A stretch of 44,140 bases of DNA. Origin: Candidatus Zixiibacteriota bacterium (lineage in GTDB: Bacteria; Zixibacteria; MSB-5A5; JAABVY01; JAHJOQ01). The notes under the pieces were generated by a model, which was given only the letters and a program-made list of their open reading frames with translations, did not search any database and was not told where the DNA came from. Within the stretch, counting starts at the first letter, position 1. Each line of letters opens with the position of its first letter. Shown here piece by piece: positions 1-44,140 of the stretch. The stretch covers positions 1 to 44,140 of the forward strand of contig JAHJOQ010000065.1 in assembly GCA_018820315.1 (NCBI GenBank), in the 5' to 3' direction. The translations under genes were made by a program, and so were the position numbers.

Positions 1-28
1 AATTCATCCCATCGCTTATATTCCGCCC

Positions 29-700
29 ATGTCAAGAACTTGTGCCTGCATTGTCTGCGACGGCGAACCGGCATCGAGCGAAGTGCTCAGAGAATTCGTC
101 GAAAGATGCAGCCTCATAATCGCCGCCGATGGCGGTATCGAGCAGTTGAAGCAGATCGGGGTTGTACCTGATCTCTTGATCGGCGACATGGATTCTGCCG
201 CAGAGGCATTGACAGGTGGAGCCGCCGGTGCCGAAATAATCAGGTATCCACAGGACAAGAATGAGTCCGATTCAGAATTGGCGGTGGTCGAAGCTCTCAA
301 ACGAGGCGCCGACAGAGTACTGCTTCTTTCTGCTGCCGGCAAGAGGTCTGATCATTTCTTCTCAAACTTGGCAATCCTGACCCGGCATGCAGGCAGAGTA
401 TTTCTCGTCGACGGCAACTTCGCTGTCTTCTCGCTTGATGCTGAAACATCGGGATCGAGACTCAAAATAGAGCAACATAAGAGACTCTCCGTTTTCTCTT
501 TCGGAGAAAGCGTACAAGGATTAGCCGTTAGTGGAACGAAATGGGAGCTAAACGATGTCACGATTCAGGCCGGTTCGCTTGGCCTGAGCAATGAAGCGAC
601 CGGCGCAGCAGTCACAATATCAATCCAATCCGGGACATTGCTTGTCTTTGCTGAATGCAGGCCGGACGACATTGAGGTGGAACCTCGACCGGTTGAATAA
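29..700 (+). CDS. thiN: Thiamine pyrophosphokinase
   Basis: Transfers pyrophosphate from ATP to thiamine to make the cofactor thiamine diphosphate in the cytoplasm. The 223-residue length is normal for the family. Visible family motifs are the ADGG turn (about 33-36), IGDMDS (about 51-56), the acidic stretch DKNESDSELA (about 75-84, the DKxxTDxExA signature) and AGKRSDHFFSNL (about 102-113), which matches the GGRxDHxxxNL substrate-binding signature. The ATG at 29 has no strong Shine-Dalgarno sequence, so the start is likely but not proven. The gene stands alone ahead of the Yip1 gene with a 106-nt gap. Identification is confident from motif order. Confidence 0.9.
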   Translation: MSRTCACIVCDGEPASSEVLREFVERCSLIIAADGGIEQLKQIGVVPDLLIGDMDSAAEALTGGAAGAEIIRYPQDKNESDSELAVVEALKRGADRVLLLSAAGKRSDHFFSNLAILTRHAGRVFLVDGNFAVFSLDAETSGSRLKIEQHKRLSVFSFGESVQGLAVSGTKWELNDVTIQAGSLGLSNEATGAAVTISIQSGTLLVFAECRPDDIEVEPRPVE

Positions 701-806
701 AATCACAAGGAAATAGTATTATAATCGTGGATTGCAGATCACACAGTTCCTATTTTGAAACTTTTAGGGGATTGTGACGTCTGTAACATGAGAAGACGAA
801 AGGAAT

Positions 807-1565
807 ATGAAAATGGAACCAACCGCACAAGAGGTCAATGGCCTTGCATATGTAGAGATGAATCCATTTCTGCGCTTCTTTAGCCTGTTCTATTCACCTA
901 AAGAGACATTCATGAGTCTCACTAGGAGCAAGTGGGCGTGGATCTTGCCGATTCTCGTCACGGCTTTGGTGGTGACGGCCTGTTTCCCGTTCATGCGAGA
1001 CGTCCTCGCCAAAGATCAGGTTCGAAGGCTGGAGAACTCCTCTCTGCTTGAATCACTGCCCAAGGAGCAGCGCCAGGAGATAATCGATAATAGTCAAGAG
1101 TCTATCCTGAATCCTCCCATCTGGCAGTATGCAATCGGTTTCGCATTTCCATATATCGCTGCTCTGGCAGTCGGGGCAATCCTGCTGATGATAGGAAATA
1201 TCTTTCTCGGTGGTGATGCCAAGTACTTCCAAATGTTGACGGTTTATGCCTTTTCAGCTTTGATTGGCATTCCTGAGACGATAATAAAGACGTTTCTTAT
1301 ACATTCGAAGGGTAGCACCGATGTTGCCACAAGCCTTGCAGTTGTGCTCGGTTCGAGTGATACGACGTCGTTCCTATATGCACTGCTGAACAAGTTTGAC
1401 ATATTCACGGCATGGATGATGTCTGTTCTGATAATAGGAATGACCGTGTTTCTTCCGAGAGTGTCAGGCAAGAAGATAACCATTTGGGTCATATCGTTCT
1501 GGCTCATTTGGACTATAATAATCTCCTTGGCATCATCGTTCACCGGCGGAGCTTTCGGATTCTAA
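807..1565 (+). CDS. Yip1-family integral membrane protein
   Basis: A 252-residue polytopic membrane protein. The N-terminal pattern (a short cytoplasmic tail with FSLFYSPKETFMSL followed by a hydrophobic helix) and about five hydrophobic segments (roughly 46-62, 110-135, 143-165, 200-218, 225-245) fit the bacterial YIP1 family, often found beside ABC export operons. No catalytic residues can be pointed to and the function is unknown. An AAAGGA ribosome site lies just before the ATG. The 18-nt gap to the TolC-like gene suggests it is the first gene of the efflux operon, perhaps a membrane accessory. The family assignment rests on overall pattern, so it is moderately sure. Confidence 0.7.
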   Translation: MKMEPTAQEVNGLAYVEMNPFLRFFSLFYSPKETFMSLTRSKWAWILPILVTALVVTACFPFMRDVLAKDQVRRLENSSLLESLPKEQRQEIIDNSQESILNPPIWQYAIGFAFPYIAALAVGAILLMIGNIFLGGDAKYFQMLTVYAFSALIGIPETIIKTFLIHSKGSTDVATSLAVVLGSSDTTSFLYALLNKFDIFTAWMMSVLIIGMTVFLPRVSGKKITIWVISFWLIWTIIISLASSFTGGAFGF

Positions 1566-1583
1566 ATTTAGGAGCTTAAAGAT

Positions 1584-2924
1584 ATGAAGAATGATAGAAA
1601 AGGCGCATATTGCATCGGTTCGGCAGTCATCCTGCTTGCTCTTCTGCTTGCGACGCCAATCTCAGTGACATTCGCCAAGACCTATACTCTGAATGAGTGT
1701 ATCGATAGGGCGCTCGGGACGAATCTCTCTGTGGTACAGGCACAGGGCAGTCTAAGGCAGGCGAAGTCGGACGTTTTGTACTCATGGGGGCAGTATTTGC
1801 CGAGCATTGGCTGGCAGATGCGAGGGACATACAACCATCTGCGATTATCCAGGGTCTATGATGAGGACACCCGGCAATTCTTTGAGGTCGATTACACAAG
1901 GGATTCGCACTCATACCGCGCGTTGCTCTGGGGACGCCTGACGCTCTTCGACGGATTGACTCGTTATCACGACTACGCAAGCTCTAAAGCATATCGGAGT
2001 GAGAGAGAGCACCGGCTGACACAGACACAGATTCAGGCCGCATTTGGGGTCAAGACGGATTATTTCAACCTTCTTAAGGCGCAGTCGATATTCGACATCA
2101 GGAGAAAAGCGACCGAACGCTCTCATCAGTTGATGAAGATCGCACAAACGAAGTACGAACTCGGATCAGCTTCGCTGTCCGACGTACTCAAGGCTAAGGT
2201 CTCTCTTTCTCAAGCGCAGCTCGATTCACTGACTGCGGAGAACGCTGTTGCCACCGGTCAGGCAAAGCTGGCCTACGCAGTTGGAGAAAATGTGAACGAG
2301 GCTATTGTAGTGACTGAAGTTGATTTATCCGTAGCAATATATTCTATCGAGCAAGTCAACGACATGGCAATTCGCCAGAACCCTGACTATCTCGCCTCAC
2401 AGGAAAGTCTGCGAGCGGCGTCGCACGGACTCAGCTCTGCAAGGGGAGCATATTATCCCTCAGTTTCTCTCGATGCGGGCAAGAGTTGGGACGGGCTCGA
2501 ACTGGGGCAGTTAGATGAAAGGTGGGCCGACAATTACCTCATCTATGCGAACGCGACTCTCGATTTCAACATCTTCAACAGATTCGGAACAAAAAGGCAG
2601 ACAGAATACGCAAAGGCGAATCTGCACACAGCAGAGTATACACTGAGCGATACGAAACGAGCTGTCGAGCTTGAGGTGCGCGAGGCATACCTGAATCTTC
2701 AGGAAAAAGCAAAGGCGAGAGAGCTTGCCAACGAACGACTTGCATCGGCTGCGGAAGACTACAAACTTGCGCAGGAGAAATACACGCTGGGAGCCGCCAC
2801 AATACTTGATATCCTCGACGCTGAGGTCAGTCTCAAAACAGCTGAATCGGACAAGATCGATAGCAAGTATAACTATTATCTGGCTGTGGCGAGGCTCCAG
2901 CAGGTTATGGGAATTATTGAATAG
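1584..2924 (+). CDS. TolC-family outer membrane efflux protein
   Basis: The outer-membrane channel of a tripartite exporter, 446 residues, typical for TolC/OEP proteins. A signal peptide is visible (KNDRK then a hydrophobic run to about residue 31, ending TFA-K). The mature part begins YTLNECIDRAL, the classic OEP opening, and shows the internal duplication of long alpha-hairpins: KYELGSASLSDVLKAK in the first half and KYTLGAATILDILDAE in the second. AGGAG precedes the ATG. It is followed after 19 nt by the periplasmic adaptor gene, so the complete outer membrane-periplasm-inner membrane pump is encoded in order. The substrate cannot be read from the sequence. Confidence 0.93.
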   Translation: MKNDRKGAYCIGSAVILLALLLATPISVTFAKTYTLNECIDRALGTNLSVVQAQGSLRQAKSDVLYSWGQYLPSIGWQMRGTYNHLRLSRVYDEDTRQFFEVDYTRDSHSYRALLWGRLTLFDGLTRYHDYASSKAYRSEREHRLTQTQIQAAFGVKTDYFNLLKAQSIFDIRRKATERSHQLMKIAQTKYELGSASLSDVLKAKVSLSQAQLDSLTAENAVATGQAKLAYAVGENVNEAIVVTEVDLSVAIYSIEQVNDMAIRQNPDYLASQESLRAASHGLSSARGAYYPSVSLDAGKSWDGLELGQLDERWADNYLIYANATLDFNIFNRFGTKRQTEYAKANLHTAEYTLSDTKRAVELEVREAYLNLQEKAKARELANERLASAAEDYKLAQEKYTLGAATILDILDAEVSLKTAESDKIDSKYNYYLAVARLQQVMGIIE

Positions 2925-2943
2925 AGAAAGAAGGTGAGCAGCC

Positions 2944-4275
2944 GTGCCGAATGACTCCATCAAGCCGAATGGACTTCATAAGAAGAAATCCAAAAAGAAA
3001 CTCCTGATCATCGTGGGAGGCATCGTCGTAGTGGCGATTCTTGTAATTGTCAATCTTAGCATGTCCTCTCAGAAAGGGTCGAAAGTCACCTCCGGTTTGG
3101 TGGAGAGAGGCGACATCATATCAAAGGTGACCGCGACCGGTCGCGTCAAGCCAAAGACTGAAGTCAAGATACAGGCATCGGTGCAGGCTACAATCGTCGA
3201 ACTCCCGGTGAAAGAAGGGGACTTCGTACACGCCGGTGATCTGCTGGTTAAGCTGGACCAGACTCGATACCAGGCCGCAGTGCGCATGGTAAAAGCCGAC
3301 CTTGCATCCGCTCGGGCTAATATGAAGCAGAGCGAGGCAAATATGCTCGAAGCTGAATTGACGAACACCCGAGCAGAGCGCATGTTCGAGAAGGGGCTGC
3401 TGTCGGATGAGGAGAGAATCGCTCGTAAGACCTCTTATGAAGTTGCAGCCGCCCGGTACGAAGCTTCACAATATCAGGTGGAACAGAGTCAGGCGAATGT
3501 CATCCAGTCGCAGGATGCTCTCGACAAAACAGTTCTGACTTCTCCCATGAACGGCGTTATCACTGACTTGAATGCGGAAGTGGGCGAGATCGTACTGGTT
3601 GGCACCATGAACAACCCCGGTACGGTTATCATGACCGTATCAGATCTGAGCGAAATAGAAGTTGAAGCAGAAGTTGACGAGACAGATATTGCAGCTGTGG
3701 TGCTGGGTCAGAAGGCCGCCATTCGTGTCGATGCCTTCCCGGATACGATCTTCGAGGCTACAGTCACCGAAGTAGGAAACTCCGCCAAAGTATCCGGATT
3801 CTCGAGCCAGGATCAGGTGACTAATTTCATTGTCAAAGTCCAGTTCTCTGAGACATATGATCCCGTGAAGCCGGGCATGACAGCCGAAGTCGACATCACA
3901 ACCAACGAGCACAAGGATGTTCTTCATGTTCCGATTCAGGCCGTCGTCATGAGAGATGAGCTTCCCAAAACAGAGGATGAGATGGCCGATGAGCAAACTG
4001 AATCCTCTGGAGCAGCTATCGCTGCAGAGCCGACAGAGGACATCAAGAATGCGTCCAAGGACAGTGATAAGAAGGAATACGAAGGTGTGTTCCTGATCAG
4101 GGATGGCGAGGTTTCTTTTGTCGAAGTAACTACGGGGATATCCGATCAGCAGAGTATCGAAATCACGTCGGGACTCTCTGACAGCCTTGAGCTTGTGATC
4201 GGACCCTACAAAATGTTGCGAAAACTCAAACACGGCGACGAAGTGATACCTGAGCAGAAGAAAGAAGTGGAGTAA
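2944..4275 (+). CDS. Periplasmic adaptor (MacA/HlyD-type membrane fusion protein)
   Basis: Links the inner-membrane ABC transporter to the TolC-like channel. A single N-terminal membrane helix (about 19-38) follows a lysine-rich stretch; then come a lipoyl/barrel-sandwich half ([22 protein letters not shown]), a long alpha-helical hairpin (about 110-190), the second lipoyl half ([20 protein letters not shown]) and beta-barrel domains. An unusual acidic, low-complexity insert (about residues 339-378, rich in E, D, S, A) interrupts the C-terminal domain before the final beta segment. Translation starts at GTG with AAGGTGA upstream. Family membership is clear; the transported molecule is unknown. 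Confidence 0.92.
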
Positions 4276-4294
4276 TCGAGGAAGCAGGTTTTTG

Positions 4295-4978
4295 ATGCTG
4301 ATAGAAACGGTAGATATCTGGAAGACTTACATAATGGGTTACGAGGAGCTCCATGCCCTGAGAGGCGTGGACTTGTCCGTGGAGAAGGGTGAATACCTGG
4401 CAATCATGGGACCGTCCGGATCAGGAAAGTCTACTCTTATGAATCTGATCGGATGCCTGGATACTCCGACCAGGGGATCGTATTATCTGAACGGTCAGCT
4501 TGTTTCCGAGCTTAACGACGACGAGCTCGCAAGAATACGGAACAAGGAAATCGGATTCGTATTTCAGACGTTTAATCTGCTCCCACGGGCAACCGCGCTG
4601 CACAATGTCGAGCTTCCCCTGATATACAACGGCACTGATTCAGCATCTCGCAGAGAGAAGGCCGAGATGGCTCTCGCATCGGTCGACCTTGCAGACAGGA
4701 TGACCCACAAGCCTAATGAGCTCTCCGGGGGGCAACGCCAGAGAGTAGCGCTGGCACGCGCTCTTGTGAACAACCCCTCTATCCTCCTTGCTGATGAGCC
4801 GACAGGGAATCTCGACACCGCAACCGGCGAAGAAATCATGAATGTCTTCGATAGCCTCCATCAGCAGGGCCACACGATCATAATGGTCACACACGAAAAG
4901 CATATCGCTGAACGCGCCGAACGGGCAATCCACATCCTTGACGGCAAGGTTGAACGCGAGGAACGGCGAGCCGGATAG
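4295..4978 (+). CDS. ABC transporter ATP-binding protein (MacB/LolD-type)
   Basis: The ATPase that powers the downstream permeases. All signatures are present (numbered from a TTG one codon earlier): Walker [10 protein letters not shown] (40-48), Q-loop Q92, LSGGQ (144-148) and Walker B LLADEP with D168/E169, followed by the switch His in VTHE. The wording [16 protein letters not shown] is typical of the MacB/LolD/FtsE export subfamily. The frame opens with TTG-ATG at 4292-4297; the ATG at 4295 behind GAAGCAGG is the more likely start. About 228 residues, with no fused permease, so the ATPase and transmembrane subunits are separate polypeptides here, unlike E. coli MacB. Confidence 0.94.
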
Positions 4979-4985
4979 AATCGTC

Positions 4986-6206
4986 ATGAAAGTTTGGGAT
5001 ATAGTCGTAATGTCGGCGCAGGCGCTCCGCGCCCACGTGCTCAGGACTACGCTCACCATACTCGGCGTGGTCATCGGGGTAACATCCGTCATAGCAATCG
5101 TTTCGATCATCGAGGGGATGAATTTCAGGGTCGCCGAGCTGATCAACTCGATGGGCCCCTCATCGTTCGTAGTGAACAAAGGCGGCATAATCACCTCGCA
5201 TGAGGCGTGGCTAAAGGCACGCAAGCGAAAAGACCTCACGATGAATGATCTGCGCGCGATACAGGACGAATGCGAATCCTGCTACAAGGTCGGAGCAAGA
5301 GCTTTCAGGTCCAGAGCGGTGAAGTACGGCAGCGAGAAAGTGAACGACGTGCTGGTATTCGGGGGCACTTACAACTTCATCGACATAACAGAGTTTGAAA
5401 TCGGCGAAGGGCGCATGCACTCCCAGTTCGACGACGACCATTCCAGATCAGTTGTATTGATTGGTGCGGGAATTGAGAAAGAGCTCTTCCCAAACCTCAA
5501 TCCAATCGGCCGACAGGTCAAGATCGGCGGCTTTAAATACGATGTAATCGGCATTGCCAAAGAGCGTGGTGCAATTTTGGGAAACGATCTAGACAAGTTC
5601 GTAGTGATACCGCTGACGAACCTGCGGAAGAATTTCGGTACAAGCCGCAATTTGCAGTTGCTAATCAGCGCCAAATCACCGGAAACATTGCAGGAAACGA
5701 TGGACGAGGTCAGGATGATCCTTCGTGCACGCAGACATGTTCCATATAGTGAAGACGACGACTTCGGGATAGTGACATCCGACGCGTTCATGGCAATGTA
5801 TGAGCAGGTGACAAAGGCGGTCAGAGTAACGGCCATCGTTATCCCGGCAATTGCGCTGGTTGTAGCCGGTATTGTCGTGATGAACATCATGATGGTGTCC
5901 GTGACCGAACGTACTCGCGAAATCGGCATCAGAAAGTCCCTGGGGGCAAGACGGAAGTCGATTCTGCTGCAATTCGTGCTGGAAGCACTGCTCATGTCCA
6001 TAGCGGGCGGAGTCATTGGCATCGGTCTCGGGCTGGGTTCCGCAAAACTGCTAACCGATTGGGGTAGTCTGCCATTTATAATCTCGCCTATCGCGGTTGG
6101 CGGTGGTATTTGTGTATCAACCGGTATCGGCGTGATATTCGGTCTCTACCCTGCCCTAAAGGGATCGAAACTCGATCCAGTTGATGCTATGAGGTACGAA
6201 ACATGA
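4986..6206 (+). CDS. ABC transporter permease, MacB/FtsX type (first of two)
   Basis: Inner-membrane subunit of the exporter. Layout is one N-terminal helix (LRTTLTILGVVIGVTSVIAI region), a large periplasmic MacB_PCD domain, then three C-terminal helices with the FtsX signature VTERTREIGIRKSLGARR and the final PALKGSKLDPVDAMRYE. The open frame reaches back to a TTG at 4938 inside the ATPase gene, but the ATG at 4986, 7 nt after the ATPase stop, gives the usual short cytoplasmic start MKVWDIV. About 406 residues. It is paired with a second, distinct permease, suggesting a heterodimeric transporter. Confidence 0.9.
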   Translation: MKVWDIVVMSAQALRAHVLRTTLTILGVVIGVTSVIAIVSIIEGMNFRVAELINSMGPSSFVVNKGGIITSHEAWLKARKRKDLTMNDLRAIQDECESCYKVGARAFRSRAVKYGSEKVNDVLVFGGTYNFIDITEFEIGEGRMHSQFDDDHSRSVVLIGAGIEKELFPNLNPIGRQVKIGGFKYDVIGIAKERGAILGNDLDKFVVIPLTNLRKNFGTSRNLQLLISAKSPETLQETMDEVRMILRARRHVPYSEDDDFGIVTSDAFMAMYEQVTKAVRVTAIVIPAIALVVAGIVVMNIMMVSVTERTREIGIRKSLGARRKSILLQFVLEALLMSIAGGVIGIGLGLGSAKLLTDWGSLPFIISPIAVGGGICVSTGIGVIFGLYPALKGSKLDPVDAMRYET

Positions 6207-7444
6207 ACCTCGTGGAGGGGACACAGGGAGTCAAGATCGCACTCGACTCGATCTGGGCTAACAAGTTCCGGTCATTCATGACGATTCTTGGCGTTCTGAT
6301 CGGGGTGGCGTCAGTAATCGCGATGGTAGCTATCATCAAAGGTGTTGATGAATCTGTTAAGGGATCGATCGAGAAGCTCGGCTCAAACGTGTTGTTCGTA
6401 TCGAAATTTCCTCCTGACACCGACTACTCGAATCTGTCGGATGAAGAACGCCGGCGCAAACCAGTTACCACTGAAGATGCTAATGTAATTCGGGAGCAGT
6501 GTCCATCGGTCGACGGAATTTCCCCGGAAGACTATTACCAGAGACCGGACGGCAACATAGCGAAGTATCGCGATCAGACGGTGGAACGACCCACCCTATT
6601 TGGCACACTTCCAGATTACGAAAAAGTCAACAATACGTTTGCCGACAAAGGCAGGTTCTTTACCGAAACTGAAAATTTCCATGCGGCAAGGGTCTGTGTG
6701 CTCGGGTACGACATCTCCGAGGGGCTTTTCCCGGATAGGGACCCGATCGGAGAGGTAATTACGATCAACAGCACGAGATTCACTGTTGTCGGTGTCATGG
6801 AAGAGCTCGATCTGGTGTTCAATGATTCACCGAACAAGTTCATCGCCATCCCACTCAACACATTTTTGAAAATGTACCCATGGGAAAAGGAGTTGTGGTT
6901 GGCGGTTTCGGCGAGGTCTCCGGAGTTGATAGATCAGGCAAAGGAAGAGATAGTAAACGCTTTAAGGCTTCATCGCGGGGTGCCGTATGACAAAGAGAAC
7001 GACTTCGCTATTTTCACGCAGGAGAATCTGAAGGAGCTATATGAAGACCTGACAGGTACTATTGTCGCGGTCATGGTCGTCATTTCAGCTATCGGTCTGA
7101 TGGTTGGCGGAGTCGGTGTGCTGAACATTATGCTTGTTTCGGTTACCGAGAGGACTCGTGAAATCGGTGTCCGAAAGGCGATTGGCGCAAGAAAATCCAA
7201 TATCCTTCTGCAGTTCCTGGTCGAAGCTGTCACCCTTTCCTGCTCCGGCGGAATCATCGGGATACTGGTTGGGCTCGGTATCTCAGCCATCGTATCTGCA
7301 GCCACAGGGCTTCCGTTCGCTGTTCCAGTCATGGGGATCATTCTCGGCTTCTCGGTCGCAGTGGGGGTTGGCCTCATTTCCGGCGTCTATCCGGCGTATC
7401 GAGCAGCCAAAGTCGATCCGGTAGTATCCCTCAGATACGAATAG
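6203..7444 (+). CDS. ABC transporter permease, MacB/FtsX type (second of two)
   Basis: 413-residue permease with the same architecture as its upstream neighbour: N-terminal helix (FMTILGVLIGVASVIAM), MacB_PCD periplasmic domain (about 45-275), and three C-terminal helices bearing VTERTREIGVRKAIGARK and PAYRAAKVDPVVSLRYE. It overlaps the upstream gene by four bases (ATGA), implying translational coupling and equal output. The two permeases clearly arose by duplication but differ through the periplasmic region. The five-gene set from the TolC-like gene to here forms one exporter. Substrate unknown. Confidence 0.92.
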   Translation: MNLVEGTQGVKIALDSIWANKFRSFMTILGVLIGVASVIAMVAIIKGVDESVKGSIEKLGSNVLFVSKFPPDTDYSNLSDEERRRKPVTTEDANVIREQCPSVDGISPEDYYQRPDGNIAKYRDQTVERPTLFGTLPDYEKVNNTFADKGRFFTETENFHAARVCVLGYDISEGLFPDRDPIGEVITINSTRFTVVGVMEELDLVFNDSPNKFIAIPLNTFLKMYPWEKELWLAVSARSPELIDQAKEEIVNALRLHRGVPYDKENDFAIFTQENLKELYEDLTGTIVAVMVVISAIGLMVGGVGVLNIMLVSVTERTREIGVRKAIGARKSNILLQFLVEAVTLSCSGGIIGILVGLGISAIVSAATGLPFAVPVMGIILGFSVAVGVGLISGVYPAYRAAKVDPVVSLRYE

Positions 7445-7583
7445 TCAAGATTTTAGCTTGCATCCAGTCCAGTGTCGGACAATAATATGCATGTGTAATT
7501 GTATTAAACCATTTGTGATCTGCATCGTTTAGTATAGTAGAAGATGATGTGGGAATATTCGAATCCGGATTGGAGTTGCTGTT

Positions 7584-8930
7584 ATGGATATTACACGAAA
7601 GCGCTTGGTTGTAGTTGTCATAGGAGTCCTTCTCCTCTGGTCTGCAGTTCCCGCCTTCTGCCAGACGGGATACGTAACCACTCAGGACCCCGATAGCCCC
7701 AGGTTCATTTTCGACTTTGCGGCCTTTCGCTCCGATGTCGACGAAGACATGGTGACATTGGAGATTTATTATAAGATTTATAATGATGGCCTCCAGTTTT
7801 TCAAGCAGGATGGTAAATTCGTTGCAAACTACGAATTCAATGTTGTGGTGCTGGGTGTGGACAAGAACCAGGTTACCGGTTTTTCGAGGCAGAGGAAGCA
7901 CACTCTCGATACATATGCTCAGACAACCAGCGCGGGAGGCTATCTGATCAATCAGATTGAATTGCTGGTCCCGAAAGGGGAATTCAAAGTTGTGTGCAAG
8001 CTCATTGACGAACTCTCCGGCAAGGTTGCCTCAATGGAGAAGGACGTGCGGGTCGAAGATCTCTTTCGAAACGAGATCAGCATGTCTGACATTGAGTTTG
8101 TCCACTCTATAGAGGAACAAGCTGATGAGGAGTCAGGGTTCGATAAGGGCGAGAAACGTATTGTGCCGTTTGTGTCGCGAAGTTTCAGCGGAGACGCTGA
8201 CAACGTCTCGTTTTATGCTGAATTGTATTGCGACAAGGCGGATCCCACCGATGTCTCTATCCAATACAAAGTCGTAGATGAGAAGGCAAAAGTGGCATAC
8301 AAGGACAAACTGGACCTAACCCTCGAAAGTCAGATCACACGATTGATCAAGGTGGTATCTACAGAGAACCTTGTTCCGGGCCGGTACGAATTATCATTCG
8401 AGTTGAAGGACAGCCATAAACGAACACTTGTTAATCGCAAGACCACGTTTACGGTTGCCTGGTCGATGAAGGCCCTGATTCGTAACGACTTCAGCGCTGC
8501 AGTGGAACAACTTCGCTACATCGCATCGAAAGACGAGACAGATAAACTCAAGAAGGCCGATCCGGAAGCACGGGAACAAGTATTTGAAGATTTCTGGAGA
8601 GACCATGACAAGTATCCGGAGACTCCCGAGAATGAGACGAGGAGCCTCTATTACGGCAGGATCAGACATGCCAATGAGAATTTCAGTGTTGTGAATCAGC
8701 AGGGATGGGAAACTGACAGGGGAAGAATTTATATCATCTTCGGTGAACCGGACAACGTCGAACGATACCCGTTCGAGTTGACCAGCGTACCATATCAGGT
8801 ATGGTACTACTACCGGCTGTCACGCACTTTTGTATTCGAGGACACACACCACACCGGCGATTACTATCTTAAGTTCCCGTACGACGGTCGCCGGGGTGGG
8901 CTCCATGAGAATTTCGAAGACTTTGACTAG
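7584..8930 (+). CDS. GWxTD-domain exported protein (first of a tandem pair)
   Basis: 448 residues with a signal peptide (hydrophobic about 9-22, likely cleavage near AFCQ). The defining C-terminal signature GWETD lies at 374-378, followed by RGRIYIIFGEPDNVERYPF and an aromatic strand (VWYYYRLSRTFVFED). The middle is predicted beta-rich with no recognisable enzyme motifs. GWxTD proteins are known by sequence from Bacteroidota, Chlorobiota and related phyla; function is unknown, with an envelope role generally presumed. GGAG precedes the ATG. It is followed 20 nt later by a second member of the same family, so the two are probably co-transcribed. Confidence 0.85.
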   Translation: MDITRKRLVVVVIGVLLLWSAVPAFCQTGYVTTQDPDSPRFIFDFAAFRSDVDEDMVTLEIYYKIYNDGLQFFKQDGKFVANYEFNVVVLGVDKNQVTGFSRQRKHTLDTYAQTTSAGGYLINQIELLVPKGEFKVVCKLIDELSGKVASMEKDVRVEDLFRNEISMSDIEFVHSIEEQADEESGFDKGEKRIVPFVSRSFSGDADNVSFYAELYCDKADPTDVSIQYKVVDEKAKVAYKDKLDLTLESQITRLIKVVSTENLVPGRYELSFELKDSHKRTLVNRKTTFTVAWSMKALIRNDFSAAVEQLRYIASKDETDKLKKADPEAREQVFEDFWRDHDKYPETPENETRSLYYGRIRHANENFSVVNQQGWETDRGRIYIIFGEPDNVERYPFELTSVPYQVWYYYRLSRTFVFEDTHHTGDYYLKFPYDGRRGGLHENFEDFD

Positions 8931-8950
8931 CTTTCGGAGGGTCGATCAAA

Positions 8951-10387
8951 ATGAGAATAGTACTATCGTTTCTGTTGTGTATGTTGGCACTGCAGACAGC
9001 CAGCTTTGGACAGGCTGAAGCTCAGCAGGAGAGAATTGCAGCGTGGCTCGACTATGCTTGCTTCAAGTTCGAACCGAATGACAGCCTGACATTGGTTGAA
9101 TTCTACTACGGACTCCAGCGATATCAGCTGACCTTTGCATCAACAGATTCCAACTATGCAGCCACTGCATTTGTCTGGATAGAAATCCTCGATGAGGATG
9201 GCTCCACTCTGGACACTCTCTACAAGAAAATCACTACCAGTGTTAAGTCGCCTGCCGAGACTAATAACCGTAATGTGAGGCTGACAGACCAGATAGCCAC
9301 TTCCTTGAGGCCGGGTACATATATTGCGAGCCTTTACATCGAAGATGTCGAATCACATGTCGAAAACGTGGCATTATCTGGGAAGTATGGCCAGAGAAAA
9401 GTTAAGGTGCTGGTGCCGAGTTTCAATACCGATCGACTCACGATGTCCGGGATTGAACTCGCTTACAGGATTGACTTGCTGCCGCAGGGAGTTCAGACGT
9501 CTGAGTATAAGTCAATCGACAAGAGCCAGCGGAGAGTCATTCCGAACCCCTCTCGCATCTTCGTCAACGAGGACAGCATGATGTACTTCTACAGCGAAGC
9601 CTACAACCTGGTATTCGGACGCGACGTCAACAAAGAACTCCACGTAACCTGCAAGATTCTTGATTCTTACGGAGCAACCGTGTCTCATTTCGGGCAGCGC
9701 AGGCAGATAAAACCGGGCACGGTTGCCATTGTCTCGTCGGCGCTGGATATTCATGATATGGCTGAAGGCAATTATGCACTGAGCCTTGAAGTTGATGACG
9801 GCGAGAATGGAGCGACTGCCTCAGCCACGAAACCGTTTCAATTATTGGTCGGCGGCAGGGAGTTGAGTCCCGGCGTACCAGCCGAGATGTTCACCGGGGA
9901 GGATGCCGCCTATCTGGAGAGGGTACTAAAATACGTTCTGACCTCGAACCAGAAGGCAACGCTGAAGGAGCTGAGCCTCGAAGGAAAAATGAGGTTTTTT
10001 GAGGAGTTCTGGATCAGATCGGATCCCGATCCATCTACGCGGCTTAACGAGTTCAAGGTTGAGCTTTTCAGGAGATACAACTACTCGAATGAACATTACT
10101 CGATCGGCATAGCAAACAAGCAGGATGGCTGGGAGACCGATCGCGGGAGAGTCTACATAGTATACGGTGAACCGGATGAGATAGAATACTATCCATCCAC
10201 TTCAGATCTCAATCCGTTCGAGAAATGGAACTACTACTCACTCGGAACACAGGGCAACAGGTACTTCATATTCGAAGATGAGACCGGATATGGCGATTAC
10301 CGTCTTGCGCACTCCGACGCCAAAGGAGAACCGATCGATCCAGTGTGGCAAGATAGAATTGAGCAGGGAGCGCTGAACAACTATTGA
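8951..10387 (+). CDS. GWxTD-domain exported protein (second of a tandem pair)
   Basis: 478 residues, with a signal peptide (MRIVLSFLLCMLALQTASFG-Q). The GWETD motif is at 393-397 followed by RGRVYIVYGEPDEIEYYP and YFIFEDETGYGDYRL, closely matching the upstream paralogue. Both proteins also share the segment RVIPNPSR / RIVPFVSR at about one third to one half of the length, supporting descent from a duplication. GGAGGG lies just upstream of the ATG. Enzymatic activity cannot be assigned; an extracytoplasmic location is inferred from the signal peptide. Confidence 0.85.
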   Translation: MRIVLSFLLCMLALQTASFGQAEAQQERIAAWLDYACFKFEPNDSLTLVEFYYGLQRYQLTFASTDSNYAATAFVWIEILDEDGSTLDTLYKKITTSVKSPAETNNRNVRLTDQIATSLRPGTYIASLYIEDVESHVENVALSGKYGQRKVKVLVPSFNTDRLTMSGIELAYRIDLLPQGVQTSEYKSIDKSQRRVIPNPSRIFVNEDSMMYFYSEAYNLVFGRDVNKELHVTCKILDSYGATVSHFGQRRQIKPGTVAIVSSALDIHDMAEGNYALSLEVDDGENGATASATKPFQLLVGGRELSPGVPAEMFTGEDAAYLERVLKYVLTSNQKATLKELSLEGKMRFFEEFWIRSDPDPSTRLNEFKVELFRRYNYSNEHYSIGIANKQDGWETDRGRVYIVYGEPDEIEYYPSTSDLNPFEKWNYYSLGTQGNRYFIFEDETGYGDYRLAHSDAKGEPIDPVWQDRIEQGALNNY

Positions 10388-10430
10388 TGCTCTGAGGCAA
10401 CGATAGATATCGCGAGGGTGTTCTCACTGT

Positions 10431-10637
10431 TCACACCTCGCCTTCGGGCTCGTGTCCCGAAAGGAAAATGCATTTGCCCATCTCAGGCATGTATGATTGG
10501 CATTTCCTGTACCCACCGAAGGGAATCACTCCGTCGAAAGCATAGCAATCGAGATCGAAATCACGACACGGCAATTCCCGGTAATCATTTTCGTTCTGAT
10601 CCTGAGTTTGCGCCGCCGACCGGTCCAGCAATTCCAT
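10431..10637 (-). CDS. Small Cys-containing hypothetical protein
   Basis: A 68-residue candidate. The frame can start at ATG 10649, but the ATG at 10637 has GAGG six bases upstream, making MELLDRSAAQ the better start. The N-terminal third is polar (QTQDQNENDY); the rest has four cysteines in PCRDFDLDC and KCQSYMPEMGKC, plus aromatic and glycine-rich pieces, which could bind a metal. It lies downstream of and in the same direction as the methyltransferase gene, converging with the GWxTD gene. I do not recognise the family. It is supported by composition and ribosome site only and could be spurious. Confidence 0.4.
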   Translation of the reverse strand: MELLDRSAAQTQDQNENDYRELPCRDFDLDCYAFDGVIPFGGYRKCQSYMPEMGKCIFLSGHEPEGEV

Positions 10638-10752
10638 TACAGACCTCATAGTATGATCAATGCCGGATATAAGATATGCAAAGATTGTGAGACATCAAGA
10701 TGGATCATAGGCACAGTGCATCACTCCTGCACATTAGTATGGCGTGCTGATG

Positions 10753-11490
10753 TTACTTCTTTGTGCAGACAGTTACAAGAGTGTCACACAGACGGGGCCT
10801 GATGAATCTCGCGATGTGGCAGATGTAGCGAGTCAGGAACGGCTTGCAGTAGACACTGTAGTCACGGTACATCCGGAGTACCACCCGGAATCCGTTCTTT
10901 TCGACTCGCTCTGAGAGCTCTCCGGGGCACGCTGCCATTCTGCGTACCAGCTCCCTTTCTTCAGTAATCCTGCCGGAAATGACATCCTCGCCTTGGCGCA
11001 CTGCTTTGTCGGACGCTTGTGCGTCTATCGGACGAGAGGGGTTATGCGACTTGAGAATCATCCGAGACGTCGGTTTCATCAACCGCCTGATCTCGGAGAA
11101 CACTGTTGCAGCCGATTCAGAACAGCCATCAGGAAGATTCGAGAGTATTATCCAGTCAAAACTACCGTCTTGAAAAGGAACAGACTCACCCGGAAAGGCA
11201 CAGCGCATCACCTCGACACCGGTCGCTGCATAGTCGCATTCTGCTGACGCATTGCTCGATTCCCCGGATGGCTCGATCCCGAATACTCTGTAATTCAGGA
11301 ATGCAAGTGGAGCAAATCTAAATCCACAGTCCATCCCGATGTCGAGCACTGTCATGCCATCCCCGTTGAATGGCAGAAGCGAGATCAAATCGCATGCACA
11401 GGCGCGTTCGGCTCGCGCTGAAGGATGATCGACGCCAATGCTGGATCGGCTTATGTCATCCACTATTGATCTGACCCATTCTTTCTTCAC
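10753..11490 (-). CDS. SAM-dependent methyltransferase (class I), unknown substrate
   Basis: 245 residues with a Rossmann methyltransferase core: motif I MTVLDIGMDCGFRF (about 46-59), an acidic residue ending strand 2 in FGIEPSG (about 70-76), a strand-4 motif GSFDWIILSNLPD (about 109-121), and a helix with EIRRLMKPTSRMILKS typical of methyltransferase type 11. The C-terminal region is Arg/Cys rich. The start is GTG at 11490 with a G-rich site upstream. No partner gene indicates the substrate. It trails the signalling cluster by 100 nt and may be transcribed with it. Confidence 0.72.
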   Translation of the reverse strand: MKKEWVRSIVDDISRSSIGVDHPSARAERACACDLISLLPFNGDGMTVLDIGMDCGFRFAPLAFLNYRVFGIEPSGESSNASAECDYAATGVEVMRCAFPGESVPFQDGSFDWIILSNLPDGCSESAATVFSEIRRLMKPTSRMILKSHNPSRPIDAQASDKAVRQGEDVISGRITEERELVRRMAACPGELSERVEKNGFRVVLRMYRDYSVYCKPFLTRYICHIARFIRPRLCDTLVTVCTKK

Positions 11491-11590
11491 ATGACCCCCA
11501 ATGGTCGCCAGCCCCTTTCAAGAAAGACAAAACAGCAGGTGCACAATCAGAGGATGCTCAACCGAAAGTTAAGAGACGCGGAGCGAACTG

Positions 11591-12976
11591 TCAACTCGTT
11601 TCCTCTTCGACCTCCACAGGATTCCTCTTCATGCCATATTCAGCAAGCTTGTTTCTAAGAGTTCTTGACGTGATCCCGAGAATATCAGCCGCTTTGGATC
11701 GATTGTTGCCGGTGAATTTCAGCGATTCCATGATCGCGTATTTTTCAAGTTCGGCGATCGAGACGGGCATGGGCAGACGGACGTCTCCTGAGTCCATGCT
11801 CTCTCCCATAGACAGATACTCCGGCAGGAGCTCTGCTGTAATCGTGTTAGCCCTGCATGTAACAACACCCCTTTGGACTATATTTTCCAGTTCCCGGACG
11901 TTCCCGGGCCAATGATGATTCAGCAATATCTTCATAGCTGCCTCATCGACTTTGTCAATTGAGCGCGCATTCTCTTCGTTGTATTTCTCCACGAAGTGGT
12001 CTACAAGTGCCGGAATATCATCCTTGCGAGCGCGCAAGGGAGGGATTTCGATCTGGATCACATTCAAACGATAGAATAGATCCTCACGGAAGTTGCCTTG
12101 TCTGATTTCAGACTTTAGATTTCTGTTTGAAGTTGCTATGACACGTACATCGACTTTGATTGGCGTTCCGGAGCCGACTCTCTCAAACTCGTATTCCTGA
12201 AGTACACGGAGCAACTTCGCCTGGAGCGCCATCGGCAGCTCCGAGATTTCGTCCAGCAGCAGAGTCCCTTCATCAGCAAGCTCGAACCGTCCCTTGGTCT
12301 GCTTGATCGCCCCGGTGAATGCACCTTTCTCGTGGCCGAAAAGCTCGCTCTCTATGAGGTTTTCCGGCAGAGACGCACAGTTTACGCGAATGAACGCTTC
12401 ATCACTTCGAGGGCTGTTATAATGAATCGCCTTTGCGATGAGCTCTTTGCCGGTGCCGGATTCGCCAGTGATCAGAATCGTCGCCTTGCTGTCTGCCGCA
12501 ACTTTCACAAGATCAAAAACATCGGTAAGCGTCTTGTTCTTTCCCACGATGTTGTCGAAACTGTATTTCCTACCGACCTCTGCTCTGAGCATATCGTTTT
12601 CGGCGCGCAAATCATGGTAATCAAGAGCCCTCTTGACAGTCAACTCCAACTCTTCAGGAGAAAACGGTTTCAGAATGTAATCATGTGCGCCAATCTTCAT
12701 AGCTTCTACCGCATTCTTGACCGTACCGAATGCGGTAATCATTATCACCATCGATGCGGGTGAAGTTTTTCTGATTCGTTTGAGCAGCTCGATGCCATCC
12801 ATCCTCGGCATCCTGACATCAGAAAGTATGAGATCGAAGTCCTCTATATTTATCAACTCAAGAGCGTCCTCACCAGACATGGAAGACGTGACATCATAGC
12901 CGGACCGAGTCAGAGTTTCTTCGACGAACTCGTTGACCAGTTTGTCGTCATCAACGACCAGGATTTTTTCCGTCAT
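11591..12976 (-). CDS. NtrC-family sigma54-dependent response regulator
   Basis: 461-residue activator of RpoN promoters. The receiver domain (1-120) has acidic residues D10/D11, phospho-acceptor D53 and K103. The AAA+ domain shows Walker A GESGTGKE (171-178), the sigma54-contacting loop GAFTGA (218-223) and Walker B GTLLLDEI (237-244). The C-terminus has a Fis-type helix-turn-helix (about 423-446, NNRSKAADILGITSRTLRNKL). GAGGTGA precedes the ATG. The histidine kinase gene lies 41 nt upstream and is very likely its cognate partner. Target genes are not evident; the pairing of a soluble PAS kinase with this regulator resembles FlrB/FlrC and NtrB/NtrC arrangements. Confidence 0.95.
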   Translation of the reverse strand: MTEKILVVDDDKLVNEFVEETLTRSGYDVTSSMSGEDALELINIEDFDLILSDVRMPRMDGIELLKRIRKTSPASMVIMITAFGTVKNAVEAMKIGAHDYILKPFSPEELELTVKRALDYHDLRAENDMLRAEVGRKYSFDNIVGKNKTLTDVFDLVKVAADSKATILITGESGTGKELIAKAIHYNSPRSDEAFIRVNCASLPENLIESELFGHEKGAFTGAIKQTKGRFELADEGTLLLDEISELPMALQAKLLRVLQEYEFERVGSGTPIKVDVRVIATSNRNLKSEIRQGNFREDLFYRLNVIQIEIPPLRARKDDIPALVDHFVEKYNEENARSIDKVDEAAMKILLNHHWPGNVRELENIVQRGVVTCRANTITAELLPEYLSMGESMDSGDVRLPMPVSIAELEKYAIMESLKFTGNNRSKAADILGITSRTLRNKLAEYGMKRNPVEVEEETS

Positions 12977-13017
12977 TGTTCACCTCGTCTGAAGAAGTCA
13001 ATATTCGATCACATCTC

Positions 13018-14244
13018 TCACTTAGGGAAAGCGAGTCTGAAGCTCGTTCCCCCGCCCGGCTCTGATCTGACATCTATCTTGCCTCTATGGGCATCCACGA
13101 TTTTCTTTACCGTAGCAAGGCCGAGACCGGTGCCTCCCTCTTTCGTCGTAAAGAAAGGTGTGAAGATTCTTTCAATGAGCTCATGGTCGATACCGGGACC
13201 GCTGTCGCTCACTTCAACGGTTAATTCCTCTCCCCCTCGCGCGGTCAGGCCGATATCGCCACCATCCGGCATCGCCTGTACGGCGTTGTACAGAAGATTC
13301 ACGACAGCCTGACGGAATTGCTCGGGATCGAGCCGCCAAGTGATATCTTCCGGTGCCAGCATTGTCCGGATATTATATTTGCCGGCATCATGATTTATGT
13401 CGGCGGAGAAGTAGGTGACGATTTCATCCAGAAAGTTACGCAACTCGACCGTGCGAGGCAACAAGTTGATATCCCTGGCATACAATAGCAGACTGCTGAC
13501 CGATCGATTAAGATTGTCGACGCCGGCTATGATTTTGTCGACCATTCGCTGCCCCGGGTGATTCTGAGGAAGGTCCCGTTTTAGCAGTGATGCAAAGCCT
13601 GCTATTCCGCCGAGAGGATTTCTGACCTCGTGCGCAATAGTCGCAGCGATTTCGCCAAGTGCTGCCAGCGCCTTAACACGCGTGATTTCATCTTCCAGCA
13701 GCCTGATCTTTGTTAAGTCATGAAGCACTTCAACCACCCCGATGACGTCACCGTTCTGATCACGCATCAGCGAGGTTGACACGGCAACCGGAAGCTCGCT
13801 CCGAGATTTGAGCGTCAGCATCTTCTCTTCTGAGCGAAACTCCTCTCCTGTTTCGAGAGTACATTTCGCAGAGATCTCCGGTTTCGTATCTCCAGCAACG
13901 AGATCGTGCCCTTCATGCCCGGGAATGCGGTCCGCCGCAAGACAGAGCAGTTCCTCGACTGCTACATTGTGGTGACTAACAAAACCGTCGCAATCATAGA
14001 CAAGTATGCCCGATGACACTGACGAAAGAATGTTGTCCAGAAACGATCGCGCCTTCTCATTCTCCAGCAGGGCATCTCGCAAACGCTGGTTGGTCTCTTC
14101 CAACTGTGAGTTAAGATTACTGAATCGTGACTCGAGCTCTTCATACGAACTTTCGAGACGGTCGATCGTCCGGCCGAATGTCTCAAATGCGTCTGTGAAG
14201 GCTTCCAGTTTGCCCTCGGTGGGTATAGCTTTCCTGCTGCTCAT
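13018..14244 (-). CDS. Soluble PAS-domain sensor histidine kinase
   Basis: 408-residue kinase without transmembrane segments, so it senses a cytoplasmic signal or a protein partner. Order: N-terminal coiled coil (about 25-66), PAS domain (about 68-182), dimerisation/H-box with phospho-acceptor H205 in IAHEVRNPLGG, N-box NLLYNAVQAM (catalytic N320), G1 DSGPGI (347-352), F-box FTPFFTT and G2 GTGLGL (371-376). It is followed by the NtrC-type regulator. The H-box HEVRNPL is typical of kinases paired with sigma54 activators. The upstream gene is the CheZ-like protein 130 nt away, so it may have its own promoter. Confidence 0.94.
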   Translation of the reverse strand: MSSRKAIPTEGKLEAFTDAFETFGRTIDRLESSYEELESRFSNLNSQLEETNQRLRDALLENEKARSFLDNILSSVSSGILVYDCDGFVSHHNVAVEELLCLAADRIPGHEGHDLVAGDTKPEISAKCTLETGEEFRSEEKMLTLKSRSELPVAVSTSLMRDQNGDVIGVVEVLHDLTKIRLLEDEITRVKALAALGEIAATIAHEVRNPLGGIAGFASLLKRDLPQNHPGQRMVDKIIAGVDNLNRSVSSLLLYARDINLLPRTVELRNFLDEIVTYFSADINHDAGKYNIRTMLAPEDITWRLDPEQFRQAVVNLLYNAVQAMPDGGDIGLTARGGEELTVEVSDSGPGIDHELIERIFTPFFTTKEGGTGLGLATVKKIVDAHRGKIDVRSEPGGGTSFRLAFPK

Positions 14245-14374
14245 ATCGTTGCAATTTCACTCAAAATGCCGAATTCATCAACAAAAATTTTGTTTTCTGC
14301 ATCAAATGTGGACTGCAATGTTGCGTATGGGTAAGAAGTGCGAACCTACAGTATTGTCAATAGGTCGGCATTGG

Positions 14375-14887
14375 CTACAAAACCATCGCTGCCGGTTTGA
14401 CCGTAACCGCTTGTCTGTTGAGCGTGTTACGGACTCTCTTCAGCCGCGATTCTACATCCCTGAGCGCGTCCGCGGTGTGCTCGGATCGCTTAGACATCAG
14501 CTCATGATGCTGAAGAGCGTCCATAATCGCAAAGGCATTCGCCTGGCATTTCGCCGATGTTGTTTCGATTTCTTCGAACGCATCCCTGATTCTCGAACGA
14601 TTCTTGAAGTATGTAGCGGGTAACGCCCTGCGCAGCACCTTCAAATCACGTAGAACATCACTTGTGTGGTTAGCATAATCCTGCACCAAATCCAGTACCT
14701 TGTGAGTATCGAGATTGGTCTCCGGCATGTTGCTTAAGGAGGGTATCACAGCCGACACCTGCTCGTGAGCGGAACTGCTGCCCCGGGACATGAACTGCGA
14801 AAATGAACGGATTATATCATCCAGAGAATCTACAATCGAACTTAGATCAATAGTCGTTTCCTGAGGAACCGTATTCACCTGATCCAT
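14375..14887 (-). CDS. Helical protein resembling CheZ, catalytic residues apparently altered
   Basis: 170 residues, nearly all predicted helix. Around 120-133 it reads AIMDALQHHELMSK, which resembles the CheZ active-site helix (pattern xxAxxFQDLTGQ, where Asp and the Gln four residues later catalyse CheY-P hydrolysis). At those positions this protein has E129 and K133, so phosphatase activity is doubtful. The flanking long helices (about 60-115 and 134-160) could form the CheZ-type four-helix bundle. Its start codon shares one base with the stop of the upstream receiver gene (TAATG), indicating tight coupling with that protein. The CheZ relation is a short-motif inference; an unrelated helical signalling protein is possible. 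Confidence 0.5.
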   Translation of the reverse strand: MDQVNTVPQETTIDLSSIVDSLDDIIRSFSQFMSRGSSSAHEQVSAVIPSLSNMPETNLDTHKVLDLVQDYANHTSDVLRDLKVLRRALPATYFKNRSRIRDAFEEIETTSAKCQANAFAIMDALQHHELMSKRSEHTADALRDVESRLKRVRNTLNRQAVTVKPAAMVL

Positions 14888-15303
14888 TACCTCATTCCTC
14901 CTGATCGTTGTCGTTTACCGATTTGACTGATACCCTCAAGTGTTTGAGTTATCTTATCCTTGAGCGTGTCAGGCGTGAATGGTCTGACGATGTAATTACT
15001 GACCCCCGCGTTTATCGCTTCCTTGATCTGATCCTTCACGGACCTCGCTGTCACCATAAGGATTGGGACGCTGCTATGCCCATCTGTTTGCCTGACTCTT
15101 GCAACAAATTCGAGGCCGTCCATATCGGGCATATCCAGATTCGCGATTATGAAATCAACTGATCCCTGCTCCAGCGTGGCAATAGCCTCTGCTCCGCCTG
15201 CAGCCTCGAGAACACTTGTATAACCGGCTCTTCTGAGGGTGCTGACGATGATTCGGCGCATTGTCGCCGAATTATCTATGGCAAGAATGTTCAGATCTTC
15301 CAC
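14887..15303 (-). CDS. Degenerate CheY-like receiver protein
   Basis: Stand-alone receiver domain. The frame opens at GTG 15327, but a perfect AGGAGG sits five bases before the in-frame GTG at 15303, which I take as the start (138 residues). The fold pattern is that of CheY (LNILAIDNSATMRRI, LDMPDMDGLEF, ILMVTAR, YIVRPF), yet key residues differ: the second acidic-pocket Asp is N11, the phospho-acceptor position is N55 (sequence IIANLDMP instead of xIxDWxMP) and the conserved Lys is R107; T85 is kept. It is therefore probably not phosphorylated in the usual way. Coupled by a one-base overlap to the CheZ-like gene. Confidence 0.85.
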   Translation of the reverse strand: MEDLNILAIDNSATMRRIIVSTLRRAGYTSVLEAAGGAEAIATLEQGSVDFIIANLDMPDMDGLEFVARVRQTDGHSSVPILMVTARSVKDQIKEAINAGVSNYIVRPFTPDTLKDKITQTLEGISQIGKRQRSGGMR

Positions 15304-15391
15304 ACATTCCTCCTGAGTAGATTGCACCCAGTTGCTCTCATCAGTTGGCTGAAGAACTTATAGGTGCATTCTGCGCTGAATCATGGTCGAA

Positions 15392-16036
15392 TCAGACAGC
15401 GCTTAGAATCCTCTTCTTGTTTTCTTCGAATTCCCGGTGAGAAATCAGCCCACCTTCAAGAAGTTTCCCCCACCGCTCAATCTGACTTTCGATCGCAAGA
15501 ACGCTGTAATTCGAACTCGGGTCGGTGCTATTCTCGGTTGACGTCTGCCGGCGGGACTTCTTGCCGCCACCGATCTTCAAATCGGAATCAGGCTTGACCG
15601 AAATTCGCTCCAGACGCCGCTCTACACCGGCGATTCTGGATTTGAGCTCGCTTATCTCGCTGCGCACCTGATATTCCTTCAGCGCCCTGGTGATCATCTC
15701 CTTGAGATCGTTTAGTCTGAATGGCTTGATGGCGTAGTCGTAAGCGCCCGACCGCATGGCTTCGATAGATGACTCTACAGTAGGATAGCCAGTCATCAAA
15801 ATTACAATGAGATTCTCATCAAGCTTCTGGAGGTTCTTCAGCACCTCTAATCCATCCATGTCGGTCATTTTGAGATCGACCAGTGCTACCTTGAAGCTAT
15901 TCTCGGCCACGAGCTTCAATGCTGCCGGTCCGGAATTAGCAACAACGACCTCAAAATCGAGCTTGGAGAAATACTCGTCGAGCAACTCTCTCACAAACAG
16001 TTCATCGTCCACTACCAGTAATTTCTGCTTAGACAT
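15392..16036 (-). CDS. Response regulator with a C-terminal SHOCT-like segment
   Basis: Receiver domain (1-120) with acidic pair D10/D11, phospho-acceptor D54 and K104 in AIKPF, then a coiled-coil linker (about 115-145), a Lys/Ser/Thr-rich spacer and a short C-terminal motif IERWGKLLEGGLISHREFEE. That motif matches the SHOCT pattern (L..L...G.It..EFe..K..lL), a short module often found at the ends of oligomerising proteins. The open frame extends to 16087, but the ATG at 16036 has GGGAG upstream and gives the standard MSKQKLLVVDDE start. It overlaps the upstream receiver gene by 8 bases. No DNA-binding output domain is present. Confidence 0.85.
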   Translation of the reverse strand: MSKQKLLVVDDELFVRELLDEYFSKLDFEVVVANSGPAALKLVAENSFKVALVDLKMTDMDGLEVLKNLQKLDENLIVILMTGYPTVESSIEAMRSGAYDYAIKPFRLNDLKEMITRALKEYQVRSEISELKSRIAGVERRLERISVKPDSDLKIGGGKKSRRQTSTENSTDPSSNYSVLAIESQIERWGKLLEGGLISHREFEENKKRILSAV

Positions 16037-16427
16037 CGGTGCTCCCTGCAGTCTGAATCCTATTCGCCTCATCGATTGCCTCTTCAACTGTCGTGTGAAG
16101 TCTCTTGACGTTAAACGGCTTCACAACATAGTCATAGACACGATTCCTGAGTGCCTCAATGGCAGTTTCAAGCGAAGGAAAGCCGGTCATGAGGATGACA
16201 GGCGTCTTCTTCCCTGTAATCTCTCTGGCTCTCTTAGCCAGCTCCAGCCCGTCAATATCGGGCATTTTGAGATCTGTCAGAATACAATCGACCGTCTCAC
16301 TACCTAGAATATCGAGCGCTCGCTGTCCGGAGTCAGCCATGCTGATATGGTAGTCGAGAGTGCTGAAATGATCGTATAGTAAATCCCTGATCAGAAGCTC
16401 ATCATCTACAATTAAGAGTCTATTCAT
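16029..16427 (-). CDS. Single-domain response regulator (CheY/Spo0F-like)
   Basis: 132 residues consisting of one receiver domain with all standard residues: D8/D9, phospho-acceptor D52 (TDLKMPDIDG), a Thr in LMTGF and Lys in VVKPF. No output domain, so it acts by protein contact or as a phosphorelay intermediate. Its 3' end overlaps the start of the SHOCT receiver gene by 8 bases (ATGTCTAA), so the two are translated together, and their receiver domains are similar enough to suggest duplication. A 109-nt gap separates it from the STAS gene upstream. Confidence 0.9.
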   Translation of the reverse strand: MNRLLIVDDELLIRDLLYDHFSTLDYHISMADSGQRALDILGSETVDCILTDLKMPDIDGLELAKRAREITGKKTPVILMTGFPSLETAIEALRNRVYDYVVKPFNVKRLHTTVEEAIDEANRIQTAGSTDV

Positions 16428-16536
16428 AACGTTGTCTAACTCCCCTCTCAGAATTCCTCAACTATTGTCGCCGCTCTCTGGCTGGCTGCTGTTTCTCGGA
16501 GAATCTGCCCTCAGTATCTTTTATATCTCATATCTT

Positions 16537-16893
16537 CTAACTCACCTCAGAGGCAGGAATGCTGAAAGACTCCAGAGCTGCGTCCTCAGTCGGATATATG
16601 TCGAAAATGTGCGATAGCTGGGTTATCTCGAAAATCTCCTGAACGTATTGAGCGAGATTGCACAGAACCATCTGCCCCTTTACAAGCCGGACATCCTTGA
16701 GAATGGACACAAGCGTACCAAGACCGGAGCTATTGACAAATCCGACCTCGCCCAGCTCCAGTATCAGATTCACGACGCCTTCGCTCGCCAGCTCTTTGAC
16801 CTGGTCCTTCAGCCGGGAGGAACTATTCAGGTCGAGCCTTCCGTTCAACTTCAGTACAGTACAGCTGCCATGCTTACTAACGCTAATATTCAC
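16537..16893 (-). CDS. STAS-domain anti-anti-sigma factor (RsbV/SpoIIAA-like)
   Basis: 118 residues covering a single STAS domain: beta strand CTVLKLNGRLDLNSSS, helix, then the switch loop VNSSGLG. S55 is the expected phosphorylation site; the usual preceding Asp is Asn54. In partner-switching the unphosphorylated form binds the anti-sigma kinase and frees its target. Start is GTG at 16893 with GAGGTGG upstream, overlapping the ATPase gene by 11 bases. Together with that gene and the SpoIIE phosphatase upstream it makes a full RsbU-RsbW-RsbV style module. No sigma factor gene is present in the window. Confidence 0.88.
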   Translation of the reverse strand: MNISVSKHGSCTVLKLNGRLDLNSSSRLKDQVKELASEGVVNLILELGEVGFVNSSGLGTLVSILKDVRLVKGQMVLCNLAQYVQEIFEITQLSHIFDIYPTEDAALESFSIPASEVS

Positions 16894-17347
16894 ATGCCAC
16901 CTCTCTTTGAATCGGTTTCTGGTCCTGAGTGTGTGTATCGAGACTGACTTTCATAGTGAGGATATTTCCTCTGCCCGGTTCATGATGAATGTCAACCTCA
17001 TCGATGTATCTTTCAATAATTGCAAGACCGCGCCCTGATTCCGAATCGTCATCAACAGGCCGAGTGACTTCCTCCAGCTTCCGCGTGAAGGGAAGAACGC
17101 CCTCGTCCTCTATCGTCACCGTCAAGAATTCATCACCTATGTCGTAGCTGAGCACGATCTGTTTGTCCGCCTCCTTTTGATTGCCATGAAGATAGGCGTT
17201 TGTGAATCCCTCGGAGATTGCCACGAGCAGGAAATAGCTGATCCTGTCATCCAGTGGCAGCTCCGACATAATTGCCATAGAAATAGTGTAGACCCAGTTC
17301 AGGTAGTTTGAATCGCTCGGTACCTGCACTCTGATGCTGTCATTCAT
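16883..17347 (-). CDS. Anti-sigma regulatory factor-type ATPase (RsbW/SpoIIAB-like kinase)
   Basis: HATPase_c protein of about 154 residues. N-box AISEGFTNAYLHGN, G1 IEDEGVLPF and G2 SGRGLAII are present, the pattern of SpoIIAB/RsbW serine kinases that phosphorylate STAS antagonists. The open frame begins at 17428 within the phosphatase gene, but ATG 17347 with GAGGGG upstream and a 4-nt gap after the phosphatase stop is the clear start. It probably phosphorylates the STAS protein encoded next. Its final target could be a sigma factor elsewhere in the genome or a non-sigma output. Confidence 0.88.
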   Translation of the reverse strand: MNDSIRVQVPSDSNYLNWVYTISMAIMSELPLDDRISYFLLVAISEGFTNAYLHGNQKEADKQIVLSYDIGDEFLTVTIEDEGVLPFTRKLEEVTRPVDDDSESGRGLAIIERYIDEVDIHHEPGRGNILTMKVSLDTHTQDQKPIQREVACEY

Positions 17348-17351
17348 TAAT

Positions 17352-18641
17352 TCACCCCTCAATCTCCACCACGACAGCGGTTGTATCGTCAAATTGCGAT
17401 TCTCCGGCGCCCAGAGTGAACTCGTCAAGAACCGTCTTCAGTTGGTCGACAAGTTCCTGCGGTCGCATGTCACCTCTGGCGGCAAAGAACTTCTCGAGTT
17501 CTTCCCGACCGTACATCTGATCGGCTCTATTGACGCACTCTGTAACACCGTCGGTGAAAAGTAATATCCGGTCGCCCCGGACCAGATCTATCGTTTCATG
17601 CATATACTCGAAATCTTCGAACTGTCCGACTATGATACCTCCGGTCGTTAACTGCCGCAGTTCACCCGAATATTTATTGTGGATGAACGGGGGCAGATGC
17701 CCTGCATTTGTGTAAGTGCAGGTTCCGGCAGCCAGGTCAAAGTAGGCGTAGACGAACGATATGAAGATGTTGGGGTATCTCATGACATCCTCGCACACAA
17801 TGCGGTTTGTGTGTGTCACAATACTCGCGACATCCTTGCCTCTATACGTATCGGAGCGTATGACCGATCGAACGGCTGTCATCATCAGCGCCGCGGGCAC
17901 ACCCTTGTTCGAAACATCCCCGACAATGACAACAAACTCCTTGTCCGAAATCGGTATGAGATCGAAGTAGTCGCCACCCACTTTTCCGGCGGGCAGATAC
18001 AGACTGCCGATTGAAGCACCCCTGAGATCGATGTCAAGGTTTGGAAGAAGTGCCCTCTGAATATCCTTCGCCAGCGAGAGTTCCTGTTCAAGTTTCTGCT
18101 TCTTGAGAATCTCTTTCATCATGTTTGCGTTTTCGATCGCTACTGCCGCGAAATTGACAAGCCTCTCGAGAGTAGCAACGTCATGATCGCTGAAACCTTC
18201 GCCATTTGTCTTATTCACAGCGACCAGAACCCCGATAGGTTCAGATTTCTGAGTCACAGGAACACAAATGACTGAGTTCACTATAGCACTTACTTCGCTG
18301 TCCTTGGGGATTTCGTTCAGTCTGATAGTCCTGGCGGTATCATAAGCTGCCTGTGCAAGATCGATGTCGTTTCCTGCCTTGATCTTCCTAACATGCGAAC
18401 CATCAACCCCCCACGAAATTCGCGTTTCAAGCTCGCCGTTGTCCCGGATCAGGATGCAGCCAACTTCAGCCGAGACAATTCTGAGGGACATCTCCATCAT
18501 GGCAGACAGTATTGCCTCGATATCGAGCATCGAGGTCAACATAACGCCCATATTGGCAATATCATTTAGTTCGGATTGTTTTGACTCGAGTTGATCTTCC
18601 AGATCTGTTACTCTTGTCTCAAGAGCGCATGATGTAGACAT
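17352..18641 (-). CDS. GAF-domain SpoIIE-type serine phosphatase (RsbU-like)
   Basis: 429 residues. An N-terminal coiled coil (about 5-30) leads to a GAF sensor domain (about 36-172), a short linker helix and a PP2C/SpoIIE phosphatase domain (about 190-429). Metal-binding Asp residues are visible in GGDYFD (D224), VGDVSNKG (D242) and LFTDGVTE (D364). It should dephosphorylate the STAS protein in response to a ligand or redox signal sensed by GAF. GGAG lies before the ATG. First gene of the minus-strand signalling cluster; the divergent THEP1 gene starts 191 nt away. Confidence 0.93.
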   Translation of the reverse strand: MSTSCALETRVTDLEDQLESKQSELNDIANMGVMLTSMLDIEAILSAMMEMSLRIVSAEVGCILIRDNGELETRISWGVDGSHVRKIKAGNDIDLAQAAYDTARTIRLNEIPKDSEVSAIVNSVICVPVTQKSEPIGVLVAVNKTNGEGFSDHDVATLERLVNFAAVAIENANMMKEILKKQKLEQELSLAKDIQRALLPNLDIDLRGASIGSLYLPAGKVGGDYFDLIPISDKEFVVIVGDVSNKGVPAALMMTAVRSVIRSDTYRGKDVASIVTHTNRIVCEDVMRYPNIFISFVYAYFDLAAGTCTYTNAGHLPPFIHNKYSGELRQLTTGGIIVGQFEDFEYMHETIDLVRGDRILLFTDGVTECVNRADQMYGREELEKFFAARGDMRPQELVDQLKTVLDEFTLGAGESQFDDTTAVVVEIEG

Positions 18642-18739
18642 TTGACTCCGACCGTTGTTGTTTAATCTATTCTATTATCGACAGTTAGCTCACGTTCTGA
18701 AGAGTATGCCTCCGAAAACTGCAAATTCGGGAATACATC

Positions 18740-18767
18740 TTGACAAAACTCCTTATTGCATTATCTT
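18740..18767 (+). promoter_or_regulatory. Candidate sigma70-type promoter for the NTPase gene
   Basis: A perfect TTGACA at 18740-18745 and TATCTT at 18762-18767 are separated by 16 bases, in a locally AT-rich intergenic region 66 bases upstream of the NTPase start. Prediction by consensus match only. Confidence 0.42.
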
Positions 18768-18832
18768 TCAATGTGTTATGTAATTTCTCACCTGAGTGAT
18801 CGCACGACTTTAGATGGATCAAGAGAGTAGAA

Positions 18833-19372
18833 GTGGCTCGCGAAGGCCAAAAGTCCGCGAGGATATTGCTTACCGGTTCGCCAGGTTGCGGAAAGACCAC
18901 GTTAGTGGAGCGACTGCTGGCTGAACTCCGTATTCCTGTGTCGGGCTTCATTACGAAAGAGATCAGGGAGTCCGGGCACCGTACTGGATTTAGGATCGCC
19001 GGCATATCGGGAACCGAGGAGACTCTTGCACACTTGAACATTGACTCCGGTTTTCGCGTCGGTAAATATGGTGTGGACGTCGAGGCGATTGACCGAGTCA
19101 TCGAGACCGAATTTGCCGAACCTATCGCGAATCTGATAGTTGTCGATGAGATTGGAAAGATGGAACTTCTGTCTGAGAGATTTATTTCCCTAATCGAGAC
19201 ACTGTGGGAATCAGATAAGACAATTCTGGCGACAATAATGTCTGCCCAACAACCGATCTGTGACAGGCTGAAGAATGACTCGAGGAGCAAAGTCATCACT
19301 CTGAATCATCGGAATAATAAGGAGGTCCTCGGTGAAATTCGCAACCTATGCGATTTATCACTCGTCATCTAA
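18833..19372 (+). CDS. THEP1-family nucleoside-triphosphatase
   Basis: 179-residue P-loop NTPase. Walker A is GSPGCGKTT (15-23) and Walker B LIVVDEIGKMEL (about 101-112); the segment PVSGFITKEIRESGHRTGFRI is the characteristic THEP1 (NTPase_1) sequence after the first helix. Proteins of this family hydrolyse NTPs in vitro; their biological role is unsettled. Start is GTG at 18833 after AAGAGAG. The next gene begins 49 nt later on the same strand but has no evident functional link. Confidence 0.88.
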   Translation: MAREGQKSARILLTGSPGCGKTTLVERLLAELRIPVSGFITKEIRESGHRTGFRIAGISGTEETLAHLNIDSGFRVGKYGVDVEAIDRVIETEFAEPIANLIVVDEIGKMELLSERFISLIETLWESDKTILATIMSAQQPICDRLKNDSRSKVITLNHRNNKEVLGEIRNLCDLSLVI

Positions 19373-19421
19373 ATAAGATATACCATCATTTCACATATCG
19401 GATTAATTACGGAGGTGCTCA

Positions 19422-21716
19422 ATGCATCGATCATTCATCGCTATTCTCGCCGTACTACTCGGCATTCTAATCTCAAGTCTATCCTTCGGCAGTCAGGTTT
19501 ATGTCGGTCCAAGCGACTCAAATGGCCACTTCCAGATGACGGCTCCAACCGAAGAAGAAATGCAGATGATGGCTGAGACTCGGCTGGAGAAGCATGCCTG
19601 CATGCAGAAGTCCACCGAGCGGCTCGCTGCGATGCGTGAAGCGAATAATCCGCTTGTCGCGACAGTCTATCCCACTTCTAACATGTACGACTACGATGTT
19701 CTCTATTACAAGATTGATATTAGTATAAGCATGAGCGGTGAAACTGTCGGCGGCTACGTTGAGATGCATCTCAAGAGTCTGATCGATGGGCTGTCATACG
19801 TGGATCTCACATTGGCGAATCAGCTTAATGTCACTGCGACGCGCCTCGACGGTGTATCTCAGGCTTTCTGGCATTCAACCGACATCCTGACAGTGAACTT
19901 CACCACCCCGCTTAACGACGGGGATGAATTCACACTCAAGGTCGAGTACGACGGTTATCCTTCCACGTCCGATGGTCTAGGAATGTTCTTCTATTCCTAC
20001 TCAGGTCGGAGAGTCTGCTACACCAATTGCGAACCATGGGGAGCAAGAAATTGGTGGCCGTGCAAAGACTTCACCTTCGACAAACCGGACAGTGCAAACA
20101 TCATAATCACACACCCGACAACTTACGGTGGGTATACAATGGATCTGGTATCCAATGGTCTTCGTCAGTCGGTGACGGACAATGGAAACGGGACCACGAC
20201 GACTCACTGGCTCGAGAAGCACCCGATCGCTACATACCTTGTAGCACTTGTTCTGACAGATTTCAACCAGACGAATCAGAGCTGGGAGTATGCTCCCGGT
20301 GAATTCATGCCGGTGGAGCACAATTACTATCCGACCACGTCACCATCGGATTCGAGTTATTCCACGTACTATATGGTGAATTACACTCTTCCAGCGCTCG
20401 ATGCTTTGTCATACTACTGGGGTCTCTATCCGTTCTGGGATGAGAAATACGGTCACATGCACTTTGGCTGGGGTGGTGCCATGGAGCATCAGACCTGTAC
20501 ATCGATCAGCCCAACGTTCAATACGGAATATGTGATAGCCCACGAATTGGCGCATCAATGGTCAGGTGACCAGGTTACATGCGCCCCAGTGAACCACATG
20601 TGGATCAATGAGGGATTCGCATCGTACGCCGAGGTTCTCTATTTCGAGTACCATTATGGCTCGTCATACGCCAAGACCTGGCTTTCGTACCAGGAACACA
20701 TCAATGCGGGCACACCGTACGTTGAGGATCTCGAGACCGACAATGTTTTCGACGGCACGACGGTTTATGACAAGGGATCCTGGCTGGTTCATATGCTCAG
20801 GAATCAAATGGGTGACGACCTATTCTTCCCTGCAATGCAAGACTTCTTCTTAACCTCCGAGTTCGCTGGAGGTAGCGCGAGCACTGACGATCTCAACTCG
20901 GTTGTATCGCAATACTACGGGTCGGATATGAGCTGGTTCTTCGACACATGGGTCTATCAGGAAGGACAGCCTGACTACAGATATTCCTATGATTATGAGC
21001 CGGATACAATCCTCGGAACCGGATATTTCGTCTACTTCATTCTTGAGCAGCAAAACATGGACGGCGTATTCCCGATGCACGTAGATATTGTGGCTCACGC
21101 CGGCGACTATGATTCGGCATTCACCATCTGGAATACGAGCGAAGTTGATGTATACACGTTCAATCTGCCGAACCCGCCGACATCGTTCGAAATCGATCCT
21201 GATGACAAAATTCTCAAAACCGCTGGGCAAGTCCCGTTCAGCATGCATATCGCTTCACCTGGGCGACTGCCGGACGCCGTGCTGGGCGAACCGTACAGTT
21301 ACACGCTGCAGGCAATCGGCGGCGTTCCTGATTACACATGGCAGAAGACCCTCGGTCAGTTCCCAGTAGGTATGACATTCAATGGGACGACAGGTGTACT
21401 GTCCGGAACGCCCACGTGGGTCGCTGATTATTTCTTCAGATTAAGATGCACCGACTCCGACAGTCCGCCGAAAGTTGACGAGCGCGCATTTACGCTTGCG
21501 GTGGTCGAAGAGAGCTTCCCGCGCGGTGACTGCGACGGATCCGGTGAAATCGATATAGATGATGTTGTGTATCTCATCGCCTATATTTTCTCGGGCGGTC
21601 CCGCGCCTGATCCGCTGGAGTCAGGTGATGTCGATTGTTCAACTGAAATCGATATTGACGATGTGGTGTATCTGATTGAATACATTTTCACAGGCGGACC
21701 AGCACCCTGCATGTAG
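19422..21716 (+). CDS. Secreted M1-family zinc metallopeptidase with Ig-like and dockerin domains
   Basis: 764 residues: signal peptide (1-23, ending LSFG), an M1 N-terminal beta domain (about 80-250), the catalytic domain with HELAH at 374-378 and the third zinc ligand E397 exactly 18 residues later (HExxHx18E), a putative-Ig (He_PIG-like) domain (about 605-695) and a C-terminal type I dockerin (about 702-763) with two calcium-loop repeats reading DIDDVVYLI. The substrate-recognition motif normally GAMEN is GAMEH here (M354-E355-H356). GGAGGTG precedes the ATG. It probably degrades peptides outside the cell; the dockerin could bind a cohesin encoded elsewhere, none being visible here. Dockerin-tailed exoproteins are common in some uncultivated phyla without cellulosomes. 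Confidence 0.92.
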   Translation: MHRSFIAILAVLLGILISSLSFGSQVYVGPSDSNGHFQMTAPTEEEMQMMAETRLEKHACMQKSTERLAAMREANNPLVATVYPTSNMYDYDVLYYKIDISISMSGETVGGYVEMHLKSLIDGLSYVDLTLANQLNVTATRLDGVSQAFWHSTDILTVNFTTPLNDGDEFTLKVEYDGYPSTSDGLGMFFYSYSGRRVCYTNCEPWGARNWWPCKDFTFDKPDSANIIITHPTTYGGYTMDLVSNGLRQSVTDNGNGTTTTHWLEKHPIATYLVALVLTDFNQTNQSWEYAPGEFMPVEHNYYPTTSPSDSSYSTYYMVNYTLPALDALSYYWGLYPFWDEKYGHMHFGWGGAMEHQTCTSISPTFNTEYVIAHELAHQWSGDQVTCAPVNHMWINEGFASYAEVLYFEYHYGSSYAKTWLSYQEHINAGTPYVEDLETDNVFDGTTVYDKGSWLVHMLRNQMGDDLFFPAMQDFFLTSEFAGGSASTDDLNSVVSQYYGSDMSWFFDTWVYQEGQPDYRYSYDYEPDTILGTGYFVYFILEQQNMDGVFPMHVDIVAHAGDYDSAFTIWNTSEVDVYTFNLPNPPTSFEIDPDDKILKTAGQVPFSMHIASPGRLPDAVLGEPYSYTLQAIGGVPDYTWQKTLGQFPVGMTFNGTTGVLSGTPTWVADYFFRLRCTDSDSPPKVDERAFTLAVVEESFPRGDCDGSGEIDIDDVVYLIAYIFSGGPAPDPLESGDVDCSTEIDIDDVVYLIEYIFTGGPAPCM

Positions 21717-21743
21717 CAGACAAGTAGCGAAACGTTGACGGTT

Positions 21744-21779
21744 AGCCGGGCGTGAGTCATCTCGTCCGGCTTTCTATTT
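21744..21779 (+). terminator. Rho-independent terminator after the M1 peptidase gene
   Basis: A 9-bp stem (AGCCGGGCG with CGTCCGGCT, one G-U pair) with a 10-base loop is followed by TTCTATTTG on the + strand. It starts 28 bases after the stop codon and sits between two convergent genes. Confidence 0.7.
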
Positions 21780-21792
21780 GACGATTGTCTGG

Positions 21793-23229
21793 CTATTTGT
21801 TTCGGTTTAGCAGAGAGCGAATGTGCGAGATCATGTCGCCGCGAGGAATTGTGACCTGGACATCTTCAGCCTTGAGCCACTCAGCTCTGTCCTGAACATC
21901 CTTCGATAGTCCACGACCAGCTACAAGGTCCTTGATTGTAACCTGCCCCTTATCAAACTCATCCGAGCCGCAAATCACTGCGACAGGTATATCGAGCCTA
22001 TCGGCGTACTGAAGCTGTTTCGGGATTCTGCGATTATTCCCAAGGAAGACCTCGACCATGAACCCTTCATTACGAAGCTGAGAAGCCATTTCGAAGTAGT
22101 CGGCCATTCTTCCCTTGTCCATGGTGGTAACAATGACCTCCGCACAGCTTTTCCTGACTTCAAGCGCCTCAAGTTTCAGGAGTGCTGCCAACAGTCTGTC
22201 GACTCCAATCGAAGAGCCCGTGCCCGGCATCGGCTGGCCGGAGAATCGCGATACAAGATGATCGTACCGTCCACCAGAGAATACAGATCCGTAATCGGGA
22301 AGATCGAGCAGGTATGTCTCGAATACCGGACCGGTGTAGTATCCAAGGCCCCGGACAATCGTGAGATCAACTCGCGCCTTCGCCGGATCGGCACCCATCC
22401 CATCAAGGTAGCGGCCAATCTCCCGCAGCTCCTCGAATCCGTCTGCAGCCATCTCAGACGCGCCGAGCAGATCCGCAGCATTATCGATCTGACTCAATCC
22501 GGCTGCCTGCGCAATGTCAAGGAACTTCTCCAGCAAAGCAATCTGAGGATCGGGAAAACCGAGCCCCGGTATGACGTCGCCCGATTTGTCTGTTCTGCCC
22601 GGACCAAGCTCCATGATGACAGCATCACGTCCCTGTTTTTCTAACTTATCGAGAACCCGGAATACGTCCGGAGCAGTTTCGGGTGAGATTCCGGCAAACT
22701 GAGCAAGACCGTTGAGGATCTTCCGATTTGAGTATCGCACTTCGAAATTCTCGATCTTGAGGCAACTCATCGTCTCGGCCATGACAGCTATTATCTCAGC
22801 GTCGGCAGCGACGAGCGATGTCCCAACAATGTCGATATCGAACTGCAGAAACTCTCTGAATCGCCCCGGACCCGGCTTGTCGACACGCCAGACCGGTGCG
22901 ATCTGGTATCGCCGAAATGGCGTCGGCAGTTCGCGATTGGCTGCGACAAACCTCGCTAACGGTGCAGTGAGATCGAACCTGAGTCCCATCTCAACCTCAT
23001 CGGGACCGATGAAATTGAATATTTGCTCCTTGTTCTCCTTGCCGTAGTCGGCACCGAACAGTGTGGTCAGGAACTCAAGAGCAGGGGTCTGCAGCGGAAG
23101 ATAGCCATACCTTTCAAATACTGATCGGGTTTTGTCGATCAGAACCTGCCGGGTCAGCTCATCCTCCGGGGGATAGTCCCTGAAACCCTTCAGAAGCTTA
23201 GCTGGGACTTTTTTCGCTTTGTCAGACAT
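21793..23229 (-). CDS. hisS: Histidyl-tRNA synthetase, divergent type
   Basis: Class II synthetase that charges tRNA-His. The open frame reaches 23298, but that would run into the tRNA gene; ATG 23229 (MSDKAKK) with GGGA upstream is the start, giving 478 residues, longer than the roughly 420 of E. coli. Motif 2 reads RVDKPGPGRFREFLQFD (115-131), where typical bacterial enzymes have RxERPQxGRxRxFxQ, so the Gln that contacts the acceptor end is replaced. The histidine-A motif is RGLGYYTGPVFE (293-304) rather than RGLDYYxxTVFE. These differences match the form I recall from several alphaproteobacteria. The gene follows tRNA-His by 29 nt, probably on one transcript. Confidence 0.95.
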   Translation of the reverse strand: MSDKAKKVPAKLLKGFRDYPPEDELTRQVLIDKTRSVFERYGYLPLQTPALEFLTTLFGADYGKENKEQIFNFIGPDEVEMGLRFDLTAPLARFVAANRELPTPFRRYQIAPVWRVDKPGPGRFREFLQFDIDIVGTSLVAADAEIIAVMAETMSCLKIENFEVRYSNRKILNGLAQFAGISPETAPDVFRVLDKLEKQGRDAVIMELGPGRTDKSGDVIPGLGFPDPQIALLEKFLDIAQAAGLSQIDNAADLLGASEMAADGFEELREIGRYLDGMGADPAKARVDLTIVRGLGYYTGPVFETYLLDLPDYGSVFSGGRYDHLVSRFSGQPMPGTGSSIGVDRLLAALLKLEALEVRKSCAEVIVTTMDKGRMADYFEMASQLRNEGFMVEVFLGNNRRIPKQLQYADRLDIPVAVICGSDEFDKGQVTIKDLVAGRGLSKDVQDRAEWLKAEDVQVTIPRGDMISHIRSLLNRNK

Positions 23230-23258
23230 GGCAATCCCTGGCGGCCCACAAAACATAA

Positions 23259-23332
23259 TACTGGGGGGGAGGGTCGAACTCCCGACCTCCTGATCCACAG
23301 TCAGGCGCTCTAGCCATCTGAGCTACCCCAGC
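23259..23332 (-). tRNA. tRNA-His (anticodon GTG), without encoded G-1
   Basis: 74-nt cloverleaf read from the minus strand: acceptor GCTGGGG with CCCCAGT (six Watson-Crick pairs plus G1-U72), T8 A9, D-stem GCTC/GAGC with loop AGATGGCTA (includes U20a), anticodon arm CCTGA-CTGTGGA-TCAGG with anticodon GTG, 5-nt variable loop, T-arm GGGAG-TTCGACC-CTCCC. The base before G1 is T rather than the G-1 normal for tRNA-His, and position 73 is A rather than C. CCA is not encoded. It lies directly upstream of hisS. Confidence 0.95.
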
Positions 23333-23347
23333 ATTACTCTATTAACA

Positions 23348-23378
23348 TCGGAACGATCCGGTCAAAGTTTCGTTCCGA
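23348..23378. repeat. 9-bp inverted repeat upstream of tRNA-His
   Basis: TCGGAACGA (23348-23356) and TCGTTCCGA (23370-23378) are perfect inverted copies separated by 13 bases. The spacer contains GGTCAA, which on the minus strand is TTGACC, a possible -35 element for the tRNA-His/hisS transcript; no convincing -10 at normal spacing was found. Could be an operator or a stem. Confidence 0.35.
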
Positions 23379-23524
23379 ATTCAAAACGATGTCACGTGCT
23401 CACCGGCACGCAAAACGAGATAATAAGCCATTTATGCGAAGTTGGCAACACAAAAATCTGATCCGTGGACCGGCTTAAATCAGCGATATTGAAATCATTG
23501 TCCGTCAGGGAGCAGAGTTTTGAA

Positions 23525-23552
23525 TTGACATGGCAGGCTCTACACCTAAATT
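23525..23552 (+). promoter_or_regulatory. Candidate sigma70-type promoter for the phosphoglycerate mutase gene
   Basis: Perfect TTGACA at 23525-23530, 16-base spacer, and TAAATT at 23547-23552, 35 bases before the GTG start. Consensus match only. Confidence 0.38.
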
Positions 23553-23586
23553 CCCGTGAGAACCGCTGATAGAGAAAGGAAGCGCA

Positions 23587-24795
23587 GTGAAACCTGATCT
23601 CATTGAGAAACTTGCAGTAGAGAGCGATTCAAGAATAGTAATGCTCGTGATGGACGGCCTCGGAGATATCCCCGCCAGCGGTCACGGGACGCCGCTGCAA
23701 GAGGCAACCACACCGAACCTTGACAAACTTGCCGCGGAGGGCGTGCTGGGGCAATTTGACCCGATCGCTCCAGGTATCACTCCGGGCTCGGGACCGGCGC
23801 ATCTTGGGCTTTTTGGATACGATCCTGTCGAAAATAATGTCGGACGCGGAATCCTATCTGCATTCGGGATAGGCTTTGATCTCACCGAGAAGGATGTGGC
23901 GGCCCGTATCAACTTCTGCACGCTCGATTCCAACGGCAATGTCACTGACCGAAGAGCTGGTCGTATATCAGATGATGAAAACAGGCGGATATGTGAGAAG
24001 ATCAAGAGCAAGCTCCGTACACCTGCGGGCATTGAGTTCTTCCTCGAAACAGAGAGCCAGCACCGGGGATTGCTCGTTATCAGAGGCAATGATCTATCCG
24101 ATCAAATAGCCGACACCGATCCGCAACAAACGGGCGTGCCGACACGTGAACCGAAACCGCTCGCAGCGGAGGCAGATCACACTTCCAAGGTTCTGATGGA
24201 AATTCTGCAGCAGGTGCGCCAAATCCTCTCGGATGAGGAAAAGGCAAACATGATTCTACTGCGCGGCTATTCCGGATTCAAGCAACTTCCATCCATGCAG
24301 AAGCGCTTCGGCGTGAAGGCATGTGCGATTGCTGAGTATCCGATGTACAGAGGGCTTGCGACACTCGTCGGAATGACCGTACAGCCGCCTTACACAGACT
24401 TCGACGATGCCATCGCCGTTCTCAAGTCCAAATGGAAAGAGTTCACTTTCTTCTTCCTGCATGTCAAGAAGACAGATTCTTATGGCGAGGATGGTAATTT
24501 TGAATCGAAGAAACAGGTGATAGAGGACGTCGACAAAGTCATCGTGCCGGGAATCATGGCGATGAAGCCTGATGTCCTGATAGTGACAGGCGACCATTCG
24601 ACACCGTGGTCGATGAAAGCACACAGTTGGCATCCGACGCCGGTCTTACTGCACAGTAGGCTTGTCAGACGCGACAAATCGGAGAGGTTCTCGGAGATAG
24701 AATGCCAGACCGGCGGTCTCGGGAGGCTCCCGCTGGTGAATCTGATGCCGATTGCGCTTTCATGCGCCGGCAAGCTCGCGAAATTCGGAGCGTAG
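23587..24795 (+). CDS. apgM: Archaeal-type cofactor-independent phosphoglycerate mutase
   Basis: Interconverts 3- and 2-phosphoglycerate in glycolysis/gluconeogenesis. The 402 residues belong to the alkaline-phosphatase superfamily ApgM branch, shorter than the roughly 510-residue bacterial GpmI. Evidence: metal-binding start VMLVMDGLGD (about 19-28), TPLQEATTPNLDKLA, PGSGPAHLGLFGYDP (nucleophile Ser in the GSGPAHL region), LHVKKTDSYGEDG (about 297-309) and the metal-site VTGDHSTPWSMKAHSWHP (about 336-353). The GTG start has AAAGGAAG upstream. Flanked by unrelated genes on the opposite strand. Confidence 0.92.
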   Translation: MKPDLIEKLAVESDSRIVMLVMDGLGDIPASGHGTPLQEATTPNLDKLAAEGVLGQFDPIAPGITPGSGPAHLGLFGYDPVENNVGRGILSAFGIGFDLTEKDVAARINFCTLDSNGNVTDRRAGRISDDENRRICEKIKSKLRTPAGIEFFLETESQHRGLLVIRGNDLSDQIADTDPQQTGVPTREPKPLAAEADHTSKVLMEILQQVRQILSDEEKANMILLRGYSGFKQLPSMQKRFGVKACAIAEYPMYRGLATLVGMTVQPPYTDFDDAIAVLKSKWKEFTFFFLHVKKTDSYGEDGNFESKKQVIEDVDKVIVPGIMAMKPDVLIVTGDHSTPWSMKAHSWHPTPVLLHSRLVRRDKSERFSEIECQTGGLGRLPLVNLMPIALSCAGKLAKFGA

Positions 24796-24797
24796 TC

Positions 24798-25124
24798 TCA
24801 CCTGAGATCATCGTGCATGGCCGTCCCGAATCCCGGCCCGAGAAAGATTGCATTCAGCAACAGACGCGCTGTACCATGAAAGTACCCGCGAAAAGTGGGA
24901 TCGTCGGCAAACAGAATCAACTGGCCTTTACCCATCCCTTCGCAGGTAGCGTACGCTGAACTTGCCCAGCGCTGCCTCGCCTCCGGCCAGAGCAGCCCAG
25001 ATAGTCGCAGCTCTTTGTATGGTTTGAATCTCACCGGTGTCTCGAACTGCAGTGACAGTATTAGTATTTCCCGGTCGAACTCTATCGGCCGGGATTTTCT
25101 TTCTTCTCGAAGTATGTTACCAGA
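24798..25124 (-). pseudogene. C-terminal remnant of an M14-like zinc carboxypeptidase family protein
   Basis: Reading the minus strand, an open frame without a stop runs from about 25124 to 24798 and contains LRLSGLLWPEARQRWASSAY and then GKGQLILFADDPTFRGYFHG followed by TARLLLNAIFLGPGFG. This matches the conserved C-terminal tail of large secreted M14-type peptidase proteins as I know them. Only about 100 residues remain and the catalytic domain is missing. The frame lacks a ribosome site and its upstream part overlaps the end of the cobA-hemD gene, so this looks like a decayed gene whose 5' part was deleted. It fills most of the gap between apgM and cobA-hemD. Confidence 0.6.
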
Positions 25125-26623
25125 TCATCGATCATAGCGGGAATTGTGTGAATGCGGGATTCCACTGCAACCTCGAAGCCTTCCGATGCTATCATCTTGG
25201 TCGTTGATGGTCCAATCGAGAATATCGGTACTGAAGCAAAGAGTTCGTGCGCCTCTTCACGAGTCAGATTTTCCAACACCCCCTTGAATGTCGAACCACT
25301 GGTGAAAATCGCTGCATCCGGCGGATATACGAACAGCTTCTCTTTGAATCCCTCAGGCCACTTGCAGAGGTCTGTATCGTAGACGGTGATCGGCAGGACT
25401 TCCGCTCCGGCATCGGTCGCCATCAACTCCACAGTATCACCAGCGAGTCCACCTCGCACTCGAACCAGAACACTGCCTTTTAGATCGTGAGATGAAATCA
25501 ACTCTCTGGCGAAAGCCGTCGCCGTTGCCTCTTTGGGCACGAAGTCGACTCTGATATGCCAATTGGCGATGGCCTCGGCAGTCGCACCTCCTACGGCAGC
25601 AATCCTGTACCCTGCCAAACACCGCAGATCGCCAAACTTATCCATAAGCTGCTGCATGAAGTAGCGCACACCATTTTCGCTGGTAAATACAAGCCAACGG
25701 TTGCTGTTACTGATGGCAGCAAATCTCTGCCAGGCATCGTCATCATGATAGTCGGAAGTCGTTATCGATGGATACGGCAACACTTCGGCGCCGAGCTCCC
25801 TCAGGCTCTGGTACATGTCGCGCGCCTGATCAGGAGATCGAGTAACGATCACACGCTTGCCCAAAAGTGGTCTCTGTTTCACCCACGAGAGACACGGCTG
25901 CAGATCAACCACCTCACCTATCACGAAAATCGAGGGCGATCTGACATGATGCTTCTTGACGACGGCAGGCAGGTCCTTCAATGCAGCGCTGAAGTATCGC
26001 TGGCTCGGTAGAGTGCCCCTCTCGATAACAGCGGATGGTTTGTCTGGCGACATTCCAAAATTGATCAGCCTCGTCGCGATTGTTTCTATCTCGCTTACGC
26101 CCATGTAGATAATGATCGTTCCATTCTCAGCTTTCGCGATCCACTCCCATGGCACCGTAGAAACAGCCTTATCCTTCGCCTTGTGTCCCGTAACAAATAT
26201 CACAAAGGATGCTTTCTCTCTATCAGTGCAGGGGATGCCGACATACGCCGGAGCGCCTACTCCTGCGGTGATACCCGGAATTATCTCGAAGTCGATGCCA
26301 TGCTTTCTGAGATATTTCGCCTCTTCACCCCCTCTGCCGAAAACCAAAGGGTCACTGCCCTTAAGACGAGCGACATTCTTTCCTTCATTGGCAGATTTGA
26401 CGAGAAGCTCGTTGATTTCGTCTTGCGGGATAATATGCTTGCCATCCCGTTTGCCGACATAATGCTTCTCCTGACCGGCAGGCAACGCGACGACGATCTC
26501 ATCGGAGACCAGATTATCGTAGAAAACGACGTCGCAGGTCTGAAGCAAGCGCCATCCCTTCAGAGATATCAGTTCAGGATCACCCGGTCCCGAACCAATC
26601 AGATATACTGTGCCTTTCTTCAT
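25082..26623 (-). CDS. cobA-hemD: Fused uroporphyrinogen-III C-methyltransferase / uroporphyrinogen-III synthase
   Basis: 513-residue two-domain enzyme of siroheme synthesis. The N-terminal half (about 1-250) is SUMT: VYLIGSGPGDPELISLKG, the P2 region VARLKGSDPLVFGRGGEE and PAYVGIPCTDRE. The C-terminal half (about 255-505) is HemD, beginning GKRVIVTRSPDQARDM and ending with SIGPSTTKMIASEG. HemD closes hydroxymethylbilane to uroporphyrinogen III, and SUMT methylates it twice to precorrin-2. It follows the Met8-type gene by 18 nt, so precorrin-2 oxidation and iron insertion are encoded alongside. The function fits cofactor supply to the dsr siroheme enzyme on the same strand. Confidence 0.95.
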   Translation of the reverse strand: MKKGTVYLIGSGPGDPELISLKGWRLLQTCDVVFYDNLVSDEIVVALPAGQEKHYVGKRDGKHIIPQDEINELLVKSANEGKNVARLKGSDPLVFGRGGEEAKYLRKHGIDFEIIPGITAGVGAPAYVGIPCTDREKASFVIFVTGHKAKDKAVSTVPWEWIAKAENGTIIIYMGVSEIETIATRLINFGMSPDKPSAVIERGTLPSQRYFSAALKDLPAVVKKHHVRSPSIFVIGEVVDLQPCLSWVKQRPLLGKRVIVTRSPDQARDMYQSLRELGAEVLPYPSITTSDYHDDDAWQRFAAISNSNRWLVFTSENGVRYFMQQLMDKFGDLRCLAGYRIAAVGGATAEAIANWHIRVDFVPKEATATAFARELISSHDLKGSVLVRVRGGLAGDTVELMATDAGAEVLPITVYDTDLCKWPEGFKEKLFVYPPDAAIFTSGSTFKGVLENLTREEAHELFASVPIFSIGPSTTKMIASEGFEVAVESRIHTIPAMIDDLVTYFEKKENPGR

Positions 26624-26641
26624 TCCGGTTTCCGATTCGCC

Positions 26642-27286
26642 TCATTCGTCATCGTTAAGCATATCGTTAAGCTCGCTCTCGATTTCGTCCGGGGATTTCA
26701 TCTTGATGATCGCATTCCAGTCTGCGGAAAGAAATCTCTCGAAGCATTCCAGCCTCTTCTGTGCATCGTCTTTGTAGCGAGCTTGCACTTTCTTGCGAAA
26801 AGTATGCGCGTACGTGGATATTTTGCCCCAGTGCTTGGGGAAAATGTCGTCGAGAATCCCGCGCAGATGTCCGGCAAGAAAAGGCGCCTTGCCATCTGTC
26901 GACACACTCACGGCCAGATGCTCCCGCTTGACCACGGCGGGAAAAATGAACGTGCAGAGCGCCGGATTGTCGACTACATTTACAAGTACACCGGCAGATT
27001 TGCAGTCCTCGAATACTTGTTCGTTTACCGCTCGATTATCGCAGGCGGAAATCACCAAGCCATAATCCGCTGCTTCTGATGGATTATAATTGCGCTTCTC
27101 CAGCTTTACTCTTCCGGATGTGGCATAGTAATCGATCTTGTCGGTGACCTCGGGCGCAACGACTGTAATGTCTGAATTGTAATCCAGGAGATTGTCGATC
27201 TTTCTCAAGGCAATGCCACCGCCACCAACTACAAGGACACGGCAGTCTTCGAGGGATACGTTTATCGGCATGTACTTTGAAGTCAT
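26642..27286 (-). CDS. Precorrin-2 dehydrogenase / sirohydrochlorin ferrochelatase (Met8/CysG-N type)
   Basis: 214 residues, the usual size for the stand-alone bifunctional enzyme. NAD-binding motif VLVVGGGGIALRKIDNLL (about 17-34), the acidic strand end TVVAPE, and the catalytic-region Asp106 in LVNVVDNPALC, matching the Asp that serves both oxidation and ferrochelation in Met8p/CysG. It completes siroheme from precorrin-2. GGAG before the ATG; 24 nt after hemA and 18 nt before cobA-hemD, forming a compact tetrapyrrole operon. Confidence 0.93.
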   Translation of the reverse strand: MTSKYMPINVSLEDCRVLVVGGGGIALRKIDNLLDYNSDITVVAPEVTDKIDYYATSGRVKLEKRNYNPSEAADYGLVISACDNRAVNEQVFEDCKSAGVLVNVVDNPALCTFIFPAVVKREHLAVSVSTDGKAPFLAGHLRGILDDIFPKHWGKISTYAHTFRKKVQARYKDDAQKRLECFERFLSADWNAIIKMKSPDEIESELNDMLNDDE

Positions 27287-27310
27287 ATCTTTTCTCCGTT
27301 CTGTGTCTCT

Positions 27311-28525
27311 CTACTTCTCCGGTTCAGTCTCCGCCCTGACCTTCATCGCCAGCAGCCTGTTGATCAGTCGGCGCGAAGCCTTATCGACAGCATACTGCAT
27401 TTCGGGACTCAGCTTCTTGATGACCGGCCCGAATTCCTCGTGCCTGATCGCTTCGAATGTATCACCAAATCCGTTGTACAGCGGCTCATGAAGCACATGA
27501 CTGTACCAGTACATGAACTCATCCAGCCTGCGCTCGATGATAGCCTCAGCCTCCGGAATGGATTCCAGGACTTGCTTCTGATTCTGTTCGACGAATCTCC
27601 TGATGTCTTCAAGATCGAGAATCTCGATATTAGTAAGCTCATCGATATCTGATTCGACATCTCTCGGGACGGCCAGATCCATGACAATCCGCCTGCGACT
27701 ACTGCCGGCGACACCGGCGGCACGCATCATCTCCTTCGTGATGATCGGTACTGGTGAGCTTGTGCAAGTCACGACAACGTCTGCGCGCCCGAGCAGCTCC
27801 GGCAGTTCATCGAGTGTGTGAGCGGACGCAGCGAACTTCTCAGCAAGTGCAACAGCCTTTTCCCGAGTCCGATTTGCAAACATGAATCTGCACTGATCGT
27901 CGCCTGAGAGACCCGCAGCCGCTATGGCTATCATTTGATTGACGCCGATAAACAGGACGGCAGGGTTCGTGTTCGCTGCGATCTTTGATTTCAAGAGACT
28001 TACAGCCGTGCCACTGACGGAGCAGGCTCCCTTGCCGATTTCGGTGTCCGATCTTACTGCCTTGCCGACGCGGAATGCCTGATGAAACAGGCGATGGATA
28101 ATCTTGCCGGCAGACTTCACCGAGCAGGACGAGCTGTAGGCGTCCTTCAATTGCCCAACAATCTGATTTTCGCCTATGATCATCGAATCCACTCCTGCCA
28201 CCACTCGAAACAGGTGCTCGGCCGCCTCACGACGCTTCATTGTGTAGAACTTATCCAGAGCATCCGCGATGTGTTGATTCTTGAACTGCGAATAGAAGCT
28301 GAGAAGGATGTCTGCCGGTTCTGCCGATTTCTCGAGGACAAGGTAGAATTCAACTCGATTGCATGTGGACACGATCACTGATTCGAGCACACCCGGCAGC
28401 TTGCCGAGAATTGCATTTGCTTCGGCGATCGAATCGCGATCCACCTGCAACGGCTCTCTGTCAGTCAACTCTGAAGTCTTATGGCTGATACCACATACTA
28501 TCAGTTTCCAGCTTGCCATTGCCAT
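27311..28525 (-). CDS. hemA: Glutamyl-tRNA reductase
   Basis: First committed enzyme of C5 tetrapyrrole synthesis: reduces Glu-tRNA to glutamate-1-semialdehyde with NADPH. 404 residues with the N-terminal signature CGISHKTSELTDRE (11-24), catalytic Cys55 in IVSTCNRVEFY, GENQIVGQLKDAY (about 117-129), the NADPH-binding region and a C-terminal dimerisation helix. Two ATGs are possible (28525 or 28519). It sits 39 nt after the CoA-disulfide-reductase gene and is followed by the siroheme genes. hemL, hemB and hemC are not in the window. Confidence 0.95.
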   Translation of the reverse strand: MAMASWKLIVCGISHKTSELTDREPLQVDRDSIAEANAILGKLPGVLESVIVSTCNRVEFYLVLEKSAEPADILLSFYSQFKNQHIADALDKFYTMKRREAAEHLFRVVAGVDSMIIGENQIVGQLKDAYSSSCSVKSAGKIIHRLFHQAFRVGKAVRSDTEIGKGACSVSGTAVSLLKSKIAANTNPAVLFIGVNQMIAIAAAGLSGDDQCRFMFANRTREKAVALAEKFAASAHTLDELPELLGRADVVVTCTSSPVPIITKEMMRAAGVAGSSRRRIVMDLAVPRDVESDIDELTNIEILDLEDIRRFVEQNQKQVLESIPEAEAIIERRLDEFMYWYSHVLHEPLYNGFGDTFEAIRHEEFGPVIKKLSPEMQYAVDKASRRLINRLLAMKVRAETEPEK

Positions 28526-28564
28526 TGAGTCAGCATCTCCAATTAGCTTCTTGTATTATCCAGT

Positions 28565-30247
28565 TTACGACAGCGAAGCCTGTGTGCCGCCACCAATCAT
28601 GGTTACATTTTCAAAGCCCGCATGCCTCAGAATGAGTGAGGCCTGATAAGATCTTGGTCCTCTCCGACAGACTATTCGAATTTCCCTGATTCTGTCAAGC
28701 TCATCAATGCGTAGTCTCAGCTCACCGAGAGGAATGTTCACCAGAGTACAACTTCCCGATACCGGCCACGGTTCCGAGGAGAATTCTTCTGTCTCGCGAA
28801 CATCGAGAAATACAACGTTATCGGCCGACTTGTCAGCCGGGCCGACGATCTGCAGACCCTTCTCTCGCGCGATTGCCAAAGCCGCCATCTGGTGGAGCGG
28901 ATCAAGCACTTCGGAATATGGCGGCGCATAGCCATGCTCAAATGCCAGCAGATCATGAACCGATGCCCTGCGCTGCAGGAAAGACGAGAACACATCGATC
29001 CGCCTGCAAATGTCACCTGCGCCGACAGCCTGCAACCCCAGCAGCCTCTCATCATCGGAAGAGTAAACAAGCTTCACGCTGAAAGTACCAAACTCCGGAT
29101 AGTAGTCAGGCTTGTCTGGGAAGGCTCCCCAAACCGCTTCAGCTCGAAAACCGGCAGCCTCAGCAGCCTTCTGAGAAAGACCAACCGCACCAACGTTTGT
29201 ATCAAATATCTTCACAAGAAACGCACCAACCACACCCTTAAACTCAGCGTGATTTCCGGCCAGATTTTCCGCTATCACCCGTCCGTGGCGATTGGCCAAC
29301 GATCCCATCGGAATGTATATCTGCGCGCCGGTAATCAAATGATGGGATTCGACACAGTCGCCCCCGGCAAATATATCCGGATCGCTTGTGCGCATGTGAG
29401 AGTCGACAACGATACCACCCCGATCGCCTATTCTCAGACCACAATCACGTGCCAGCGAAGTTTCGGGACTGACTCCGAGACAAAGAAAAACGTAATCGCA
29501 TGAGATGCTCTCTTCATTCTGCAGAAGGACTACCGGATTCCCGTCGCCGTCCAGATCAATGCGCTTGACTTGCATACCAGTCTTGATCGTGACATCCTGC
29601 CGCATCATTTCGCGCTCGGCTATCGCTGCCATCTCGGGATCGAGCACGTATGGAAGAATCTGGTTTTCTTTCTCGACAAGCACCGTCTCGATACCCCAGA
29701 GTCCCGCTGCGGCTTCCACAACTTCGCATCCGATGAATCCACCTCCGACTACCACAACTTTCCCGACTTGCCCGGTTTGGGCAGCTTCACGGAATGCCAC
29801 TGCATCATCCGGCTTCGTAAACGAACTGATCCTGGGACTCTCCGCCACGGGGAATGGAGGCTGCATCGGCGCCGCACCGGTGGCGATCACAAGCTTTCCA
29901 TAAGCGTGCTCAAGTACTTCACCAGTGGCAAGCATCTTAACAGCGGTCACCTTCTTTTCTCTGTCAATACGGATAACCTGGGCACCCGTGACAACATCGA
30001 AGCCTTTTGTGTTCTTGAAAAAGTCGGCGTCACGCTGCACATCATAGGAGGTCGCCGTCAGTTTCTGGAAGCTGTCGATATCACCCGACGCAAAATATGG
30101 CATACCACAGGTCGCATACGATACCAGACTCTCTCTCTGAAAAAGCGTAATCTTCACATCGGGCAACCTTCGCGCCAACGTAGCGGCAGTCTTTGGACCT
30201 GTGGCGACTCCGCCTATTATCACAAAATCTGATCTATTAACACTCAT
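28565..30247 (-). CDS. CoA-disulfide reductase-type flavoprotein fused to a rhodanese domain
   Basis: 560 residues. The N-terminal part is a pyridine-nucleotide disulfide oxidoreductase: FAD motif IIGGVATGPKTAATLARR (10-27), single redox Cys47 in YATCGMPYF, NAD motif VVVVGGGFIGCEVVEAAA and a second FAD motif in IFAGGDCVE. The last ~90 residues are a rhodanese domain with FLDVRETEEF and the active loop CRRGPRS (C527). Known fusions of this type (CoADR-Rhd, NADH-dependent persulfide or polysulfide reductases) reduce CoA disulfides, per- and polysulfides. Position immediately after dsrP suggests a role in sulfane sulfur handling with the Dsr system. Confidence 0.9.
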   Translation of the reverse strand: MSVNRSDFVIIGGVATGPKTAATLARRLPDVKITLFQRESLVSYATCGMPYFASGDIDSFQKLTATSYDVQRDADFFKNTKGFDVVTGAQVIRIDREKKVTAVKMLATGEVLEHAYGKLVIATGAAPMQPPFPVAESPRISSFTKPDDAVAFREAAQTGQVGKVVVVGGGFIGCEVVEAAAGLWGIETVLVEKENQILPYVLDPEMAAIAEREMMRQDVTIKTGMQVKRIDLDGDGNPVVLLQNEESISCDYVFLCLGVSPETSLARDCGLRIGDRGGIVVDSHMRTSDPDIFAGGDCVESHHLITGAQIYIPMGSLANRHGRVIAENLAGNHAEFKGVVGAFLVKIFDTNVGAVGLSQKAAEAAGFRAEAVWGAFPDKPDYYPEFGTFSVKLVYSSDDERLLGLQAVGAGDICRRIDVFSSFLQRRASVHDLLAFEHGYAPPYSEVLDPLHQMAALAIAREKGLQIVGPADKSADNVVFLDVRETEEFSSEPWPVSGSCTLVNIPLGELRLRIDELDRIREIRIVCRRGPRSYQASLILRHAGFENVTMIGGGTQASLS

Positions 30248-30250
30248 TTT

Positions 30251-30281
30251 AAAAACCTTGGGGTTGCCCTAAGGCAACCCC
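30251..30281 (-). terminator. Rho-independent terminator after dsrP
   Basis: On the minus strand a perfect 9-bp stem GGGGTTGCC/GGCAACCCC with a TTAG loop is followed by AAGGTTTTT. It lies 24 bases beyond the dsrP stop and ends four bases before the flavoprotein ATG, so it should end the dsrMKJOP transcript or leave the downstream genes to partial read-through. Confidence 0.75.
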
Positions 30282-30304
30282 CGTTGCAGTCGAATATCTA
30301 CAGT

Positions 30305-31516
30305 CTATGAAGACGACTTGGAAATGGCAGCCGCCATCTTTCTTTTCACTACGATCTCAGACATGAGATCCCGAACTCTGATCGAAACAGCAACTTTGTA
30401 TAGAATGGTGATTATCAGCGCACCGAGAGCGTAAATCCCCATCGAAATCATCAGTTCAGGGAATGTTGGTGAGTATTGAGTAATCGTCCCGAGCGGAGAT
30501 GGTATGAAACCGGTAATAACCATCGCCATACCCTTGTCAATCCAGAGCGAGAGAAAGAGCAGAACGCATCCGACAGAAAGAATTTTGAAATTGTTGCGCG
30601 ACTTCGGAGGAATCAGCAGTATCAGCGACACTATCGCCAGTATCGATGACAGCCACATCCACGGAACAAGATTCGAGTTGCCGTCGATTCCGACGAACAT
30701 ATACTTGAAGTGCAACAGATGTTCAGGGATATCACTATAGACGGCAGTGAAAACTTCCATTAGAATCAGGAATACATTGACAATCATGCCATAGGTCGCA
30801 ATTCTCGCCAGATTCTTGATGGCCTTATCACCCGGATCGAATCGTGATACATTTCTGACAATCAGACAGAGTATTACAAGCAGTGCCGGACCGGCTGCAA
30901 ACGCAGATGCAAGAAATCGCGGAGCGAGAACAGCAGTCATCCAGAATGGTCTGGCTGAAAGACCGGAATATAGAAACGCCGTCACGGTGTGAATAGAGAT
31001 CGCCCACGGAATCGAGAGATAGATGATCGGCTTCAACCAGCGGGGCGGTTTGATACCTTTCCGCTCGGCATCCATGGAGAACCAGCTAATCACAACGTTC
31101 AACACCAAGTACCCACTTAGCGCTACAGTATCCCAGAAGAGCAGCGAATTCGGCGAGGGATACAGAAGGAGGTTCAGACTCCGAAATGGCTGCCCGAGAT
31201 CGACGAATACGAACATAACACACATGATTACCGATCCGATGGCGACAAATTCTCCGAGAATTGTCACCTTTCCGAAAGCTTTGTAATCATGCAGGTAGTA
31301 TGGAAGCACGACCATCACTGCTGATGCCGCTACTCCAACGAGGAATGTCAGTTGGGCGATGTAGAATCCCCAGGCAACATCCCGTGAGAGGCCGGTGAGG
31401 CCAAGACCGTAACCGTATTGCCGGAGATAGTTGATCGTACCAATGCCGATCAGTACGAGAAGGAACGCTATCCATCCCCAGTATCGCTTATCACCTGTTA
31501 GTGCCTTTTCTATCAT
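30305..31516 (-). CDS. dsrP: DsrP, NrfD-family membrane subunit of DsrMKJOP
   Basis: 403 residues with about ten hydrophobic segments and the NrfD/PsrC family pattern, e.g. LSRDVAWGFYIAQLTFLVGV near the N-terminus and WAISIHTVTAFLYSG in the middle. As the integral membrane quinone-interacting subunit it is thought to pass electrons between the quinone pool and the periplasmic DsrO/DsrJ. Starts 7 nt after dsrO. Length and context match known DsrP. Confidence 0.94.
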   Translation of the reverse strand: MIEKALTGDKRYWGWIAFLLVLIGIGTINYLRQYGYGLGLTGLSRDVAWGFYIAQLTFLVGVAASAVMVVLPYYLHDYKAFGKVTILGEFVAIGSVIMCVMFVFVDLGQPFRSLNLLLYPSPNSLLFWDTVALSGYLVLNVVISWFSMDAERKGIKPPRWLKPIIYLSIPWAISIHTVTAFLYSGLSARPFWMTAVLAPRFLASAFAAGPALLVILCLIVRNVSRFDPGDKAIKNLARIATYGMIVNVFLILMEVFTAVYSDIPEHLLHFKYMFVGIDGNSNLVPWMWLSSILAIVSLILLIPPKSRNNFKILSVGCVLLFLSLWIDKGMAMVITGFIPSPLGTITQYSPTFPELMISMGIYALGALIITILYKVAVSIRVRDLMSEIVVKRKMAAAISKSSS

Positions 31517-31523
31517 ACCAACC

Positions 31524-32321
31524 TCACACTATGTAATAGACTTCAGGTTCAGTCCCGAGGCCTGGCTTGCGTCTTATCGAATAATTTGAACTCAACAACT
31601 TCCGCACTTCAGAATTGGGATCTCCGATATCGCCGAACGCGAGAGCTGGAGCGATCTCCGGCCTGTCTGCGAATCGCTTAGCGCAGGCTTCCACGCAGGC
31701 GGGCAACTGGCCTTTGGAGAGTCTCTCCTCACAGAAAGTGCATTTCTCGACAACGCCCTTCGTGCGGGTTGGGAAGTCGGGCTGGATTTCCTTGAGATGA
31801 GTTCTCGGGTCCGTCCAGTTAAAGCTGCGTGATCCATAGGGGCAAGCCACGATGCAATATCGGCAGCCGATGCAGCGGTGCCAATCCATCATGACAATTC
31901 CGTCCTGCTCCCGCTTCCATGTTGCCTTCGTGGGACACACTCTGACGCATGGCGGATTGTTGCAATGGTTACAGAGCACCAACGCAGGCGAGTGCTTCAC
32001 CTCATCGGGCGTGAGCTCATGTTCTTGTTCATGGAAAGCGTGCTCAAATGACTCTTTCCAGATCCACTTGATCTCCTGCTTTGGGTTGTCGATCTTCGGC
32101 ACATTGTGCGTGAGGTGACAGGCATCGACACACGCCGTACAGCCATGCTCTTCACGGCATTTCTTCAGATCGATGACCATTGCCCAGCGCTCAGCCTTGA
32201 GACCGCCTGTTTTTAGCCAGGACTTGGCGAGGTCGTCGCCCGCAAACACTTTCCCACCTGCAGCAGCGGTAAGGGTGGTGAGTCCGGCGGCCTTCAAGAA
32301 TATTCTCCTGTCGACGCTCAT
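31524..32321 (-). CDS. dsrO: DsrO, periplasmic iron-sulfur subunit of DsrMKJOP
   Basis: 265 residues. The N-terminus DRRIFLKAAGLTTLTAAAGG is a Tat-type signal (RRxFLK), so the folded protein is exported. Ferredoxin-type Cys clusters follow: CREEHGCTACVDACH, CNHCNNPPCVRVCP, CIGCRYCIVACP and CTFCEERLSKGQLPACVEAC, fitting several [4Fe-4S] centres. It overlaps the dsrJ stop by four bases (ATGA) and is followed 7 nt later by dsrP. Confidence 0.95.
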   Translation of the reverse strand: MSVDRRIFLKAAGLTTLTAAAGGKVFAGDDLAKSWLKTGGLKAERWAMVIDLKKCREEHGCTACVDACHLTHNVPKIDNPKQEIKWIWKESFEHAFHEQEHELTPDEVKHSPALVLCNHCNNPPCVRVCPTKATWKREQDGIVMMDWHRCIGCRYCIVACPYGSRSFNWTDPRTHLKEIQPDFPTRTKGVVEKCTFCEERLSKGQLPACVEACAKRFADRPEIAPALAFGDIGDPNSEVRKLLSSNYSIRRKPGLGTEPEVYYIV

Positions 32322-32704
32322 CTCACACCCTCCTTAGGCTCGACATGACAATCCCAGCAGTACGGCTGCACCCCCATGTAGTTGTGGCACTGATCACAGA
32401 AATCAGACTTGTTCGAATGACAGGACATACATGTATTCGAAAGGCTCATCTCAAACAGCCTGCCAGACTGCGCTTTGTAGGCTCGTACGTCCTGACGCAC
32501 GACCAGGTCTCGCCACTGGTTGAGGAGATCCATATGGTCTGTCTTCATGTAATCCGTCGCAGCAACACACTCCTTCTCCAATGTAATTATCTTCGGATCG
32601 GGTTGATATGTAGCCCTTCCGGCTGCCACATTATACCAGACCGGGAAAGATATGAGAGCGAGGAATATCAGCAATCCAATTATGATCTTCCCACCATCAT
32701 ACAT
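32318..32704 (-). CDS. dsrJ: DsrJ, membrane-anchored triheme cytochrome c
   Basis: 128 residues: an N-terminal membrane anchor (about 7-26), then three heme-binding CxxCH sites, CMSCH (92-96), CDQCH (103-107) and CWDCH (116-120). A conserved Cys46 in EKECVAATDYMKTDHM sits where the unusual heme-ligating cysteine of DsrJ is known from purple sulfur bacteria. The hemes face the periplasm. The start overlaps dsrK by 8 bases. Confidence 0.95.
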   Translation of the reverse strand: MYDGGKIIIGLLIFLALISFPVWYNVAAGRATYQPDPKIITLEKECVAATDYMKTDHMDLLNQWRDLVVRQDVRAYKAQSGRLFEMSLSNTCMSCHSNKSDFCDQCHNYMGVQPYCWDCHVEPKEGVR

Positions 32705-34316
32705 CTTCGCTGCCCTCCTTCCCGGCGAAAGGTTCGCCGCGCAGGTCAGTGTCCCTTGGCTTCTCCCCCTTCATTACTAGAGCATTACCCACAAGCTCGT
32801 GAACTCCGCCGACCTCGACACCGGGAATCCAGTATTCCAACAGACTTGGAAGAGTCGCCTTATCGATCGCGCACATGCAGAGCAGTATGTTCACACCATG
32901 CTTCTCATGAACATATTTCACAGCGTTAGCTCTCGGCAGACCGCCTCGCAGTCTCATCTCGAGATTCTCGTCGGTTCCGAGGCCTGCGCCGCTTCCGCAA
33001 CAGAAAGTCTGCTCACGAATAGTATTCTCTGGCATCTCGTGGAAATTGTTGCTCACAGAGTTGATTATGTATCTCGGCTCTTCAAGAAGACCCATCGCTC
33101 TCGCAGGATTGCACGAGTCATGGAAAGTCGGAATGAGGTGATCGTTTCGGCTCGGATCAAGCGTGATCTTGCCGTTCTTGATTAGATCAGAAGTGAACTC
33201 CGAGATGTGCACCATCTTCGTGGATTTCGCATTCTCGAATTTCGTACCGGTGATCGGAGATACCGGCTGCTCGAGAAAATCGGCAGGACCATTCAATGTA
33301 TCCATATACTGATGGAGTACGCGCCACATGTGCCCGCACTCACCGCCGATTATCCACTTCACGCCGAGTCTCTTCGCTTCCGCATAGATCTTGTTGTTCA
33401 GTCGCTTCATCGCTTCCGCAGAGTGGAACAGCCCGAAATTGCCTCCCTCGGAAGCATATGCACTCCATGTATAGTCGAGACCGACCTCATGGAACAGTGC
33501 AAGATATCCGAGAAGAGTGTAGTAATGCGGCGTTGCGAAGTAGTCGGCTGACGGTGCAACGAAGAGTATTTCCGCACCCTTCTTATTGATCGGAGCCTCG
33601 ACCTTGACACCGGTCAGTTCCTCCAACTCATCGACTGCGAAATCAATACTGTCTTTGAATCCGTGAGGCTGAATACCCAGATGGTTGCCGGTTCTGAAGC
33701 AATTCGCGACGGGTGTCGTGATCCAGTCGATGTTGAGGCCGACCATATTGAGAAGCTCGCGCCCCATCATAGTGATCTCGGCAGTGTCGATTCCGTAAGG
33801 GCAAAAAACCGAGCATCGTCGGCACTCCGTGCATTGGAAAAAGTAGTAGAACCACTCCTTCAGCACATCTACCGTCAACTCTCTTGCGCCTGCGAACTTG
33901 CCAAGAATCTTGCCTGTGGCAGTGAAATCATTCCTGTAAACTGATCTCAGCAGCTCCGCTCTCAACACAGGCATATTCTTGGGATCGCCCGATCCAATGA
34001 AGTAGTGGCACTTGTCGGCACAGGCTCCGCATCTAACACAGGTATCCATGAAAATCCTGAGTGTGCGATATTTGCCGAGCAGCGACTTGAAACCATCCAG
34101 TATTATCTGCTTCCAGTTATCGGGGAGCTGCCAGTCATCGTCAGTAGGCTGCCATTTCCTCGGATACGGAAAGTCTACATACTTCGAGCTAGCGGGAACA
34201 GCACCATAGTTGTAAAATCCTCGACGGAACCTGACCGACGGTTCCATCCAGTCCTTGTCGGGCGGGCCGTAGTCGATTTGTATGAGCTGCTCAGGTTTTG
34301 GTGTGTCTTCAGCCAT
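32697..34316 (-). CDS. dsrK: DsrK, HdrD-like iron-sulfur subunit of DsrMKJOP
   Basis: 539-residue cytoplasmic subunit related to heterodisulfide reductase HdrD. Two ferredoxin clusters, CVRCGACADKCHYF (about 92-105) and CTECRRCSVFCPYG (about 165-178), are followed by the CCG-domain cysteines in CGHMW, FHDSCNPARAMG and CCGSGAGLG that hold the special [4Fe-4S] cluster used in disulfide chemistry. It is considered the site where DsrC trisulfide or disulfide is reduced. Three nt after dsrM and overlapping dsrJ. Confidence 0.95.
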   Translation of the reverse strand: MAEDTPKPEQLIQIDYGPPDKDWMEPSVRFRRGFYNYGAVPASSKYVDFPYPRKWQPTDDDWQLPDNWKQIILDGFKSLLGKYRTLRIFMDTCVRCGACADKCHYFIGSGDPKNMPVLRAELLRSVYRNDFTATGKILGKFAGARELTVDVLKEWFYYFFQCTECRRCSVFCPYGIDTAEITMMGRELLNMVGLNIDWITTPVANCFRTGNHLGIQPHGFKDSIDFAVDELEELTGVKVEAPINKKGAEILFVAPSADYFATPHYYTLLGYLALFHEVGLDYTWSAYASEGGNFGLFHSAEAMKRLNNKIYAEAKRLGVKWIIGGECGHMWRVLHQYMDTLNGPADFLEQPVSPITGTKFENAKSTKMVHISEFTSDLIKNGKITLDPSRNDHLIPTFHDSCNPARAMGLLEEPRYIINSVSNNFHEMPENTIREQTFCCGSGAGLGTDENLEMRLRGGLPRANAVKYVHEKHGVNILLCMCAIDKATLPSLLEYWIPGVEVGGVHELVGNALVMKGEKPRDTDLRGEPFAGKEGSEDV

Positions 34317-34319
34317 CGT

Positions 34320-35321
34320 CTATTCCTTCTCCAGTGGCATATCAGCCGCCTTCATCACATCCCGGAATTCGTCCTCCCACTCCTCGTAGGTATGAACTTT
34401 TACCGGATAATCCCATGGATTCACATGGCGCTTCATCCTGTTGTTGTTCGCGAGATTCCTGGTTGGACTCATGAAGACACCTCCCATGTGCATCAGCTTT
34501 GACAGCGGGAAATACATGAACAATACCGATACCAGGAACACGTGAATGTAAAACACTTCACCGATCTGACTCAGAACCGTTGCGTCGACGGGGTGAAAAT
34601 TGATGAGCCCCATCGCAAGCTTCTTGACGGAGACAATATCCACCTTGGAAAAATACCGCATGAAAATTCCCGTTGCGGCGATCCCGAAGATCAGGAACAG
34701 CGGGAAATAGTCGGCGGCAAGAGATATGTAGCGCAGCTTCGGATCGATCACTCTTCGCACGAACAGAAATGTCACGGCAGCAAGTATCAGAATGTCTGTA
34801 ATGTAGATGACCGGAAGTCCTACCTGAAAGATTCCATCGAAGTTCTGAAGGCCGAGCACCCAGTACGGAATCGGTTCAGCAAAGAACTTGAAGTGGCGTA
34901 CGAAGATGATCAGGAACGACCAATGAAACATCAACCCGCCGAACCATAGAAGCTTTGTCGCTCCGTAAACTAGCTTGGGACCATCTTTCAGATCCAGTTT
35001 GGTGTTCCTGAACAGAGATCTGAAGAAAAGCACTTCAAGCGCCATTCTTCCAATAACGCCGAGCGTCGTGTGAGGGCAGTCCAGCTTGCTGCTCTTGATC
35101 CATGGCAGCGATTTCTGCTGGCCACAGGTTGTGGGAATACGAAATGGAACCGGCGATCGCGCCCACTTCAGCACGCGGTAGATCACGCCGACGAGGAACG
35201 CGACTATTGCTACATACGGGATGATGATCCCGAAAAGGTAGCCGAGTCCGGCCGATTCAACTCCAATCCAGGCAGCAAGAATCAACAGAATGACTGCGAC
35301 GAAGGAAAAGACGACTCTCAT
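34320..35321 (-). CDS. dsrM: DsrM, membrane cytochrome b subunit of DsrMKJOP
   Basis: 333 residues with about six transmembrane helices; after two N-terminal helices comes a cytoplasmic loop with CGQQKSLPW and LDCPHTT, then a NarI-like heme b region containing LMFHWSFLIIFVRHFKFF and YIHVFLVSVLFMYFPLSKLMH whose His residues are likely heme ligands. It oxidises or reduces the quinone pool and hands electrons to DsrK. The start overlaps the RsbRD_N gene by four bases (ATGA). Confidence 0.95.
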   Translation of the reverse strand: MRVVFSFVAVILLILAAWIGVESAGLGYLFGIIIPYVAIVAFLVGVIYRVLKWARSPVPFRIPTTCGQQKSLPWIKSSKLDCPHTTLGVIGRMALEVLFFRSLFRNTKLDLKDGPKLVYGATKLLWFGGLMFHWSFLIIFVRHFKFFAEPIPYWVLGLQNFDGIFQVGLPVIYITDILILAAVTFLFVRRVIDPKLRYISLAADYFPLFLIFGIAATGIFMRYFSKVDIVSVKKLAMGLINFHPVDATVLSQIGEVFYIHVFLVSVLFMYFPLSKLMHMGGVFMSPTRNLANNNRMKRHVNPWDYPVKVHTYEEWEDEFRDVMKAADMPLEKE

Positions 35322-35890
35322 CTACCACTCCCTTCATGTCGTTTCACAGATGGATTATTTTCATTATCTGATGCTCCGGAACCGCACGTATCATCCGAGG
35401 CTTTAGCCCGGCGTTCCAGAGGCGAAAACGTTCCCATTGTTGCTTCTCTGTTTCTGATCTTGCAAATAGTCTCGCGACAGAGCATGTACGCATCAAAGGC
35501 ATAAAGAGCAAATCTGTCGATCCGTGTATCCAAGTCATGCAATTCATCAGCCAGATGCTTGTCGGAAGACTGATCCATCGCGAAAGCACGAACTACATTC
35601 TTCAACTCGAACACGAATGCTACGGCATCAGATGGCTTGAAGTCCTGCACTGCGCGGATCTTCACCAATGACTCAGCAGAGGCGCGGAGATTCTGCTCGT
35701 CCATGTCGCCTGTGATCTCTTCGAAGATTAAGGCAAGCTCGCGCTCGATCGTAAATCCCACAGGGTTCGAGAACCTGTTCTTCTGGTTCTTGAAAAAATC
35801 TACAGAGTCAGGAGGATAAGTGGCCAGTGTTCGGTCGAGCCAGTCTTCAAGAACCGCTTTTCTTCTCTTTTTGAGGATATCTATCAGCAT
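35318..35890 (-). CDS. RsbRD N-terminal domain protein, co-transcribed with dsrM
   Basis: 190 residues. The N-terminal 150 residues match the RsbR/RsbRD_N helical sensor domain pattern (ILKKRRKAVLEDWLDRTLATYP at the start, PSDAVAFVFELKNVVRAF and FDAYMLCRETICKIRNRE later). The C-terminal ~35 residues are polar and low-complexity. Genes like this are known immediately ahead of dsrM in sulfate reducers, where the function is unproven. The four-base overlap with dsrM implies coupled translation. GAGGAG lies before the ATG. It lacks a STAS domain, so it is not a complete RsbR. Confidence 0.82.
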   Translation of the reverse strand: MLIDILKKRRKAVLEDWLDRTLATYPPDSVDFFKNQKNRFSNPVGFTIERELALIFEEITGDMDEQNLRASAESLVKIRAVQDFKPSDAVAFVFELKNVVRAFAMDQSSDKHLADELHDLDTRIDRFALYAFDAYMLCRETICKIRNREATMGTFSPLERRAKASDDTCGSGASDNENNPSVKRHEGSGR

Positions 35891-36355
35891 GTCTCCTCGA
35901 CGCTCGTTCAGTCCGCCTCTGGACTGTAATATGTTACATATTTCACAAACTCAGCTAAAAAATAACACGCTCAACTTCTCTAATCTGGAGTCAACTGTCA
36001 TCTGTCTCACGTTCACTTCATCGTGAAGTGCAGACAGCCGCTCAATCCAGTCAGGAAAGATTGCGCATTATTTCACAAGAGACGAAACTCCTTACACAAA
36101 TAGAAGAGCAGTGATTCGCGACAGAAAGGTCGTAAGAGTAACTGCTACTGCTATATAGATAGTATGCTTTTGTGATGAATAGTCAACTGTTATTTTTACC
36201 TTTTTCAGAATCAGCATAAGTTGTGGGCATTCATGGCAGGCGCTGTGCATTAGCCCTTGAAGGGGTCCTGCTTCATTGGGTGATTTTCATACGTTTATGT
36301 TAGATCTACCAGTCCGCTGAGCCCACCCTTCCCGACCGGAAGTGATATAATAGAG
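35891..36355. other. Intergenic region upstream of the dsrM operon, with inverted repeats
   Basis: 465 bases without a credible gene. Going away from the ATG at 35890 it holds CAGTCC-6-GGACTG (35909-35926), the palindrome AATATGT-T-ACATATT (35928-35942), and a larger interrupted hairpin with CACTTCA-TCG-TGAAGTG (36014-36030) flanked by CTGTCT/AGACAG. A TTGACT on the minus strand (35989-35994 region) lacks a good -10. Likely a promoter/operator region for dsrMKJOP. Confidence 0.5.
35928..35942. promoter_or_regulatory. Palindromic candidate operator upstream of the RsbRD_N-dsrM operon
   Basis: Perfect 7-1-7 palindrome AATATGTTACATATT, 38 bases upstream of the start codon and flanked by TGT and TTCACA, which extends the symmetry imperfectly. 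Its size and AT-rich symmetry fit binding by a dimeric regulator, for example of the Crp/Fnr superfamily; the regulator is unknown. Confidence 0.35.
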
Positions 36356-36385
36356 TCAGCCCGAAGCTCACTTGCTCCGGGCTGA
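36356..36385 (-). terminator. Terminator after dsrC
   Basis: A 12-bp stem (one G-U pair) with a 6-base loop, built on TCAGCCCG/CGGGCTGA, lies 25 bases after the dsrC stop. On the minus strand it is followed by CTCTATTATAT rather than a pure T run. It ends the dsrABDNLC side before the separate dsrM operon. Confidence 0.6.
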
Positions 36386-36410
36386 TTTTCAAGTCATAGA
36401 ATGCGGCGTG

Positions 36411-36728
36411 TTACACGCAGCCGGTCGGCTTGGCAAGGCCAGCCACTTTGCAGGCACCTTTAGCCGGTCCAGATGGGAAGAGTTCGTAGACTTTCTTCAA
36501 TGGGAATCCAGTCTCTTTGCAGAGCTTGCGGATCATCGGAGCAATCCCGAACTTCTGGTAGTAGTCTCTAAGATAGTTGACGAGGTGCCAATGCTCGTCG
36601 GTCATGGCATCGACGCCTTCGGTCACGGCTAGCGCCTTGGCGACTTCCTCATTCCACTTTTCGGGCTCTTGAATGAAACCGTCCTCATCGACCTCAACCT
36701 GATAGTCACCAACTTCGAGTTGTGCCAT
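36411..36728 (-). CDS. dsrC: DsrC, sulfur-carrier substrate protein of sulfite reductase
   Basis: 105 residues, typical length. The C-terminal arm carries both redox cysteines: C93 (in KGACKVAGL) and the penultimate C104 (GCV-end), separated by ten residues, as in true DsrC rather than TusE, which lacks the first. The protein accepts sulfur from DsrAB as a trisulfide that DsrMKJOP is thought to reduce. GGAGGA precedes the ATG. It follows the DsrL-like gene by 69 nt and is followed by a terminator. Confidence 0.96.
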   Translation of the reverse strand: MAQLEVGDYQVEVDEDGFIQEPEKWNEEVAKALAVTEGVDAMTDEHWHLVNYLRDYYQKFGIAPMIRKLCKETGFPLKKVYELFPSGPAKGACKVAGLAKPTGCV

Positions 36729-36797
36729 CTTTCATTCCTCCGTATTTACGTTAGTTCAGCATTCTTATATGCAAATCTACTGTGCAAACTCGCTTTA

Positions 36798-38486
36798 TCA
36801 GTGCATCTCCAAATAGCCGCAAGGACAGTTCTCCTCACACTTCTTGCAACCATTGCAGAACTCCATCTTGATTTTGTACGGTTCACCTTTTGCGAGCGGC
36901 TTAACAATCGCATTATCCTGACAGAAACTCCAGCATGTGCCGCAGTCGAAGCACTCCCCGCAACTCATGCACCGTTTTGCCTCAGCGATCGCGGCGTCTT
37001 GCGAAAGCGTCGACGTGATCTCCGTATCCAGGGCTTTGAAACGCTCTTCGACACTCAAGTGATTCAACTCGACTCTCGGAGCCTCGGCATAGTACCCCAT
37101 GTGCATCAACTCAGGCTTGATCTGGCTCAAATCCGCGCCATACTCCGCGGGTACAGGTTCGCCGGTGATCGCCTCGTGAACGGCAGCGGCAGCTTTCCTG
37201 CCATGATATATGGCATCGATTGCTATGCCGAGATTGATATTGTCACCACCGGAATACATGCCATCTTCTTTGGTCTTGAACTTATCATCGACCTTGATCC
37301 AGTCGCGTCCCTCAATGAGATTCTCGATACCAGTGAAGTCGGGCTCCTGGCTGATAGCCGCTATCAGAGTCGTGAATTCGAGATCGTAGGTATCTCCCTC
37401 GATCGGAACAGGTCTCCGTCTGCCGGATGAGTCAGGCTCACCGAGCTCCATCCGCTGGCATTTCATCCCTGTGGCCGTTCCGTTGCTGCGGTAGATTTCG
37501 ATCGGAGCAGCAAGGAAATCGATTCTGACACCTTCCTCAAGTGCACCCTCTATCTCCTCGTCGATGGCCGGCATCTCGGCCTGCGTCCTGCGATACAGAA
37601 TAGTGGATTTCGCACCCAGACGACGCGCGACTCGCGCGGCATCGATTGCGGTGTCTCCGCCACCGATTACGACAACACTGTCGCCGATAGATACTGACTG
37701 GCCCGCGTTGACCTTGTGAAGGAAATCGGTGCCGGTGAACACATTCTCCGCATCTTCGCCTTCAACTCGAAGCAGCAGCCCCTTATGCGCGCCGATCCCG
37801 ATGAATATCGCCTTAAATTCCTTCTGCAAATCGCTGTATTGGATATCTTTTCCAACGATTGTGCTGAGCTTGAGCTCGACACCCATATCGAGTATACGGT
37901 TTATCTCTGCATCGAGGATGTTTGTCGGAAGGCGATAATCTGGTATGCCATATCTCAGCATTCCGCCTGTCTTGGGAAATGCCTCAAATACAGTCACTGG
38001 ATAGCCGCGTCGAGCAAGGTGGTAAGCGCAAGACATGCCTGCAGGGCCGGAGCCGATGACTGCGATCTTCTCGGTTCTTCTCTCGTCAGTCAGCTTCTTG
38101 GGTGCGAGCTTCTTCTCGAGTCCCCAGTCACCGATAAACCTCTCCATGCTGTTTATGCCGACAGCGCCTTCAAGAGCCTTGCGATTGCACTCTGATTCGC
38201 ATGGATGAGGACACACTCTGCCGAGTGTCGATGGAAACGGAGTGGTCTCAAGCCAGATATAGAAGGCCTCTTCCAGAGCTTGCTCGTAAGTTTTCTCGTA
38301 CTCTTCCGCCTTCGAAATCGTCATCAGGATTTTTCTGATCTGATTGTGATTGGGGCAATTGAAGATACATGGCGGCATCTTCTCGATCAGCTTCGGTCGC
38401 AATGGCGAGGTTTCTACACTCGATGATCCCGACGAACGAGAGAGACCCCCCAGACCTTTTTTCTTTTTCCTAACTACTTTAGCCAT
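36798..38486 (-). CDS. dsrL: DsrL-like NAD(P)H:acceptor oxidoreductase
   Basis: 562-residue flavoprotein related to glutamate synthase small subunit and NfnB. A basic N-terminal tail, then cysteines in PPCIFNCPNHNQIRK (about 38-52) and VCPHPCESECNRKALEG (about 91-107) for an N-terminal Fe-S cluster; FAD motif GSGPAG (145-150); NAD(P)H motif GGGDTAIDAARVARRLGAK (275-293); and a C-terminal ferredoxin module from about 506 (CMSCGECFDCGTCWSFC, CNGCKKCEENCPCG). Known DsrL links pyridine nucleotides to DsrAB. The position between dsrN and dsrC supports DsrL, shorter than the A. vinosum protein (about 650), so probably the DsrL-2 type. Confidence 0.82.
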   Translation of the reverse strand: MAKVVRKKKKGLGGLSRSSGSSSVETSPLRPKLIEKMPPCIFNCPNHNQIRKILMTISKAEEYEKTYEQALEEAFYIWLETTPFPSTLGRVCPHPCESECNRKALEGAVGINSMERFIGDWGLEKKLAPKKLTDERRTEKIAVIGSGPAGMSCAYHLARRGYPVTVFEAFPKTGGMLRYGIPDYRLPTNILDAEINRILDMGVELKLSTIVGKDIQYSDLQKEFKAIFIGIGAHKGLLLRVEGEDAENVFTGTDFLHKVNAGQSVSIGDSVVVIGGGDTAIDAARVARRLGAKSTILYRRTQAEMPAIDEEIEGALEEGVRIDFLAAPIEIYRSNGTATGMKCQRMELGEPDSSGRRRPVPIEGDTYDLEFTTLIAAISQEPDFTGIENLIEGRDWIKVDDKFKTKEDGMYSGGDNINLGIAIDAIYHGRKAAAAVHEAITGEPVPAEYGADLSQIKPELMHMGYYAEAPRVELNHLSVEERFKALDTEITSTLSQDAAIAEAKRCMSCGECFDCGTCWSFCQDNAIVKPLAKGEPYKIKMEFCNGCKKCEENCPCGYLEMH

Positions 38487-38771
38487 GTTGTCACTCTCTT
38501 GTTATGGTTGCACTCCGCCATGATTCTGGTCGAATCCGCCAGTACTGTCCGCCGAGCAATAGTGCCGGGTCCAGCTTCCGCTGTCGCCTCTGGTCATTCA
38601 ATCATCGTATAGGCCGAGTTTGTTCTAATGTTCTCTCCAAAAGGTCTTATTCAATACCACACCTTGTGATATATTTAACAATCAAGTAATTTAAGCAATC
38701 TCGCTCCTGTTGACAACACATTTCATCTTCATCGAAATCCAGGTCTGTGACCAACGTCAGATTCATGCGCA

Positions 38772-40196
38772 TCACCCGGATGAGCCTCCGAGTTGTCTTG
38801 TCCCGACGACATTCCTATCAGTGCGATAACGGCAAGCTGCATCAACCACAGATCGAGACCAACTGGGAACTCCATCAGCATGAATGTGCGTGTAGCACGC
38901 GAAAGTCGACTTACAAATAAGCCCATCGCGATTGCCGCCCAGTCCGACTCCCCGCTGCATACTGAGGCATGTATCGACTTCACCTATCCCGGAGAGAGCT
39001 CCGGAATAATGGAATTCATGGCCCTTTATCAAGGTGCCAATCTCCAGAAAGGGATTCTCCCGATCTACTCGACACCGCGCATACCCATGCCCTACTGGCT
39101 TAGCCTGCATTTCGAGATCGACAGGAAACACTCCAGCCATCTCGAATTTCTTTCCGTGCCAAGTCAGCGATCTCGAAAGATAAATAAGTCCCCCACACTC
39201 TGCGTACACAGGCAACCCCAGGTTCACAGCATCCCTCACAGAGACCATCATCGACTTGTTCGAGCAGAGCCGTTCAGCGTGGGTTTCCGGAAATCCACCA
39301 CCAATGTAGAGCGCATCGATATCCGGGAGTGCCGTATCATCAAGTGAAGAGACTCCAACAAGTTCAGCGCCGCTCGATTCCAGAGCTTCCAGATTCTCGG
39401 GGTAGTAAAATGTAAAGACAGAATCGTTGAAATATCCTATGCGGGCCACGCCTGCTGACACCGATTGCTTCGCGTCATCTTGGGATTCCATGTCATCAGC
39501 TTTGGAGGTCAATTCAATTATGCCATCAATATCGATGTACTTCGCCGCAATCTCTGCGAGCTTCGTGTGCAGGGAGTCGCCGTCGCTGAACTCCGCCGGC
39601 GTAACAAGACCAAGATGCCTCCCCGGAATCACTGATGAGTCATCTCCGAGCCTTGGCAGAGCCCCGAGTACAGGGATCCGGCAGAATTCTTCTATCGATT
39701 CAGTTAGAATCTTCTTATGCCTTTCTCCGGCGACTCGATTCAATATGACACCTGCAATCCTGACCCCCGGATCGAAGGAAACCAGCCCATTGACAATGGC
39801 TGCGACCGTTCTTGTCATTTTCGTGGTATTGACCACCAGCAGGATCGGAGCCTGCAACAGTTTTGCGAGCTCCGACGTACTATGAGTCCCAGAGAGGTCT
39901 TTGCCATCAAACAGACCGCGATTGCCTTCGACAATCGCGATATCTGATCCGACGGCGCTGGAAACAAAACGTTCCAGCACCTTCGCAGGATCGACCATGT
40001 AAGTGTCGAGGTTTCGGCATGTAGCTTTCCCGACAGCCCCGAGCCAGGCCGAGTCTATGAAGTCAGGGCCTTTCTTGAAGACTGACGCAGTCAGCCCTCT
40101 CTCCAGCAGAGCTGTGAGGATTGAGAGGCTGACCGTCGTCTTCCCAGAATCTCCGGACAGGCCGGCAACTACGAGCCGCGGCAGTCTGACATGCAT
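38772..40196 (-). CDS. dsrN: DsrN, cobyrinate a,c-diamide synthase-like amidase
   Basis: 474 residues. The N-terminal ATPase domain begins VVAGLSGDSGKTTVSLSIL (P-loop) and includes IVEGNRGLFDG; the C-terminal glutaminase domain has the nucleophile Cys in PVYAECGGLIYLSRSL and GHEFHYS. The family (CbiA/CobB) amidates the a and c side chains of cobyrinate; in dsr loci DsrN is thought to amidate siroheme to the siroamide found in DsrAB. Follows dsrD by 23 nt. A true cobalamin role is less likely because no other cobalamin genes are nearby. The ATG has no clear ribosome site. Confidence 0.92.
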   Translation of the reverse strand: MHVRLPRLVVAGLSGDSGKTTVSLSILTALLERGLTASVFKKGPDFIDSAWLGAVGKATCRNLDTYMVDPAKVLERFVSSAVGSDIAIVEGNRGLFDGKDLSGTHSTSELAKLLQAPILLVVNTTKMTRTVAAIVNGLVSFDPGVRIAGVILNRVAGERHKKILTESIEEFCRIPVLGALPRLGDDSSVIPGRHLGLVTPAEFSDGDSLHTKLAEIAAKYIDIDGIIELTSKADDMESQDDAKQSVSAGVARIGYFNDSVFTFYYPENLEALESSGAELVGVSSLDDTALPDIDALYIGGGFPETHAERLCSNKSMMVSVRDAVNLGLPVYAECGGLIYLSRSLTWHGKKFEMAGVFPVDLEMQAKPVGHGYARCRVDRENPFLEIGTLIKGHEFHYSGALSGIGEVDTCLSMQRGVGLGGNRDGLICKSTFACYTHIHADGVPSWSRSVVDAACRYRTDRNVVGTRQLGGSSG

Positions 40197-40219
40197 AGAG
40201 CAAAACCGAACACCGCGAT

Positions 40220-40465
40220 CTAATCGTTGGCGGCGGCCTCCCTGTGTGGAAGCTCAATATAGCTTCCACCGAAATAGGTGTAGACGCATCTTCCAGAGTT
40301 GATAAGCTCTTTGATGGCTTCCTTACACATCTTCTTGTCGACTACATCACCGTGAAGTTCGATCATCGACTTGATAAGGTCCATCGCTTTCAGCTTCTTA
40401 AGTTTGCCCGCGTCCTTCACCAGCTTGAACATCGCATCAGCGAGTTCATCTACTGTTATGGCCAC
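40220..40465 (-). CDS. dsrD: DsrD, winged-helix allosteric activator of DsrAB
   Basis: 81 residues between dsrB and dsrN, where dsrD normally sits. Predicted helices (ELADAMFKLVKDAG, MDLIKSMIELHGD, KKMCKEAIKELINSG) followed by a strand-turn CVYTYFGGSYIEL fit the winged-helix DsrD fold, whose C-terminal wing carries similar small-residue turns. The sequence is divergent from Desulfovibrio DsrD, so position contributes to the call. DsrD is reported to stimulate sulfite reduction and is associated with the reductive direction. Start is GTG at 40465 after AAGGGTGTGAG; 13 nt after dsrB. Confidence 0.82.
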   Translation of the reverse strand: MAITVDELADAMFKLVKDAGKLKKLKAMDLIKSMIELHGDVVDKKMCKEAIKELINSGRCVYTYFGGSYIELPHREAAAND

Positions 40466-40478
40466 TTCTCACACCCTT

Positions 40479-41552
40479 CTAAAAGGTTAGATGCGTCGAG
40501 CGCTTAAATGTAAGACCAGCATGCTTGAAATCGTCAATATGCTCTTTCTGAAATTCGATACCGGACATCCTAAAGAATTTGGGCCATCCGATTCTCTCGA
40601 TCCACTCACCCATTCTCTCGTACTTCTTAGCATTCGCTGCCCACAGTTCGACGAGACTTCTGATCGCAGTGGTGACTTCCGGCCACCGTGGCGGATTATT
40701 CGGGAGAAATGGTATCGCCAACTTCGAGAACATCGGCTCGTGACGTGCATTCGAAACCTTGCCACCAAGCCAAATTGAAACGCCGTCGTTCAGCGGATCT
40801 GCCATCGGCATCGACGGACAGACGGTGAAACAGTTGGCACAGAACATGCATCTCTCTTCAATAACCTCAACTGAGTTCTTGCCGTCAACCGTTGCTGGTC
40901 TGATAGCCGCTGTTGGGCAGGATGCGCTGACGTTCGGAATCTCGCACATCTTGTACAGACTCGCATGATCGATTTTCGGCGGGCGCCTGTGGATGCCCAG
41001 GATAGCAATATCGGAGCAGTGAACGGCACCACACATGTTCAAGCAACATGCGAGCGCAATTCTCAGCTTACCGGGAAGCTTGGTCTCCGTGAAGTACTCG
41101 AGCAGATCGTCCATAACGGCTTTCACAACACCCGAAGCATCGGTGGCTGCCGAATGGCAGTGCACCCAGCCCTGAGTGTGGACAATCGCCGAGATCGAAT
41201 TTGCGATACCGCCGACCGGGTGGCCCATCTTGTCGAGATCACTAATCAGCGGATCGATATTTTCTGACTTAGTCAGCAGGAATTCGACATTGTGGCGGCT
41301 TGTGAATCTGAAAAAGCCATCACAGTATTTGTCTGCGAGGTCGCAGTATGCACGAATCTTGTGGACGGCGATTAGCCTGCCCGATGCGGCACGCACCGTG
41401 AACAGCTTGGCATCAGTCTCGGACACGTGAACCATGACGCCCGGCTTCACCAATTCGTGATATTTCCATTTGCCGTAGTTTTCCTTGATAACAGGCGGCA
41501 AGAACTGCTCGTAATGCGGCGGCCCGTAATCAGTTCTTCTTTCCTCTGGCAT
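40479..41552 (-). CDS. dsrB: Dissimilatory sulfite reductase beta subunit
   Basis: 357 residues. Siroheme/[4Fe-4S]-binding region includes [17 protein letters not shown] (C132 within it), then [19 protein letters not shown] (C169, C170, C174, C179); a ferredoxin-like insertion has [15 protein letters not shown] (C235, C238, C241, C245) plus SASCPTAAI. The wording is that of bacterial reductive-type DsrB. With DsrA it forms the alpha2beta2 enzyme reducing sulfite in the cytoplasm. GAGGT upstream; 45 nt after dsrA. Confidence 0.97.
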
Positions 41553-41597
41553 GTTATACCTCTATCTCCAAAAGTTATTATCCAGAATTACAAGTGG

Positions 41598-42812
41598 CTA
41601 TGATTCTGCCTCTTCGCTTTCGTCACCATCATCTTCGAAATACTCTTCGTAGAAGATGTACGGATTTTCTCTCGGATGAGCGACCATCTCTGCGACAGGC
41701 TCAAGATCGATCGCTTCGAGGAAATTACCGAGACCGACTCTCTGAATGAACTCACCGACTCTCTCGCGGTTCTTGCCTTCTTCACTCCATACATCCCAGA
41801 TATTTTCGACTATACCCATCAGTTCCTTGTATGGGGCTTCCATCTTGATGAACGGTATCAGGACGGATGAAAGCAGCGCACCTTCAACGATCGGAGCCTT
41901 GGAACCGAGGAGGATCGTTGCGCCACGGTCTTTACCGGGACGGAGTGCCTTGGGCATTACGTTTATGCAATGCATGCACCTGCGGCAATAGCTGTTTTCA
42001 ATCTTGAGCTCCTTGCCATCCCATTCCATACACTTGGCCGGGCAGTTGTCTACTACGTCAGATTTGATATCCATTCCAGCCTCAGCGTACTCCGTGACGG
42101 CAGCTTTGTCCATCTGGATTGAATCACGCCAGGTGCCAATGATTGACATGTCGGATCGAGCAATCGACGCCACACAGTCATTCGGGCAGCCGGAGAATTT
42201 GAACTTGAACTTGTAAGGGAATGCCGGGCGATGTATCTCATCCTGGAACGCCATCGTGAAATCGTAGCACGCCTTCATCGTATCATAGCATGCCCATTCG
42301 CATCTCGCCATACCGCAGCAACAGCTCGGAGTACGGACGTCAGAGCCCGATCCGCCGATATCAAAGTCGATCTTGGCAAGGTCGGCAAATATCGGTTCGA
42401 GCTGGTCGGTTTTAGTCCCGAGCAGAATGATGTCACCGGTGGAACCATGCATGTTGGTAAGACCAGAGCCGCGCTTCTCCCAGATATCGCATATCTTGCG
42501 CAAGGCTTCTGAAGTGTAGAACCAACCTGACGGCTGATTTATACGCATGGTATGGAAGTGTGACACGTTCGGGAATTCATCTGGAAGATCCGAATAACGG
42601 CCGATAACTCCACCACCATAACCCATGACACCAACGATTCCGCCATGCTTCCAATGGCCCATCTTCTCTTTGTAGGAGCGTTCGAGCAAGCCAAGCAAGT
42701 CTTTGGCCATCGGGTTGTCCTTCGCGGCTGACTTTATCTCCGAAACGAAACTTGGCCACCCACCCTTCTCAAGCTCGTCGAGCAACGGAGTTTTAGGTAA
42801 TGCGTCTGCCAT
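41598..42812 (-). CDS. dsrA: Dissimilatory sulfite reductase alpha subunit
   Basis: 404 residues. The siroheme-coupled [4Fe-4S] ligands form C-x5-C and C-x3-C: C165/C171 ([11 protein letters not shown]) and C209/C213 (SGCPNDC). The ferredoxin domain follows with NCPAKC (C257, C261) and [15 protein letters not shown] (C276, C279, C282). Length and motifs are standard for DsrA. AAGGAG lies 5 bases before the ATG. First gene of the dsrABDNLC unit, with a long leader after a candidate promoter. Confidence 0.97.
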
Positions 42813-43238
42813 TGTCTCTCCTTACATTGCTTATTAGTGTATAACCTTTATCATCCTGGCCACCGAGAATGGAATCACCCCATTCTTCTTCTGCGATCGT
42901 GATATATGCATCTGCACCCGATTTGCCTCAGGCGCTCCCGAGTCTAATCGGTCGCAGGTTGCTATAAGACAATACTTTATTAAACCAATTTCGGTCCGTA
43001 GTCAAGAAGAAAATGTGAAAAAATTCATTAAGTCTAAACATGACCGATTCCCCCCTGAATGCGCCGCTCTACAACCGCACCCCTCTAACTGTCAAGAGAT
43101 TAATAGGTTGTAGTAACGTACCCCTCGAATGTGATTGTTACGGATCCTTAATCGTCCTCCTTCTGTTAGGCAAGTCGTGTAGTACTTTTGAAACTGGCAC
43201 CACCAATGCGATGCCTCAGTGGGCTTCTGACTTACTCT
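42813..43238. other. Intergenic region between qmoB-like gene and dsrA
   Basis: About 430 bases with no convincing gene; the short open frame near 43040-43240 on the + strand has no ribosome site. The region holds the candidate dsrA promoter and would give a leader of about 160 bases before dsrA. No clear riboswitch structure was recognised. Confidence 0.5.
42977..43005 (-). promoter_or_regulatory. Candidate sigma70-type promoter for the dsrA operon
   Basis: Read on the minus strand: TTGACT (43005-43000), exactly 17 bases, then TAATAA (42982-42977), in an AT-rich stretch. Transcription would start near 42970. Consensus match only; the -10 is weak. Confidence 0.38.
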
Positions 43239-43264
43239 AATCAGCCCCCTTGCGGGGGCTGATT
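43239..43264 (-). terminator. Strong hairpin terminator after the qmoB-like gene
   Basis: Perfect 11-bp stem AATCAGCCCCC/GGGGGCTGATT with a 4-base loop, 30 bases after the stop codon. No long T run follows on the minus strand, so termination may be only partly factor-independent. It separates the qmoB-like gene from dsrA. Confidence 0.6.
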
Positions 43265-43294
43265 GAAACACCTTCAGACAGATTCTATCCCGAT

Positions 43295-44140
43295 TTACAT
43301 TCCCTTATAAGGATTAGGTCCAACAGACTCGATCACCTCAAGGAAATCATCGAATATCTTCGGTATCTTGTAGTAGTCAGTGATCGCCAGTTCGTGAATC
43401 TCCACCCGCTCTTCTTCGAGGACAAGCTGTTTCAGCTTCTCCTGAACATTTTCCATTCGGGTGTTCGCCAATTCACTACCTTTGACGAAATGACATTGGT
43501 AATCGTCCCCCTTCTTGCAACCAATTAGAATCACGCCGTCAAACCCGGACGCCAGGGCATCACCGACCCACACAACATTCATCGAACCGAGACAGCGCAA
43601 CGGAATGATTCGCAGCATGGCATTATACTGCATCCGCTTCAGGCCGACCATGTCAACGGCAGGCAGCGCATCGTTCTCGCATACGAACGCGAGAATTCTC
43701 GGCTTCTCGTCGAATTCGTCCGGGACATTTATCGCCTTGATCACCTGTGAGATCTGATTCACGCTGTAGTTCTTGAACGAGATGATTCTCTCTGGACAGG
43801 CGCCCATGCATATTCCGCACCTGCGACAACGCAACGGATTCGGCAACGGTGTTCCCTTGTCATCTTCATCGAGCGCACCGAATGGGCACTCCTCGGTGCA
43901 GCGTTTGCACTGCGTGCATCTCTGCATGAAGAACTCCGGATAACTCAAATCACCAGCTCTGGGATGAACAGCCGCGCCTCTGCCTATCGCTTCAACAGCC
44001 TGTATCGATTTCAGAGCGGCGCCGTAGGCATCATTAATGCTTGATGCAAAATCCATCGGCGCACGAGTAGCTCCTGCTGCGTAGATAGCGGTTCTTCTTG
44101 TCTCATACGGGAAGCAAATGAAGTGCGAATCCGTATAACC
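43295..44140 (-). CDS. qmoB: QmoB-like HdrA/MvhD-type subunit, 5' end outside the window
   Basis: The minus-strand frame is open to the window edge, so the first part of the gene is missing; the ATG at 44056 is internal. The visible part begins with the end of an HdrA-like FAD domain (TRRTAIYAAGATRAPMD), then two ferredoxin clusters CTQCKRCTEECPFGAL and CRRCGICMGACPERII, then an MvhD-like domain with VCENDALPAVDM, PLRCLGSMN and LIGCKKGDDYQCHF. This order matches QmoB, the larger HdrA-type subunit of the Qmo complex that feeds electrons to APS reductase. A soluble HdrA-MvhD fusion is the main alternative. No qmoC follows it. Confidence 0.78.
   Translation of the reverse strand, partial: GYTDSHFICFPYETRRTAIYAAGATRAPMDFASSINDAYGAALKSIQAVEAIGRGAAVHPRAGDLSYPEFFMQRCTQCKRCTEECPFGALDEDDKGTPLPNPLRCRRCGICMGACPERIISFKNYSVNQISQVIKAINVPDEFDEKPRILAFVCENDALPAVDMVGLKRMQYNAMLRIIPLRCLGSMNVVWVGDALASGFDGVILIGCKKGDDYQCHFVKGSELANTRMENVQEKLKQLVLEEERVEIHELAITDYYKIPKIFDDFLEVIESVGPNPYKGM

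Follow-up and report, generated by a model that had tools for sequence, protein, structure and literature searches.

A Zixibacteriota tRNA-His without G-1 and its adjacent histidyl-tRNA synthetase belong to a multi-phylum family that appears to have moved as a gene pair

G-1 has been regarded as an almost universal feature of tRNA-His, and bacteria have been described as losing it in a single event, in alphaproteobacteria (PMC3937112). The window analyzed here, by which the whole stretch of 44,140 nucleotides is meant, carries a tRNA-His(GUG) with T at position -1 as its only tRNA gene (ARAGORN), followed by a gene for histidyl-tRNA synthetase (HisRS). The question raised by this locus is how such a tRNA is charged and whether the pair shares an origin with that of the alphaproteobacteria. 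We consider it highly probable that the locus is the only histidine-charging system of its organism, consisting of a G-1-less tRNA-His and a HisRS that reads it, probably on one transcript, and that it belongs to a multi-phylum family whose genes moved jointly more than once. The features of the locus are as follows.

23259 to 23332, minus strand: tRNA-His(GUG) with G1-U72, A73 and U20a, CCA not encoded (ARAGORN and direct reading)
23333, minus strand: position -1 of the tRNA-His, a T, so no G-1 (direct reading)
23296 to 23298, minus strand: GUG anticodon of the tRNA-His (ARAGORN)
23230 to 23258, minus strand: spacer of 29 nt separating A73 of the tRNA-His from the hisS ATG, probably within a shared transcript
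21793 to 23229, minus strand: hisS, encoding a 478-aa histidyl-tRNA synthetase of the A73/G-1-less type (TIGR00442, 355.8 bits, cut-off 286.75)
22849 to 22887, minus strand: motif 2 loop RVDKPGPGRFREF, residues 115-127, usual form [ED][RK]PQ[KA]GR
22564 to 22608, minus strand: clade-specific insert LGPGRTDKSGDVIPG of the insertion domain (residues 208-222), a small beta hairpin in the model
22318 to 22353, minus strand: histidine-A motif RGLGYYTGPVFE, residues 293-304
21844 to 21900, minus strand: clade-typical C-terminal segment (residues 444-462) that includes Arg448, Trp451 and Gln458

On the minus strand, the tRNA-His begins with G1 at 23332 and ends with A73 at 23259, and direct reading agreed with the first-pass annotation on T at -1, G1-U72, A73 and U20a. 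Folding of the RNA alone gave a cloverleaf-like acceptor, T and anticodon arm and added nothing beyond ARAGORN. A canonical bacterial tRNA-His/HisRS pair was ruled out by T at -1 and A73 in place of G-1 and C73. The marks of the alphaproteobacterial-type system were found in both partners, namely U72, A73 and no G at -1 in the tRNA and Gly for Gln in motif IIb of the HisRS (KPGPGR). U20a, which had also been taken to mark the alternative tRNA, is ordinary and not discriminating because it is carried by 50 of 58 distinct G-1/C73 tRNA-His genes as well.

The predicted structure of the window HisRS (pLDDT 88.7) matches HisRS structures, and its motif 2 and histidine-A were present as first described. 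Their value as markers did not hold up. Gly at the motif-2 Gln position is not diagnostic alone, since it also occurs in the C73 enzymes of the Planctomycetota G151, G192 and G271, and RGLGYY, though characteristic of the main Zixibacteria group and family f9, gives way to RGLDYY in several A73-type relatives. Promoter-like sites were located upstream of the tRNA-His and none within the spacer; tRNA-His and hisS are likely to be co-transcribed. Beside hisS, haem biosynthesis and redox genes occupy 25082-30247 on the minus strand, encoding a fusion of HemD with a tetrapyrrole methylase, an NAD-binding protein, a glutamyl-tRNA reductase and a rhodanese-domain pyridine nucleotide-disulphide oxidoreductase.

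The source genome is a 3.78-Mb MAG rated 100% complete with 2.3% contamination, and its assignment to Zixibacteriota bears out the earlier impression that the organism is not an alphaproteobacterium. Reading of all 47 Rfam tRNA hits left the window gene as the sole tRNA-His of the genome, and one HisRS was found. A second hisS and a canonical tRNA-His were sought in this genome without success, and the Thg1 family gave no match at E<=10. The last result bears on the possibility that a Thg1-like enzyme supplies G-1 post-transcriptionally and that the HisRS still needs it, as eukaryotic A73 tRNA-His gains its G-1 in this way (PMC6471195). With no Thg1 family match, and with a HisRS that lacks the motif-2 loop Gln and groups with G-1-independent enzymes, we give this explanation hardly any credence. 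Among the other tRNA calls of the genome, locus L042 (G000:C155:19118-19263) holds two short tRNA-like genes next to each other, one called Ser(tga) and the other Gln(ttg). The former has no long variable arm, and the genome also has normal genes for both tRNAs; the pair possibly derives from a mobile element.

The pairing of tRNA class and HisRS type was followed in 126 Zixibacteriota genomes, which were scanned with C73 and A73 tRNA-His patterns; as in the other phyla compared, most of the genomes were MAGs. A73 tRNA-His occurred in 64 and C73 in 29 of the 126 genomes, both occurred together in 0, and every A73 match had the U72 A73 ending. Similarity to the window enzyme separated the HisRS of these genomes into classes, and the tRNA class goes with the HisRS type. 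The window combination is not a matter of chance, since it recurs in dozens of related genomes. The RpoB tree implied at least 6 changes of HisRS type, and the tRNA followed in 5 of 5 supported independent pairs, a number at which the sign test has a floor of p 0.0625 within Zixibacteriota. In the Planctomycetota checked, genomes with a HisRS of the clade had U72 A73 in 9/9 cases and those with another HisRS had C73 in 14/14. U72 A73 was further found in 6 of 53 matching Krumholzibacteriota genomes and 5 of 94 matching WOR-3 genomes, samples that were classed by tRNA pattern with the HisRS read in some genomes only.

The strict identity set is broken at several points inside the clade, by U73 in family f18, C1-G72 in G132 and G1-C72 in G129. 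The f18 tRNA-His genes (G118 L181 3325-3401; G117 L316 1158-1234) have G1-U72, U73 and G at -1 in genomes with an A73-type HisRS, and U73 is, as read from these genes, a variant of the identity set. In G132 (isolate SJ870, L146), a tRNA-His with C1-G72, A73 and T at -1 accompanies a clade-member HisRS with RYDKPEPGR. Two further arrangements were observed. The 0.8-Mb genome G137 encodes a HisRS with a canonical-like KPQKGR loop and no insert (L057 2941-4437), together with a tRNA-His with A73 and T at -1 located downstream of hisS. G007 and G009 (families f5 and f6; L182, L184) have canonical G-1/C73 tRNA-His and a third Zixibacteria HisRS type, which groups with Prevotella and human HARS.

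The base at -1 is G in all 58 distinct G1-C72/C73 tRNA-His genes, while the 77 distinct G1-U72/A73 genes have T in 61, C in 7, A in 6 and G in 3. The 45 other tRNA calls of the source genome have T in 27, C in 14, G in 3 and A in 1. Because the -1 bases of the G1-U72/A73 genes resemble the leaders of other tRNAs in the genome, position -1 looks like ordinary leader. The prevalence of T, which is complementary to A73, would also be expected if RNase P kept U-1 and U-1 paired with A73 in the manner of G-1:C73, giving the HisRS a longer acceptor stem to use. This seems unlikely, as 16 of the 77 genes have another base at -1, T is the usual -1 base of other tRNA genes here, many of them with A73, and the tRNA-His of the alphaproteobacterial relatives has no extra nucleotide (PMC4284800; PMC6471195). 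For the window organism we instead infer a mature 5' end at G1 and charging without G-1. RNase P would cut at G1, as it does in ordinary tRNAs, and would leave a mature end at which G1 pairs with U72, and CCA would be put on enzymatically. The HisRS would read G1-U72, A73 and the GUG anticodon rather than G-1:C73, its KPGPGR motif-2 loop presumably replacing the PQ[K/A]GR loop that reads G-1:C73.

The first-pass annotation had proposed that this is the same alternative pair as in alphaproteobacteria, which the HisRS phylogeny upholds. In a tree of 76 enzymes, all A73-type HisRS formed one clade of 50 with support of 100/97 (UFB 100), seven alphaproteobacterial enzymes were placed inside it, and the window enzyme lay within this clade and outside the canonical enzymes. 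A second tree, in which long branches were thinned out and further members added, recovered the clade at 100/99 and nested the alphaproteobacterial enzymes in a 19-row group of Planctomycetota and the Zixibacterial families f9 and f15. The alphaproteobacterial sequences were taken only from named plasmid and chromid records, human HARS was the one eukaryotic sequence, and Acidobacteria, like most phyla, were outside the sample. Besides the alphaproteobacterial enzymes, the clade takes in those of Zixibacteriota, Planctomycetota, Krumholzibacteriota and WOR-3.

In the alignment of the 50 A73-type and 26 other enzymes, the insertion-domain insert GxGRxDxSGDxxxG was present in 50/50 and 0/26, respectively, and Gly211, Asp214 and Gly217 of the insert were invariant in 50/50. 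It is accompanied by the C-terminal segment, whose Gln458 occurred in 49/50 A73-type enzymes and 0/26 others. The common insert and the strict covariation with U72/A73 join the single clade as grounds for regarding the two systems as the same. That the insert, modelled as a short hairpin, might take part in tRNA binding is a guess.

Convergence, favoured in one paper for the likeness of the alphaproteobacterial and eukaryotic rules (PMC5370408), would require G-1 to have been lost independently in Zixibacteria and alphaproteobacteria. A single clade with an insert common to all members speaks against this, and placing the alphaproteobacterial HisRS outside the rest of the clade was rejected by the AU test (p 1.2e-8), so that we regard independent loss as most improbable. 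The grouping with eukaryotic HisRS expected after transfer of a eukaryotic enzyme to bacteria was not observed: human HARS, the one eukaryotic enzyme compared, lay outside the clade, and its joining with the alphaproteobacterial enzymes was rejected by the AU test (p 1.3e-5). With the alphaproteobacterial enzymes nested in a multi-phylum HisRS clade, the alphaproteobacterial rule is, on these trees, one branch of a multi-phylum bacterial family.

The linked arrangement of the window had been read as a possible unit of joint transfer. tRNA-His was located directly upstream of hisS on the same strand at 41 of 101 A/U73 loci, which is not a frequency because some loci were counted twice and some were chosen because of hisS, and at 0 of 63 C73 loci. 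In one odd genome (L057/L154, two loci), it lies downstream. G122 is placed by RpoB among genus mates whose pair is canonical. Its tRNA-His matches that of G090, a member of another family, at 72/74 positions and those of the genus mates G120 and G121 at 49-51/74, and its HisRS groups with those of G090, G117 and the Krumholzibacteriota genome G345. The G122 unit is located on a 514-kb contig of a 100% complete genome with no canonical pair elsewhere, while the G090 unit could be contamination because its contig is 4 kb long and its MAG 79% complete. Comparison of the flanks of the G122 unit with the retrieved stretches of G121 and G120 gave no match, and the empty site was not located.

Family f15 is placed beside the canonical f16 by RpoB. 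Beyond the family itself, the best match to its tRNA-His is that of the planctomycete G246, at 69/74 for G106. The f15 HisRS is placed among those of Planctomycetota and alphaproteobacteria; the f9 HisRS likewise falls among Planctomycetota. The HisRS of G410 (Krumholzibacteriota) pairs with that of G129 (Phycisphaerae) at 100/100. In G071/G072, where the G071 HisRS is of planctomycete type, and in G117, the HisRS alone was exchanged; the tRNAs resemble those of their own families and tRNA and hisS are unlinked. The unit was therefore not always moved whole, and these exchanges suggest that enzymes of the clade are able to work with one another's tRNAs. G122, G345 and f15 combine a foreign tRNA with a foreign HisRS, which supports joint transfer; the earlier proposal now has positive cases, and tRNA-His and hisS appear to have moved together between phyla.

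A purely vertical history, in which Zixibacteria inherited the A73 system from their common ancestor and the canonical genomes regained G-1/C73 with no unit transferred, has in its favour that the main group (f1, f2, f7, f8, f10) tracks family lines in the HisRS tree. It is nevertheless very unlikely, given that the AU test rejected all A73 Zixibacteria HisRS as a single clade (p 1.5e-7), that the f9 and f15 enzymes fall among Planctomycetota, and that the f15 and G122 tRNAs match foreign tRNAs and not those of relatives. Transfer remains our preferred account. We think it reasonably likely that a two-gene unit with the whole identity rule passed from one phylum to another on several occasions, displacing the canonical pair in a single step, and that the alphaproteobacterial enzyme came from the same bacterial pool, the likeliest source being Planctomycetota-like and not eukaryotic. 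The direction of transfer and the rooting are taken as provisional.

The G-1-less trait has been held to have arisen once in bacteria via a eukaryote-derived HisRS (PMC3937112), while another study noted no support for such a transfer and proposed convergence instead (PMC5370408). The present data do not fit either proposal well, and the wider bacterial HisRS clade suggests a third answer for the origin of the alphaproteobacterial enzyme. The sequences place the alphaproteobacterial-type rule in at least four further bacterial phyla. A short literature search found no report of the G-1-less tRNA-His trait outside alphaproteobacteria, which is not proof of absence; the breadth of the A73-type family and the paired transfer appear unreported. 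It has been argued that tRNA identity rules are resistant to transfer (PMC3937112). Linkage of a tRNA with its synthetase provides a route round this barrier, and G122 makes the idea testable. Diverse HisRS/tRNA pairs independent of G-1:C73 could, in addition, be useful as orthogonal pairs.

Among known systems, the alphaproteobacterial pair (Caulobacter, Rhizobiales, Rhodobacterales), whose HisRS reads G1:U72 and A73 with varying weight on the anticodon (PMC7590224; PMC9976931), shares with the window pair the absence of G-1 and the presence of U72, A73, the motif-2 Gly for Gln, the HisRS clade, the insertion-domain insert and the C-terminal segment. It differs in that the window pair belongs to Zixibacteriota and has tRNA-His directly upstream of hisS, whereas hisS in the annotated alphaproteobacterial records examined is followed by the gene for the ATP phosphoribosyltransferase regulatory subunit and has no adjoining tRNA-His; the enzymes are 40-43% identical. 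Eukaryotic cytosolic HisRS has a similar fold and also works with an A73 tRNA-His, but there G-1 is added by Thg1 (PMC6471195), and human HARS, which has no insert, is not part of the clade. The canonical bacterial pair shares the enzyme family (TIGR00442/PF13393), fold and anticodon with the window pair, which differs in lacking G-1, C73 and the motif-2 Gln and in carrying the extra insert, and canonical Zixibacterial HisRS align with the window enzyme in segments of only about 25-37% identity.
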